A stretch of 36,194 nt of DNA from a virus. Below the pieces are notes generated by a model that made no database searches, was not told where the DNA came from, and saw nothing but the letters and a program-made list of their open reading frames with translations. The position numbers and the translations under genes are program-made. The stretch is taken from positions 1-36,194 of the IMG/VR virus record IMGVR_UViG_3300046305_000072; one strand, given 5' to 3'. This document shows positions 1 to 36,194 of the stretch, piece after piece; within the stretch, counting starts at the first letter, position 1, and each line of letters starts with the position of its first letter.

Positions 1-252
1 ATATAATGCCGGGGTATGTATGCGATAACGATTTGCGCCCGCTCGAGCTGCGCCTATTTCGGTTTGGAGCCATCCCTCTGCCTCAAGGTGCCTCAAGGCC
101 AGCCTTACGCTGCGCTCGCAAATCCCTGTTTTCCGTGAAATTGTCGCAATCGAAGGCCAGCATTCGCCGTCATCGTTTGCATTGTCAGCAAGGGCTATAA
201 GGACAAAACGATGCGTCGACCCCGAAGGCCCGCCGTCCCAAATAGCCGACAT
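1..252 (-). CDS. Replication initiator protein, N-terminal winged-helix half (runs off the left edge)
   Basis: Reading leftward from ATG at 250-252 gives 84 codons that stay open to base 1. The start reads MSAIWDGGPSGSTHRFVLIA; later come CWPSIATISRKTG and CERSVRLALRHLEAEGWL, then an Arg-rich wing ending RYRIHTPALY. This is the usual helix-turn-helix plus wing of phage replication initiators (lambda O-like, HTH_36 type), which bind origin repeats. The matching C-terminal half lies at the opposite end of the window (35836-36194, same strand), so this is probably one gene of about 203 residues cut by linearisation. Joining the ends exactly leaves the frame one base short. The Shine-Dalgarno signal is weak (GAG 11 bases upstream). 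It lies downstream of the gapR-like gene, beyond a hairpin. The fold call is firm; the role is inferred from family and context. Confidence 0.85.
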   Translation of the reverse strand, partial: MSAIWDGGPSGSTHRFVLIALADNANDDGECWPSIATISRKTGICERSVRLALRHLEAEGWLQTEIGAARAGANRYRIHTPALY

Positions 253-372
253 TAATTTGATGCTCAATGGCCCATTCCTGCTTGGGCAGGGTCTTGATCA
301 CGGTAACCAGCCGTGCTATCAATAACCTGCATTGGTATTGCACCGACCTTGCCGCAACCACGGCTAATAGTC

Positions 373-401
373 AAGGCCCGCCCCTAAAAAAGGCGGGCCT
401 T
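373..401 (-). terminator. Hairpin after the gapR-like gene, probable terminator
   Basis: A perfect 10-base stem (373-382 pairing with 392-401, GC-rich) with a 9-base loop lies just past the gapR-like stop codon. No clean T-run follows the stem on the leftward strand; rightward it is followed by a T-rich stretch (TTCGCTTTATT). It could act in either direction or only slow read-through into the replication gene. The 120 bases between it and the initiator start (253-372) hold no gene I can support. Confidence 0.55.
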
Positions 402-413
402 CGCTTTATTGAT

Positions 414-662
414 TTAGGCCATGCCCATCGCGACTTTGTAAACTTCGAGAACGGTCTCAAACTCGGCCACATCGTCCGGTTCCTTCTTTCGCAGGGAAAC
501 AAGTGCCTTGAACACCGCCTTGTCGTACCCGCGACCGCCAAGCTCGGCCATCAGCTCTTTTTGCGTCTCGGAAATGGCGGCTTTTTCGCTTTCGAGCTGC
601 TCATAGCGCTCCACGAATTGGCGAAGTTCGTCGGCTGTCACGTTGTAGGTCTGATCTGTCAT
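414..662 (-). CDS. gapR: GapR-like nucleoid-associated protein (DUF2312 family)
   Basis: This 82-residue protein matches the DUF2312/GapR family over its whole length: an N-terminal helix (TADELRQFVERYEQLESEKA), then a stretch with GRGYDKAVFKALVSLRKK and the closing VLEVYKVAMGMA. Host GapR proteins of Alphaproteobacteria are of similar size, form coiled-coil oligomers around overtwisted AT-rich DNA, and assist gyrase and topoisomerase IV during replication. A phage copy next to the replication initiator suggests a role in handling torsion during phage replication, or interference with the host protein; this is inference. Its ATG overlaps the stop of the upstream frame (ATGA at 659-662), so translation is probably coupled to the gene before it. 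Confidence 0.88.
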   Translation of the reverse strand: MTDQTYNVTADELRQFVERYEQLESEKAAISETQKELMAELGGRGYDKAVFKALVSLRKKEPDDVAEFETVLEVYKVAMGMA

Positions 663-949
663 TCTGGGGGGCCTTCTCTAAATATGGCGTTTCTGGTGGT
701 CTTGATCTCAGCCTCAATCAAAGAGGCCGATTTGTTTCTGCGCAGCTTGTGGGCGCGGTCTAGGGCCTGCATCTGGTCTGCGAGCCGGGATTGCAGCGTC
801 AGCAGCCGCTCTGCTCTCTGCGTCCGTGCGGTGGTCGCGGCATACCCATATGGATTGCCGCAGGTATGGCTTCCCATAGCCAAAGGGGGCAACGCGCGAG
901 CCGCAAAAATGGCATGGTTCAGGCTGCCCCACTTTTTTCCTAGCGTCAT
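659..949 (-). CDS. Overlapping frame with helical C-terminus, uncertain gene
   Basis: A 96-codon frame starts at ATG 949, four bases inside the zinc-protein gene, and ends in an ATGA overlap with the gapR-like start. Its first half looks like an out-of-frame shadow of the zinc protein, but its second half (RLADQMQALDRAHKLRRNKS onward) looks like a real charged helix and its codons are G/C-rich at third positions, more so than the competing frame. An internal ATG at 772 would give 37 residues. Either a short second gene, a true overlapping gene, or the displaced tail of the zinc protein after a frameshift. Confidence 0.35.
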   Translation of the reverse strand: MTLGKKWGSLNHAIFAARALPPLAMGSHTCGNPYGYAATTARTQRAERLLTLQSRLADQMQALDRAHKLRRNKSASLIEAEIKTTRNAIFREGPPE

Positions 950-953
950 TCAT
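714..953 (-). CDS. Small zinc-binding protein with C-terminal clamp-like motif
   Basis: 79 residues. A Cys4-like or Cys3-His site is visible: C14 and C17 in PCHFCG, then C38 and H41 in VCRDH. Short proteins with this pattern are common in the early and recombination regions of alphaproteobacterial phages; their function is unknown. The C-terminus reads QKQIGLFD, which resembles the QxxLF motif used to bind the DNA sliding clamp; that is an inference. The ATG overlaps the RusA-like stop by 8 bases. The tail from residue 45 is rich in Ala, Pro and Arg and overlaps a second plausible frame (659-949), so the C-terminal part may be misread if a frameshift is present. Confidence 0.62.
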   Translation of the reverse strand: MNDARKKVGQPEPCHFCGSRVAPFGYGKPYLRQSIWVCRDHRTDAESRAAADAAIPARRPDAGPRPRPQAAQKQIGLFD

Positions 954-1326
954 TGCCCCCTCGTTGCGTTAAGGTGATCACCACGCAATGAGGCTTGCGC
1001 TTGGCCCCAAAAGTGGTGACCGGGTGAAAGCTTGTGTCATTGACGCCCAGCGCTAGGGCGATACCGTCGAGGCCAGCCTTCATGCGGGCTTGGAAATTGT
1101 CCACGTCTCGGCCCCGATCGATCTCGGGGTGAAACGTTATTTGCACGTCAAGGGGGCCGGTCATTTCACCGGCGCGGATGCCAAGCGGCCCCATGACAGC
1201 CTTTGTCAGGCCCCACGCCTCATTTTTGGCTTTCTTCTTCGCGCGGGCAAGGGTTGACCAATGGACGCGCCCGTTTGGCGATAGATCGGCGCTGGGCCAA
1301 GGAAGGGTGATCGTTAGGCTTTTCAC
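946..1326 (-). CDS. rusA: RusA-like Holliday junction resolvase
   Basis: 126 residues, close to the usual 115-130 of RusA. The hallmark segment is present at residues 71-97: RGRDVDNFQARMKAGLDGIA followed by ALGVND, giving the acidic residues D74, D76 and D97 and lysine K83 expected of the RusA active site. RusA dimers cut Holliday junctions symmetrically; in phages they resolve recombination intermediates or debranch DNA before packaging. The start is GTG in a GTGA overlap with the methyltransferase stop, and the end overlaps the zinc gene. It fits with the ERF, SSB and NinB-like genes on the rightward operon as one recombination system. Confidence 0.9.
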   Translation of the reverse strand: MKSLTITLPWPSADLSPNGRVHWSTLARAKKKAKNEAWGLTKAVMGPLGIRAGEMTGPLDVQITFHPEIDRGRDVDNFQARMKAGLDGIALALGVNDTSFHPVTTFGAKRKPHCVVITLTQRGGNE

Positions 1327-2093
1327 TGCAAATCTCTCAATATCGCGCGGCCTATAAGCTCAGGTATTTGAGGCACGACTGCATTTCCCAAAGATTTTAA
1401 TCTATCTCTGTCCAGCTTGAGGGAAACCCCATCGCCATTTCGTACAGAGGCGCAACGTTCTGCCACTTCACACCAGCCAGCAATGCTTCCGTGGAAAGGG
1501 ACGGGGAATGCCTGGAACGTGCTGCTGAAAACGCAGTCGTCCGCGATAGGTCTTTCCCGTCTCGCGCATTGGGGGTAGGCAATAATCCAGATACGTTCCC
1601 GGCGATGAGGGCCGCCCAGGGCCGCAGCTGGAATATTGTGCCACTCCGCATCATACCCGATTGAGGCCAAATCAGAGAGAATTCTTGCAAACCATGCGCC
1701 TGGGTTGTCACTTGGCCCAGAAAGCAGGTCTGCGACGTTTTCCAAGATGATGTAGTCGAATTGAATTTCGCAAGCCAATCTGATGACCTCAGAGTAAAGC
1801 CCGCTGCGCGTTCCCTCTCCAAGCCCTGCTTTCTTGCCTGCCGCGCTAATGTCTTGGCATGGAAAGCCTCCCGTAAGGACGCTTGGGGTAATTCCATCGG
1901 CAAAAAGTTTTGCTGCTGTAAGTTTTCGCACATCTTCATAACAAGGCACCCCTGGCCAGTGTTTGGCCAGCACCCGACGCGGGAACGGCTCAATCTCACA
2001 AAATGCGACAGTTTCAAACCCTCCGGTACGCTCAAGCCCTAAGCTGAAACCACCAATTCCGCTGAACAAATCAAGAACTTTCAGCTTTTTCAC
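1323..2093 (-). CDS. DNA (cytosine-5) methyltransferase, orphan
   Basis: 256 residues from GTG 2093, which overlaps the upstream stop as GTGA (a TTG at 2099 is the alternative). Motifs in order: I, DLFSGIGGFS (8-17); IV, GGFPCQDIS with catalytic C79; VI, ENV (118-120); VIII, RRERIWI (164-170); X, LGNAVVP near 233. Only about 60 residues separate motif VIII from motif X, so the target recognition domain is very short, as in many phage-borne C5 enzymes. No restriction endonuclease is next to it. It most likely methylates phage DNA to escape host restriction; the target sequence cannot be read from the protein. Confidence 0.93.
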   Translation of the reverse strand: MKKLKVLDLFSGIGGFSLGLERTGGFETVAFCEIEPFPRRVLAKHWPGVPCYEDVRKLTAAKLFADGITPSVLTGGFPCQDISAAGKKAGLGEGTRSGLYSEVIRLACEIQFDYIILENVADLLSGPSDNPGAWFARILSDLASIGYDAEWHNIPAAALGGPHRRERIWIIAYPQCARRERPIADDCVFSSTFQAFPVPFHGSIAGWCEVAERCASVRNGDGVSLKLDRDRLKSLGNAVVPQIPELIGRAILRDLQ

Positions 2094-2296
2094 TGCCAAT
2101 ACCCCGCGCGGACAATCTCAGGAGGCTCGCCGCTCTCGGCCAGATCAGCGGTCAGCACGTTTGCGGTTGCAACTGAAACGCAGCGTTTGGGCTGTCCAAA
2201 GATGCGCGCCACTTGGCCGATCGACCCGCCAGCAGATCGGCCAGCGAGCCACATTAGGATTTCAACGTCACGCTCTCGTGGAATGTTTCTGATCAT
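2090..2296 (-). CDS. Small protein, possible helix-turn-helix, function unknown
   Basis: 68 residues beginning MIRNIPRERDVEILMWLAGR, with a segment GGSIGQVARIFGQPKRCVSV that looks like a helix-turn-helix (a helix, a turn at FGQP, then a second helix). No known family is named with confidence. A good Shine-Dalgarno (AGAGG, six bases before ATG) lies directly against the T-run of the terminator at 2310-2344, so its mRNA leader would be the terminator itself. It ends in a GTGA overlap with the methyltransferase gene. Confidence 0.7.
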   Translation of the reverse strand: MIRNIPRERDVEILMWLAGRSAGGSIGQVARIFGQPKRCVSVATANVLTADLAESGEPPEIVRAGYWQ

Positions 2297-2309
2297 CGCT
2301 TGCCTCTAA

Positions 2310-2344
2310 AAAGCCCCGGCAACACGGGAGGCATGTTGCCGGGG
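2310..2344 (-). terminator. Strong rho-independent terminator between regulator gene and early operon
   Basis: A perfect 11-base stem (2334-2344 pairing with 2314-2324, CCCCGGCAACA and its complement) with a 9-base loop is followed on the leftward strand by CTTTTTAG. It lies 40 bases past the Cro-like gene and 14 bases before the next gene. Leftward transcripts from the 2595-2622 promoter should stop here unless an antitermination mechanism exists. Confidence 0.85.
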
Positions 2345-2383
2345 AAGTTGGCCGAGGGCAGGAAGAAACCACACGGCAGGCAG

Positions 2384-2587
2384 TTAAACGCCCTTAAAAC
2401 TGAAAAGGCAGTAAGGCAAAGGCTGCCCCGCCATCAGCTCAAGGGCCAATTTCCAAGACGCAGGAAGCTGGCTTTGCTTTGCCGCCCTCTGGACACGGTT
2501 TAGGCTTACATCAAGGCGCGCCCCGATGTGATCCGGGCCAATGAAGGCAACGACTTGAGCGGGGGTTTGAAACTGTTTTTGCATCAT
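2384..2587 (-). CDS. Cro-like DNA-binding regulator
   Basis: 67 residues. The segment VVAFIGPDHIGARLDVSLNR followed by VQRAAKQSQLPASWKLAL has the spacing of Cro/YdaS-type regulators: helix 2 at HIGARL, helix 3 at SLNRVQRA, then the typical PASW near the end of the domain. It is the first leftward gene of the divergent control region, the usual place for a Cro or CI-type switch protein. The start is ATG 2587 or ATG 2584; neither has a Shine-Dalgarno site, and a promoter just upstream would give an mRNA starting at or next to the ATG, as for leaderless lambda cI mRNA. Its size favours Cro over a cleavable CI-type repressor. Confidence 0.72.
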   Translation of the reverse strand: MMQKQFQTPAQVVAFIGPDHIGARLDVSLNRVQRAAKQSQLPASWKLALELMAGQPLPYCLFSFKGV

Positions 2588-2594
2588 GCCGGAA

Positions 2595-2622
2595 AGAATA
2601 CAGTAAAAAAAAACCGATGCAA
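2595..2622 (-). promoter_or_regulatory. Candidate leftward early promoter
   Basis: On the leftward strand TTGCAT (2617-2622), a 16-base spacer containing nine T residues, and TATTCT (2595-2600). The predicted start point is near 2588, at or one base before the ATG of the Cro-like gene. Position and spacing support it; no experiment does. Confidence 0.5.
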
Positions 2623-2647
2623 GCCCCGTTTTGCGCTGCTTTTACGC

Positions 2648-2676
2648 TTGCAGTTGGCAATTTTTGCCTGTAGGAT
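2648..2676 (+). promoter_or_regulatory. Candidate rightward early promoter with palindromic operator in its spacer
   Basis: TTGCAG (2648-2653), a 17-base spacer, then TAGGAT (2671-2676). The spacer holds the palindrome GGCAATTTTTGCC (2656-2668, 5-base arms). Further TTGC/GCAA half-sites lie nearby (2619-2622 and 2631-2634). This is the expected place for the Cro-like protein to bind. It drives the operon starting at 2721. Confidence 0.6.
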
Positions 2677-2720
2677 CAATTCAACGGCGGCGCTTTTGCT
2701 GCACTTTGAGAGAGCTGAAA

Positions 2721-3056
2721 ATGGGACTTTACTCCAAAGAAATGACGGGAAAAGCTTTAGCTGCCCGCGCTGATTTCGAGATCGACGTTGAGGGGTATGA
2801 CTTCGGCGGCGCGGATTTCCTGATCGGATACAACGGCGGCACGGCTTATTTCGAAATGGACACCCGCACTATCGGCCATGACCGCAGCGGGTACGTCACC
2901 GAATACGTAAACGCCACGCTGATCGGGGTTGTGTATTACAACGACGATCTGCACGGCCAAGACCTTGTATTGAGCCGCGACGAAATCAGCGCCATTTGCG
3001 CAAAGGCTTCCGATATCTGGGAAGCCGCTGCATTGGCCGAGGCGGTGGGGGAATGA
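2721..3056 (+). CDS. Unknown protein, first gene of the rightward operon
   Basis: 111 residues, soluble and acidic, beginning MGLYSKEMTGKALAARADFE and rich in Tyr, Asp and Gly in its middle (EGYDFGGADFLIGYNGGTAY). I recognise no family. The ATG at 2721 is chosen over upstream starts because it follows an AGAGAG ribosome site and because the region before it is the control region. It ends in an ATGA overlap with the next gene. As the first-expressed gene of the rightward operon it may be an early host-takeover protein, but nothing in the sequence shows this. Confidence 0.75.
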   Translation: MGLYSKEMTGKALAARADFEIDVEGYDFGGADFLIGYNGGTAYFEMDTRTIGHDRSGYVTEYVNATLIGVVYYNDDLHGQDLVLSRDEISAICAKASDIWEAAALAEAVGE

Positions 3057-3166
3057 GGGGCCGCATCCGCGCCTTTCTGGCAGCATTCATCATCGCCCTG
3101 ACCTTCGGGCACATCATCACAAAAATCATAGGGGAGGCGGCGCTTGCCGCGGTGCAAAATGGGTGA
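3053..3166 (+). CDS. 37-residue membrane peptide
   Basis: Starts in an ATGA overlap with the preceding gene and reads MRGRIRAFLAAFIIALTFGH, then IITKIIGEAALAAVQNG. Basic N-terminus followed by one hydrophobic helix (about residues 7-26). Overlaps the next gene by 8 bases. Coupling on both sides supports translation. Function unknown. Confidence 0.6.
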   Translation: MRGRIRAFLAAFIIALTFGHIITKIIGEAALAAVQNG

Positions 3167-3473
3167 GATCATCGACACAAAGTATGCAATCCGCTTTCAG
3201 CGCAGCCCGGTCGCGTCCGGCATGGAGCAGGCAAGCTTGCGCCACCTTGATAACCCAAGCCCAGAAATTCGCAACGCTGCAATGTGGGAGGTCTTGGGCC
3301 GGGCGCAGGAACTAAAGCGGGCGGTCGCTGATGCCGCGCACCGTCACGGCGACGAGGCAATGCTGGCGAACCTACAGGAGTATCAAGCGGTCGAGGCTTC
3401 GCGCGGTCTATCGCGGTTGGTTTTTGTTATCGTCGGCTTGACCGTTGGCGTGATTATTGGGGGGATGATCTAA
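3159..3473 (+). CDS. Tail-anchored small membrane protein, unknown
   Basis: 104 residues from ATG 3159, overlapping the peptide gene by 8 bases. A charged helical body (residues 1-85, including PEIRNAAMWEVLGRAQELKR) is followed by a single C-terminal transmembrane helix, LVFVIVGLTVGVIIGGMI. The topology suggests a cytoplasmic helical domain anchored in the inner membrane. It ends TAATG with the ERF gene. Family not recognised. Confidence 0.72.
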   Translation: MGEIIDTKYAIRFQRSPVASGMEQASLRHLDNPSPEIRNAAMWEVLGRAQELKRAVADAAHRHGDEAMLANLQEYQAVEASRGLSRLVFVIVGLTVGVIIGGMI

Positions 3474-4102
3474 TGAACAGCAAGGGAGAGATTACATTGA
3501 GCGAAGATCACAAAGGCATTTTCGGGGCGCTTGCCGCAGCCCAGCTACAGATGGGGCCAGCACTTAAGGATAGCATAAACCCGGCGTTCAAGAGCAAGTA
3601 TGCCGACCTTTCCAGCGTTATGGCCGCTTGCCTGCCGGCGCTCAATTCAAACGGCATTGCTGTTTTTCAGCCGACCGGCGAAGATGAGGCAGGGCGCTTT
3701 GTTCGCACCATCCTTGCGCATAGCAGCGGCGAAACAATTGAATGCCGAGTGCCTTTGATCGTTGGCAAAAACGACATGCAGGGATATGGGAGTGCAGTTT
3801 CATATGCCCGCCGCTATGGGCTTATGAGCATGGCAGGGATCGCCCCAGAGGACGACGACGGAAACGCAGCCGCAAAGGCCGCACCCGATCCGCGTGCTGA
3901 ATTTGAAGCTGATGTAGCGCAGGCTGTTCGCGGGATTGGCCGCGAGGGAACGATGGAAAGCTTGGGCGCACTTTGGGGCGATCTGACAAAACGTCAGCGC
4001 GCCGTGGCCGAGGATGCCCGCGTGATCAAGGCCAAGGATGCCAAGAAGGCTGAGATTGCAAACCGCCGCGATGATCTGAACATGGACGAGGTGCCTTACT
4101 AA
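3473..4102 (+). CDS. erf: ERF-family single-strand annealing recombinase
   Basis: 209 residues. The ERF signature is clear: an N-terminal LAAAQLQMGPALKDSINPAF segment, KYADLSSVMAACLPALNSNG, and then GYGSAVSYARRYGLMSMAGI leading to the acidic EDDDGN (residues 104-131). P22 Erf and relatives form rings that anneal complementary single strands and promote circularisation and recombination of phage DNA. The C-terminal 75 residues are charged and helical, with the closing LNMDEVPY resembling an acidic tip. The neighbours (coiled-coil protein, SSB, NinB-like and Ref-like genes) make a typical annealing-recombination cassette. Coupled by TAATG at both ends. Confidence 0.93.
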   Translation: MNSKGEITLSEDHKGIFGALAAAQLQMGPALKDSINPAFKSKYADLSSVMAACLPALNSNGIAVFQPTGEDEAGRFVRTILAHSSGETIECRVPLIVGKNDMQGYGSAVSYARRYGLMSMAGIAPEDDDGNAAAKAAPDPRAEFEADVAQAVRGIGREGTMESLGALWGDLTKRQRAVAEDARVIKAKDAKKAEIANRRDDLNMDEVPY

Positions 4103-4809
4103 TGGATGATTTGAACCCACGTGCAATTATCGGCGCAAACAAACCACCCGACCCTATCGACGCCATCACCGCGCCATATGACGACGCGCGGGCCGAGGTC
4201 GAAAACTGGGCAGACGGCGAAGAGGTCGAAAACGAAGGCCAGATGAACACCGTTGACGCGCTGCGAAAGGACATGCGCGCTTGGCGGCTGGCATTGGAGG
4301 CGGGGCAGAAGGAGGCAACGGCCCCGCTTCACACCGCCTACAAGGCTGAACTGGACCGCTGGAAACCAACCATTGAGGACGCCAAGCGCCTGGAAGGTTG
4401 CCTCGTCTCGATGGTTGACGGGTTCAAGCGCAAGCTGGCTGCGGAAAAGGCCGAGGTCGAGAGAAAAGCACAGGCCGAGGCATGGGAAGCAACCCGCAAG
4501 GCCCGTGAAGCTGCGCAGCTTGCCGATGCGTCAAACATTGAAGCACAGCGCGCCGCCGCCAATGCGATGGCCGAGGCCGAGGCTGCGCACCAGCGGGCCG
4601 CTATCGCGGCCAAGGACACGGTGAAGGGCCTGCGCACCGTCACCAAATATGAAGTGACAGACCATCGCGCGCTTCTGAACTGGATCGCCAAGAATGATCG
4701 CGATGCAATCACCGCTTTCATTGATGAATATGCGCGCAAAAACCACAAGACCACAAAAGCCGGGGCCGATGATGGCTTGAGCGTGTGGCAATCTCAGGAG
4801 GCTTACTAA
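4102..4809 (+). CDS. Coiled-coil protein in the recombination cassette
   Basis: 235 residues. An acidic N-terminal region is followed by a long Ala/Glu/Lys-rich coiled coil (about residues 50-175: KAEVERKAQAEAWEATRKAR and similar), then a compact C-terminal part (YEVTDHRALLNWIAKNDRDA). Proteins of this kind commonly sit between ERF and SSB genes in alphaproteobacterial phages; no activity has been assigned with confidence. It could be a structural partner of the annealing protein. Coupled by TAATG to erf; the SSB gene follows without a gap. Confidence 0.8.
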   Translation: MDDLNPRAIIGANKPPDPIDAITAPYDDARAEVENWADGEEVENEGQMNTVDALRKDMRAWRLALEAGQKEATAPLHTAYKAELDRWKPTIEDAKRLEGCLVSMVDGFKRKLAAEKAEVERKAQAEAWEATRKAREAAQLADASNIEAQRAAANAMAEAEAAHQRAAIAAKDTVKGLRTVTKYEVTDHRALLNWIAKNDRDAITAFIDEYARKNHKTTKAGADDGLSVWQSQEAY

Positions 4810-5217
4810 ATGAAAACCATCACGATCGCAGGAAACGTTGGCAAGGATGCCATTACACGAACAACGCCAAACGGCGACAAGGTGACAAGCTGGTCAATCG
4901 CGGTCGAGGAAAGGCAGGGTCAAGAAAAGCGCTCAATCTGGTTTGATTGCAGCTTGTGGGGCAAGCGCGGCGAAAGCTTGTGCCAGTATATCACAAAGGG
5001 CGGGAAGGTTGCTGTCTCGGGCGAGCTTTCAACGCGCGAACACGAAGGCAAGACATACCTAGTTGTGCGCGCCGATCAGGTAACGTTGCTAGGCGGCAAG
5101 CAAAGCGGTGGCAATGACGGAGATAATTCAGGCGGCGGGGCTGGTTACGGCGCGGGCGGTCGACCAGGATCAAGCGATATGGACGATGAGATCCCATTTG
5201 CGCCAAGCGTCCTATAA
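4810..5217 (+). CDS. ssb: Single-stranded DNA-binding protein
   Basis: 135 residues. The OB-fold is recognised from MKTITIAGNVGKDAITRTTP at the start, WSIAVEE, the IWFDCSLWGKRGESLCQYIT block and the closing KVAVSGELSTRE. A Gly/Ser-rich linker follows (about residues 97-120), then an acidic tip DMDDEIPF used by SSB to recruit partner proteins. Unusually the tip is followed by five more residues (APSVL), so it is not at the extreme C-terminus. It coats single strands for replication and for the ERF annealing system. Confidence 0.95.
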   Translation: MKTITIAGNVGKDAITRTTPNGDKVTSWSIAVEERQGQEKRSIWFDCSLWGKRGESLCQYITKGGKVAVSGELSTREHEGKTYLVVRADQVTLLGGKQSGGNDGDNSGGGAGYGAGGRPGSSDMDDEIPFAPSVL

Positions 5218-5384
5218 TGCCACGCGCAACCAACAAAGCATTGCAGGCCGTGCGCGATGAAATCGCAAAGGGCGTCACAGATCAAAACGCCCTGATTGAT
5301 GCGGCCTGCAAAGCTCTTAGCGGCGATATGAAACTTGCCGTTCAGGTTTACACGGCGCACTTTGTGATCAAGGGGGCAAGTTGA
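5217..5384 (+). CDS. 55-residue helical protein, unknown
   Basis: Starts in TAATG with the ssb stop and ends in a TTGA overlap with the next gene. Reads MPRATNKALQAVRDEIAKGV at the start; two or three amphipathic helices and one cysteine. No family recognised. Placement inside a tightly coupled recombination operon supports it as a real gene. Confidence 0.65.
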   Translation: MPRATNKALQAVRDEIAKGVTDQNALIDAACKALSGDMKLAVQVYTAHFVIKGAS

Positions 5385-5824
5385 CCACGCGCATTCTCAA
5401 GACAGACGCGGACCGCATCGGCTGGGTGCGGTTCATTGAGGCCCAGCCCCTCCCGGTAACGGTATCGCTGCTGAAAGGGGCCAAGCGGTCAAACCCGCAG
5501 AACAAAACCGCCGCCATGTGGTATGGGCAAATCAGCGCCGAAACCGGGCAAACACAGGCCGAGGTCAAGGCCGAATGCAAACTGCGCTATGGCCTGCCGA
5601 TCATGGAGCGCGACAAGCCCGAATGGGTTGAGAAGTGGTCGCCGCTCTATGCTCCACTGCCCTATCACCTACGCCTGCGGATGTTCGAGGCAATCCCGCT
5701 CACCAGCCTTTTGACAACGCGGGTCATGGGCGAATACCTCGACGCAATCCAGAAAGAATACCGGGCCCAAGGCATCCCGCTTGTCGATCCTGAAGCCATG
5801 AAATACGCGCAATGGCAAACTTGA
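5381..5824 (+). CDS. ninB: NinB-like recombination mediator
   Basis: 147 residues from a TTG start that overlaps the previous stop (TTGA). The segment KRSNPQNKTAAMWYGQISAE and the following VKAECKLRYGLPIM (residues 36-75) match the NinB/Orf family core, in which a Q-N-[KR]-x-[LM]W pattern is typical. Lambda Orf (NinB) binds SSB and single-stranded DNA and helps load recombination proteins, replacing RecFOR. Here it follows erf and ssb, and overlaps a Ref-like nuclease gene by 13 bases, reproducing the order of lambdoid nin-type regions. The family call is by pattern, not search. Confidence 0.82.
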   Translation: MTTRILKTDADRIGWVRFIEAQPLPVTVSLLKGAKRSNPQNKTAAMWYGQISAETGQTQAEVKAECKLRYGLPIMERDKPEWVEKWSPLYAPLPYHLRLRMFEAIPLTSLLTTRVMGEYLDAIQKEYRAQGIPLVDPEAMKYAQWQT

Positions 5825-6186
5825 CCGGGGCCGCACCGCGCGGGCTAAAGGGCGAAAAGAAACCAAAGGCCCCACGCAAGGCTGTGCGCAAGGTTTCGGC
5901 CAAGCGCGCAGCCTATCTTGCGTCTGCCGATCGACAGGCCGGGCTGGCCCATATGGCCAGCGTGAAGGGCCTTCCTTGCATATGCTGCGGCCACCCACCG
6001 CCCAGCGCAGCGCACCACGTCACCGGCGACGGTATGCCGCGCAATGACAGGCGGGTTATTCCCCTCTGCTATGAGTGCCACCAAGGCCAGCGCGGATACC
6101 ACAACGCCAAAGCCTCTTGGGTCGCAAAACATGGGCCGGATTATAGGCTTTTGGAAATCGTAGAAAGCTTGCTTAAAGCTAGTTGA
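5812..6186 (+). CDS. Ref-like RecA-dependent HNH nuclease
   Basis: 124 residues. A Lys/Arg-rich N-terminal 45 residues precede a zinc-HNH core: LPCICCG (C56, C58, C59), AHHVTGDGMPRNDRRVIPLC (H68, H69), CYECH (C86, C89, H90), then GYHNAKASWVAKHGPDY. The layout matches the Ref recombination enhancement nuclease of phage P1 and related NinG/DUF968 proteins. Ref cuts DNA within RecA-made D-loops. The neighbours (NinB-like, SSB, ERF) point the same way. It could alternatively be a simple HNH nuclease. The promoter at 6183 begins inside its last codons. Confidence 0.8.
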   Translation: MANLTGAAPRGLKGEKKPKAPRKAVRKVSAKRAAYLASADRQAGLAHMASVKGLPCICCGHPPPSAAHHVTGDGMPRNDRRVIPLCYECHQGQRGYHNAKASWVAKHGPDYRLLEIVESLLKAS

Positions 6187-6211
6187 TCTATGGATCGCGC
6201 TAGCTTATACT
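6176..6211 (+). promoter_or_regulatory. Second rightward promoter flanked by a 7-base inverted repeat
   Basis: TTGATC (6183-6188), 17-base spacer, TATACT (6206-6211). AAGCTAG (6176-6182) and its complement CTAGCTT (6200-6206) bracket the -35 box and touch the -10 box. A start near 6218 gives a short leader with AAAGGA before ATG 6239. The first gene it drives encodes a ribbon-helix-helix protein, a good candidate to bind the repeat. Confidence 0.65.
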
Positions 6212-6238
6212 GCCCAAATAGTAACGAAAGGAAATCGA

Positions 6239-6418
6239 ATGGCAAAAATCAAGTCCCCCGAAAACAAGCGCGATTGCATCGTGTTTGTGCGGGTAATCCC
6301 AAGCGAGCTTGCGGCGATCAAGGCTGCGGCCGCAATCGGTGGCGAACCCCCTGCGGCCTATGTTCGCCGGGTCGCTTTGGAGCGTTCGCGCTCAATCACT
6401 CAGGGAGAAAGCCTATGA
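6239..6418 (+). CDS. Ribbon-helix-helix regulator
   Basis: 59 residues. A short strand (DCIVFVRVIP) is followed by helix A (SELAAIKAAAAIGG) and helix B (PPAAYVRRVALERS), the Arc/CopG-type ribbon-helix-helix pattern. Such proteins bind operators as dimers through the strand. It sits directly behind its own promoter with an inverted repeat, so autoregulation of the accessory operon is likely (inference). Shine-Dalgarno AAAGGA precedes the ATG; the stop overlaps the next start as ATGA. Confidence 0.75.
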   Translation: MAKIKSPENKRDCIVFVRVIPSELAAIKAAAAIGGEPPAAYVRRVALERSRSITQGESL

Positions 6419-6846
6419 CCCGCCGCACTCACACCGAGCAAATGGCTCGTGAGCGCAAAGTCCTGCTATGCCTCGGCACGCTGCTGGCCATTGGCTTTGC
6501 CGCCGGTCAGGCATTAGCAACCCCTTGGACCGACGAGAACGGCAACCCGAACCCCGAGTGCTACAGCGATAAATGCCATGAAACTGGCGTTCCAGACACG
6601 CCACAGGAACCACGGGAACACCGCGACCCCGCCACTCCACCGAAAGAGGTTCACAATGGATTTATCTGCCGAGTTGATGGCGTTGTTCGTTATCATGCTG
6701 CCGCCCGTTTGGTTATGACGCAGGAACACCTTGACGCGGCAAAGGCCGAGGCTGATGCGAAAGTTAAGTCCGGCGTATTGATTAAGGACTGCCCCGCTGA
6801 TTTGAAAGCGCGGATTATCGCTTCGGATGATTGGGTGCAGGAATGA
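6415..6846 (+). CDS. Exported cysteine-containing protein, unknown
   Basis: 143 residues. Charged N-terminus, then a hydrophobic stretch (LLCLGTLLAIGFAAGQALA, about 17-35) ending in an ALA cleavage-like site, so it is a probable secreted or periplasmic protein or a type II membrane protein. Four cysteines follow (49, 54, 85, 126), enough for two disulfides, with a Pro-rich segment between. The region after 80 (GFICRVDGVVRYHAAARLVM) looks folded. No family recognised. Envelope proteins expressed early by phages are often superinfection-exclusion factors, but nothing here proves that. Confidence 0.72.
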   Translation: MTRRTHTEQMARERKVLLCLGTLLAIGFAAGQALATPWTDENGNPNPECYSDKCHETGVPDTPQEPREHRDPATPPKEVHNGFICRVDGVVRYHAAARLVMTQEHLDAAKAEADAKVKSGVLIKDCPADLKARIIASDDWVQE

Positions 6847-7001
6847 ACGACGAAAAGTCAGACGAAAATTCATCACATGCAAAGAATGAACCGTTTATCG
6901 ACTACCAAAACCTAAAAGTTTTTGATGATTATAGCGGTTCAGACGCTCAGAATAAACGTGTTTCAGAAGAAATCCGCGCGATCATTGATGAGGTGAAGTG
7001 A
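6843..7001 (+). CDS. 52-residue acidic protein, unknown
   Basis: Starts as ATGA overlap and ends as TGATG overlap. Very acidic: starts MNDEKSDENSSHAKNEPFID, ends SEEIRAIIDEVK. Clearly more AT-rich in codons than the recombination genes, suggesting separate acquisition. Strong negative charge is a feature shared with some DNA mimics, but it is too short to claim that. Confidence 0.6.
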   Translation: MNDEKSDENSSHAKNEPFIDYQNLKVFDDYSGSDAQNKRVSEEIRAIIDEVK

Positions 7002-7135
7002 TGATGAAGTGGTCTATCGTCATAGGGGCGTGGCTTAGCGTCCCGGCAACTTATGCACTATGGGGTAGTTGCGAAGTCGGTTTCGGCTTTGCGGTCGGAA
7101 TATCCTACATGGCATTCATTGGGGAGGTGAAGTGA
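7001..7135 (+). CDS. 44-residue membrane protein, unknown
   Basis: Begins MMKWSIVIGAWLSVPATYAL and continues with a second hydrophobic part (VGFGFAVGISYMAFIG). Two short transmembrane helices with a Cys between them. Coupled to both neighbours by TGATG. Could also start at ATG 7004. Function unknown. Confidence 0.58.
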   Translation: MMKWSIVIGAWLSVPATYALWGSCEVGFGFAVGISYMAFIGEVK

Positions 7136-7656
7136 TGACCATAGACATCACACCAGAAGCGATTGAACACCTATGCGCGATCCATGAGGGATACGAACAG
7201 CATGGGACAGTCGCCACCCTTCGCGCCCTATCCGCCGCCCTAACAGCATCACAATCTGAAACGGCTGCGGCTTATGAGGTTGCGGCACAGGAGGTTGACT
7301 GTGGTGGATGCAACGGCAATTGCCTAATTCAATATGGATGTTGCGCAGATGATGCCCGTGCCATTCGCGCCCTCACCCCCGCCGACAGCAAGGCCGCGCT
7401 GGAACGGATGCTTGCGGAGGCACGGGCTGAAACGGCTGCGGCTTGGCAACCGATTGAAACCGCGCCCAATATTCGTGGAGTTAGAATAATTGGCTGGTGC
7501 GTATTCCCAGCAGGGGCAGAGGCGCGCGAGGTAAAAGGCTACATTCCTTTAGATCGTATGGAAGATGCGGTTCAATGGTTCTATGGGTCTGTGCTGCAAA
7601 ATGTAACTCACTGGATGCCACTACCGCCGCCGCCGAAAGGAACGCCCCATGAGTGA
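7135..7656 (+). CDS. DUF551-containing protein with cysteine cluster
   Basis: 173 residues. The C-terminal 65 residues match DUF551: TAAAWQPIETAPNIRGVRII at the start and VTHWMPLPPPPK at the end, a small phage domain of unknown function. The middle has a cysteine cluster DCGGCNGNCLIQYGCCADDA that could bind metal, and the N-terminal part is helical (ITPEAIEHLCAIHEGYE). Start chosen at ATG 7135 by TGATG coupling. Its stop overlaps the next gene by 8 bases. Confidence 0.75.
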   Translation: MTIDITPEAIEHLCAIHEGYEQHGTVATLRALSAALTASQSETAAAYEVAAQEVDCGGCNGNCLIQYGCCADDARAIRALTPADSKAALERMLAEARAETAAAWQPIETAPNIRGVRIIGWCVFPAGAEAREVKGYIPLDRMEDAVQWFYGSVLQNVTHWMPLPPPPKGTPHE

Positions 7657-8290
7657 CTGCAATTGGCCGAACTGTGGCTGTCAAAACGTACATGGAGCGC
7701 CTTGGTGCAAGGCGACAGCGCGTCCGTCTATAACATGGACCGTGGTCCAACCAGCCGCCGCCATAGACGCACTGGCTATAATGTCCCCACCAAAGCCAAA
7801 TGAGCCTGCCGAGATTATGCGCGAGGTCAATGCCAAGGCGAAATTTGAAGCATTTGAGCGTAAATTGAATGAACGTGGTGGATATCTTACTTGGGCCGAC
7901 ACCGAAAATCATCGGAAAGAGTTTGGAGGCTGTCGCATTACCTCATGCGGCGTTACATATGACTATGGGACACATCCACTAGCCGCACTGGCTATGCGTG
8001 AACGGGCTGCTGAAGATTGCGACGGGTATTGCTACGAATGCGCCACCGCAATCCGCGCCCTGCCCACCACATTCACCGACGCCGAACTGCTTGCCGCAGC
8101 GATGCAGTTGCCAGAGGGGCGGGCGCTGGTGGATGCGGCAGACGATCTGCTTAATGCAATAACTGCCGAAAATAAATTTGGCGATAGATCTCTCACAATT
8201 ACGGGCCCTACCGCTAATCTGAAATTGCTAATGGGTGCAGAAGATGATGCTCTCGCCGCCATCGCCCCATTCACGAAAGGCGCATCATGA
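7649..8290 (+). CDS. Cysteine-rich N-terminus, mixed-composition unknown protein
   Basis: 213 residues. N-terminus has CNWPNCGCQ then C20, a possible small metal site. The middle has CRITSCGV and a DCDGYCYECATAIRAL segment that resembles the cysteine-plus-AIRAL segment of the preceding DUF551 protein (ADDARAIRALTPADSK), suggesting a shared module. The C-terminal part is Ala-rich and helical (TDAELLAAAMQLPEGRALVD). No family named. Coupled to both neighbours by overlap. Confidence 0.7.
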   Translation: MSDCNWPNCGCQNVHGAPWCKATARPSITWTVVQPAAAIDALAIMSPPKPNEPAEIMREVNAKAKFEAFERKLNERGGYLTWADTENHRKEFGGCRITSCGVTYDYGTHPLAALAMRERAAEDCDGYCYECATAIRALPTTFTDAELLAAAMQLPEGRALVDAADDLLNAITAENKFGDRSLTITGPTANLKLLMGAEDDALAAIAPFTKGAS

Positions 8291-8403
8291 CCGCACGTAA
8301 AATAATCGAGGCACGTCTTGGTCGTCCACTCGGTCCACTGGCAAAAATGCCGCGTGACCTGCGCCGGGCGCTGTACTTACTCGCATTAAGATTGGTGAAA
8401 TAA
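8287..8403 (+). CDS. 38-residue basic peptide, unknown
   Basis: ATGA overlap with the previous gene. Reads MTARKIIEARLGRPLGPLAK, then MPRDLRRALYLLALRLVK: strongly basic and amphipathic. May bind nucleic acid or membrane. Identity unknown. Confidence 0.5.
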   Translation: MTARKIIEARLGRPLGPLAKMPRDLRRALYLLALRLVK

Positions 8404-8405
8404 AA

Positions 8406-8630
8406 ATGAAACCACCGATCCGCCTTTCAGTCGCGCGGCCATATTATCTGTCAATCAAATGTGGAAAAAACTACAATCACATGACCACATTTGATAGGTG
8501 GGTGTGGTGGCACGGGTGGCGTAACTATTATTGGTTTACTGACACAGTTAGGAACAACAGGCAGAAATTGGACGCAACGTGGCAGCTGCACCCCTACATG
8601 CCCCACATTCACGGGGTCGCGATGAAATAG
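8406..8630 (+). CDS. Trp/Tyr-rich unknown protein
   Basis: 74 residues with an unusual aromatic content (seven Trp, seven Tyr), for example RWVWWHGWRNYYWF at about 31-44. Basic. Starts at ATG 8406, two bases after the previous stop. No family recognised. Codons are more AT-rich than those of the late genes. Confidence 0.62.
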   Translation: MKPPIRLSVARPYYLSIKCGKNYNHMTTFDRWVWWHGWRNYYWFTDTVRNNRQKLDATWQLHPYMPHIHGVAMK

Positions 8631-8638
8631 GTGGGAAA

Positions 8639-8764
8639 ATGACCTACGGCCAAGCGCGCGCTGTCAAGATATTCAACGCCAGAGAGGCGCTGCGCAAAGC
8701 GCATCATGGCCGAAGGCACCCCCGCAATACAGGATGCTTGGGACAGGCTTGCGCAATGGATTGA
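8639..8764 (+). CDS. 41-residue basic peptide, unknown
   Basis: ATG 8639 after a GGTGGGAAA ribosome-site-like stretch. The first half (MTYGQARAVKIFNAREALRK) looks like a normal protein; the second half is Arg/His/Cys-rich and overlaps another frame from 8706. Possibly only the first half is under selection. Confidence 0.42.
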   Translation: MTYGQARAVKIFNAREALRKAHHGRRHPRNTGCLGQACAMD

Positions 8765-8807
8765 CGCGCCGCAGGGGTTGCCAATCAGCGCGCCAAAAGA
8801 TCAATGA
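8706..8807 (+). CDS. 33-residue peptide, last gene of the rightward operon
   Basis: Reads MAEGTPAIQDAWDRLAQWID then APQGLPISAPKDQ, stopping just before the terminator at 8813. It overlaps the preceding short frame in another register. Composition is protein-like, but it is very short. Confidence 0.4.
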   Translation: MAEGTPAIQDAWDRLAQWIDAPQGLPISAPKDQ

Positions 8808-8812
8808 TGGGA

Positions 8813-8838
8813 CCACGGGCGGGCATTCCAGCCCGTGG
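8813..8838 (+). terminator. Terminator of the rightward operon at the convergent junction
   Basis: An 8-base perfect stem (8813-8820 with 8831-8838, CCACGGGC) with a 10-base loop, followed rightward by GTTTATTATG. It separates the rightward early operon from the convergent end of the late operon and may stop both. Confidence 0.75.
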
Positions 8839-8843
8839 GTTTA

Positions 8844-11800
8844 TTATGACTTCAATTCTAGCCCAATAATGCTGATGTTGCGAGAAGTTGGATAAGAGAA
8901 CGTTTTCGTGATCGTCCCGGCAGATGGAGCGCGACCATATACAATGCCGATAGCAAGATCGTTTGACGTAGAGGTGCCGCCAGTTGTCGCAGTCACAAGC
9001 GGATCGGAACCTGTTACAGATAGCGGGTTTGCTGCCGTATCGCCGTCAAAACGAGTGGCAACAAAGAACGCGCCAGAGTTTGCAATGGTTGTGGTCAGGT
9101 TGCTTGTAAGGGTCGTGACGTTAGACCCGCCAATATAAGACGGCGACCCAATGCTTGTCAGTCCGCCCACTTCATAAGCCTGAATGCGCCAAGAGTTTGC
9201 AGTCAAGCTGCCTTGAACCTGAACGCTTACAGTTCCAGCCGAAGGGGCCAGAAGCCAGAAAACATGCGACTGACTTTGTGTGCGGCGCTGGAATGCCTGT
9301 TGGGTGAGCGAGGTGCCCGTGCCATAGCTGCGGCCCGGCGTTCCGACTGTAGCTGTGACGGCGCTATCCGCAGGCGAACCAGCCCTCTGCGATACCACGA
9401 CCAGCAACGGCTTGCCGGTCGATACATAAGACCCGGTTTCATCAACCATGGTCACAGGTGATCCAAGCCCGGCTTGCGTTTTAACGACCATACTTACAGG
9501 ATCGGAAAGCGGATAACTGGATGCAACAGGCGTTGCCGATTGACTTCTAAAGCTAATCCCAGAACCCGTGAATAGGCGCGCAACAAATTTCCCAAGGTCG
9601 CCAGCCACAGGCAGATAAGTCGCACCAGTTGCGCCTGAAATATCCGTCCAAGTCACGCCGTCAGTGCTATTTTGCCACTTGGCCGTAATTGTCGGGAACG
9701 GGTTTGCGATGATGAAATAAGGCGTCGTGCCCATCGTTCCGCCAAGGACAGGCGCGCCTGTGACGCTTGGCTTTTCGATTAGGATCGGCGCAAGGCCAAA
9801 GTTTTGGTCATAGTTATCTGAAACGCCGGGCTTTACCGCTGCCCAGTTGACAGTGTTTCCGTAGATATCTTTGTCAAACTCGGCATTGGTGATGTCGGGG
9901 AACCAAGACTTGATTACCGCGATTTCAGCGCTGATATCAGTTGTTCCAGACGATCTGATTGGGGCTGTTGCCTTGTAGGAAACGTCGCCGACTATGTGAT
10001 TGGTGTATGTTGCGTCGTTTGTTGACAGAGTATCGCTTGCATTAAGGACGCTGCCAGTCGTGAAGTAGTTACCCGCCGCGCGGTCTAATGGCGGTCCGCC
10101 TGATTGGTTGATCCGAGCGCCCCCTAGGATGTTTGCCGCGACAGTGTAGGTCACTTCCATGTTGTTCGCAGAACCTAGGTCAATGCTTTGGGTCGCATCA
10201 GGGCTGACAAAGAAAGGCACGGTCGTGTTGCGCAAGATATACGATGCACCAGATTGTCCAAGAATGGCGGCAGGGGTATCCGTGGCGCTGTTTTGGTCCA
10301 CAATCGCGCGGAAGTCGTCACCCTTATAATTCGATGGAATAAAGCAACCGACAACCGCGATGCGTGACGTTTCCGCCCAAGTCAGGTACCCAGACGCGCC
10401 ACCAAAGAAGCAGTTGTGATATAGAACCTTGTCGCATCCTTCGTAAAAGTTGGTCTTATTCGCGTGGGCGGCAAGGCCAGAAGGTTCGACAACGTACAAG
10501 TTTGAAACAAATGCGTTGAACTGGTTGAACAGCCGCGCTGGTGATTTTTCAGAACCGTTGATCAATACCCTGCGTATTCTCGCCCTTTGCCCGCCTGTTC
10601 CGTTGCCTTGAGCAAAGAAACCAAATGTTCCGAATGCGTTATCAATTGTCACATCTTCCATCAGCAAGTCATCGACGTTGCCAATCCAGATGCCACCGTA
10701 AGAGTTGAACGCGCTGCGCCATGTGTTGAACGTGCGGCAATTTTTAATTCTAACGTTGGTTTTCTTGCCGGTTCCGCCGCATTCAACAGCATAATCGCCG
10801 TCTGCAATGTTGGTTCCGGCTGATGCTGCCATCGTAAATTCAAGGCCGCGAATTTCTGTGTTCGTCCCCAAAGTAACGCATCCACCGCGCGTTGCGTACT
10901 GCATCCCAGAGGCGATGCTTCCCGTGCTAAAGGGCCAAACGTAAAGGGTGGTATTACCGCCGCTTGTGATAAAGCCCCAAGAGCCGCGTTTCATTGCTGG
11001 CAGGACGTTACCGATTGCAAAAGCCTTTTGGTATATATCGCCAGTGTTTTCTAAAAACGCATTGGCCGCAACGCCATCGAACCCGACAACTTTGGTTGTG
11101 GTATTGTAGGACGTGACTGGCGACTGCTTGTTGACGTTCGGGAACCCGTGCCAGTAAACATATCCGCGCTCAATTTGCGCTTGGGTATATAGGTCAGTCA
11201 TGGCCGGAAGCTTATAGCCAATGATGTGGTTTTCTTCGCCGGGGGTTCCGACCGAGGGGTTCACTTGACTGATGACTTCATCAGCGATCGCCCATTGGCT
11301 TGTCGCGGTGGATAGGTTTGGGAACCTTGGATCAACTGCCCAAGCCATTGCGTAGGCGAGCGGTATATCCCCCTCTGAAACCAAAGCCGCCCGAGGGTCG
11401 CTTGAGGCAATAGAGGCAGTCGTGACGGTGAATTTATAGATGTTTGCCCAGTTAGCGCCAACCTCAGGCGCATCCGCAACGGTACACGCCACGCCCCCGG
11501 TTAGTGCGGTTCCGGCGGATATGATAACGCGTTCAGTGCCATAGCGGGATAGGATTAGCTGCTTCGGCGCAAGGTCGAAGCGTTCGTAATATGTGCCAGC
11601 CCTGACCTTGATTTCCTGCCCGGTCGTAGCGACAGAAATAGCGCCATTATTGCCGCCGATGGTTAACTTAGGCAGAGCAAACGTTCCGGGGTTGCCATCG
11701 CTGCCAGTCTTTGCAACGTAAATATCGCCCGTGGTTCCGCTATCCAGCGTTGCCCGAAAGCCAATAGTTGACAAAGGAAACGCGCTCACGGTCAGCGAGA

Positions 11801-12110
11801 AGCCCGTCTCGGCAAATCCAGAAATGTTTGTCGCCCGAACCGTCAAGCTGAAAACGCTTGCCGCGACAACGGCCCTATCGACCGAAACGACGCCGGTTGA
11901 GGCATTGATAGTGATTCCCGCCCCGCCGCCCGTTAGCGAGTAAGTCAGGCTCGACCCGATAAACGACCCCGAGGTCGAATAAGTGACAACGCCCGAGCCA
12001 GTCTGCAGCGATTGGTTGCTGAGAGGCCCGGAAACCGTGGGGGCTGAAACTACGCTTGACGAACCGCGTTTGCGAAACTTCGCTAAGGATATCCCGACGC
12101 CAAATTTCAT
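8844..12110 (-). CDS. Large beta-helix protein, probable second receptor-binding protein
   Basis: 1088 residues from ATG 12110 (ATGA overlap with the outer spanin gene). The N-terminal 110 residues end in an Ig/cadherin-like domain (AGITINASTGVVSV, then FSLTVRATNISGFAETGF). Next comes DIYVAKTGSDGNPGTFALPK (129-148), the usual opening of a right-handed parallel beta-helix, and roughly 500 residues rich in Gly, Asn, Thr and Val. Another Ig-like domain follows (TITAKWQNSTDGVTWTDISG), then a C-terminal beta-rich domain. This looks like a surface-binding, possibly polysaccharide-degrading, trimeric fibre. It lacks the head-binding domain found on the 14580-16223 tailspike. It is the last gene of the late operon. 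Enzyme activity is not shown. Confidence 0.75.
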   Translation of the reverse strand: MKFGVGISLAKFRKRGSSSVVSAPTVSGPLSNQSLQTGSGVVTYSTSGSFIGSSLTYSLTGGGAGITINASTGVVSVDRAVVAASVFSLTVRATNISGFAETGFSLTVSAFPLSTIGFRATLDSGTTGDIYVAKTGSDGNPGTFALPKLTIGGNNGAISVATTGQEIKVRAGTYYERFDLAPKQLILSRYGTERVIISAGTALTGGVACTVADAPEVGANWANIYKFTVTTASIASSDPRAALVSEGDIPLAYAMAWAVDPRFPNLSTATSQWAIADEVISQVNPSVGTPGEENHIIGYKLPAMTDLYTQAQIERGYVYWHGFPNVNKQSPVTSYNTTTKVVGFDGVAANAFLENTGDIYQKAFAIGNVLPAMKRGSWGFITSGGNTTLYVWPFSTGSIASGMQYATRGGCVTLGTNTEIRGLEFTMAASAGTNIADGDYAVECGGTGKKTNVRIKNCRTFNTWRSAFNSYGGIWIGNVDDLLMEDVTIDNAFGTFGFFAQGNGTGGQRARIRRVLINGSEKSPARLFNQFNAFVSNLYVVEPSGLAAHANKTNFYEGCDKVLYHNCFFGGASGYLTWAETSRIAVVGCFIPSNYKGDDFRAIVDQNSATDTPAAILGQSGASYILRNTTVPFFVSPDATQSIDLGSANNMEVTYTVAANILGGARINQSGGPPLDRAAGNYFTTGSVLNASDTLSTNDATYTNHIVGDVSYKATAPIRSSGTTDISAEIAVIKSWFPDITNAEFDKDIYGNTVNWAAVKPGVSDNYDQNFGLAPILIEKPSVTGAPVLGGTMGTTPYFIIANPFPTITAKWQNSTDGVTWTDISGATGATYLPVAGDLGKFVARLFTGSGISFRSQSATPVASSYPLSDPVSMVVKTQAGLGSPVTMVDETGSYVSTGKPLLVVVSQRAGSPADSAVTATVGTPGRSYGTGTSLTQQAFQRRTQSQSHVFWLLAPSAGTVSVQVQGSLTANSWRIQAYEVGGLTSIGSPSYIGGSNVTTLTSNLTTTIANSGAFFVATRFDGDTAANPLSVTGSDPLVTATTGGTSTSNDLAIGIVYGRAPSAGTITKTFSYPTSRNISIIGLELKS

Positions 12111-12319
12111 TTTGCCACCCCAGTGCTTGCTTGATAAATCGCCACGACAGGCAGGCACTCAGCCCGCGCTTGAGGCATGTTTTCGCCCGCCAATGCCCCA
12201 GCACAACGCCGCAAGGGCGCGTCCAGAGCATCCGCGAGCGCGTTATCGCTTGGCTGCGAAATCTGACAACCGCTTGATACGCTCAGCATCACTAGCACCG
12301 ATCCCAGTTTCAGCATCAT
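12107..12319 (-). CDS. Outer-membrane spanin (Rz1-like lipoprotein)
   Basis: 70 residues from ATG 12319 (ATG 12316 and ATG 12343 are alternatives), starting inside the inner spanin gene in another frame. The first residues MMLKLGSVLVMLSVSSGC form a lipoprotein signal with Cys at the end; the lipobox VSSGC is imperfect. A short periplasmic part with two further cysteines follows. Overlap of an Rz1-type gene with an Rz-type gene is the classic spanin arrangement; the pair fuses inner and outer membranes at the end of lysis. Confidence 0.65.
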   Translation of the reverse strand: MMLKLGSVLVMLSVSSGCQISQPSDNALADALDAPLRRCAGALAGENMPQARAECLPVVAIYQASTGVAK

Positions 12320-12485
12320 CAATCGCCTTTCTTGTTTTCGCATACCGTTCCGCCGTTTCCAGAGCCGTCTCTGCGCGGGCTTCACGCTTGGCCCCCGCGC
12401 GGATAGCCCAGAAGGCCGCAAGGCCCGCCAGAAGCCACGCCACGGCGCGCCTGACGGGTGCCGGGATGAGGGAGGCCCAAATCAT
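12243..12485 (-). CDS. Inner-membrane spanin (Rz-like)
   Basis: 80 residues. One N-terminal transmembrane helix (AVAWLLAGLAAFWAI, about 14-28) followed by a charged periplasmic coiled coil (ETALETAERYAKTRKAIDDA), the Rz topology. It overlaps the outer spanin gene by 77 bases and starts in an ATGA overlap with the previous gene. Shorter than lambda Rz (153 residues), but in the range of other phage spanins. Confidence 0.72.
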   Translation of the reverse strand: MIWASLIPAPVRRAVAWLLAGLAAFWAIRAGAKREARAETALETAERYAKTRKAIDDAETGIGASDAERIKRLSDFAAKR

Positions 12486-12730
12486 TCCCGTTGCCCCATG
12501 CCGCTTAAAAATTCATGCTGTAGAAGCGAGATTGCCGCGACCATTTGGATTGCTTGATCGCCACCCGACCAGCGGGTCGCAATGGTGCCGTCAGCGTTAA
12601 CATAGGCCATGCTCATGGCGGTGATTTGACCCGACCGCGCCCGGCTCAGCATTTCCTCGAGCTGCTCGACCAGATCGGGGTTTCCGGCCACGCTTGCAGG
12701 CTCGCCGCTCCAAATATTGACGACGCTCAT
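12482..12730 (-). CDS. Small conserved lysis-region protein, unknown
   Basis: 82 residues from ATG 12730 (ATGA overlap). Contains LVEQLEEMLSRARSGQITAM then MAYVNADGTIATRWSGG and a final helix MVAAISLLQHEFLSG. A small family of this shape is frequent near lysis and structural genes in alphaproteobacterial phages; no function is known to me. Confidence 0.7.
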   Translation of the reverse strand: MSVVNIWSGEPASVAGNPDLVEQLEEMLSRARSGQITAMSMAYVNADGTIATRWSGGDQAIQMVAAISLLQHEFLSGMGQRE

Positions 12731-12942
12731 GGCTTGCCCCACTTGAACCAAACCGCAACCGTCGCGACAGTCGAAGCAACAGGCCCGGCGATGAAGCCCG
12801 CCAGCCAGCGCACGTCAACCGGGTTGATATCCAAGACCCAAGTCGCACGGTCAAAGCTTGCCGCGCCTACGAGAGCGAGCAAAGACGCCAAGCCCGCAAA
12901 GGCCGTTGTCAGGTAGATTGTCAATCGTGCCTTCGTCCACAT
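12727..12942 (-). CDS. Holin-like two-helix membrane protein
   Basis: 71 residues. Two hydrophobic segments: TIYLTTAFAGLASLLALVGA (8-27) and RWLAGFIAGPVASTVATVAV (45-64), with a short charged C-terminal end (WFKWGKP). Size, topology and position directly after the endolysin gene fit a holin; other small membrane proteins upstream (13636-14327) are competing candidates. Confidence 0.62.
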   Translation of the reverse strand: MWTKARLTIYLTTAFAGLASLLALVGAASFDRATWVLDINPVDVRWLAGFIAGPVASTVATVAVWFKWGKP

Positions 12943-12943
12943 A

Positions 12944-13519
12944 TCAGCGGCCTTTCCAGATGCCCGCTAGGGCGGTGAATAGCGATGCCCAGAAGCTGAG
13001 CACTGGGGCAGGAGTTGGCGCAGGCACATCCTTGACCGCGCGCACCGCCGCTAAGAACTCCTCGACCGACACGTGCGATTTGTTCAGCCCGTCGCCTGCA
13101 TAGAAGCTGCGCCCAGCCTTGGGGCCAGTAACGACCGGCAAGCTGGCCCATTCGCGCGCAAGGCTGTTTGCGAATTCCTCGGCGCTGATTTGACCGGCTA
13201 TGAACTTGTCCAGACCGCGCCTGCGCAGCAATACCGTTGCCAAGGCGTCTTGGTTTGCCTCGTTAAAAAGATCGTACATCTTGAGGCCAGCCGCTGCCGG
13301 TAAAGGCCGCAGGGTGTCCTCCATGATTTGATAACGCCCCGCAGCCTCGCTTTGGTATCGTGCGTCAATGCTTTCCTGCCACGCCAAGACCTCGGCAATG
13401 GTCATGCTGATAAGCGGGCGCTTTGGTCGATCGGCGGGTTTGATCCTGCCCCAGACCACGTTATAGTCGCCGCCGCTCTCGGGCTTGGCGATGAAATCAA
13501 GCAAAGGCTTCACGTTCAT
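12944..13519 (-). CDS. Endolysin, lambda R-like lytic transglycosylase fold (GH104-like)
   Basis: 191 residues. The core resembles lambda R: IAKPESGGDYNVVWG with E14 as likely catalytic acid, AAGRYQIMEDTL (59-70), NQDALATVLLRRRG, and AREWASLPV, each with a counterpart in lambda R (GRYQ, QDAVALQQIKERG, NIWASLPG). It cleaves the glycan strands of peptidoglycan. Residues from about 165 form a hydrophobic C-terminal stretch (VLSFWASLFTALAGIW), unlike lambda R, which could be a membrane anchor. No N-terminal signal, so release depends on a holin. Shine-Dalgarno GGGG precedes ATG. Confidence 0.85.
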   Translation of the reverse strand: MNVKPLLDFIAKPESGGDYNVVWGRIKPADRPKRPLISMTIAEVLAWQESIDARYQSEAAGRYQIMEDTLRPLPAAAGLKMYDLFNEANQDALATVLLRRRGLDKFIAGQISAEEFANSLAREWASLPVVTGPKAGRSFYAGDGLNKSHVSVEEFLAAVRAVKDVPAPTPAPVLSFWASLFTALAGIWKGR

Positions 13520-13528
13520 TCTCGGCCC

Positions 13529-13639
13529 CTATTTTCCAGCCCGCGCCGCGTGTGCCGCGACGGGGTAATAACCCAAAATCTCTGTCACGGAGTTAGCCGT
13601 TGCCAGCGCTATGAATGCCACCGCTGCAAGCTTGGTCAT
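13529..13639 (-). CDS. 36-residue hydrophobic peptide
   Basis: Starts in an ATGA overlap: MTKLAAVAFIALATANSVTE then ILGYYPVAAHAARAGK. N-terminal hydrophobic helix resembling a signal anchor. Position next to the endolysin suggests a lysis accessory peptide. Small, so support rests on coupling and composition. Confidence 0.5.
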   Translation of the reverse strand: MTKLAAVAFIALATANSVTEILGYYPVAAHAARAGK

Positions 13640-13836
13640 TTGATTGCCCCCCCGGATGCAATGAAATCCCAAAGCTGTGCCGCGAGGTAGACAGCCGCTG
13701 CCCATATTGTGCGAACGCCCCATGTCATAACGGTCTGGATCCCGCCGACAGTTTTTTCAAGGGCGGCAAGCCGGTGGTCAATGCCAGCCTCGGCCTTTGC
13801 CTTTTCGCTGATCTCTCTGCGCTCATCATCAGTCAC
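13636..13836 (-). CDS. Small coiled-coil plus membrane-helix protein, XhlA/holin-like
   Basis: 66 residues from GTG 13836 with GAGG upstream. N-terminal charged helix (DDERREISEKAKAEAGIDHR), a short coiled segment (LAALEKTVGGI), then a C-terminal transmembrane helix (TIWAAAVYLAAQLWDFIA). This is the shape of XhlA-type hemolysin/holin accessory proteins. Ends in an ATGA overlap with the 36-residue peptide gene. Confidence 0.68.
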   Translation of the reverse strand: MTDDERREISEKAKAEAGIDHRLAALEKTVGGIQTVMTWGVRTIWAAAVYLAAQLWDFIASGGAIK

Positions 13837-13957
13837 CCCTGCACCTCATCGCCGTTAGAACCCATGCCCAAGCCTTGCGCATGAATGCCACTGTCTCTGC
13901 GCGGTACTGCATCAAAAAGAGGAGCAGCCCCACGTCCACGGCGATTGCGAGAACCAT
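13829..13957 (-). CDS. 42-residue membrane protein in an overlapped frame
   Basis: From ATG 13957 the frame reads MVLAIAVDVGLLLFLMQYRA then ETVAFMRKAWAWVLTAM and ends RCRGD. One clear transmembrane helix and an amphipathic tail, protein-like throughout. It lies where the 13833-14327 frame has an Arg/Gly-rich, shadow-like tail. It would start right after the stop (13960) of that gene if the gene is restored by one base, and it overlaps the next gene by 8 bases, as is common in this genome. Confidence 0.6.
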   Translation of the reverse strand: MVLAIAVDVGLLLFLMQYRAETVAFMRKAWAWVLTAMRCRGD

Positions 13958-14327
13958 TATCACCACGGGGTCCAATCGTCAGCATCCCTAATTGGGCTAA
14001 TCCAATGAGGTATACTAACGCAAAGGTTGCGTTGAGGGAAATGCCCAGCACTATATTTAGCGAATAAATCGCCACGTTGAGCGCATAGCCCCAAGCAATG
14101 ACCCGCGAAAGGCCGCTGCGTGTGGCAAGAGCAACGCCAGAGAGCAAATCGACGATCATCATGAATAGCGTGGCGTTTGATCGGTCGAGCGCCTCCACGT
14201 CCATCAGGCCGCAAACCGCAAGGATGCCCAGCGCATTGGCGCAAACCACCCAAACGGCAAAGCATGGGGGGCGGATAACAAACACCGCCACCAGCCACGC
14301 CAGATAGATGATTTGCGCGTCGCTCAT
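13833..14327 (-). CDS. Multi-helix membrane protein, probably frameshifted near its end
   Basis: As read, 164 residues with about four transmembrane helices in the first 118 (YLAWLVAVFVIRPPCFAVWV, TLFMMIVDLLSGVALA, YALNVAIYSLNIVLG, FALVYLIGLAQLGML). After that the frame turns into an Arg/Gly-rich tail (GDNGSRNRRGRGAAP) that does not look like protein. One extra G in the run at 13986-13988 would instead give GLAQLGDADDWTPW and a stop at 13960, directly before the 42-residue membrane gene. So the true product is probably about 121 residues. It lies in the lysis region and could be a holin or antiholin. ATGA overlap with the upstream gene. Confidence 0.65.
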   Translation of the reverse strand: MSDAQIIYLAWLVAVFVIRPPCFAVWVVCANALGILAVCGLMDVEALDRSNATLFMMIVDLLSGVALATRSGLSRVIAWGYALNVAIYSLNIVLGISLNATFALVYLIGLAQLGMLTIGPRGDNGSRNRRGRGAAPLFDAVPRRDSGIHAQGLGMGSNGDEVQG

Positions 14328-14563
14328 CGCACAGGCCCACGCGTTACAACGTCGCCCGCAAATTCAGGGAAGTGCTCAAACAGCCGTTCCGTTGCTTTGC
14401 CGTGCCAAACGTTCAACTCTGCCAGCGTCAAAAACGCCGCGTTTTGTCGCCGTGGATTGCCAGCCTCAACTTGCATCTTGATCAGGTCTTTCAGGCCCGC
14501 CGCCATGTCAGCTTTTGCCGACTGGATAGCCTCGATCAATTCACGCTCTGTCTTGTTTGCCAT
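14324..14563 (-). CDS. Small helical protein after the tailspike, unknown
   Basis: 79 residues: MANKTERELIEAIQSAKADM at the start and a helical middle (LTLAELNVWHGKATERLFEH). Good ribosome site (AAAAGGAAAAACC before ATG). Lies between tailspike and lysis genes; no family recognised. Confidence 0.68.
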   Translation of the reverse strand: MANKTERELIEAIQSAKADMAAGLKDLIKMQVEAGNPRRQNAAFLTLAELNVWHGKATERLFEHFPEFAGDVVTRGPVR

Positions 14564-14579
14564 GGTTTTTCCTTTTCAA

Positions 14580-16223
14580 TTATCCGAATGTAACCCAAGT
14601 ACCCGGCGATCCGCCAACAGTGCAGCGCCAAGCCCCCGGGGTTCCCGCAGCCTCGTTAAACACAATCGACCCGACAAGCCAAACCGGGCTGCCATATGCC
14701 GCCGCGTTTGTCTGGGGGTTGAGGGTGCCGAAATTTACCTTTTCTGACATGAAATTTGTCTTGTTTGCGCTCAGGTTGTGGACGACCTCGACCAGCGAAA
14801 CGTCATTCCCGATAGCCACCCGCGCGGTTGCTGGGATAGTGTGCAGCCGACCGTCGCTGAAATTCCCCGAGGCAAAGCCGACATCACCAGCGCCCCAGAC
14901 CACGCTGGCATAAGACCCGCTGGCCTTGTTTGCCGCAGACTGTACAAACAGGTTTCCAGAGAGGTTGACGCCTTTGTTGGCTGTGCCGCCCGTGAGCAGA
15001 ATGTCAGGCCCCGCGTTTGCTTCGAAATATATCCCAGAAATATGAAGGTTTCGCGCGCCATTGCAGCGAATGCCCGTTCCCGTAAGTCCCTCGATCACCG
15101 AACCCATAAACGAACAGCCGGACACTGATTTTGCGCCAGCCGCATCGCTAAGCAGGAACCCCTCGGCGCCTTGTTCGATGATGTTGTTCGGGTTGATCTT
15201 GATGTCATAGGCCCCAGCTGGGCTGCTGAACAAGACCCCGGCCCAATACCGCATATTGCAGCCGTCAAAATAGATCGACTGCGTGTAAACGGTTGCGTCG
15301 GTCAGGATTTTAATGCCGTCCATCGTGCAGCCCGTAAACTGCACCCGCAAGAACCGCGCGCCGTGCAAGATATACGCAGCATTTGCGGGGTTTGTTGATT
15401 TGAAGGTAACGCCGTCAAAGCGCACCGTCTGCGATACCGGGTTGGCGGTATAAGCTGTGGTGGACGTAAAGATATTAATTGCCGTTGAAACCGTAATCGA
15501 CCCGCCGCTGATGGTGAACCAGTCAGCCGTCAGCGGGCCGTCAATCGCCCGGTTGATCACAAGGCTGGCCGATATTAGGTGTTCAGAAAGCACCATTTCA
15601 ACAGTTGGATATTCAGCGTTGCAGGCGTCGATACATGCCTGAATTGATGCCCTATCATCGACCAAGCCTTCACCGACCGCACCAAAGGCCGCCGCCGAAA
15701 ACTTTCCGCCGGATTTTTGCACGTACCACTTCAAAGGCGACGCCGTATGGCTCAAGTGCGAATTAACCGCAGCGTCTGGCGCGCGCTGATAGGTTGCATT
15801 GATATTCTTGACGCGCGCGAACGCACCCACCGCAAGCTGGCTGGACGTGACTGCGACAAGATCGGCAAAGGTGTTGACTTCGAAGTTGGTTGACACCTCA
15901 ATGCCAAGCGCAGCCCGTGGGTCATAGGTCAGAGAGGAAAAGATCAGAACGTCGTTTTGGTCCTTTACAGTGATAGAGCAGGGGCCATCCGCGTAGATCA
16001 GCGAGGGCGCGCCATTGTAGACCGCATACCCGCCGTTAATCCGAACCGCCGCGCCCGAGGCAGACCCCGTTGGAATGGTCATCCCCACGTTGAAAAACGA
16101 TGCCTTTGGGGTCGATTGCGCCTCAAAGCCCGGCTGCCCGATGTAAAGATAACCACCATTGAGCGGGTATCCGTCCTGATCGTTGAAAGTCGGGAATGGC
16201 GGGTTGATTTGGTTAACGGCCAT
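14580..16223 (-). CDS. Tailspike with P22-type head-binding domain
   Basis: 547 residues from ATG 16223, which overlaps the previous gene by 11 bases. The N-terminal 120 residues match the P22 gp9 head-binding domain in pattern: INPPFPTFNDQDGYPLNGGY, LYIGQPG, INGGYAVYNGAPSLIYADGP, SITVKDQNDVLIFSS, YDP. A pectate-lyase-like beta-helix begins near FSAAAFGAVGEGLVDDRASI and runs through residue 450 or so. P22 gp9 binds the virion neck through this domain and cleaves O-antigen with its beta-helix. Here the head-binding part fits the gp4/gp10-type neck encoded upstream, while the receptor part will be host-specific. Substrate unknown. Confidence 0.85.
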   Translation of the reverse strand: MAVNQINPPFPTFNDQDGYPLNGGYLYIGQPGFEAQSTPKASFFNVGMTIPTGSASGAAVRINGGYAVYNGAPSLIYADGPCSITVKDQNDVLIFSSLTYDPRAALGIEVSTNFEVNTFADLVAVTSSQLAVGAFARVKNINATYQRAPDAAVNSHLSHTASPLKWYVQKSGGKFSAAAFGAVGEGLVDDRASIQACIDACNAEYPTVEMVLSEHLISASLVINRAIDGPLTADWFTISGGSITVSTAINIFTSTTAYTANPVSQTVRFDGVTFKSTNPANAAYILHGARFLRVQFTGCTMDGIKILTDATVYTQSIYFDGCNMRYWAGVLFSSPAGAYDIKINPNNIIEQGAEGFLLSDAAGAKSVSGCSFMGSVIEGLTGTGIRCNGARNLHISGIYFEANAGPDILLTGGTANKGVNLSGNLFVQSAANKASGSYASVVWGAGDVGFASGNFSDGRLHTIPATARVAIGNDVSLVEVVHNLSANKTNFMSEKVNFGTLNPQTNAAAYGSPVWLVGSIVFNEAAGTPGAWRCTVGGSPGTWVTFG

Positions 16224-16917
16224 AGGGCGGGTTTCCTTTTGCTGCGCCGAGAAGCTGCGCGAATTGATTTTCGATTGACTTGGACGGGTGCGCGAATTGC
16301 GCCAAGGGTTGCGCCTGCATCCGGGGAATGGCCGGGGCTTGTGATACCTGCTGCGCATAGACCGCCAAGGGGTCGATCATTGGCGTTTGCGGCCTTGCTA
16401 TGGGCTGCTGTCCGGGCTTCGTGGGCACTTGCTGGCTTTGCGAGGGGGTCGGGACTGAACTTGCATAGGAATATGCGCCATCGCTTTGCCCCATCAGCCG
16501 AGACGCATTATCGCGGTGCGCACCCATCTGAGTTTCGACTTTGTTACGCACATCGCCGGGGGTTCCACCGTTGGCCGCGTCGCTTGCGGTATACCTGCCA
16601 GGAGCCCCGGCATTAACTATCGAATAAGCATCAAGCATGCTCATTCCCGGCTTCCACCCGTTGCGCGTGAAATATTTGACGATTGCACCGTTTGCGCCAA
16701 GCTGGGAACCTATAGGGTCACTCCAGTTGACCCCGTAATCTTTTGCCTGAGGCTCCCCAAACTGGATTAGCCCTCTGTGCTGCCCCCATTGAGTTGTGGG
16801 CCCGGCTTTTGTAGGGTCAAATGTCCCGCCCGTTTCAAAAGAGATAATTGTCGCAAGAACCATAGGCGACATGCCCAAAGCGTCTGCGGCCTCAATTATT
16901 CCGTCGCGAATGTTCAT
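16213..16917 (-). CDS. Virion-associated lysozyme/transglycosylase-like protein
   Basis: 234 residues. The first 120 form a lysozyme-like fold: LATIISFETGGTFDPTKAGP with E28 as likely catalytic Glu, then GLIQFGEPQAKDYGV, and an N-G-[WK]-type segment FTRNGWKPGMSMLDAYSIVN. The rest is a Gln/Pro-rich, low-complexity tail (VPTPSQSQQVPTKPGQQPIA). It is coupled to the large ejection protein (ATGA), so it is probably ejected to open the peptidoglycan during DNA entry, not the lysis enzyme (which is at 12944-13519). Confidence 0.78.
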   Translation of the reverse strand: MNIRDGIIEAADALGMSPMVLATIISFETGGTFDPTKAGPTTQWGQHRGLIQFGEPQAKDYGVNWSDPIGSQLGANGAIVKYFTRNGWKPGMSMLDAYSIVNAGAPGRYTASDAANGGTPGDVRNKVETQMGAHRDNASRLMGQSDGAYSYASSVPTPSQSQQVPTKPGQQPIARPQTPMIDPLAVYAQQVSQAPAIPRMQAQPLAQFAHPSKSIENQFAQLLGAAKGNPPYGR

Positions 16918-19334
16918 TTGGCCCCCGCTTCCTGCGCAACCGTTGCCGCGCCTGAAACCTTAACCGACGCGGGTGGCGAAACAACAGCCTTGGCAAGCCA
17001 GCCGCGCGGGTCTGGCAGAGCAACCGCCCGCGCCCATTGGCGGAATGCGCCGTGATTGGCAAACTTCTCGATGATCTCAGCCGAAACCTCGGGTGCCGCT
17101 GCTGCCTCGTTGGCAAATCGTTGGAAAGCATCGCTGCGAAACATGCGCCCCGCCGCCTCGACCGCTTTGGGCGATGATCGGGTGAGTGCCTCGACCAAGG
17201 GGAACGCCACAGCCGCCCCGCCGACACCGCCAACAGCGCCAGCCGCGCCCGTTGCCGCCATTTGCGAAACCCTGCGCCCGACAGGATTGGCGAGAACCTT
17301 GGAGACGACGTTTTCCGCCGCGTTGTTCAGCATGTCACGCGCCAGCACGGCCTTGCCGGTGCCCATTACCTCGCCGCGCGCCTCGGTGATACGACGCGAC
17401 GCAATCAGCAGGTCGTCAAGCATTTGCGCGCCCTCTTTGCCGAGCGCATCTGTGATGCGGTTAAATACAGGCTTGTTGTCGCGGATATCGCCAAAGGTCT
17501 TGGCAAACTCGGCAAAGCCAAAGCCCGGCTCAACAGCGCGCTTTGAACGTGTCACGCTGGAAAGCGCTGTTGCAAGCGCCTCGGGAACAAGCTCTTTGGG
17601 AATGATCGCAAGCACCCGATTTAGGCCCGCGATATTGCCAGACCGCCCGCCCGTGATCGCGCCGGTCAAGGCGTTGGCAATGCTGCCCTGTTGATCCTTC
17701 CCAAAGGCCGCGACGATCTGCTCTTCAAGGCCCTTCTGGCGCGCGGTCAAAGCTTGCGCCGCCTCATATTCGGCCCGCAGAGCGTCGTCACCAACTGCCG
17801 CGACCGCCGCCCGCTGGTCCTCGGCCATAGCCCGTTGCAGGTCGCGCGCGTCCTTGGTGCCCACGTCGATATATCTTGACCCCGGTTTATACGCAGACGC
17901 GCCCAGCTCGGCCTTTTCCTGCTGTAGAAAGGCGAACGTCACGGGCCGATCAGTTGACACCATATCCGAAAAGCCGCGCAAACCCGCAGGGAGCCTGTCC
18001 ACGCCGCCGACATCAGCCGCTTTATTCTTGAGCCATTCGCGCACCTTCGGAAGCTGAACCTCAGTGCGCGGCCCGACAATTTCTGTAACCTTGTTGTAAA
18101 TGTCGCCCGCCTGTTTGCGCAGGTCATCGCGAACAGTGGTCAAAGAAGCTTTCACATTGTCAGACACAGAAGCCAGATCGCGCCCGGCCCCGAGCGACGC
18201 CATCGCTTCGTCAGCCTTGGCAATCGCCCCGCGCACGGTGCCTTCCCATGCTGCCGCGTCCTCAGACCCGACCACGCTGCGAACCGCGCCGCCAAATTGA
18301 CGCACGGACGCATTGTCAGAAAGCACGTCGGGGGGCAGTTCAATGCCCAGTCGATCAACCGCAGCCTTTGCCTCTGGGTTTACCTTTGATAGCGCAGCCA
18401 GCCGCTTTTGCGCGATCTCTGCACCGCGTCCAGAGCCAGCGGCCCGAACGACAAGCCCCGCCACGTCCTCAGCGCTCTTAATAGCCGCAGGGGCAACTGT
18501 TGCCGCCCGTGCTGGCCCAAGCTCCACAGCGCCGCGCTCCGCAGCCATGGGGGCTTTTGCTGCCGTGTTAGCCCCAGCGCGCGCGCCCATGCCTGCCACA
18601 GACGAAACGCCCGCAAGCTCGGGAACCGCGAATTGAGACATGCCGAGAAGGTCATTACCGAGCCGCCGCTCGCCTACATCAGTTTGACCCGGCACAAGTT
18701 CGGTCGCAAGGCCAATGCCGCCGCTCACCCCAGCGCCAAGGCCAGAGAGAAGCATGCCGCCGAGGTCGCCCACGCCAGCCACAGGGGCCTTGATCCAGCC
18801 GGGCAGTTGACCCGCCGCAGGGTCCGCGTCAAGGTATGCCCGCGAAGGGCTTGGCCCGCCTGTCAATCCGCCGCCGAAGGCTTTCGCCGCGTCGATAGGC
18901 CCTGCCATCATATCGCTGGCCGTGCCGCCGAAACTGTCTTTTGCCCGCGAAATATCCGCCGCAAGGTAAGGCTGCACGGTATAGCGCGCGCCGCCCGAAC
19001 GACCGCCACCGCCCGATCCCATAACCGTGTCGCCAGCGCGTGGCAATCGGTCGCCGGGCTTGTACTTGCCCGCCATCGTTGGGTTTGCTGCCTCAAATGC
19101 CGTGTGCGCTTTCAGTTCTGCCGCCGCTTCCTCTTCTGGCGTAGGATCGACCGCGCCAGCCGGTGCCGTTGCGACATCGCTTTGAAGCTTGGACTGTTCT
19201 GCTGGCTTGGCCGTCTCAGCTTGCGCACCTTGGCGCTTGGCCCAGAATTTAGCCGTGGCCGAGCGCATGACCTCCCGATCAGTCCCCTGGGGAAATTGCA
19301 AGGTGGTGCCGTCAGGGAGGTTGATCGTTATCAT
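16914..19334 (-). CDS. Large internal virion/ejection protein (P22 gp16-like position)
   Basis: 806 residues. The N-terminus MITINLPDGTTLQFPQGTDR is a short domain common at the start of phage internal virion proteins. A Gly/Ala-rich hydrophobic zone follows (about 150-235: DLGGMLLSGLGAGVSGGIGL), then a long helical region, and another Gly/Ala hydrophobic segment near 700 (AATGAAGAVGGVGGAAVAFP). Mixed soluble and membrane-active segments fit proteins ejected with DNA to form a conduit through the cell envelope. Order and coupling with the two genes before it mirror P22 gp7-gp20-gp16, although sequence identity to gp16 is not evident to me. Confidence 0.75.
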   Translation of the reverse strand: MITINLPDGTTLQFPQGTDREVMRSATAKFWAKRQGAQAETAKPAEQSKLQSDVATAPAGAVDPTPEEEAAAELKAHTAFEAANPTMAGKYKPGDRLPRAGDTVMGSGGGGRSGGARYTVQPYLAADISRAKDSFGGTASDMMAGPIDAAKAFGGGLTGGPSPSRAYLDADPAAGQLPGWIKAPVAGVGDLGGMLLSGLGAGVSGGIGLATELVPGQTDVGERRLGNDLLGMSQFAVPELAGVSSVAGMGARAGANTAAKAPMAAERGAVELGPARAATVAPAAIKSAEDVAGLVVRAAGSGRGAEIAQKRLAALSKVNPEAKAAVDRLGIELPPDVLSDNASVRQFGGAVRSVVGSEDAAAWEGTVRGAIAKADEAMASLGAGRDLASVSDNVKASLTTVRDDLRKQAGDIYNKVTEIVGPRTEVQLPKVREWLKNKAADVGGVDRLPAGLRGFSDMVSTDRPVTFAFLQQEKAELGASAYKPGSRYIDVGTKDARDLQRAMAEDQRAAVAAVGDDALRAEYEAAQALTARQKGLEEQIVAAFGKDQQGSIANALTGAITGGRSGNIAGLNRVLAIIPKELVPEALATALSSVTRSKRAVEPGFGFAEFAKTFGDIRDNKPVFNRITDALGKEGAQMLDDLLIASRRITEARGEVMGTGKAVLARDMLNNAAENVVSKVLANPVGRRVSQMAATGAAGAVGGVGGAAVAFPLVEALTRSSPKAVEAAGRMFRSDAFQRFANEAAAAPEVSAEIIEKFANHGAFRQWARAVALPDPRGWLAKAVVSPPASVKVSGAATVAQEAGAK

Positions 19335-20764
19335 TCAAAATCACCCGTTTCAGGGTTAAACGTAAATGTGTTTTGAGCGGGTGCAGAAGTTTGCCCACTA
19401 TCGCCCAAGGCCTGAGCACCGGTCGCCTTGCCCTCGGCCCGCGCCAGACCGCGCTTGATGATCGCCAGCAATTCGTTAAGCGATGCCTTGTAGGTCTCAG
19501 GGTCTTGCGTCCGCGCCAGCCGCGCTTGGGCCTCGGTTGCCGCCTTGCCCTCTTGCTCGGTAATCGCGCCCGCGCCGCGAAGGCTATCGAAGGCCGCAAG
19601 GAATGTGCGACCCTGTAGCTGCGTGAGCTTAGGCTCAAGGTTTGCGCCGGATTGGCCGCCTGTCAGTAACGGGATGCCAGCAGGCATACGGCCCTGATAG
19701 TTGCCAAGCAATGAAGGCAAAGCGGGGTCATTCAAAACTTGATTGATTAGGTCCTCGGTCTGCCGAGCTGCCTCAACCGCACCGCTGAAATTTGTCACCG
19801 CGTCGGCCTGATCTTTGCCCAGCGCAGTGCCGCGCGAAACAGCCGCCGCTGCCTCATCGCCAGATATGATCGTTTCGCCAAGTCTGCCCTGCGTCGCCCC
19901 CGCAGCGTTTGCGCGCCGAGCCTCGGCTTCTGATGCCAGCGCCGCTGTGATTGCCTCAGTTGCCTTGGGGCCAGACAAAACCTGACCCGCCGCGTCGGTC
20001 ACTTCCTTTGAGCCGTCAGTGAACACCGTAACCGTTGTGCCGTTGTCATATGGCTGCGTTGATTGCACCGCGCGGCCTTCGTCAAACACGGTTTTAAATG
20101 CGTCTTGGTCCAGCCCTTGCAGCATCAGCCCCGCCATTGTCAGGCCAGCCTCGGGCGACGCCTTGATGGTATCCGCCGCGCCTTGCCACATAGCCGCGTC
20201 GCGCGCTAAGCCCGCGTTTTGTGCCGCGTCTGCCCGCTCTTGCGCAATCTGGATTGCAAGTTCAGTGCTGCCTGCCTTTAGCGCCGCCGCGACGCGCGAA
20301 ACGTCGAACACCTCGGCCCGCTTGCGCTCTGGTTCGTAAGCGTCCATTGACGACGAAAGCTCTGTTGCAAGGTCGGGATATTTCAGCGTCAGCGCCGCGA
20401 AGTCTTGTTGCGTTGCCGTGCCAGCCTGAACACGCTCAGCAAGGCCGGTGAGGTCTGCCTGCATTGCTGCCGCTCGCTGTTGTGAATCCGCCGCCTGCTG
20501 TTGCTCTGACGCCATGGCCGCCGCCCGGTCGGTTTGGCTTTGAGAAAAGGCTGTTTGAGCGCGTTGCTCCTGGCTGGCGTTCAAGTCCATTGTCTGCTGC
20601 CCAGCCAAAAGCCCTTGCTCGCCTTGGCGCAAGCCCAGCGCGTTTTGCTGCTCCGATTGCCGCATATCCTGTTGCAGCGCTAAGCGGTTCTGGCCGTTAT
20701 TGAAGCCATTCATGACCGCCGCGAAGGGGTCTTGCACGTTTAGGACATAGTTCAGCGGTTCCAT
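19331..20764 (-). CDS. Ejection protein (P22 gp20-like position)
   Basis: 477 residues from ATG 20764 (TGATG with the previous stop). The first 120 residues are Gln/Ala/Ser-rich and helical (NGFNNGQNRLALQQDMRQSE). The C-terminal half has GETIISGDEAAAAVSRG and SLRGAGAITEQEGKAATEAQ, a module seen in several podovirus internal proteins. It is likely ejected into the cell with the DNA. An alternative GTG start at 20776 adds four residues. Confidence 0.74.
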   Translation of the reverse strand: MEPLNYVLNVQDPFAAVMNGFNNGQNRLALQQDMRQSEQQNALGLRQGEQGLLAGQQTMDLNASQEQRAQTAFSQSQTDRAAAMASEQQQAADSQQRAAAMQADLTGLAERVQAGTATQQDFAALTLKYPDLATELSSSMDAYEPERKRAEVFDVSRVAAALKAGSTELAIQIAQERADAAQNAGLARDAAMWQGAADTIKASPEAGLTMAGLMLQGLDQDAFKTVFDEGRAVQSTQPYDNGTTVTVFTDGSKEVTDAAGQVLSGPKATEAITAALASEAEARRANAAGATQGRLGETIISGDEAAAAVSRGTALGKDQADAVTNFSGAVEAARQTEDLINQVLNDPALPSLLGNYQGRMPAGIPLLTGGQSGANLEPKLTQLQGRTFLAAFDSLRGAGAITEQEGKAATEAQARLARTQDPETYKASLNELLAIIKRGLARAEGKATGAQALGDSGQTSAPAQNTFTFNPETGDFE

Positions 20765-21435
20765 CAGAAGCCCCACGATCCAAAGAGTTTTGCGCCTGCC
20801 GGCTGTTGAATGCCGCCCATGAGATTGCCGAGAGCGCCGCCAATGCCGCTGATCATATTCGAGTTTGCAGTCCCGCGCGCCAAAGCGCTGCCCGCTTGAG
20901 CCGCCCCGCTTTGCTGTAGAAGGTTTGCGATTGAGGTGCCAGAGTTTTGCGCTGCCGTACCAATGCCCGCCGCCGCGTTTGCCCCGACCGCCTGCCCGCT
21001 TTGCAATCGCCCGATCTGCTGCTCAATCAGTGAGGAAAGCATATCAGGACGAAACTGCGCCAAGGCCGCTTGGGTATTGCCGCCGCGAAGGCCGCCCGTT
21101 GCGCTTGCGTTGGAAAGGATTGCGTTCTCGCCGTTGCGCACCAGTGAGCCGAATTGCGCACTGTTCTCAATGCCTGAAATCGCATTGGCCTGCGCCGGGT
21201 TTCCCGATAGGCCAAGTAGCGCCGAAAGTGCCGAGTTGGATTGCGTCCCGCTGTCCATGAAGGGTTGCAAGTTCTTTTGCACTAGATCGAATTGGCGACG
21301 GGTTTCAGCAATCCCCGCGTCACTTGCTGCGACTTGCGCTGCTGAGGCTTGGCTGGCCGCTTTCTTCTGAGCGTTTGCTGCTGCAAGCGATCCGCCCGCT
21401 GACAGTCCTGCAACAATTAATCCGGGATTAGGCAC
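20764..21435 (-). CDS. DNA transfer/ejection protein (P22 gp7-like position)
   Basis: 223 residues from GTG 21435, which overlaps the previous gene by 8 bases and has a GGGGGAG ribosome site. It opens with a Gly-rich hydrophobic helix (LIVAGLSAGGSLAAANAQKK), then a helical region (RRQFDLVQKNLQPFMDSGTQ) and GGLRGGNTQAALAQF, and ends in Gly/Ala-rich membrane-active sequence. This is the layout of the group usually named DNA transfer protein p32 or gp7-like. It is a probable first ejected protein. Confidence 0.78.
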   Translation of the reverse strand: MPNPGLIVAGLSAGGSLAAANAQKKAASQASAAQVAASDAGIAETRRQFDLVQKNLQPFMDSGTQSNSALSALLGLSGNPAQANAISGIENSAQFGSLVRNGENAILSNASATGGLRGGNTQAALAQFRPDMLSSLIEQQIGRLQSGQAVGANAAAGIGTAAQNSGTSIANLLQQSGAAQAGSALARGTANSNMISGIGGALGNLMGGIQQPAGAKLFGSWGF

Positions 21436-21871
21436 TCGGGAACTCCCCCAAATAATCGGCCAAGGTCTCGCCATAGATCGCCATGACGGTATCCGCTTGA
21501 GCCGCTGCAATTTCTGGCCCGTTTGTGATGATACAAGCGAGCAACACGATGTCATAAAAACCCGCGCGCCACATGTAGGAGCGCGCATCCGCTGCACCCC
21601 TGCGCTCGGCTGTATCGCTGCCCTGCCACTTCATGATTGCGGTCGCAATCACCGGAATGAGAAGCGCCGAGTTGGCCGCGTAGAAGCGATTGAGCTGGAT
21701 ACCCACAAGGCAATCCCAGAGGGTGCGATTAAGGTCCGCCCGCTTGATCCGCCCGCCATCCGCGCAATCATCAAAGAACTGCGCCGCACCCCAAAGCTGC
21801 AAAAGCATGTCCGCCGCATCTTGCGACAGGCCGAGGGCTTTGAAGTTTTCGCGAAGGATTGCTGCTGGCAT
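21428..21871 (-). CDS. Helical virion-region protein, unknown
   Basis: 147 residues from ATG 21871 (a TTG at 21880 is also possible; neither has a Shine-Dalgarno site). It holds DAADMLLQLWGAAQFFDDCA and RTLWDCLVGIQLNRFYAANS, then SALLIPVIATAIMKWQ and a second helical half. All-helical with moderately hydrophobic segments. Proteins of this type precede ejection protein genes in related podoviruses, where P22 has gp14. Role in morphogenesis is inferred from position only. Confidence 0.68.
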   Translation of the reverse strand: MPAAILRENFKALGLSQDAADMLLQLWGAAQFFDDCADGGRIKRADLNRTLWDCLVGIQLNRFYAANSALLIPVIATAIMKWQGSDTAERRGAADARSYMWRAGFYDIVLLACIITNGPEIAAAQADTVMAIYGETLADYLGEFPSA

Positions 21872-21920
21872 GACCGTCAATCAAATGAGGGGCCGCTGGT
21901 GGCCGTATCACAGCAAAGAT

Positions 21921-21949
21921 AGTATCACCGAAAATCAGGCTGATTTCAA
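21921..21949 (-). promoter_or_regulatory. Candidate internal late promoter before the ejection-protein genes
   Basis: Leftward TTGAAA (21944-21949), 17-base spacer, GATACT (21921-21926), within the 82-base gap 21872-21953, the largest gap in this part of the late operon. The spacer holds the palindrome AAATCAGGCTGATTT (21932-21946). Confidence 0.4.
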
Positions 21950-21953
21950 GCCC

Positions 21954-22721
21954 TCACGCGCTTAGTGCTGCCGCCAGTTTTGCCGCGCGCAATGCCTTCG
22001 CCAGCTCGTCACCTTTCGACCCGGGCGTGACCGTTTCGGCCCATGCCCAGACCGCGTCTGCAATCTGATCAATGACCGCGCCTGATATGCCGCCGCCGCC
22101 CGCCGCGTTGAGCAGATCGCCCATTGTGCCGGGGCTGTTGTTTTGCGCCGCAAGAGAGCCCCACACCGCAGCGGCAAGCCCTTCTGGAGAGAGAGCAGGA
22201 GCGCCACCCCAAGAGCCTTCCAGCTTAAGATTGCCACGCATGGACGCCATCCCCGAAAGGCCAAACGCGCCCGTGCCATCGATCGGCACAATCAAGGAAA
22301 GCCCGGCTGCACCCGTAAAGGAGAGCGCACCGGAACCAGCAAGGCCGATGGTCAGCGCCAGCCCGCCCGCACCCGTGATTGTCAAGGCCCCGTTGCCGCC
22401 AAGTGCGACGGTCAAGGACAGCCCGCCAGCGCCAGTGATCGTCATTGCCGCCGTGCCGTCCATAGGACCGCCTGCGATTGCATTGCCCGCGCCCGTGATG
22501 CCTAATTGGGCCTGCCACGAGGACATGCCCCCAGCCTTGATCGGCAAGAGCCACGCCCCACCGGCGCTGTATCCGTCAGGCATTGCGCTTGTCTGTACAA
22601 TCGTCTCGGCGGTATGCGTGACGCCCTTAGCAACAGGGGCAAGTTGCGTCCGCTGCGGTAGGCCGATATAGCCGTAATTCAGAAAGCCAGATGAGCTAAG
22701 AGAGCCTGCCGGATATTGCAT
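21954..22721 (-). CDS. Glycine-repeat structural protein
   Basis: 255 residues from ATG 22721 (TAATG with the previous gene). N-terminal 75 residues are ordinary (GYIGLPQRTQLAPVAKGVTH). Residues 89-170 hold about four imperfect 20-residue repeats of the type GALTITGAGGLALTIGLAGS. The C-terminal 80 residues are helical (GLAAAVWGSLAAQNNSPGTM, ADAVWAWAET). Proteins with such Gly/Ala/Leu repeats are common in phage structural operons and are thought to be virion surface or fibre components. No enzyme motif. Confidence 0.72.
   Translation of the reverse strand: MQYPAGSLSSSGFLNYGYIGLPQRTQLAPVAKGVTHTAETIVQTSAMPDGYSAGGAWLLPIKAGGMSSWQAQLGITGAGNAIAGGPMDGTAAMTITGAGGLSLTVALGGNGALTITGAGGLALTIGLAGSGALSFTGAAGLSLIVPIDGTGAFGLSGMASMRGNLKLEGSWGGAPALSPEGLAAAVWGSLAAQNNSPGTMGDLLNAAGGGGISGAVIDQIADAVWAWAETVTPGSKGDELAKALRAAKLAAALSA
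22212..22457 (-). repeat. Four imperfect 60-base coding repeats
   Basis: Encodes residues 89-170 of the 21954-22721 protein. The first three units share the core TITGAGGLSLTV or close variants; the fourth (GAFGLSGMAS) is diverged. The repeats may allow copy-number change by recombination. Confidence 0.7.
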
Positions 22722-23596
22722 TAGCCCCAAACCTTTTCCGCGTGACCAAAGAACGTAGAGGAAGCAGCCGTTGCAGCACCCGCCGTGTAAATCCAAACCA
22801 AGCAAGCGCCGTCTTTGATGACAGGCATTGAGGGGAACTGGTTCACGAAATCTTTCTCGTGATACAGCGCGTTGACCCCTAGCGTGATGGTTGCGATTGG
22901 TTTCGCGATGCAAAGCGCAAAGGTGCCTGTGTTTGCCGCTGACATCGTGACGGTCTGGACGCTGCGCACGCCGCTGTCACCGCCGCCCATTGGCAAGAAT
23001 GGGCCGTAGTTGTTTGCCGCCACGCCGCTGTGCGATACATGCCCGACGATTGCGCTTGCGGTCATTGATGTGGTTGCGGCCAAAGCCCGGCCCGCCGTTC
23101 CCGCTTGGTTGGTATAGCTTAGCGCGATGTTTTGCGCCGTAGCGCCCGCCGTCGCAGTCTGGACCTGATACATGCGCAAGCCGTCTCCGTTGGTATAGCG
23201 CATGGTTGGTGTGCCAGTCAGCGTTTGCGCCGCCGTGGTGTTGTTGCTGATGCCGGGATAGTAGCCCTGCAAATCGACCAACGTCAGAGTTCCGGGAACA
23301 CCCGTTGTTGAGGTTGTCTGCGCCCCGAGCGTCAGCAAGTGCTTGATGTCAGGCGTTACGTTTCCGCCCGTTTGCAGGCCGAAAATCTGCGTCCCGTTGC
23401 CCGCAGCCTCATTGCAAGCCGTCCAAGCCAGCGCCGTCCCCGCCCAAGCGTTTGCAGTCGGGTATCCAGTCAGCGACGAAAAGTCATAGGTCCGGCCCAA
23501 GGTATAGCCCAGCGCCGTGATTTTGTTCCAGTCTGTTCGGATGGATTTACCAGCCGAGATAGCGGCCTTTAGGTTGTCAGTCGATTGAATAGCCAT
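22721..23596 (-). CDS. Virion structural protein, paralogue of the next gene upstream
   Basis: 291 residues from ATG 23596 (GGGGAT before ATG). Beta-rich and Thr/Ala-rich. The C-terminal third aligns by eye with the 23599-24465 product: DSGVRSVQTVTMSAANTGTF against DRGVRSINSVQFSAAPGGLW, then CIAKPI against MCKPLG, and VIKDGACLVWIY against AVKDGAWLGMFF, both ending VWG. The pair probably arose by duplication. Likely a decoration or tail-associated protein; no function assigned. Confidence 0.75.
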   Translation of the reverse strand: MAIQSTDNLKAAISAGKSIRTDWNKITALGYTLGRTYDFSSLTGYPTANAWAGTALAWTACNEAAGNGTQIFGLQTGGNVTPDIKHLLTLGAQTTSTTGVPGTLTLVDLQGYYPGISNNTTAAQTLTGTPTMRYTNGDGLRMYQVQTATAGATAQNIALSYTNQAGTAGRALAATTSMTASAIVGHVSHSGVAANNYGPFLPMGGGDSGVRSVQTVTMSAANTGTFALCIAKPIATITLGVNALYHEKDFVNQFPSMPVIKDGACLVWIYTAGAATAASSTFFGHAEKVWG

Positions 23597-23598
23597 GG

Positions 23599-24465
23599 TT
23601 ATCCCCAAACAAAAGTTGCATTGCCGTGCATACTGATCGACCGCGCGCCGCCGTTGGACATGAAAAACATGCCAAGCCAAGCGCCATCTTTCACCGCAGG
23701 CAAGATAGCGGCGTTTTGCGTCATAAACGATTTGCTGGCAATAACCGAAGCCTGCGCGCCAACAAGGTTGCGGCTGGCAAAGTTGCCAAGAGGCTTGCAC
23801 ATGTAAATCGCCCAAAGCCCGCCCGGTGCCGCAGAGAACTGCACGGAATTGATCGACCGCACCCCACGATCTGCGCTTTCAAGGCGGCAATAGATCGGCC
23901 CAGCGCCGCCGCCTGCAACGGTCGTATAACAAACGCGGTTTACCCCGAATGCCGTGGCGTTCCACGTTTGCGTTCTGGCCACCCCGTCAGAATTGGTGTA
24001 TTCGACAACCATATCCGCAGCCACGAGCGAAGGCGCAACGTGATTGACAAGCACCGGGAACACCCCCGCGCCGTCAGCATACCGAGGGAAGCCGAGCGTG
24101 TTGTCCATCGCCTGTAGGTCTGTGCTGTCGCCGTCAATAAGCGGATAGACCCCGACAATATCGTAAAGGTGAAACTCAACGTTGAGCTGGCTTATCCCCG
24201 TAGGAAGCGCGCCGACCTCAATTTCAAGCAATCGCCGGTCAAGGCCGGGGGCTGGGGGAAAGTAGATCGCATCATTCCCCACAGCGACCATTGGCTTGAA
24301 GGCCGTGGCGTTTCCAATTCGCGCGTCATAGGCTGGCTGCCCAGACGCGAAAGACCAGTCGTGCCAGACGCTATCTGTGCCGCCGCCCACGTTCTTGACG
24401 AACCGCTGCACATGCACACGGCCCGCGTCGATAGCGTCAACAATGTCTTTGACGCTGCGGATCAT
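23599..24465 (-). CDS. Virion structural protein, paralogue of the 22721-23596 product
   Basis: 288 residues. Starts in TAATG with the upstream gene: MIRSVKDIVDAIDAGRVHVQ. Beta-rich body, then the shared C-terminal region DRGVRSINSVQFSAAPGGLW, AIYMCKPLGNF and LPAVKDGAWLGMFF, ending ATFVWG. See the neighbour for the paralogous alignment. Both contain an AI.AG N-terminal motif (VDAIDAGR against KAAISAGK). Role probably in capsid decoration or the tail machine. Confidence 0.75.
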   Translation of the reverse strand: MIRSVKDIVDAIDAGRVHVQRFVKNVGGGTDSVWHDWSFASGQPAYDARIGNATAFKPMVAVGNDAIYFPPAPGLDRRLLEIEVGALPTGISQLNVEFHLYDIVGVYPLIDGDSTDLQAMDNTLGFPRYADGAGVFPVLVNHVAPSLVAADMVVEYTNSDGVARTQTWNATAFGVNRVCYTTVAGGGAGPIYCRLESADRGVRSINSVQFSAAPGGLWAIYMCKPLGNFASRNLVGAQASVIASKSFMTQNAAILPAVKDGAWLGMFFMSNGGARSISMHGNATFVWG

Positions 24466-24905
24466 TAATCAGCCGTGCCAGTCAGCGCGCCGCTGTTGAA
24501 GAGTGGGGTGATGCCAGCAGAGATAGCCCGCGAAGCAGACAGCGCGCCGCGATATAGAATGGCCGTCGCGCCAGAAGTTGCCACACCCACCGAGAAATAA
24601 GTCACCGTGGCCGAGCCTGCCGTGCACTCGCCGAATTGCACCGCGGCCGTGTTCGACACTTGGTTGCCTGCAACCGTAAAGCCGCCAGCAGATCGGGCGA
24701 CCGAAACGCGCGCATAGCCCGTATACGCCGCCTCTGAGGTGCTTTGGTTGCCAGTCTCGCCGGGGTCTGCCGTATGAAGCGCTATGAACAGGTTCCCCGC
24801 AGCCACAGAAGGCTGCAGGCCGCCCGCGTCGCCAATTCCGGCCCACGCGGTATTGTTGAACAACAGCGAAAGAAGCGCCGTTTCTGATGCGTTTGATAAG
24901 CTCAT
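24465..24905 (-). CDS. Small structural protein of the LHTADPG family
   Basis: 146 residues. Start MSLSNASETALLSLLFNNTA, then LFIALHTADPGETGNQSTSE, YTGYARVSVAR and a beta-rich remainder (SVGVATSGATAILYRGALSA). This is a widespread phage protein group of similar length with the LHTADPG motif, usually found among tail or head decoration genes. Exact role not known. Good ribosome site (AAGGGG). Confidence 0.78.
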   Translation of the reverse strand: MSLSNASETALLSLLFNNTAWAGIGDAGGLQPSVAAGNLFIALHTADPGETGNQSTSEAAYTGYARVSVARSAGGFTVAGNQVSNTAAVQFGECTAGSATVTYFSVGVATSGATAILYRGALSASRAISAGITPLFNSGALTGTAD

Positions 24906-24916
24906 TTTGCGCCCCT

Positions 24917-25405
24917 TTAGCTATAGCTGATCGCGGTCAGATCGCCGCTCGTGTATGACAAAGACTTTATCAGATTTATCCCCGAAGGCAAAGCCCCCGA
25001 CAGCGTGACCGTAGACAGCCCATCAGGACCGTATGCAAAAGACTTAACGACCCCGTTGGCGTATGTGATCTGGGATAGATCGCCGCCTGAATAGGAAAAG
25101 GCAGCGCCCGAGGCGTCAAGGTTTGCAGCGACAGTCTCAAAGCTTGCGACCCCGTACCCGGCCAGCGTCGTGGGGGTTCCCGTGACGATAGACCATGCAA
25201 TCGACGTTGGCGCGGTGCTTAGGTTGCCCGGCCCAAGGATTGACGACCCGTTTATCGTCTTGATATTGACGCCGGAAACAAGCGTCTCCTGCTTGTCGTC
25301 AAACTCATCTAGCCCGTCGAAAAGGTCTTCAAACGCCCGGATTGCCTCGGGAATGTTGTTCGCAACCTTTGCAATGACGCTGCGCGGAAGCCTTAATTTA
25401 GGCAT
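24917..25405 (-). CDS. Fibre-like structural protein
   Basis: 162 residues from ATG 25405, overlapping the gp10-like stop by 8 bases. N-terminal helix (PKLRLPRSVIAKVANNIPEA), then VSGVNIKTINGSSILGPGNL, a sequence shared by many tail fibre proteins, then YD-like beta repeats (SYSGGDLSQITYANG and SYTSGDLTAISYS). P22 encodes its tail needle gp26 at this place; this protein has no obvious needle coiled coil, so equivalence is uncertain. Confidence 0.7.
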   Translation of the reverse strand: MPKLRLPRSVIAKVANNIPEAIRAFEDLFDGLDEFDDKQETLVSGVNIKTINGSSILGPGNLSTAPTSIAWSIVTGTPTTLAGYGVASFETVAANLDASGAAFSYSGGDLSQITYANGVVKSFAYGPDGLSTVTLSGALPSGINLIKSLSYTSGDLTAISYS

Positions 25406-26795
25406 TGAGCGTCTCCATCGTCGCCTCGAGCCGAGCGAACGAAAGCATGGCCCGGCTGTCACCCTCAAACCGTTGCGCGCGCCAGTTGCGCATTGAGCCT
25501 TGGCGACGCCAGACAAGCCTGCGCATACGGTTGCCGGTCATGCCCGCTTCGATGTATTTGGGCTGCGACCAGATTTTTCCATCGTCGCTATAGCTTGTGC
25601 TGATCTTGGCCTCGTCGCCAAAGGCCGAGTTGCCGGGAAGCGCGATCAATTCCAGCTCGTGAATGGTCACGCCCTTGCCCGCGTTGTGAATGATCGGGGT
25701 CGTAAAGCGCCATGTGGTTAGCTCGCCGTAATGGCTGGCGATGGTGTCGCTCAGGTAGCCATAGGCCGTTGAGTAAGGGTCGCCCACGCTCCAGCGCTCG
25801 TTGCACCAGACCATACCGCGCGCGCGATACCCCGCGCCGCCGTCACCAGAGGCCAGCACAAACCAGACAGGTTGCTGCGCCGCCGCTGATCCGTTTTGGT
25901 CATAGACGATAGTTTGATCTGGCAGGTGAATATAGAGGAAATCATGCCCCCGATCCGTCCGGCTTTCCATAACCGCGCCAGCCAGGACCGTTTCGGGGTA
26001 AGACTTGATCACATCATCAATTTCGCGGGTGCTGATCTTGGCCGACTGCCCCGATGCCCCCACCCAAACAGCGCAAGGCTCGTTGAACCCGCCGCCGAGA
26101 AAGGCGATCTCGTCCGCAAACTGGCAGCAAGCCCGCGAGCCAATGACGCCCTTTTGGATTTGCGCGCCCTCGATGCGTTGAAACGGGAACCCAGCCCCCC
26201 CGACGTTGCGGAAAACCTCGACTGTAAAGCGGTTCAGCGCCACGACCTCGTTTCTGATCTTGTGCAGCGCGACCACTGGGTCCGGATTAATCTCAGAGGC
26301 CCCATATTTCAGCGGATCAACCGCAAAGGGGTTGTTCAGCTCCGTCACCACCAAAAATTCGCCGTCAGTCGATACGAAGTAGCCGTCGATCCAGATCACA
26401 TCAAGCGAGGCCCCTAGGTCGGGGTCTGTCACCTCGGCCAATGTCGCGCCGTTGTAAAGGAACAGCCGATTGCCGCCGTTGATCGCCAGATAGTCAAACG
26501 AGTTGTCAAACGTCACGGGGTTAGCCCCGGCAATGTATCCGATATCAATGGCCGAGCCATTCGCGGCAATACGGACAAGGCGCTCACCCATAACCCGGTA
26601 AACTTGCCCATTCCATGCCACGCCGCCGCGATCAAAGCCGGGGCCGACCCCTTGCGAAACGATGCCATCCGCTGGCCGCAGGTAGCCCTCGCTGATGCCC
26701 GTCACCTTGGGCACCGGAATGAGGTTCAACGGGTAAGCCGTGCTAAAATCGGCCCCCCGCGTTGAAATTCCGCTGATGATAGGAATGGCTGTCAT
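25398..26795 (-). CDS. Tail accessory factor gp10-like (neck hub)
   Basis: 465 residues, against 472 in P22 gp10. Beta-propeller-like composition with recurring aromatic strand pairs: YPLNLIPVPKVTGISEGYLR, SFDYLAINGGNRLFLYNGAT, VIWIDGYFVSTDGEF, then VFRNVGGAGFPFQRIEGAQI and KGVIGS, which are typical of the gp10 family (packaged-DNA stabilisation). It joins the gp4-like ring to the tailspike. Lies in P22 order after the gp4-like gene, with one extra gene between. Confidence 0.87.
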   Translation of the reverse strand: MTAIPIISGISTRGADFSTAYPLNLIPVPKVTGISEGYLRPADGIVSQGVGPGFDRGGVAWNGQVYRVMGERLVRIAANGSAIDIGYIAGANPVTFDNSFDYLAINGGNRLFLYNGATLAEVTDPDLGASLDVIWIDGYFVSTDGEFLVVTELNNPFAVDPLKYGASEINPDPVVALHKIRNEVVALNRFTVEVFRNVGGAGFPFQRIEGAQIQKGVIGSRACCQFADEIAFLGGGFNEPCAVWVGASGQSAKISTREIDDVIKSYPETVLAGAVMESRTDRGHDFLYIHLPDQTIVYDQNGSAAAQQPVWFVLASGDGGAGYRARGMVWCNERWSVGDPYSTAYGYLSDTIASHYGELTTWRFTTPIIHNAGKGVTIHELELIALPGNSAFGDEAKISTSYSDDGKIWSQPKYIEAGMTGNRMRRLVWRRQGSMRNWRAQRFEGDSRAMLSFARLEATMETLNA

Positions 26796-27242
26796 TTACC
26801 CCACTCGGAACCAAGCACTTAGCACAGCGTCATAGGTCATCGTGAAGAAAGCGTTTGCCGCCAAGGTTGCAGGCGCGCCGGTAACAGTTGTCCCAGCGCC
26901 CGCGACGGTCAAGGTGGTGACGGCCTGTGTGCAGCTTACCTGCACCCGCTGGCCAGCCGTGCGCGACGTTGGCAGCGTGATCGTGCCCGCCGCAAAGCCA
27001 GCCGTTGGCGTCAGGATGAGCCACGTGTCGCCCGCATTGACCGTTACGCTAAAAGCCGTGGCCGAGGGGGCCGCATACTGCGCAGCAAATGGCGCTTGGG
27101 TTGCTGGCGCTGCCGATGCAATGAACGTGCGCATGACGCTCTCAGGGACGCGCCGCGTGTCTTGGTTGTCGCCCGACCAAATGGCAAAGCTATCGCCCGG
27201 CGAGACCGCCGAGGCCGCCGAAAGTGACCCGATGTTGCTCAT
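26796..27242 (-). CDS. Small beta-rich virion protein between gp4 and gp10 genes
   Basis: 148 residues. Starts MSNIGSLSAASAVSPGDSFA then IWSGDNQDTRRVP, a start often seen in podovirus head-tail proteins. The remainder is a Thr/Ala-rich beta domain (TWLILTPTAGFAAGTITLPT, AGQRVQVSCTQAV). The pattern resembles small phage surface domains. P22 has no gene here. ATGA overlap upstream; the next gene follows directly. Confidence 0.7.
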   Translation of the reverse strand: MSNIGSLSAASAVSPGDSFAIWSGDNQDTRRVPESVMRTFIASAAPATQAPFAAQYAAPSATAFSVTVNAGDTWLILTPTAGFAAGTITLPTSRTAGQRVQVSCTQAVTTLTVAGAGTTVTGAPATLAANAFFTMTYDAVLSAWFRVG

Positions 27243-27685
27243 TCTAGCCCTATCCCTAAATTGCCATCTGGCCCGGTTTCAATCAATGATGCAGCGCCGC
27301 GCAGGCGTGGGTAACGGTAGCCCGACCCTCCATAGCCCGTTGGCGTGATTTCCGTCGGCATGATCATCTTTGCCATGAGGACGTTATAAGCTGATTTCTG
27401 CGCGGCCTTTGTTTCGGGCGCAGGGGTCTTGCCAAGCGAGGGGGCAAGCCGGACAGCGAGGGTCAGAAACAGCGCATTGACCGCCCAATCAGGGACGCCG
27501 GTCTGTGCCGCGATATCATCGCCTGAATTGTATGAAACCCGGATGCCGTGGATATTCCACTCAGCCATCAACAGGTCAAGAATGCGCAGGCCGGTTTGCA
27601 TCTCCTCAGGGGAAACGTCGAACTCATAGGACGCAATCCCGAGTTCCTCATATGCCTGTTTGATAACTTGCTTTTTCGTCCACAT
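27239..27685 (-). CDS. Tail accessory factor gp4-like (head completion)
   Basis: 148 residues, against 166 in P22 gp4. Shared pattern: IKQAYEELGIAS near the start, LRILDLLMAEWNIHGIRVSY with GDD (P22: DLEAMMAEWYQDGI and the DD that follows), then VPDWAVNALFLTLAVRLAPS. P22 gp4 plugs the portal after packaging and starts neck assembly. It directly follows the coat gene. Ribosome site GAGGGG. Shorter at the C-terminus than P22 gp4. Confidence 0.87.
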   Translation of the reverse strand: MWTKKQVIKQAYEELGIASYEFDVSPEEMQTGLRILDLLMAEWNIHGIRVSYNSGDDIAAQTGVPDWAVNALFLTLAVRLAPSLGKTPAPETKAAQKSAYNVLMAKMIMPTEITPTGYGGSGYRYPRLRGAASLIETGPDGNLGIGLE

Positions 27686-27709
27686 GTCGCGCCCCTCAAG
27701 GAAGTGGAA

Positions 27710-27725
27710 GGGGGCCGAAGCCCCC
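27710..27725 (-). terminator. UUCG-tetraloop hairpin after the coat gene
   Basis: In the leftward transcript GGGGGC, then TTCG, then GCCCCC, followed by TTCC. The C(UUCG)G loop is exceptionally stable. No long T-run, so it is more likely a partial terminator or mRNA-stabilising end that raises coat expression above downstream genes. Confidence 0.6.
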
Positions 27726-27733
27726 CGCCGATA

Positions 27734-29026
27734 CTATGGTTGCGAGAACATAACGATCCCGGACATTTCCGGCTGCTTGTTCACCACACCGAACAGAACG
27801 TCCATCCGGTAGCGGGTCAGCAAGTTGGTGATACCCGCCTGCTTGGACATGCTGACCGTGATGCCGTTGTCAGTCGTGGCCGACATGGTGGCCATGCCCG
27901 CGTCACTTGGGATTGCCAGCTTGCCGGGCAGGATTTCCAGCGCGTCGCGGTGCCAGAACGGGTTCATGGCTGCGGTCGCGGTGTTCAAGAAAGTGATCGT
28001 CGCGCCGTTTGCAGGCACTGCCGACACGTTCTTATACTGCTGTTCCGCCACGGTTGGCGCGCTGTCTGCCGAGATAATGGCGGGGCTGATCCGGATCGTG
28101 TTCGCACCCGCAGTGCCGCCGCCGGTCAGGACCGCGATGATGCGGAACGTCTTGAGCTGGCCTGTGGGCTGCTTGGTGATCAGATGGACGCTTTCAACAC
28201 CGGGGATGGTGAAGCTGTCGCCCGCCTTGATGCCGCCTGCCGCGCCAACAGTCACCGAGAGCGTTTGGTAACGGTTGTCAACGTTGGCGACTTCGCCCGT
28301 ACCCGCCGTGGAGGTGGCGCGCGGAACATAGCGCTGGTTAGCGCCGTTGATCGTGACGCCAGCACCGGGCACCGCAACGTTTTGGCGCAAGGCATAGTCC
28401 ATCTTGAAGCTGTCAAAGCCCGCGATGTTGCCGATATAGGCCTTGTCGTATGCACTCAGCACTTTGCCAACAACGTTTTGACGCGCGGCAAGGTTGCCCG
28501 CCATTGCGTTGTAATCGCGGGTGGCAAACGCAGCCGAACGGTCGCCCATTGGCACGCCAATTTCGTTCATTGCAGCGTCAGCAGCGGCAATATCGTCAAA
28601 GCCCGAAGCCGCCGCGGTCCGCTTAACAACCAAAGTGCCTTGCAGCGAAGCAACGTTCAGCAAAGCGACGTTGATATCCGAGGTCAGCTTTTGCTTTGCA
28701 GCATCGCCGAGACGGCCTTCCTGCAACTGGTCGCGCAGTTCCTTCGCGTCAAGCTGCCAAGGCGAGTTTTTCGAGAAGCCGAGGGTCGCGGGGACCGAAA
28801 GCTGGGTCTGGTCCGCAAAGTTTGCGGTCGTGTCCAAGCCGTCAAACGAGCGGGCGATGTAAGGCATCGGACGCCAGATGATATCAGACGCGCGCTCCAT
28901 GGCTTGACCATTGGTCGAATATGTCCGGTAGGTCGAAACGTGGTTGCTCAGAACCAGCGCGTCTTGAAAGCCCTCGATCATCTGATCAAAGGCGACCTTT
29001 TCTTCTTTGGAAAATGCGTTAGGCAT
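27734..29026 (-). CDS. Major capsid protein, P22 coat (gp5) family
   Basis: 430 residues, the same length as P22 gp5. Family pattern: an N-terminal helical arm (FSKEEKVAFDQMIEGFQDAL), VPATLGFSKNSPWQLDAKEL (P22-type segment), a 28-40 kb-style HK97 core with inserted domain (KAGDSFTIPGVESVHLITKQ is typical of the I-domain border), and the closing LLTRYRMDVLFGVVNKQPEM SGI that parallels the P22 end. It forms the icosahedral head with scaffold. Strong ribosome site (AGGAG, seven bases). Confidence 0.93.
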   Translation of the reverse strand: MPNAFSKEEKVAFDQMIEGFQDALVLSNHVSTYRTYSTNGQAMERASDIIWRPMPYIARSFDGLDTTANFADQTQLSVPATLGFSKNSPWQLDAKELRDQLQEGRLGDAAKQKLTSDINVALLNVASLQGTLVVKRTAAASGFDDIAAADAAMNEIGVPMGDRSAAFATRDYNAMAGNLAARQNVVGKVLSAYDKAYIGNIAGFDSFKMDYALRQNVAVPGAGVTINGANQRYVPRATSTAGTGEVANVDNRYQTLSVTVGAAGGIKAGDSFTIPGVESVHLITKQPTGQLKTFRIIAVLTGGGTAGANTIRISPAIISADSAPTVAEQQYKNVSAVPANGATITFLNTATAAMNPFWHRDALEILPGKLAIPSDAGMATMSATTDNGITVSMSKQAGITNLLTRYRMDVLFGVVNKQPEMSGIVMFSQP

Positions 29027-29042
29027 TTGAAGCTCCTATGGT

Positions 29043-29168
29043 GTGAGATTGCTATTCGTTCTCGCGCCATAGCGGGGCACGGGGCCGCATATCTCACCCT
29101 TAGAGGCGGGCGGTGCCTGTCTCGCCTTAACGGAAGCGGGCCGATGCAGACACTTTGCCACATCGGCC
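29043..29168 (-). other. Hairpin-rich gap between scaffold and coat genes
   Basis: The 155-base gap 29027-29181 holds an 8-base perfect stem (29139-29146 with 29161-29168, 14-base loop) just past the scaffold stop, and a 7-base stem (29043-29049 with 29091-29097) enclosing a smaller stem (29051-29055 with 29069-29073) just before the coat ribosome site. No T-run follows either. It may control the coat-to-scaffold ratio or serve as an RNA processing site. No gene is seen here. Confidence 0.5.
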
Positions 29169-29181
29169 AGCAAAACACAAG

Positions 29182-29982
29182 TCAGCCGCGCATCAGCTTT
29201 TTCAAGCGGATAACTTCGCTGCGGTCGCCGGTCTTTTCTGCCAGCTTTTCCGCAGCATCAACGCGCGCTTGGCTGATTGCAATGGGCGAACCGCTGCCGC
29301 CGTTGATACGGGCCTCTGGGGCCGGGGGGGCTTTGCGTTCCACCTTGATCTTTCCTTTCAATTCAGCAACCCGCACCGTGAACAGTGCAAGATCGGTTTC
29401 GGCCGCAAGTTCGGCCATCAGCTTTGGATTGCGGCCAATCGCGTAAATCATCTGCTCAGCGCCGGGGATGGCGTGATAGATCAGCGCCACCTGATTGGCC
29501 GTCAAGCCGTCTTTGACAATCGCCTCGACATCATCGAAGTCAGACGCCAGCGCCTTGCCTGCCGTGCGGGCCTTCGCCTGCTTTTCGTCAAACCTCTGCT
29601 GGATTTCAAGCCCGCGCGATTGCTGGGCTTTCGCCTCGGCCTTGCGGGTTGCTTCACGCTCGGCCCACGCCACGACCGCATCAGCGTGTGCGGCCTCATC
29701 CCATTGGTGATCGCGAAGCTCTGGGCGCGGGTCAGCTTTTGGCTCAGCCGCAGCCTCGATCGGCATCTTTGCCTTGAGCTCGCGCAGCTGGCGCTCCCGA
29801 TCCTTTAGCGCCTCACGAAGCTGCCGCACCGCGTTTGTGGGGGCTTCCTCTTGCTCAGGCTCGGGGTCGACCCCTTCAATGGTGATCGTGATTTCGTCCT
29901 CGACCTGCTCAGGCTCCGGCGCTTCGACCTCGGCGGCCTGATCTTCGATCACGGGCTCAATTTCGGCCTGTTCCTCAACCAT
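29182..29982 (-). CDS. Scaffolding protein
   Basis: 266 residues (P22 gp8 has 303). Very acidic first 55 residues (VEEQAEIEPVIEDQAAEVEA), then a long charged coiled coil (LREALKDRERQLRELKAKMP), a helical centre, and a basic C-terminal helix (RSEVIRLKKLMRG), the usual site for coat binding. Placed between portal and coat as in P22. Overlaps the portal stop by 8 bases. It directs procapsid assembly and leaves before DNA packaging. Confidence 0.83.
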   Translation of the reverse strand: MVEEQAEIEPVIEDQAAEVEAPEPEQVEDEITITIEGVDPEPEQEEAPTNAVRQLREALKDRERQLRELKAKMPIEAAAEPKADPRPELRDHQWDEAAHADAVVAWAEREATRKAEAKAQQSRGLEIQQRFDEKQAKARTAGKALASDFDDVEAIVKDGLTANQVALIYHAIPGAEQMIYAIGRNPKLMAELAAETDLALFTVRVAELKGKIKVERKAPPAPEARINGGSGSPIAISQARVDAAEKLAEKTGDRSEVIRLKKLMRG

Positions 29983-31996
29983 TGTTTATCATCCCCTGTT
30001 GAATTGCGTTGACGCCCTCGATAGCCGCCTTCTGTTGGCTGATCGGTATTCCTGCCAGCGTTTCCGCCGTTTGCGCTTTGGCCTGCTCTGTGCGCGCTTT
30101 TGCAAGCTCAGCGTCAGCAGCGGCCTTGAGCGCCTTGGCTTGGCTTTCGGTTGCCAATGCTGCGGCCAGTGCGGCCTGACCGTCTGGAGCCGGGGCTTGC
30201 GCCTGCTCCATCTCGGCCCTCTCTTCTTTGTTCGGTTCCTCAACACCCATAGACACAAGCTTCTTGCGGGCATAGTCGCGGATGGTCTGCATTCCTTCGC
30301 CATCCGTATTGCGCAGCGCGGTCATGGACAGCACTTGCAGCGTCTCGGGGTCGGTAATGACGCCCATTAGCGCCGTGATTGTGCGCTGCGTTGCGCGCCG
30401 GCGGGCCGCAGATGCCGGGCCCACGTCAACGATCACTTCCATTTCTTGGTCCGCGAAGTCCATTTCGTGCCGAATTTCGCCCGTCTTTTCGTCAAGCATT
30501 GGCCTGCGCACCTCGGCAGAGCCGCGCTTGCCTTCCTCGGTCATGGTTTTGATCATGCGGCCATCCTCGTGGTAGAGGTCCGCCGCCATAGACAGCCAAA
30601 CCTCCGCCGCGCGACGCTCAGCCTTTGCAAGCGCGTCGAGGTAGCCGCTGGTCTGCACGTCGATGCGGGCCTGAACCATCTCCATTGCCACGCCCGATTG
30701 ATTGGGCTGCAAGGTTTCCGCATTCATCGGATTGCCGAGAAGGTCTTGCAGGTGAGCATCAGACAGCCCCAGCAGCGTTGCGGTTGCCTCGGGGATGTTT
30801 GGCGGCTCAAGATAGGCCGAGGGGCCAAACGCAACCGGGTTGCCGTCATTGTCTAAGATCGGGTCGGCCAAGCGGTAGCGATATTTTGCGCTGCTGTCCC
30901 ACATGTTTTGATATTTGGCAATCTGCTCAGCCGCGAAGATCGGCACCCGCACAGGGCTTTCCGCCGAGGTTTCATAGACCGACGAAGCTTGAACGTTCAG
31001 AATGATCTGCGTGTCCATAGGCTTTTGCGCGTGGCCTTCGAAGTATTCCACCCCGTCAATGACCCGGCGGTGGGCATAGCCGACGATAACCGGGATATTG
31101 CGCCCGGCAATCACGCCGTCATCGCGCAGCACCTTGGAGCCGCAGAGCGTATACTTGCGCACCTCGTCCATTTCGACCGAATAGCTTTCGCCCTCGACCA
31201 AGCCCGTGGCCAGCAAATCGGCGGCCTCTTCCTCGGTCAGGTCAGACGCCAGATATTCGCTTTCGGTGCCGTCAAATGCCGTGAACACCCGCATGGTGTC
31301 CTTGCCTTTGGCCTTCACGAAGTATTCTGCCACGATCACCTGATCAGGCTGGAACCATTGATAAGTCGGTGCGTATTCAATCTCGACCGGGAAAGATGCC
31401 GCCTCCTCGCCCCATTCATCGACGAACGCCTCTTTCGTCGTCGGGGTCAGCAGGAAGGCCCATGCCGCGTCTGATTTGTCCTCCATCTTGGAGTTATCAT
31501 CGAAATAAACCCGCAGGGCCGCGTCACTGATTGGCTCAGAGCAAACGCGCTGGTGGCCCTTGCGCTTGTCCTCGTAATCCGCCCGCAGGCGCCATGCGCC
31601 CATTCCGCCCGTCACCAACTCGTCAAAGGCGTTGTCCCGCGCCTGCCGACCGGCTGCGTCGTATGTGTCAGCCCGATATCGGCCCGCGCAGATATCCGAA
31701 AGCTCACTGTTTTCGCCGCCGTCCTTGGGCATAAACTCGGCGCTGATGCGGTTGTTCCGGTATTCGTTCAGGATGCGGGTAACGGCCAGCGCGGTCTTGT
31801 TGATCTCAAGCTTCATACGGCTTCCGAAGTCGCCATCTTCGTCCCATAGCCATTGACCGCCGGGAACGCTGGTGAACTTGCGGCACAATGCCGACCGCCT
31901 GCGCACCTCTGCGTTGTAGTTTGACGCCTGATCAAAGCGGCGCAGCGCCTGCTGGTGGATTTCGCCAAGCTTGCGCGAAGGGGTCTTGCGGGCCAT
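29975..31996 (-). CDS. Portal protein, P22 gp1 family
   Basis: 673 residues (P22 gp1: 725). The body matches the P22-type portal: RRRSALCRKFTSVPGGQWLW, RMKLEINKTALAVTRILNEY (P22: RPVFNKIRQ-type start), the NAFDELVTGGMGAWRLRADY segment, VIVGYAHRRVIDGVEYFEGH, and a C-terminal Gln/Ala/Glu/Lys-rich helical barrel (AKALKAAADAELAKARTEQA) ending AIEGVNAIQQGMINNG. The dodecamer forms the DNA entry channel. TAATG overlap with the large terminase gene. Confidence 0.92.
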   Translation of the reverse strand: MARKTPSRKLGEIHQQALRRFDQASNYNAEVRRRSALCRKFTSVPGGQWLWDEDGDFGSRMKLEINKTALAVTRILNEYRNNRISAEFMPKDGGENSELSDICAGRYRADTYDAAGRQARDNAFDELVTGGMGAWRLRADYEDKRKGHQRVCSEPISDAALRVYFDDNSKMEDKSDAAWAFLLTPTTKEAFVDEWGEEAASFPVEIEYAPTYQWFQPDQVIVAEYFVKAKGKDTMRVFTAFDGTESEYLASDLTEEEAADLLATGLVEGESYSVEMDEVRKYTLCGSKVLRDDGVIAGRNIPVIVGYAHRRVIDGVEYFEGHAQKPMDTQIILNVQASSVYETSAESPVRVPIFAAEQIAKYQNMWDSSAKYRYRLADPILDNDGNPVAFGPSAYLEPPNIPEATATLLGLSDAHLQDLLGNPMNAETLQPNQSGVAMEMVQARIDVQTSGYLDALAKAERRAAEVWLSMAADLYHEDGRMIKTMTEEGKRGSAEVRRPMLDEKTGEIRHEMDFADQEMEVIVDVGPASAARRRATQRTITALMGVITDPETLQVLSMTALRNTDGEGMQTIRDYARKKLVSMGVEEPNKEERAEMEQAQAPAPDGQAALAAALATESQAKALKAAADAELAKARTEQAKAQTAETLAGIPISQQKAAIEGVNAIQQGMINNG

Positions 31997-33342
31997 TATA
32001 GTCTCCTACCTGCGCCCAGCGATGCCGCAGGCTGTGGAATGAAAGGGGGCGGCGTGATCTTCTTTGTCATGTGCGGGAAAAGGTCAGTTATCGCCCACAC
32101 AAGCGCGTCCACCCGATCCGGCGAGCCGCTGCCTTGATAGCCTGCATTGGTCATTTGCACCATTTGCGCCTCTAACTCGATCAGCCTGCCAAGGTGCACC
32201 ACCTTGCCTTGCTCATAAAAAGCAGACGCTGGCTCGGCACGAATGTGCTTGCCCCGCGATGCCCTCACTTCCCTGATCTTAACATTAGGATCGACAGTGC
32301 GCAACGTATGCGCAACCATGTCGCCGCCTTGGTTGATTTCGATCACAATCGCATCCGCGTCCCATTCCCGATACAGCGAGATTGCGCGCCGCGCCCATTC
32401 GTTTGGGCTGCCCGCCATAGAAGCGTCCTCAAGGATAACCCCCCGGTTGCCTTGGTCCAAGCCCGCGACGATGATGCCGTGCTCGTCGCTCGTTTCGGTG
32501 TTGCTGATTGCCGGGTCTATCGCAATCACTATCCGCTTCATTTCTGGCGCTGCCGTGATCCGGTATGCGTCAAGGCTTGCCTGCGTCCAAAGCGCGCCGG
32601 GCAGGTCGCCAAGGATTTCAGCGTGAAGCTCCTGCCGACCCAGCCGCGTGTTCTCGTATCGGTCCCTGATCTTTTGCAGGAAGGGCGCTGCGAGGTTTGA
32701 AGCGTTGTCATACGTGCTTCCCCGCGTAACATGCACCTTGCCTTCTTTGCCGCCCACAATATCCTTGATGATGTCGGTCGGCAGCGGCGTTGTCGTCACC
32801 AAGACGCGGGGCTTATCGCCAAGGCGAAGCGCAAATTGCAGCATGTCCCACGTTTCGCGGCCATAGCGGAATTTTGCCAATTCATCGACCCAAGCTGCGT
32901 CGAACTGGGGGCCTCGAAGCTGCCCCGGCTCCGTGCCGTTATAGCCCAGCGCTACGGCACCGTTCGGGAATACCATGCGTATAGGCTTGTAAGTCACCTT
33001 GGGGCGCTCAGCCGGGGGAAACACGCTCATGATCCCGCTTTCGCCGTTGACCATAACGTCCTCAAGGTCTTTCTGCGTCTCGGCCACGAGGGCAATGCGC
33101 CGTGATCCGTTTTTGATCTGGGTCCGCACCCATTCAGCGCCCGAGCGCGTCTTGCCAAAGCCTCGGCCCGCGATGATAGCCCACACGTCCCAATCGCCGG
33201 GCGGCTCAATTTGCTCAGGCCGAGCGTTAAACCCGGCCCAGTCATAAAGAAGCTCCTCGATCTGCTCAGGCTTGAACCCCGCGATTAGGGCGTCGCGCTC
33301 ATCCTTCGGAAGGCTCGCTAGACGTTCTGCGGGCGATTGCAT
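31996..33342 (-). CDS. terL: Terminase large subunit
   Basis: 448 residues. ATPase: Walker A GRGFGKTR (59-66), Walker B AAWVDEL with D153 and E154, coupling motif TTTP (183-186). RNase H-like nuclease: D276 in AIDPAIS, E335 in IVIEINQGG, and D409/D412 near GSPDRVDALVWA. This fits the Terminase_6-type DNA-packaging proteins, which also include gene-transfer-agent packaging subunits. It pumps DNA into the procapsid and cuts it. Gene starts 44 bases inside the small subunit gene with a good AGGG ribosome site. With a P22-type portal it suggests headful packaging. Confidence 0.95.
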   Translation of the reverse strand: MQSPAERLASLPKDERDALIAGFKPEQIEELLYDWAGFNARPEQIEPPGDWDVWAIIAGRGFGKTRSGAEWVRTQIKNGSRRIALVAETQKDLEDVMVNGESGIMSVFPPAERPKVTYKPIRMVFPNGAVALGYNGTEPGQLRGPQFDAAWVDELAKFRYGRETWDMLQFALRLGDKPRVLVTTTPLPTDIIKDIVGGKEGKVHVTRGSTYDNASNLAAPFLQKIRDRYENTRLGRQELHAEILGDLPGALWTQASLDAYRITAAPEMKRIVIAIDPAISNTETSDEHGIIVAGLDQGNRGVILEDASMAGSPNEWARRAISLYREWDADAIVIEINQGGDMVAHTLRTVDPNVKIREVRASRGKHIRAEPASAFYEQGKVVHLGRLIELEAQMVQMTNAGYQGSGSPDRVDALVWAITDLFPHMTKKITPPPFIPQPAASLGAGRRL

Positions 33343-33772
33343 CCAGTTTCCCTATGAGAATAAGCGCGGCTGTATCGGTCGAAGTGATCGTCTCGCCGTT
33401 GCTGGTGTGGTCAACCTTGGCCTTGGCCGGGGCCTCTAGGCCGAAAAGTTTTACTTTGCCATTGATCGCGGAAACCATTGCAGACGGGTTGCCCAACGTT
33501 AACGCGGTTTTCCGGGCCTGCTCATACTCTTCGGCGGCTTGGTTTCTGGTGTAGATAGAGTGACGCTTAGCCTGTTCCCCTAGCTCTTTGATCATTAGGG
33601 CCACCATAGGGTGGTCTAATAACTGGCTCGCCTCGACATAAATCCAGCCGTCCTTACTATCGGGCGCGACATCATACGCTTGTCGATAAGCCTCAGCCGC
33701 GTTTCCTGTTGCGAAAAAAGCAAGAGCAAAGGCTTCTTGCTTTTGGGTCAACCGTTGTTTGGCTTTTGCCAT
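33299..33772 (-). CDS. terS: Terminase small subunit
   Basis: 157 residues from ATG 33772 (AGGG six bases upstream; a TTG at 33778 is possible). N-terminal helix-turn-helix region RLTQKQEAFALAFFATGNAA followed by EAYRQAYDV, standard for the Terminase_2 family, then VEASQLLDHPMVALMIKELG and a helical multimerisation part. It recognises the packaging start site, which in P22 lies inside the gene for this subunit. Overlaps terL by 44 bases. Confidence 0.9.
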   Translation of the reverse strand: MAKAKQRLTQKQEAFALAFFATGNAAEAYRQAYDVAPDSKDGWIYVEASQLLDHPMVALMIKELGEQAKRHSIYTRNQAAEEYEQARKTALTLGNPSAMVSAINGKVKLFGLEAPAKAKVDHTSNGETITSTDTAALILIGKLDAIARRTSSEPSEG

Positions 33773-33787
33773 TGGCAACCCTAGCCC

Positions 33788-34066
33788 TTACACTGCGTCG
33801 ATGATTGAAATCGCTTGGCCTTCGGTCATGGCAATGAAGGTTGGCACGTTTGCCGGGCAGTAGATGCCGTTGATCAGCGTGACGCCTGTGCCTGAACGCG
33901 CATATACGTGCGTGGCGCATAGCACCTGCGCGGCCTGGCCCACACGTGCAACGATGGCACCGTTTGCGGCTGCGCCTGATGTGGTGACAGCCTCAGACCG
34001 TGCGTCGATGCCGTTGAAGATATCACGGGTAACGACCGTGCCGATTGTAACGTATGCTGTAGCCAT
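33788..34066 (-). CDS. First late gene, small Ala/Val-rich protein, unknown
   Basis: 92 residues, beginning MATAYVTIGTVVTRDIFNGI, with TTSGAAANGAIVARVGQAAQ and PANVPTFIAMTEGQAISIID. Beta-rich, no cysteine motif, resembles small head decoration or stabilisation domains, but no named family. It is the first gene after the late promoter; ribosome site GAGG eight bases before ATG. Confidence 0.72.
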   Translation of the reverse strand: MATAYVTIGTVVTRDIFNGIDARSEAVTTSGAAANGAIVARVGQAAQVLCATHVYARSGTGVTLINGIYCPANVPTFIAMTEGQAISIIDAV

Positions 34067-34090
34067 TTTGGAAACCTCGCTGTTTGGGTC

Positions 34091-34119
34091 AATCTATCAT
34101 GGTGGTGTTGCGTTGTCTA
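34091..34119 (-). promoter_or_regulatory. Candidate late promoter
   Basis: Leftward TAGACA (34114-34119), a 17-base spacer, TAGATT (34091-34096), about 25 bases before the first late gene. The gap 34067-34291 is one of the longest in the genome, and all late genes follow it in the same direction. Confidence 0.6.
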
Positions 34120-34120
34120 T

Positions 34121-34166
34121 CCAAGGGCCAGCGGCGAGAGGTACTGGCGTTAAACCGCGCCCTTGG
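34121..34166 (-). other. Long hairpin directly upstream of the late promoter
   Basis: An 8-base perfect stem (34121-34128 with 34159-34166, CCAAGGGC) continues, after a two-base bulge, into a 4-base stem (34131-34134 with 34155-34158). It could end early transcription (no T-run), bind a late activator, or serve packaging. The remaining gap 34167-34291 shows nothing I can support. Confidence 0.5.
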
Positions 34167-34291
34167 TGCTATGGTTTGGGGGTATTTATCGAATGCCAGC
34201 CCCCTGCACTCATAGCTTACAGCCCATTGTGACGCTATGGGTCAAGCGATCTGTTGCCGCATCTTGGCGGGTTTGATGTTAGGGCGCAAGC

Positions 34292-34777
34292 CTAGCGATC
34301 AAGCCCCCATCGTATCAAAAGCGGATTTATTTTTTCCGCCACATCCAACCATGCCGCTTGCTGCAAAAGCCAATCCTTTGCCTTTACCCAATCTTGGGAA
34401 AATTGCTCGTACGGCGCGACCCGCAGCATCCAGAGATATGCATCGAGGCGGTCAAGGAATTTCAGGTGGTCGCCCGATCCTACAGGCCAACCGTTTTGCG
34501 TTGCTACCTTAGCCTCTGCATCGCATAGGGCCGTATATAGGTCGGGATTGTCGCGCTTGACTGGGCCGGGCACATCGCCCGTCACGCTCTCGGGCAGGTC
34601 GTGATAGAGGCAGGCGACCATCAGGCCGGTATCGTCGGGCCAGAGCTGGTGCGCAAGGATTGCCATGCGCGCGCTGTGCGCCCCTACGGGGTCATTAGAT
34701 GATTGCAGGGCGTATGAGGTGCAGGCATGCCAGCGCCGCGTGTGAGAGGCGTTCCATGCGGTGGAAAGCGCGCTCAT
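34292..34777 (-). CDS. HD-domain nucleotide phosphohydrolase (YfbR/DatZ-like)
   Basis: 161 residues from ATG 34777 (ATGA overlap). The HD metal site is visible: H34 in GAHSARMAILAHQL, H59-D60 in LYHDLPESVTGDVPGPVKRD, and a later Asp (D109 or D112). An Arg-Trp pair (RRWH, 14-17) matches the substrate-binding segment of YfbR. The TGDVPGPVK string closely parallels TGDLPTPVK of E. coli YfbR, a deoxynucleoside 5'-monophosphatase. Cyanophage DatZ, a dATP hydrolase, is a relative; its PurZ partner is not in this window. It may adjust the dNTP pool during replication. Confidence 0.85.
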   Translation of the reverse strand: MSALSTAWNASHTRRWHACTSYALQSSNDPVGAHSARMAILAHQLWPDDTGLMVACLYHDLPESVTGDVPGPVKRDNPDLYTALCDAEAKVATQNGWPVGSGDHLKFLDRLDAYLWMLRVAPYEQFSQDWVKAKDWLLQQAAWLDVAEKINPLLIRWGLDR

Positions 34778-35490
34778 TCTGCGCACCGCCGCGCGCGCTC
34801 GATCTTGCCTGCATCGGTGAGCCGGTACGTATACACCGACCCGATCCGCGCGCCTCGCTCAAGCTGGCCGCTTTTGATCATGTTGGAGACCGCGTTATAG
34901 CCTGCGGTTTGTGAAACGCCTGCGGCCTCAATCAAGGTGTGGTCGATGGCCGCGAACGTCTCCGACGCGATAGACAACACCACTGTGCGCGCGTCAACCG
35001 GGGCCACGTACATCAGCGGGGAAGGCCCATCGCCAAGCCTGCGCTGGCGCTCAATGCGGCCCGCTTCTGTCAGCAGATATGTGGGCTTCCCGTTGTCATA
35101 GGGTCCGCTGGCGATATGGCCCACGGCCTTGAGGTCAGAGATTGCGCGATAGATCGTGTCGACTGAAAGCCCCGCTGCGAAGGCCAAGGGCTTTCCGATC
35201 TTTTCTGGCGTGTCTCCAAGCATCCCCAAGATGATCGACCGGGCGCTGGTGGTCTTGATGTTTGGGCGGCGGGGCTTGTCTGGCGCAGGGGCTGGGCCGC
35301 GTTGAGCCTCTGGAACCTTGCCAATGTGGCCGCTCTTGCGTTCAAGGATTTGCATCGCCTTCGCGGCTGTGTAGCCCTGCTGCATGAGTTCCACAATGGC
35401 GATGACGCCTGCAGGCACCTTTGCTTCCGACTTCGGTGGCAAGATGCGGGGAATGGTCTTGGTGATGATTAGGCTGCGATCTTGTATCAT
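34774..35490 (-). CDS. Double winged-helix regulator
   Basis: 238 residues. Two winged helix-turn-helix units: TSARSIILGMLGDTPEKIGK with LSVDTIYRAISDLKAVGHI (about 80-125, wing at GPYDNGKPTYLLTEAGRIER), and LIEAAGVSQTAGYNAVSNMI with a wing ending YTYRLTDAGKIERARR (about 180-235). The N-terminal 75 residues include another helical piece (MQQGYTAAKAMQILE). Duplicate wings suggest binding to a two-part operator. It may control the switch to late transcription, whose candidate promoter is 600 bases downstream (inference). ATGA at both ends. Confidence 0.72.
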   Translation of the reverse strand: MIQDRSLIITKTIPRILPPKSEAKVPAGVIAIVELMQQGYTAAKAMQILERKSGHIGKVPEAQRGPAPAPDKPRRPNIKTTSARSIILGMLGDTPEKIGKPLAFAAGLSVDTIYRAISDLKAVGHIASGPYDNGKPTYLLTEAGRIERQRRLGDGPSPLMYVAPVDARTVVLSIASETFAAIDHTLIEAAGVSQTAGYNAVSNMIKSGQLERGARIGSVYTYRLTDAGKIERARRCAE

Positions 35491-36026
35491 TGCTCGTTCT
35501 CTCTGTTGCTGGTGAAAGTCTTTGGGGCGAAGCCTGCCGCCTCCATGATCTGTTGCGCCCGCTCTTTGGTCACGGGCATTCTTTCCTCCTCTGCTGGCTT
35601 TGGCAAGGCGTTAAGCTTTGCCGCCTCACGTTTCCCCCGCATCGCGGTGAGCAGGCCCAGGATATCGCCGGGGGTTGGGCGGGCCCGTGAATTTTCCCGG
35701 TTCCATTGGCGCAATCCCCAGACGACCTGCTCGCTCGTCCAGTCTTGCAGCTCGTCGCACCACCAAGCCAGTTGACCAGCGCGAACCTCATCATCTTCAA
35801 ACGGCCTGAAATATGAGCTTAGAACAATCTTAACCTCAGAAGCAATCTGGCGACGGTGATCTTGCAGCTCTTGCGGCGAAAGCAATTTCGAGTGCCGAGG
35901 AGTTGGGGTTGGATATGCCGCGCGAAAACTTTCTTGCGTTGCCAATCCATGTTCGCCAGCCTGCGTCCCAGTCTGCGAAAACGGTTGCTTTGGCTGCGTG
36001 GTGATCTCTGAACTTGTCGGCTTCAT
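35487..36026 (-). CDS. Replication-associated protein, possible helicase-loader-like
   Basis: 179 residues from ATG 36026, preceded by GAGGAA at ideal distance but overlapping the replication initiator gene by 191 bases. A TTG at 35885 would give 132 residues and a 50-base overlap. The first 50 residues are a Thr/Ser/Gln-rich, unstructured stretch; the conserved part is QLAWWCDELQDWTSEQVVWG, then LRQWNRENSRARPTPGDILG (the shared W and RPTPGDI pattern is common in alphaproteobacterial phages). Placed after an initiator gene as lambda P follows O, but similarity to a loader is not shown. Confidence 0.7.
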   Translation of the reverse strand: MKPTSSEITTQPKQPFSQTGTQAGEHGLATQESFRAAYPTPTPRHSKLLSPQELQDHRRQIASEVKIVLSSYFRPFEDDEVRAGQLAWWCDELQDWTSEQVVWGLRQWNRENSRARPTPGDILGLLTAMRGKREAAKLNALPKPAEEERMPVTKERAQQIMEAAGFAPKTFTSNRENEQ

Positions 36027-36194
36027 TTCTGATTTCCTCGTCGGTGAATTGCTTCGAATATGCATCCTGAATGTTGCGCTCACTTGGCACCCAGCCCTCA
36101 GGCAATCTGCATCGGCGGGCTTGCTTTTTTTCCTTTGGCTTACTATCGCCAAAGAATGACGGTTCATTGATGGTTATACATGATGGTTCGGGGG
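35836..36194 (-). CDS. Replication initiator, C-terminal half (runs off the right edge)
   Basis: An open leftward frame from the window edge to TGA at 35836. It reads PEPSCITINEPSFFGDSKPK, a basic stretch (EKKQARRCR), then LPEGWVPSERNIQDAYSKQF and DEEIRNEADKFRDHHAAKAT, and WDAGWRTWIGNARKF. The end domain LPEGW...F.D...WRTWIRNA is the typical C-terminal domain of phage replication initiators. Upstream it needs a DNA-binding half, which lies at 1-252. The edge codon is incomplete by one base, so exact circular joining puts the halves out of frame by one. An in-frame dnaX-like A-AAA-AAG site lies at 36124-36130. Confidence 0.85.
   Translation of the reverse strand, partial: PEPSCITINEPSFFGDSKPKEKKQARRCRLPEGWVPSERNIQDAYSKQFTDEEIRNEADKFRDHHAAKATVFADWDAGWRTWIGNARKFSRGISNPNSSALEIAFAARAARSPSPDCF
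36133..36188 (+). other. Putative replication origin with iterons inside the initiator gene
   Basis: Three direct repeats, TGACGGTT (36157-36164), TGATGGTT (36168-36175) and TGATGGTT (36181-36188), are spaced 11 and 13 bases apart, about one helical turn. Beside them lies a perfect 7-base inverted repeat (36133-36139 with 36148-36154, CTTTGGC) with an 8-base loop, and an A/T-rich tract with seven T residues (36125-36131). They fall in the linker between the DNA-binding and C-terminal halves of the initiator gene, as the lambda origin falls inside O. Further iterons beyond the window edge are possible. Confidence 0.6.

Follow-up and report, generated by a model that had tools for sequence, protein, structure and literature searches.

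The window analysed here is the whole of IMG/VR virus record IMGVR_UViG_3300046305_000072 (36,194 nucleotides). At each of its ends, a leftward reading frame runs off the edge. The locus therefore raises the question of whether these frames are two halves of one replication initiator gene and, if so, why the record should break there. The answer that we favour is that a P22-like podophage is recorded here almost completely, with its genome opened in the initiator gene at a putative iteron-containing origin that would have two parts. We put the probability of this account, taken as a whole, at roughly 0.83. The features on either side of the break are as follows.

1–252, minus strand: N-terminal half of the initiator, with ATG at 252 and an in-frame TTG at 267; winged-helix DNA-binding domain, HTH_36.
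35836–36194, minus strand: C-terminal half of the initiator, with the frame from 36192; 118 codons plus stop; conserved helical domain.
1–14, minus strand: truncated first iteron, CCCCGGCATTATAT, in which 10 bases of the 13-bp palindrome GGCAT-N3-ATGCC are retained.
36157–36189, minus strand: triple phased repeat, with copies GAACCATCA (36189–36181), TAACCATCA (36176–36168) and GAACCGTCA (36165–36157).

The minus-strand frames at 1–252 (1–267 if read from the TTG) and 35836–36192 contain no stop codon up to the window edges. In a profile search, the N-terminal half was recognised as a winged helix-turn-helix (wHTH; Pfam HTH_36, E 3e-13). The same half aligns with the N-termini of PHROG replication initiation families, with E-values down to 4e-22, and the C-terminal half aligns with the C-terminal parts of replication initiation or primosomal families. 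An earlier note on this DNA had described leftward frames at both edges, encoding a wHTH and a C-terminal domain, and the open frames and profile matches agree with that description. The note had also joined the two into one gene of about 203 residues, a figure that is simply 611/3, rounded. This length does not stand. If base 1 is joined directly to base 36194 the halves are out of frame, RYRIHTPALY being followed by PPNHHV and a stop after six codons. By frame arithmetic, the joint lacks a number of bases equal to 1 mod 3. The two ends of the window neither overlap nor share an inverted terminal repeat.

Separate searches of IMG/VR with each half found the same contig, IMGVR_UViG_3300043409_001331, with 97% and 98% protein identity. 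In this sister contig (L032/G001) both halves lie within a single uninterrupted ORF, L032:372-1076, of 234 codons from TTG or 229 from ATG. Hence, a near-identical full-length gene covers both halves, which was the homologue check proposed in the earlier note, and the claim that the two ends are one gene holds. DNA identity between sister and window is 90% across the first 638 bases and 93–96% on the other side. Furthermore, the 28.8-kb contig G001 keeps the order of the window from 7124 to 36194 and then from 6 to 638. Because the sister runs colinearly through the joint, the map is circular. An exact 19-base search of IMG/VR with the left end of the window, meant to find another contig of this phage that bridges the joint, gave no match. 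Remoter relatives match one half only: L003–L008 the N-terminal half, and L033–L035 the C-terminal half, their N-termini being quite unlike the window's. Given the near-identical intact gene in the sister, we read these half-only matches as domain exchange. As a separate observation, L033:4569-5327 and L034:2736-3623 carry the window-type C-terminal initiator domain (53–56% identity) fused to quite different N-terminal domains. Judged from these fusions, initiator modules are swapped between phages.

Exact alignment places 79 more bases (79 = 1 mod 3) between the two ends in the sister. The extra bases belong to an iteron array at L032 629-719, in which a 13-bp palindrome, GGCAT-N3-ATGCC, is repeated five times. 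Here, GGCATCACATGCC or a near copy is found at L032 629, 645, 662, 684 and 707, with C runs between. Allowing up to one mismatch, GGCATNNNATGCC occurs six times in L032 against 0.43 expected, a count reached in 0 of 200 shuffles. At the left end of the window, CCCCGGCATTATAT aligns with CCCCGGCATCACATGCC of the sister, where four further copies follow; the right end of the window begins at the tail of the last iteron, CCCCCGAACC. No tandem repeats were found at the window ends, because the array is missing from the record. Thus, tandem iterons between the two domains, inside the coding sequence, are found in the sister, and the window holds only the truncated first copy. The AlphaFold model of the sister protein has a confident wHTH at residues 1–80 and a helical C-terminal domain at about 140–205 (pLDDT >90), with a linker of low confidence between them. 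This linker, which is predicted to be disordered, is in part the translation of the iterons. A Foldseek structure search with the same model returned generic winged helices only. In most relatives of the window's wHTH, too, the linker contains a tandem array, and its sequence is particular to each; GAACGAGGTTC, GTGACACGGTGTCAC and GTGCAGGAGCTGCAC are examples. By its anatomy, the initiator appears to be of a known kind, the lambda-O/P22-gp18 type with internal iterons.

The ends of the window thus neither overlap nor join without loss, being out of frame and 79 bases short of the sister. The earlier note had called the record a circular or circularly permuted genome opened at this gene; the circular map stands and exact closure does not, about 79 bp being absent with the sister as guide. 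We conclude that the record is probably a near-complete genome, opened inside its own putative origin of lambda-O/P22-gp18 type. It could be argued that the genome closes with almost nothing missing, through a single iteron, and that the frameshift reflects end-trimming or a homopolymer error. The ends would then meet within one iteron-like palindrome, and a shortfall of 1 mod 3 also fits a tiny gap. Nevertheless, there are five iterons in the sister and multi-copy arrays at this place in most relatives, and collapse of a tandem array by the assembler would look identical. Hence, we consider near-perfect closure improbable.

Why should the break fall here? Most simply, the short-read assembler, or its coverage, would have stopped at the G+C-rich, palindromic tandem array with its C runs and left linear ends there. 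The ends of the record would then be assembly ends rather than physical DNA ends. Because the break coincides with the iteron array, an assembly stop would account for it, and the opening was probably made by the assembler. The packaging mechanism must be judged from other genes, and those with a bearing on it are listed below.

31996–33342, minus strand: terminase large subunit, Terminase_6N and 6C.
33299–33778, minus strand: terminase small subunit, Terminase_2.
29975–31996, minus strand: P22-like portal protein, P22_portal 1e-115.
27734–29026, minus strand: P22-like coat protein (gp5), P22_CoatProtein 4e-95.
25398–26795, minus strand: P22 gp10-like head closure/stabilisation protein, Phage_stabilise 4e-37.

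The ejection protein family P22_gp7 was also matched (Pfam, 1e-9), and PF16510, PF11651, PF11134 and PF25688 all score above their cut-offs. These profile matches support a P22-like (Lederbergvirus-type) virion. The window's large terminase subunit gave no match to solved terminases in the PDB. The opened ends had been taken as consistent with P22-type headful packaging. Since the repeat array explains the break, its position adds nothing in that respect. Note that terminal-repeat phages, intracellular concatemers and an excised prophage would all yield the same circular map. That the ends are true termini of virion DNA (cos or a fixed terminal repeat), lying in the initiator gene by chance, is scarcely credible: the record is indeed linear with no end repeat, but the sister continues uninterrupted through the point, the terminase genes, near which fixed ends usually lie, are internal here (31996–33778), and the P22-like portal and coat favour a pac phage. 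By analogy with P22, headful packaging is plausible, given a portal, coat protein, gp10 and gp7 of P22 type. Such packaging has been described for phage L, a relative of P22 (PMC8022706).

Directly after the iterons, in the window and its close relatives, stands a triple of the sequence GAACCRTCA, with about one helical turn per copy. In the window, the copies are 13 and 11 bp apart and the copy at 36176–36168 has one mismatch. Elsewhere, we counted a locus as strict if it had three exact GAACCRTCA copies at a 10–11 bp pitch, which shuts out protein-level tandem repeats. A looser {0,6} pattern takes in simple RNR/EPSG protein repeats and was kept out of the statistics. The strict pattern occurs in 55 viral stretches of IMG/VR, compared with three for a complemented, composition-matched control, and in 30 stretches of GTDB species genomes, mainly of alpha- and betaproteobacteria. 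Among distinct strict-motif ORFs of sufficient length, 60 of 68 contain HTH_36 and 61 of 68 match a PHROG replication initiation family. Five loci (L156, L157, L158, L178 and L180) were excluded from iteron and G+C statistics as apparent simple tandem repeats or non-initiator matches. In all 70 strict loci, the 130 bp upstream of the element are repeat-rich (p<0.01, 200 dinucleotide shuffles each). Across the same 70 loci, mean G+C is 0.45–0.53 over the element and about 0.6 around it; the element is not strongly A+T-rich.

The upstream repeats vary by phage, while the GAACCRTCA copies stay nearly constant. Similarly, the N-termini of strict-motif initiators form a single homology cluster, and the C-termini separate into six clusters with at least two members each and nine singletons (some singletons being doubtful frames). 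One explanation is that the GAACCRTCA copies are mere extra binding sites for the initiator, subsidiary to the iterons. Consistent with this, all strict loci have the copies next to iterons, and the N-termini are homologous throughout. Even so, the sites of a phage-specific wHTH should track its own iterons, and these are completely different between phages whose GAACCRTCA copies are nearly constant. We regard extra binding sites as an unlikely explanation.

Conservation for the sake of the encoded peptide is less likely still. Frame 0, encoding EPS, is the commonest and accounts for 100 of 237 strict-class copies. The remaining copies divide 68/69 between the other frames, so that EPS, NHQ/NRQ and RTI/GTV are all encoded. 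Because the copies occupy all three codon frames, conservation in the strict class is at the level of DNA. Furthermore, a protein repeat is impossible at a pitch of 10–11 bp, and the element is retained beside different C-terminal domains. Another point for a peptide comes from a variant that is one base longer, GAACCWRTCA, and has at least 120 further matches in IMG/VR. The matches listed comprise 60 distinct proteins, 53 with a wHTH, and in 51 of the 60 this gamma variant holds a single codon-frame pattern. Since its frame is mostly constant, the DNA-level argument is weaker for the longer form. For GAACCRTCA, we think a peptide repeat very improbable.

The element is not universal among initiators of this family. 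In a sample of 25 distinct initiators selected by protein, the triple motif occurs in just 12 and a double in one, a distribution that requires more than one gain or loss of the triple on the sample's tree. Several initiators without the triple carry GAACCWRTCA instead. One form or the other is found in Salmonella phage ST64B, Pectobacterium phage ZF40, Psychrobacter phage Y8A, Vibrio phage D59 and Stenotrophomonas phage CUB19, and P. aeruginosa CF183a has a looser form of the repeat. Neither form is present in P22 or lambda. A literature search by motif, with most subscription papers outside its coverage, found no description of the element, just primers and chance strings. Hence, GAACCRTCA is apparently a widespread, origin-associated and undescribed repeat, although its novelty is provisional.

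How might such an origin work? The wHTH protein would bind the iterons in the middle of the gene and build a nucleoprotein core, as do lambda O and P22 gp18. Strand opening would then spread into the GAACCRTCA tract, where G+C is locally lowest and a conserved partner would act; this could be a host helicase or primosome factor, or the initiator itself on single strands. The C-terminal domain, together with the product of the next gene, would bring in the helicase. Our hypothesis, drawn from sequence patterns, is thus that GAACCRTCA is a conserved element for strand opening or helicase entry. We infer a two-part origin, in which phage-specific iterons would bind the wHTH and the constant phased tract would open or admit the helicase. 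Because the element is constant beside changing iterons and C-termini, a partner common to many phages is suggested, for instance one supplied by the host. More tentatively, and at odds a little short of even, GAACC(N0-1)RTCA, repeated about once per helical turn after the iterons, may be a general DNA element, in a large class of proteobacterial phage origins, that is read by a common partner. That partner may be a host replication factor, or the element may be a single-strand-specific site comparable to DnaA-trios. If so, specificity (the iterons) and opening or helicase loading (GAACC(N0-1)RTCA) would be separate modules. A candidate for the next gene overlaps the end of the initiator.

35487–36167, minus strand: ORF downstream in the initiator operon; 226 codons; overlaps the initiator end in another frame.

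Beyond 35836, this ORF probably represents the next replication gene, begun inside the initiator 3' end and in the position of a helicase loader or P-type protein. It has no Pfam or PHROG match. An identity with lambda P, suspected by eye, was dropped for want of a family match.

The proposed arrangement resembles known origins in part. In lambda and Stx phages, the origin is in the middle of the O gene and comprises iterons and an AT-rich tract (PMC7466680). As in the window type, the iterons sit within the initiator's own coding sequence and are inverted repeats; in lambda they are bound by O dimers, and the unwinding tract adjoins them as the putative opening tract would here (PMC7466680, PMC5043065). 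Conversely, the lambda iteron sequence is different, GAACC is found nowhere, and the tract is A+T-rich and strand-asymmetric rather than a phased GAACCRTCA repeat. In P22 and phage L, the coding region of gene 18 contains different iterons (PMC8022706), and the P22 rep_origin is annotated inside gene 18. These phages share with the window a P22-like virion, an O-like initiator and phage-specific iterons in the gene (PMC8022706), but P22 gene 18 lacks the GAACC repeat. Initiator-specific sites followed by a few short direct repeats, placed where the strands are to open, are also seen in oriC and plasmid RK2, both with 13-mers (PMC5043065). Unlike those, the window type belongs to phage genes, has its origin within the initiator gene, uses another repeat and is not strongly A+T-rich. 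The initiator genes of ST64B, ZF40, Y8A, D59 and CUB19 are also alike and have the same wHTH family, iterons and GAACC(N)RTCA; they differ in their iterons and in mostly having the one-base-longer variant. None of the papers found describes these five origins.

Several consequences follow. The record should not be handled as an exactly closed genome, and the bases absent are those of the putative origin. Other linear viral contigs may likewise end at iteron arrays. In this light, the earlier finding is correct yet imprecise, and what it describes is ordinary: a phage genome from a metagenome that was not fully closed. Initiators with internal iterons were already known; what is provisionally new is a second, nearly constant and helically phased repeat beside changing iterons. 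As a simple marker, GAACCRTCA could be used to map the replication origins of many prophages that lack annotation. What, besides iterons, defines a phage origin is an old question that could be tested by synonymous recoding.

Comparison of window and sister also revealed differences away from the joint. Positions 34291–34770 are almost exactly absent from the sister, whose alignment skips from 34290 to 34771. This takes out the ORF at 34292–34786, for which the PHROG matches are to families of unknown function and to phosphatase/triphosphohydrolase families; by alignment, it is a clean one-gene insertion or deletion. The stretch 32121–33784 (the small terminase subunit and the N-terminal part of the large one) has no blastn match in the sister, though a stretch of similar length is present, and the terminase module seems to have been exchanged or to have strongly diverged. 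At 8844–12158, the window encodes a protein of 1104 residues that has no PHROG match and is mostly unalignable with the sister below 11786. Host-range selection on a tail fibre or spike, which this protein may be, would be expected to produce such divergence. Finally, a plus-strand cassette at 3473–5217, opposite in orientation to the structural and replication genes, encodes an Erf-like annealing protein, an exonuclease and an SSB.
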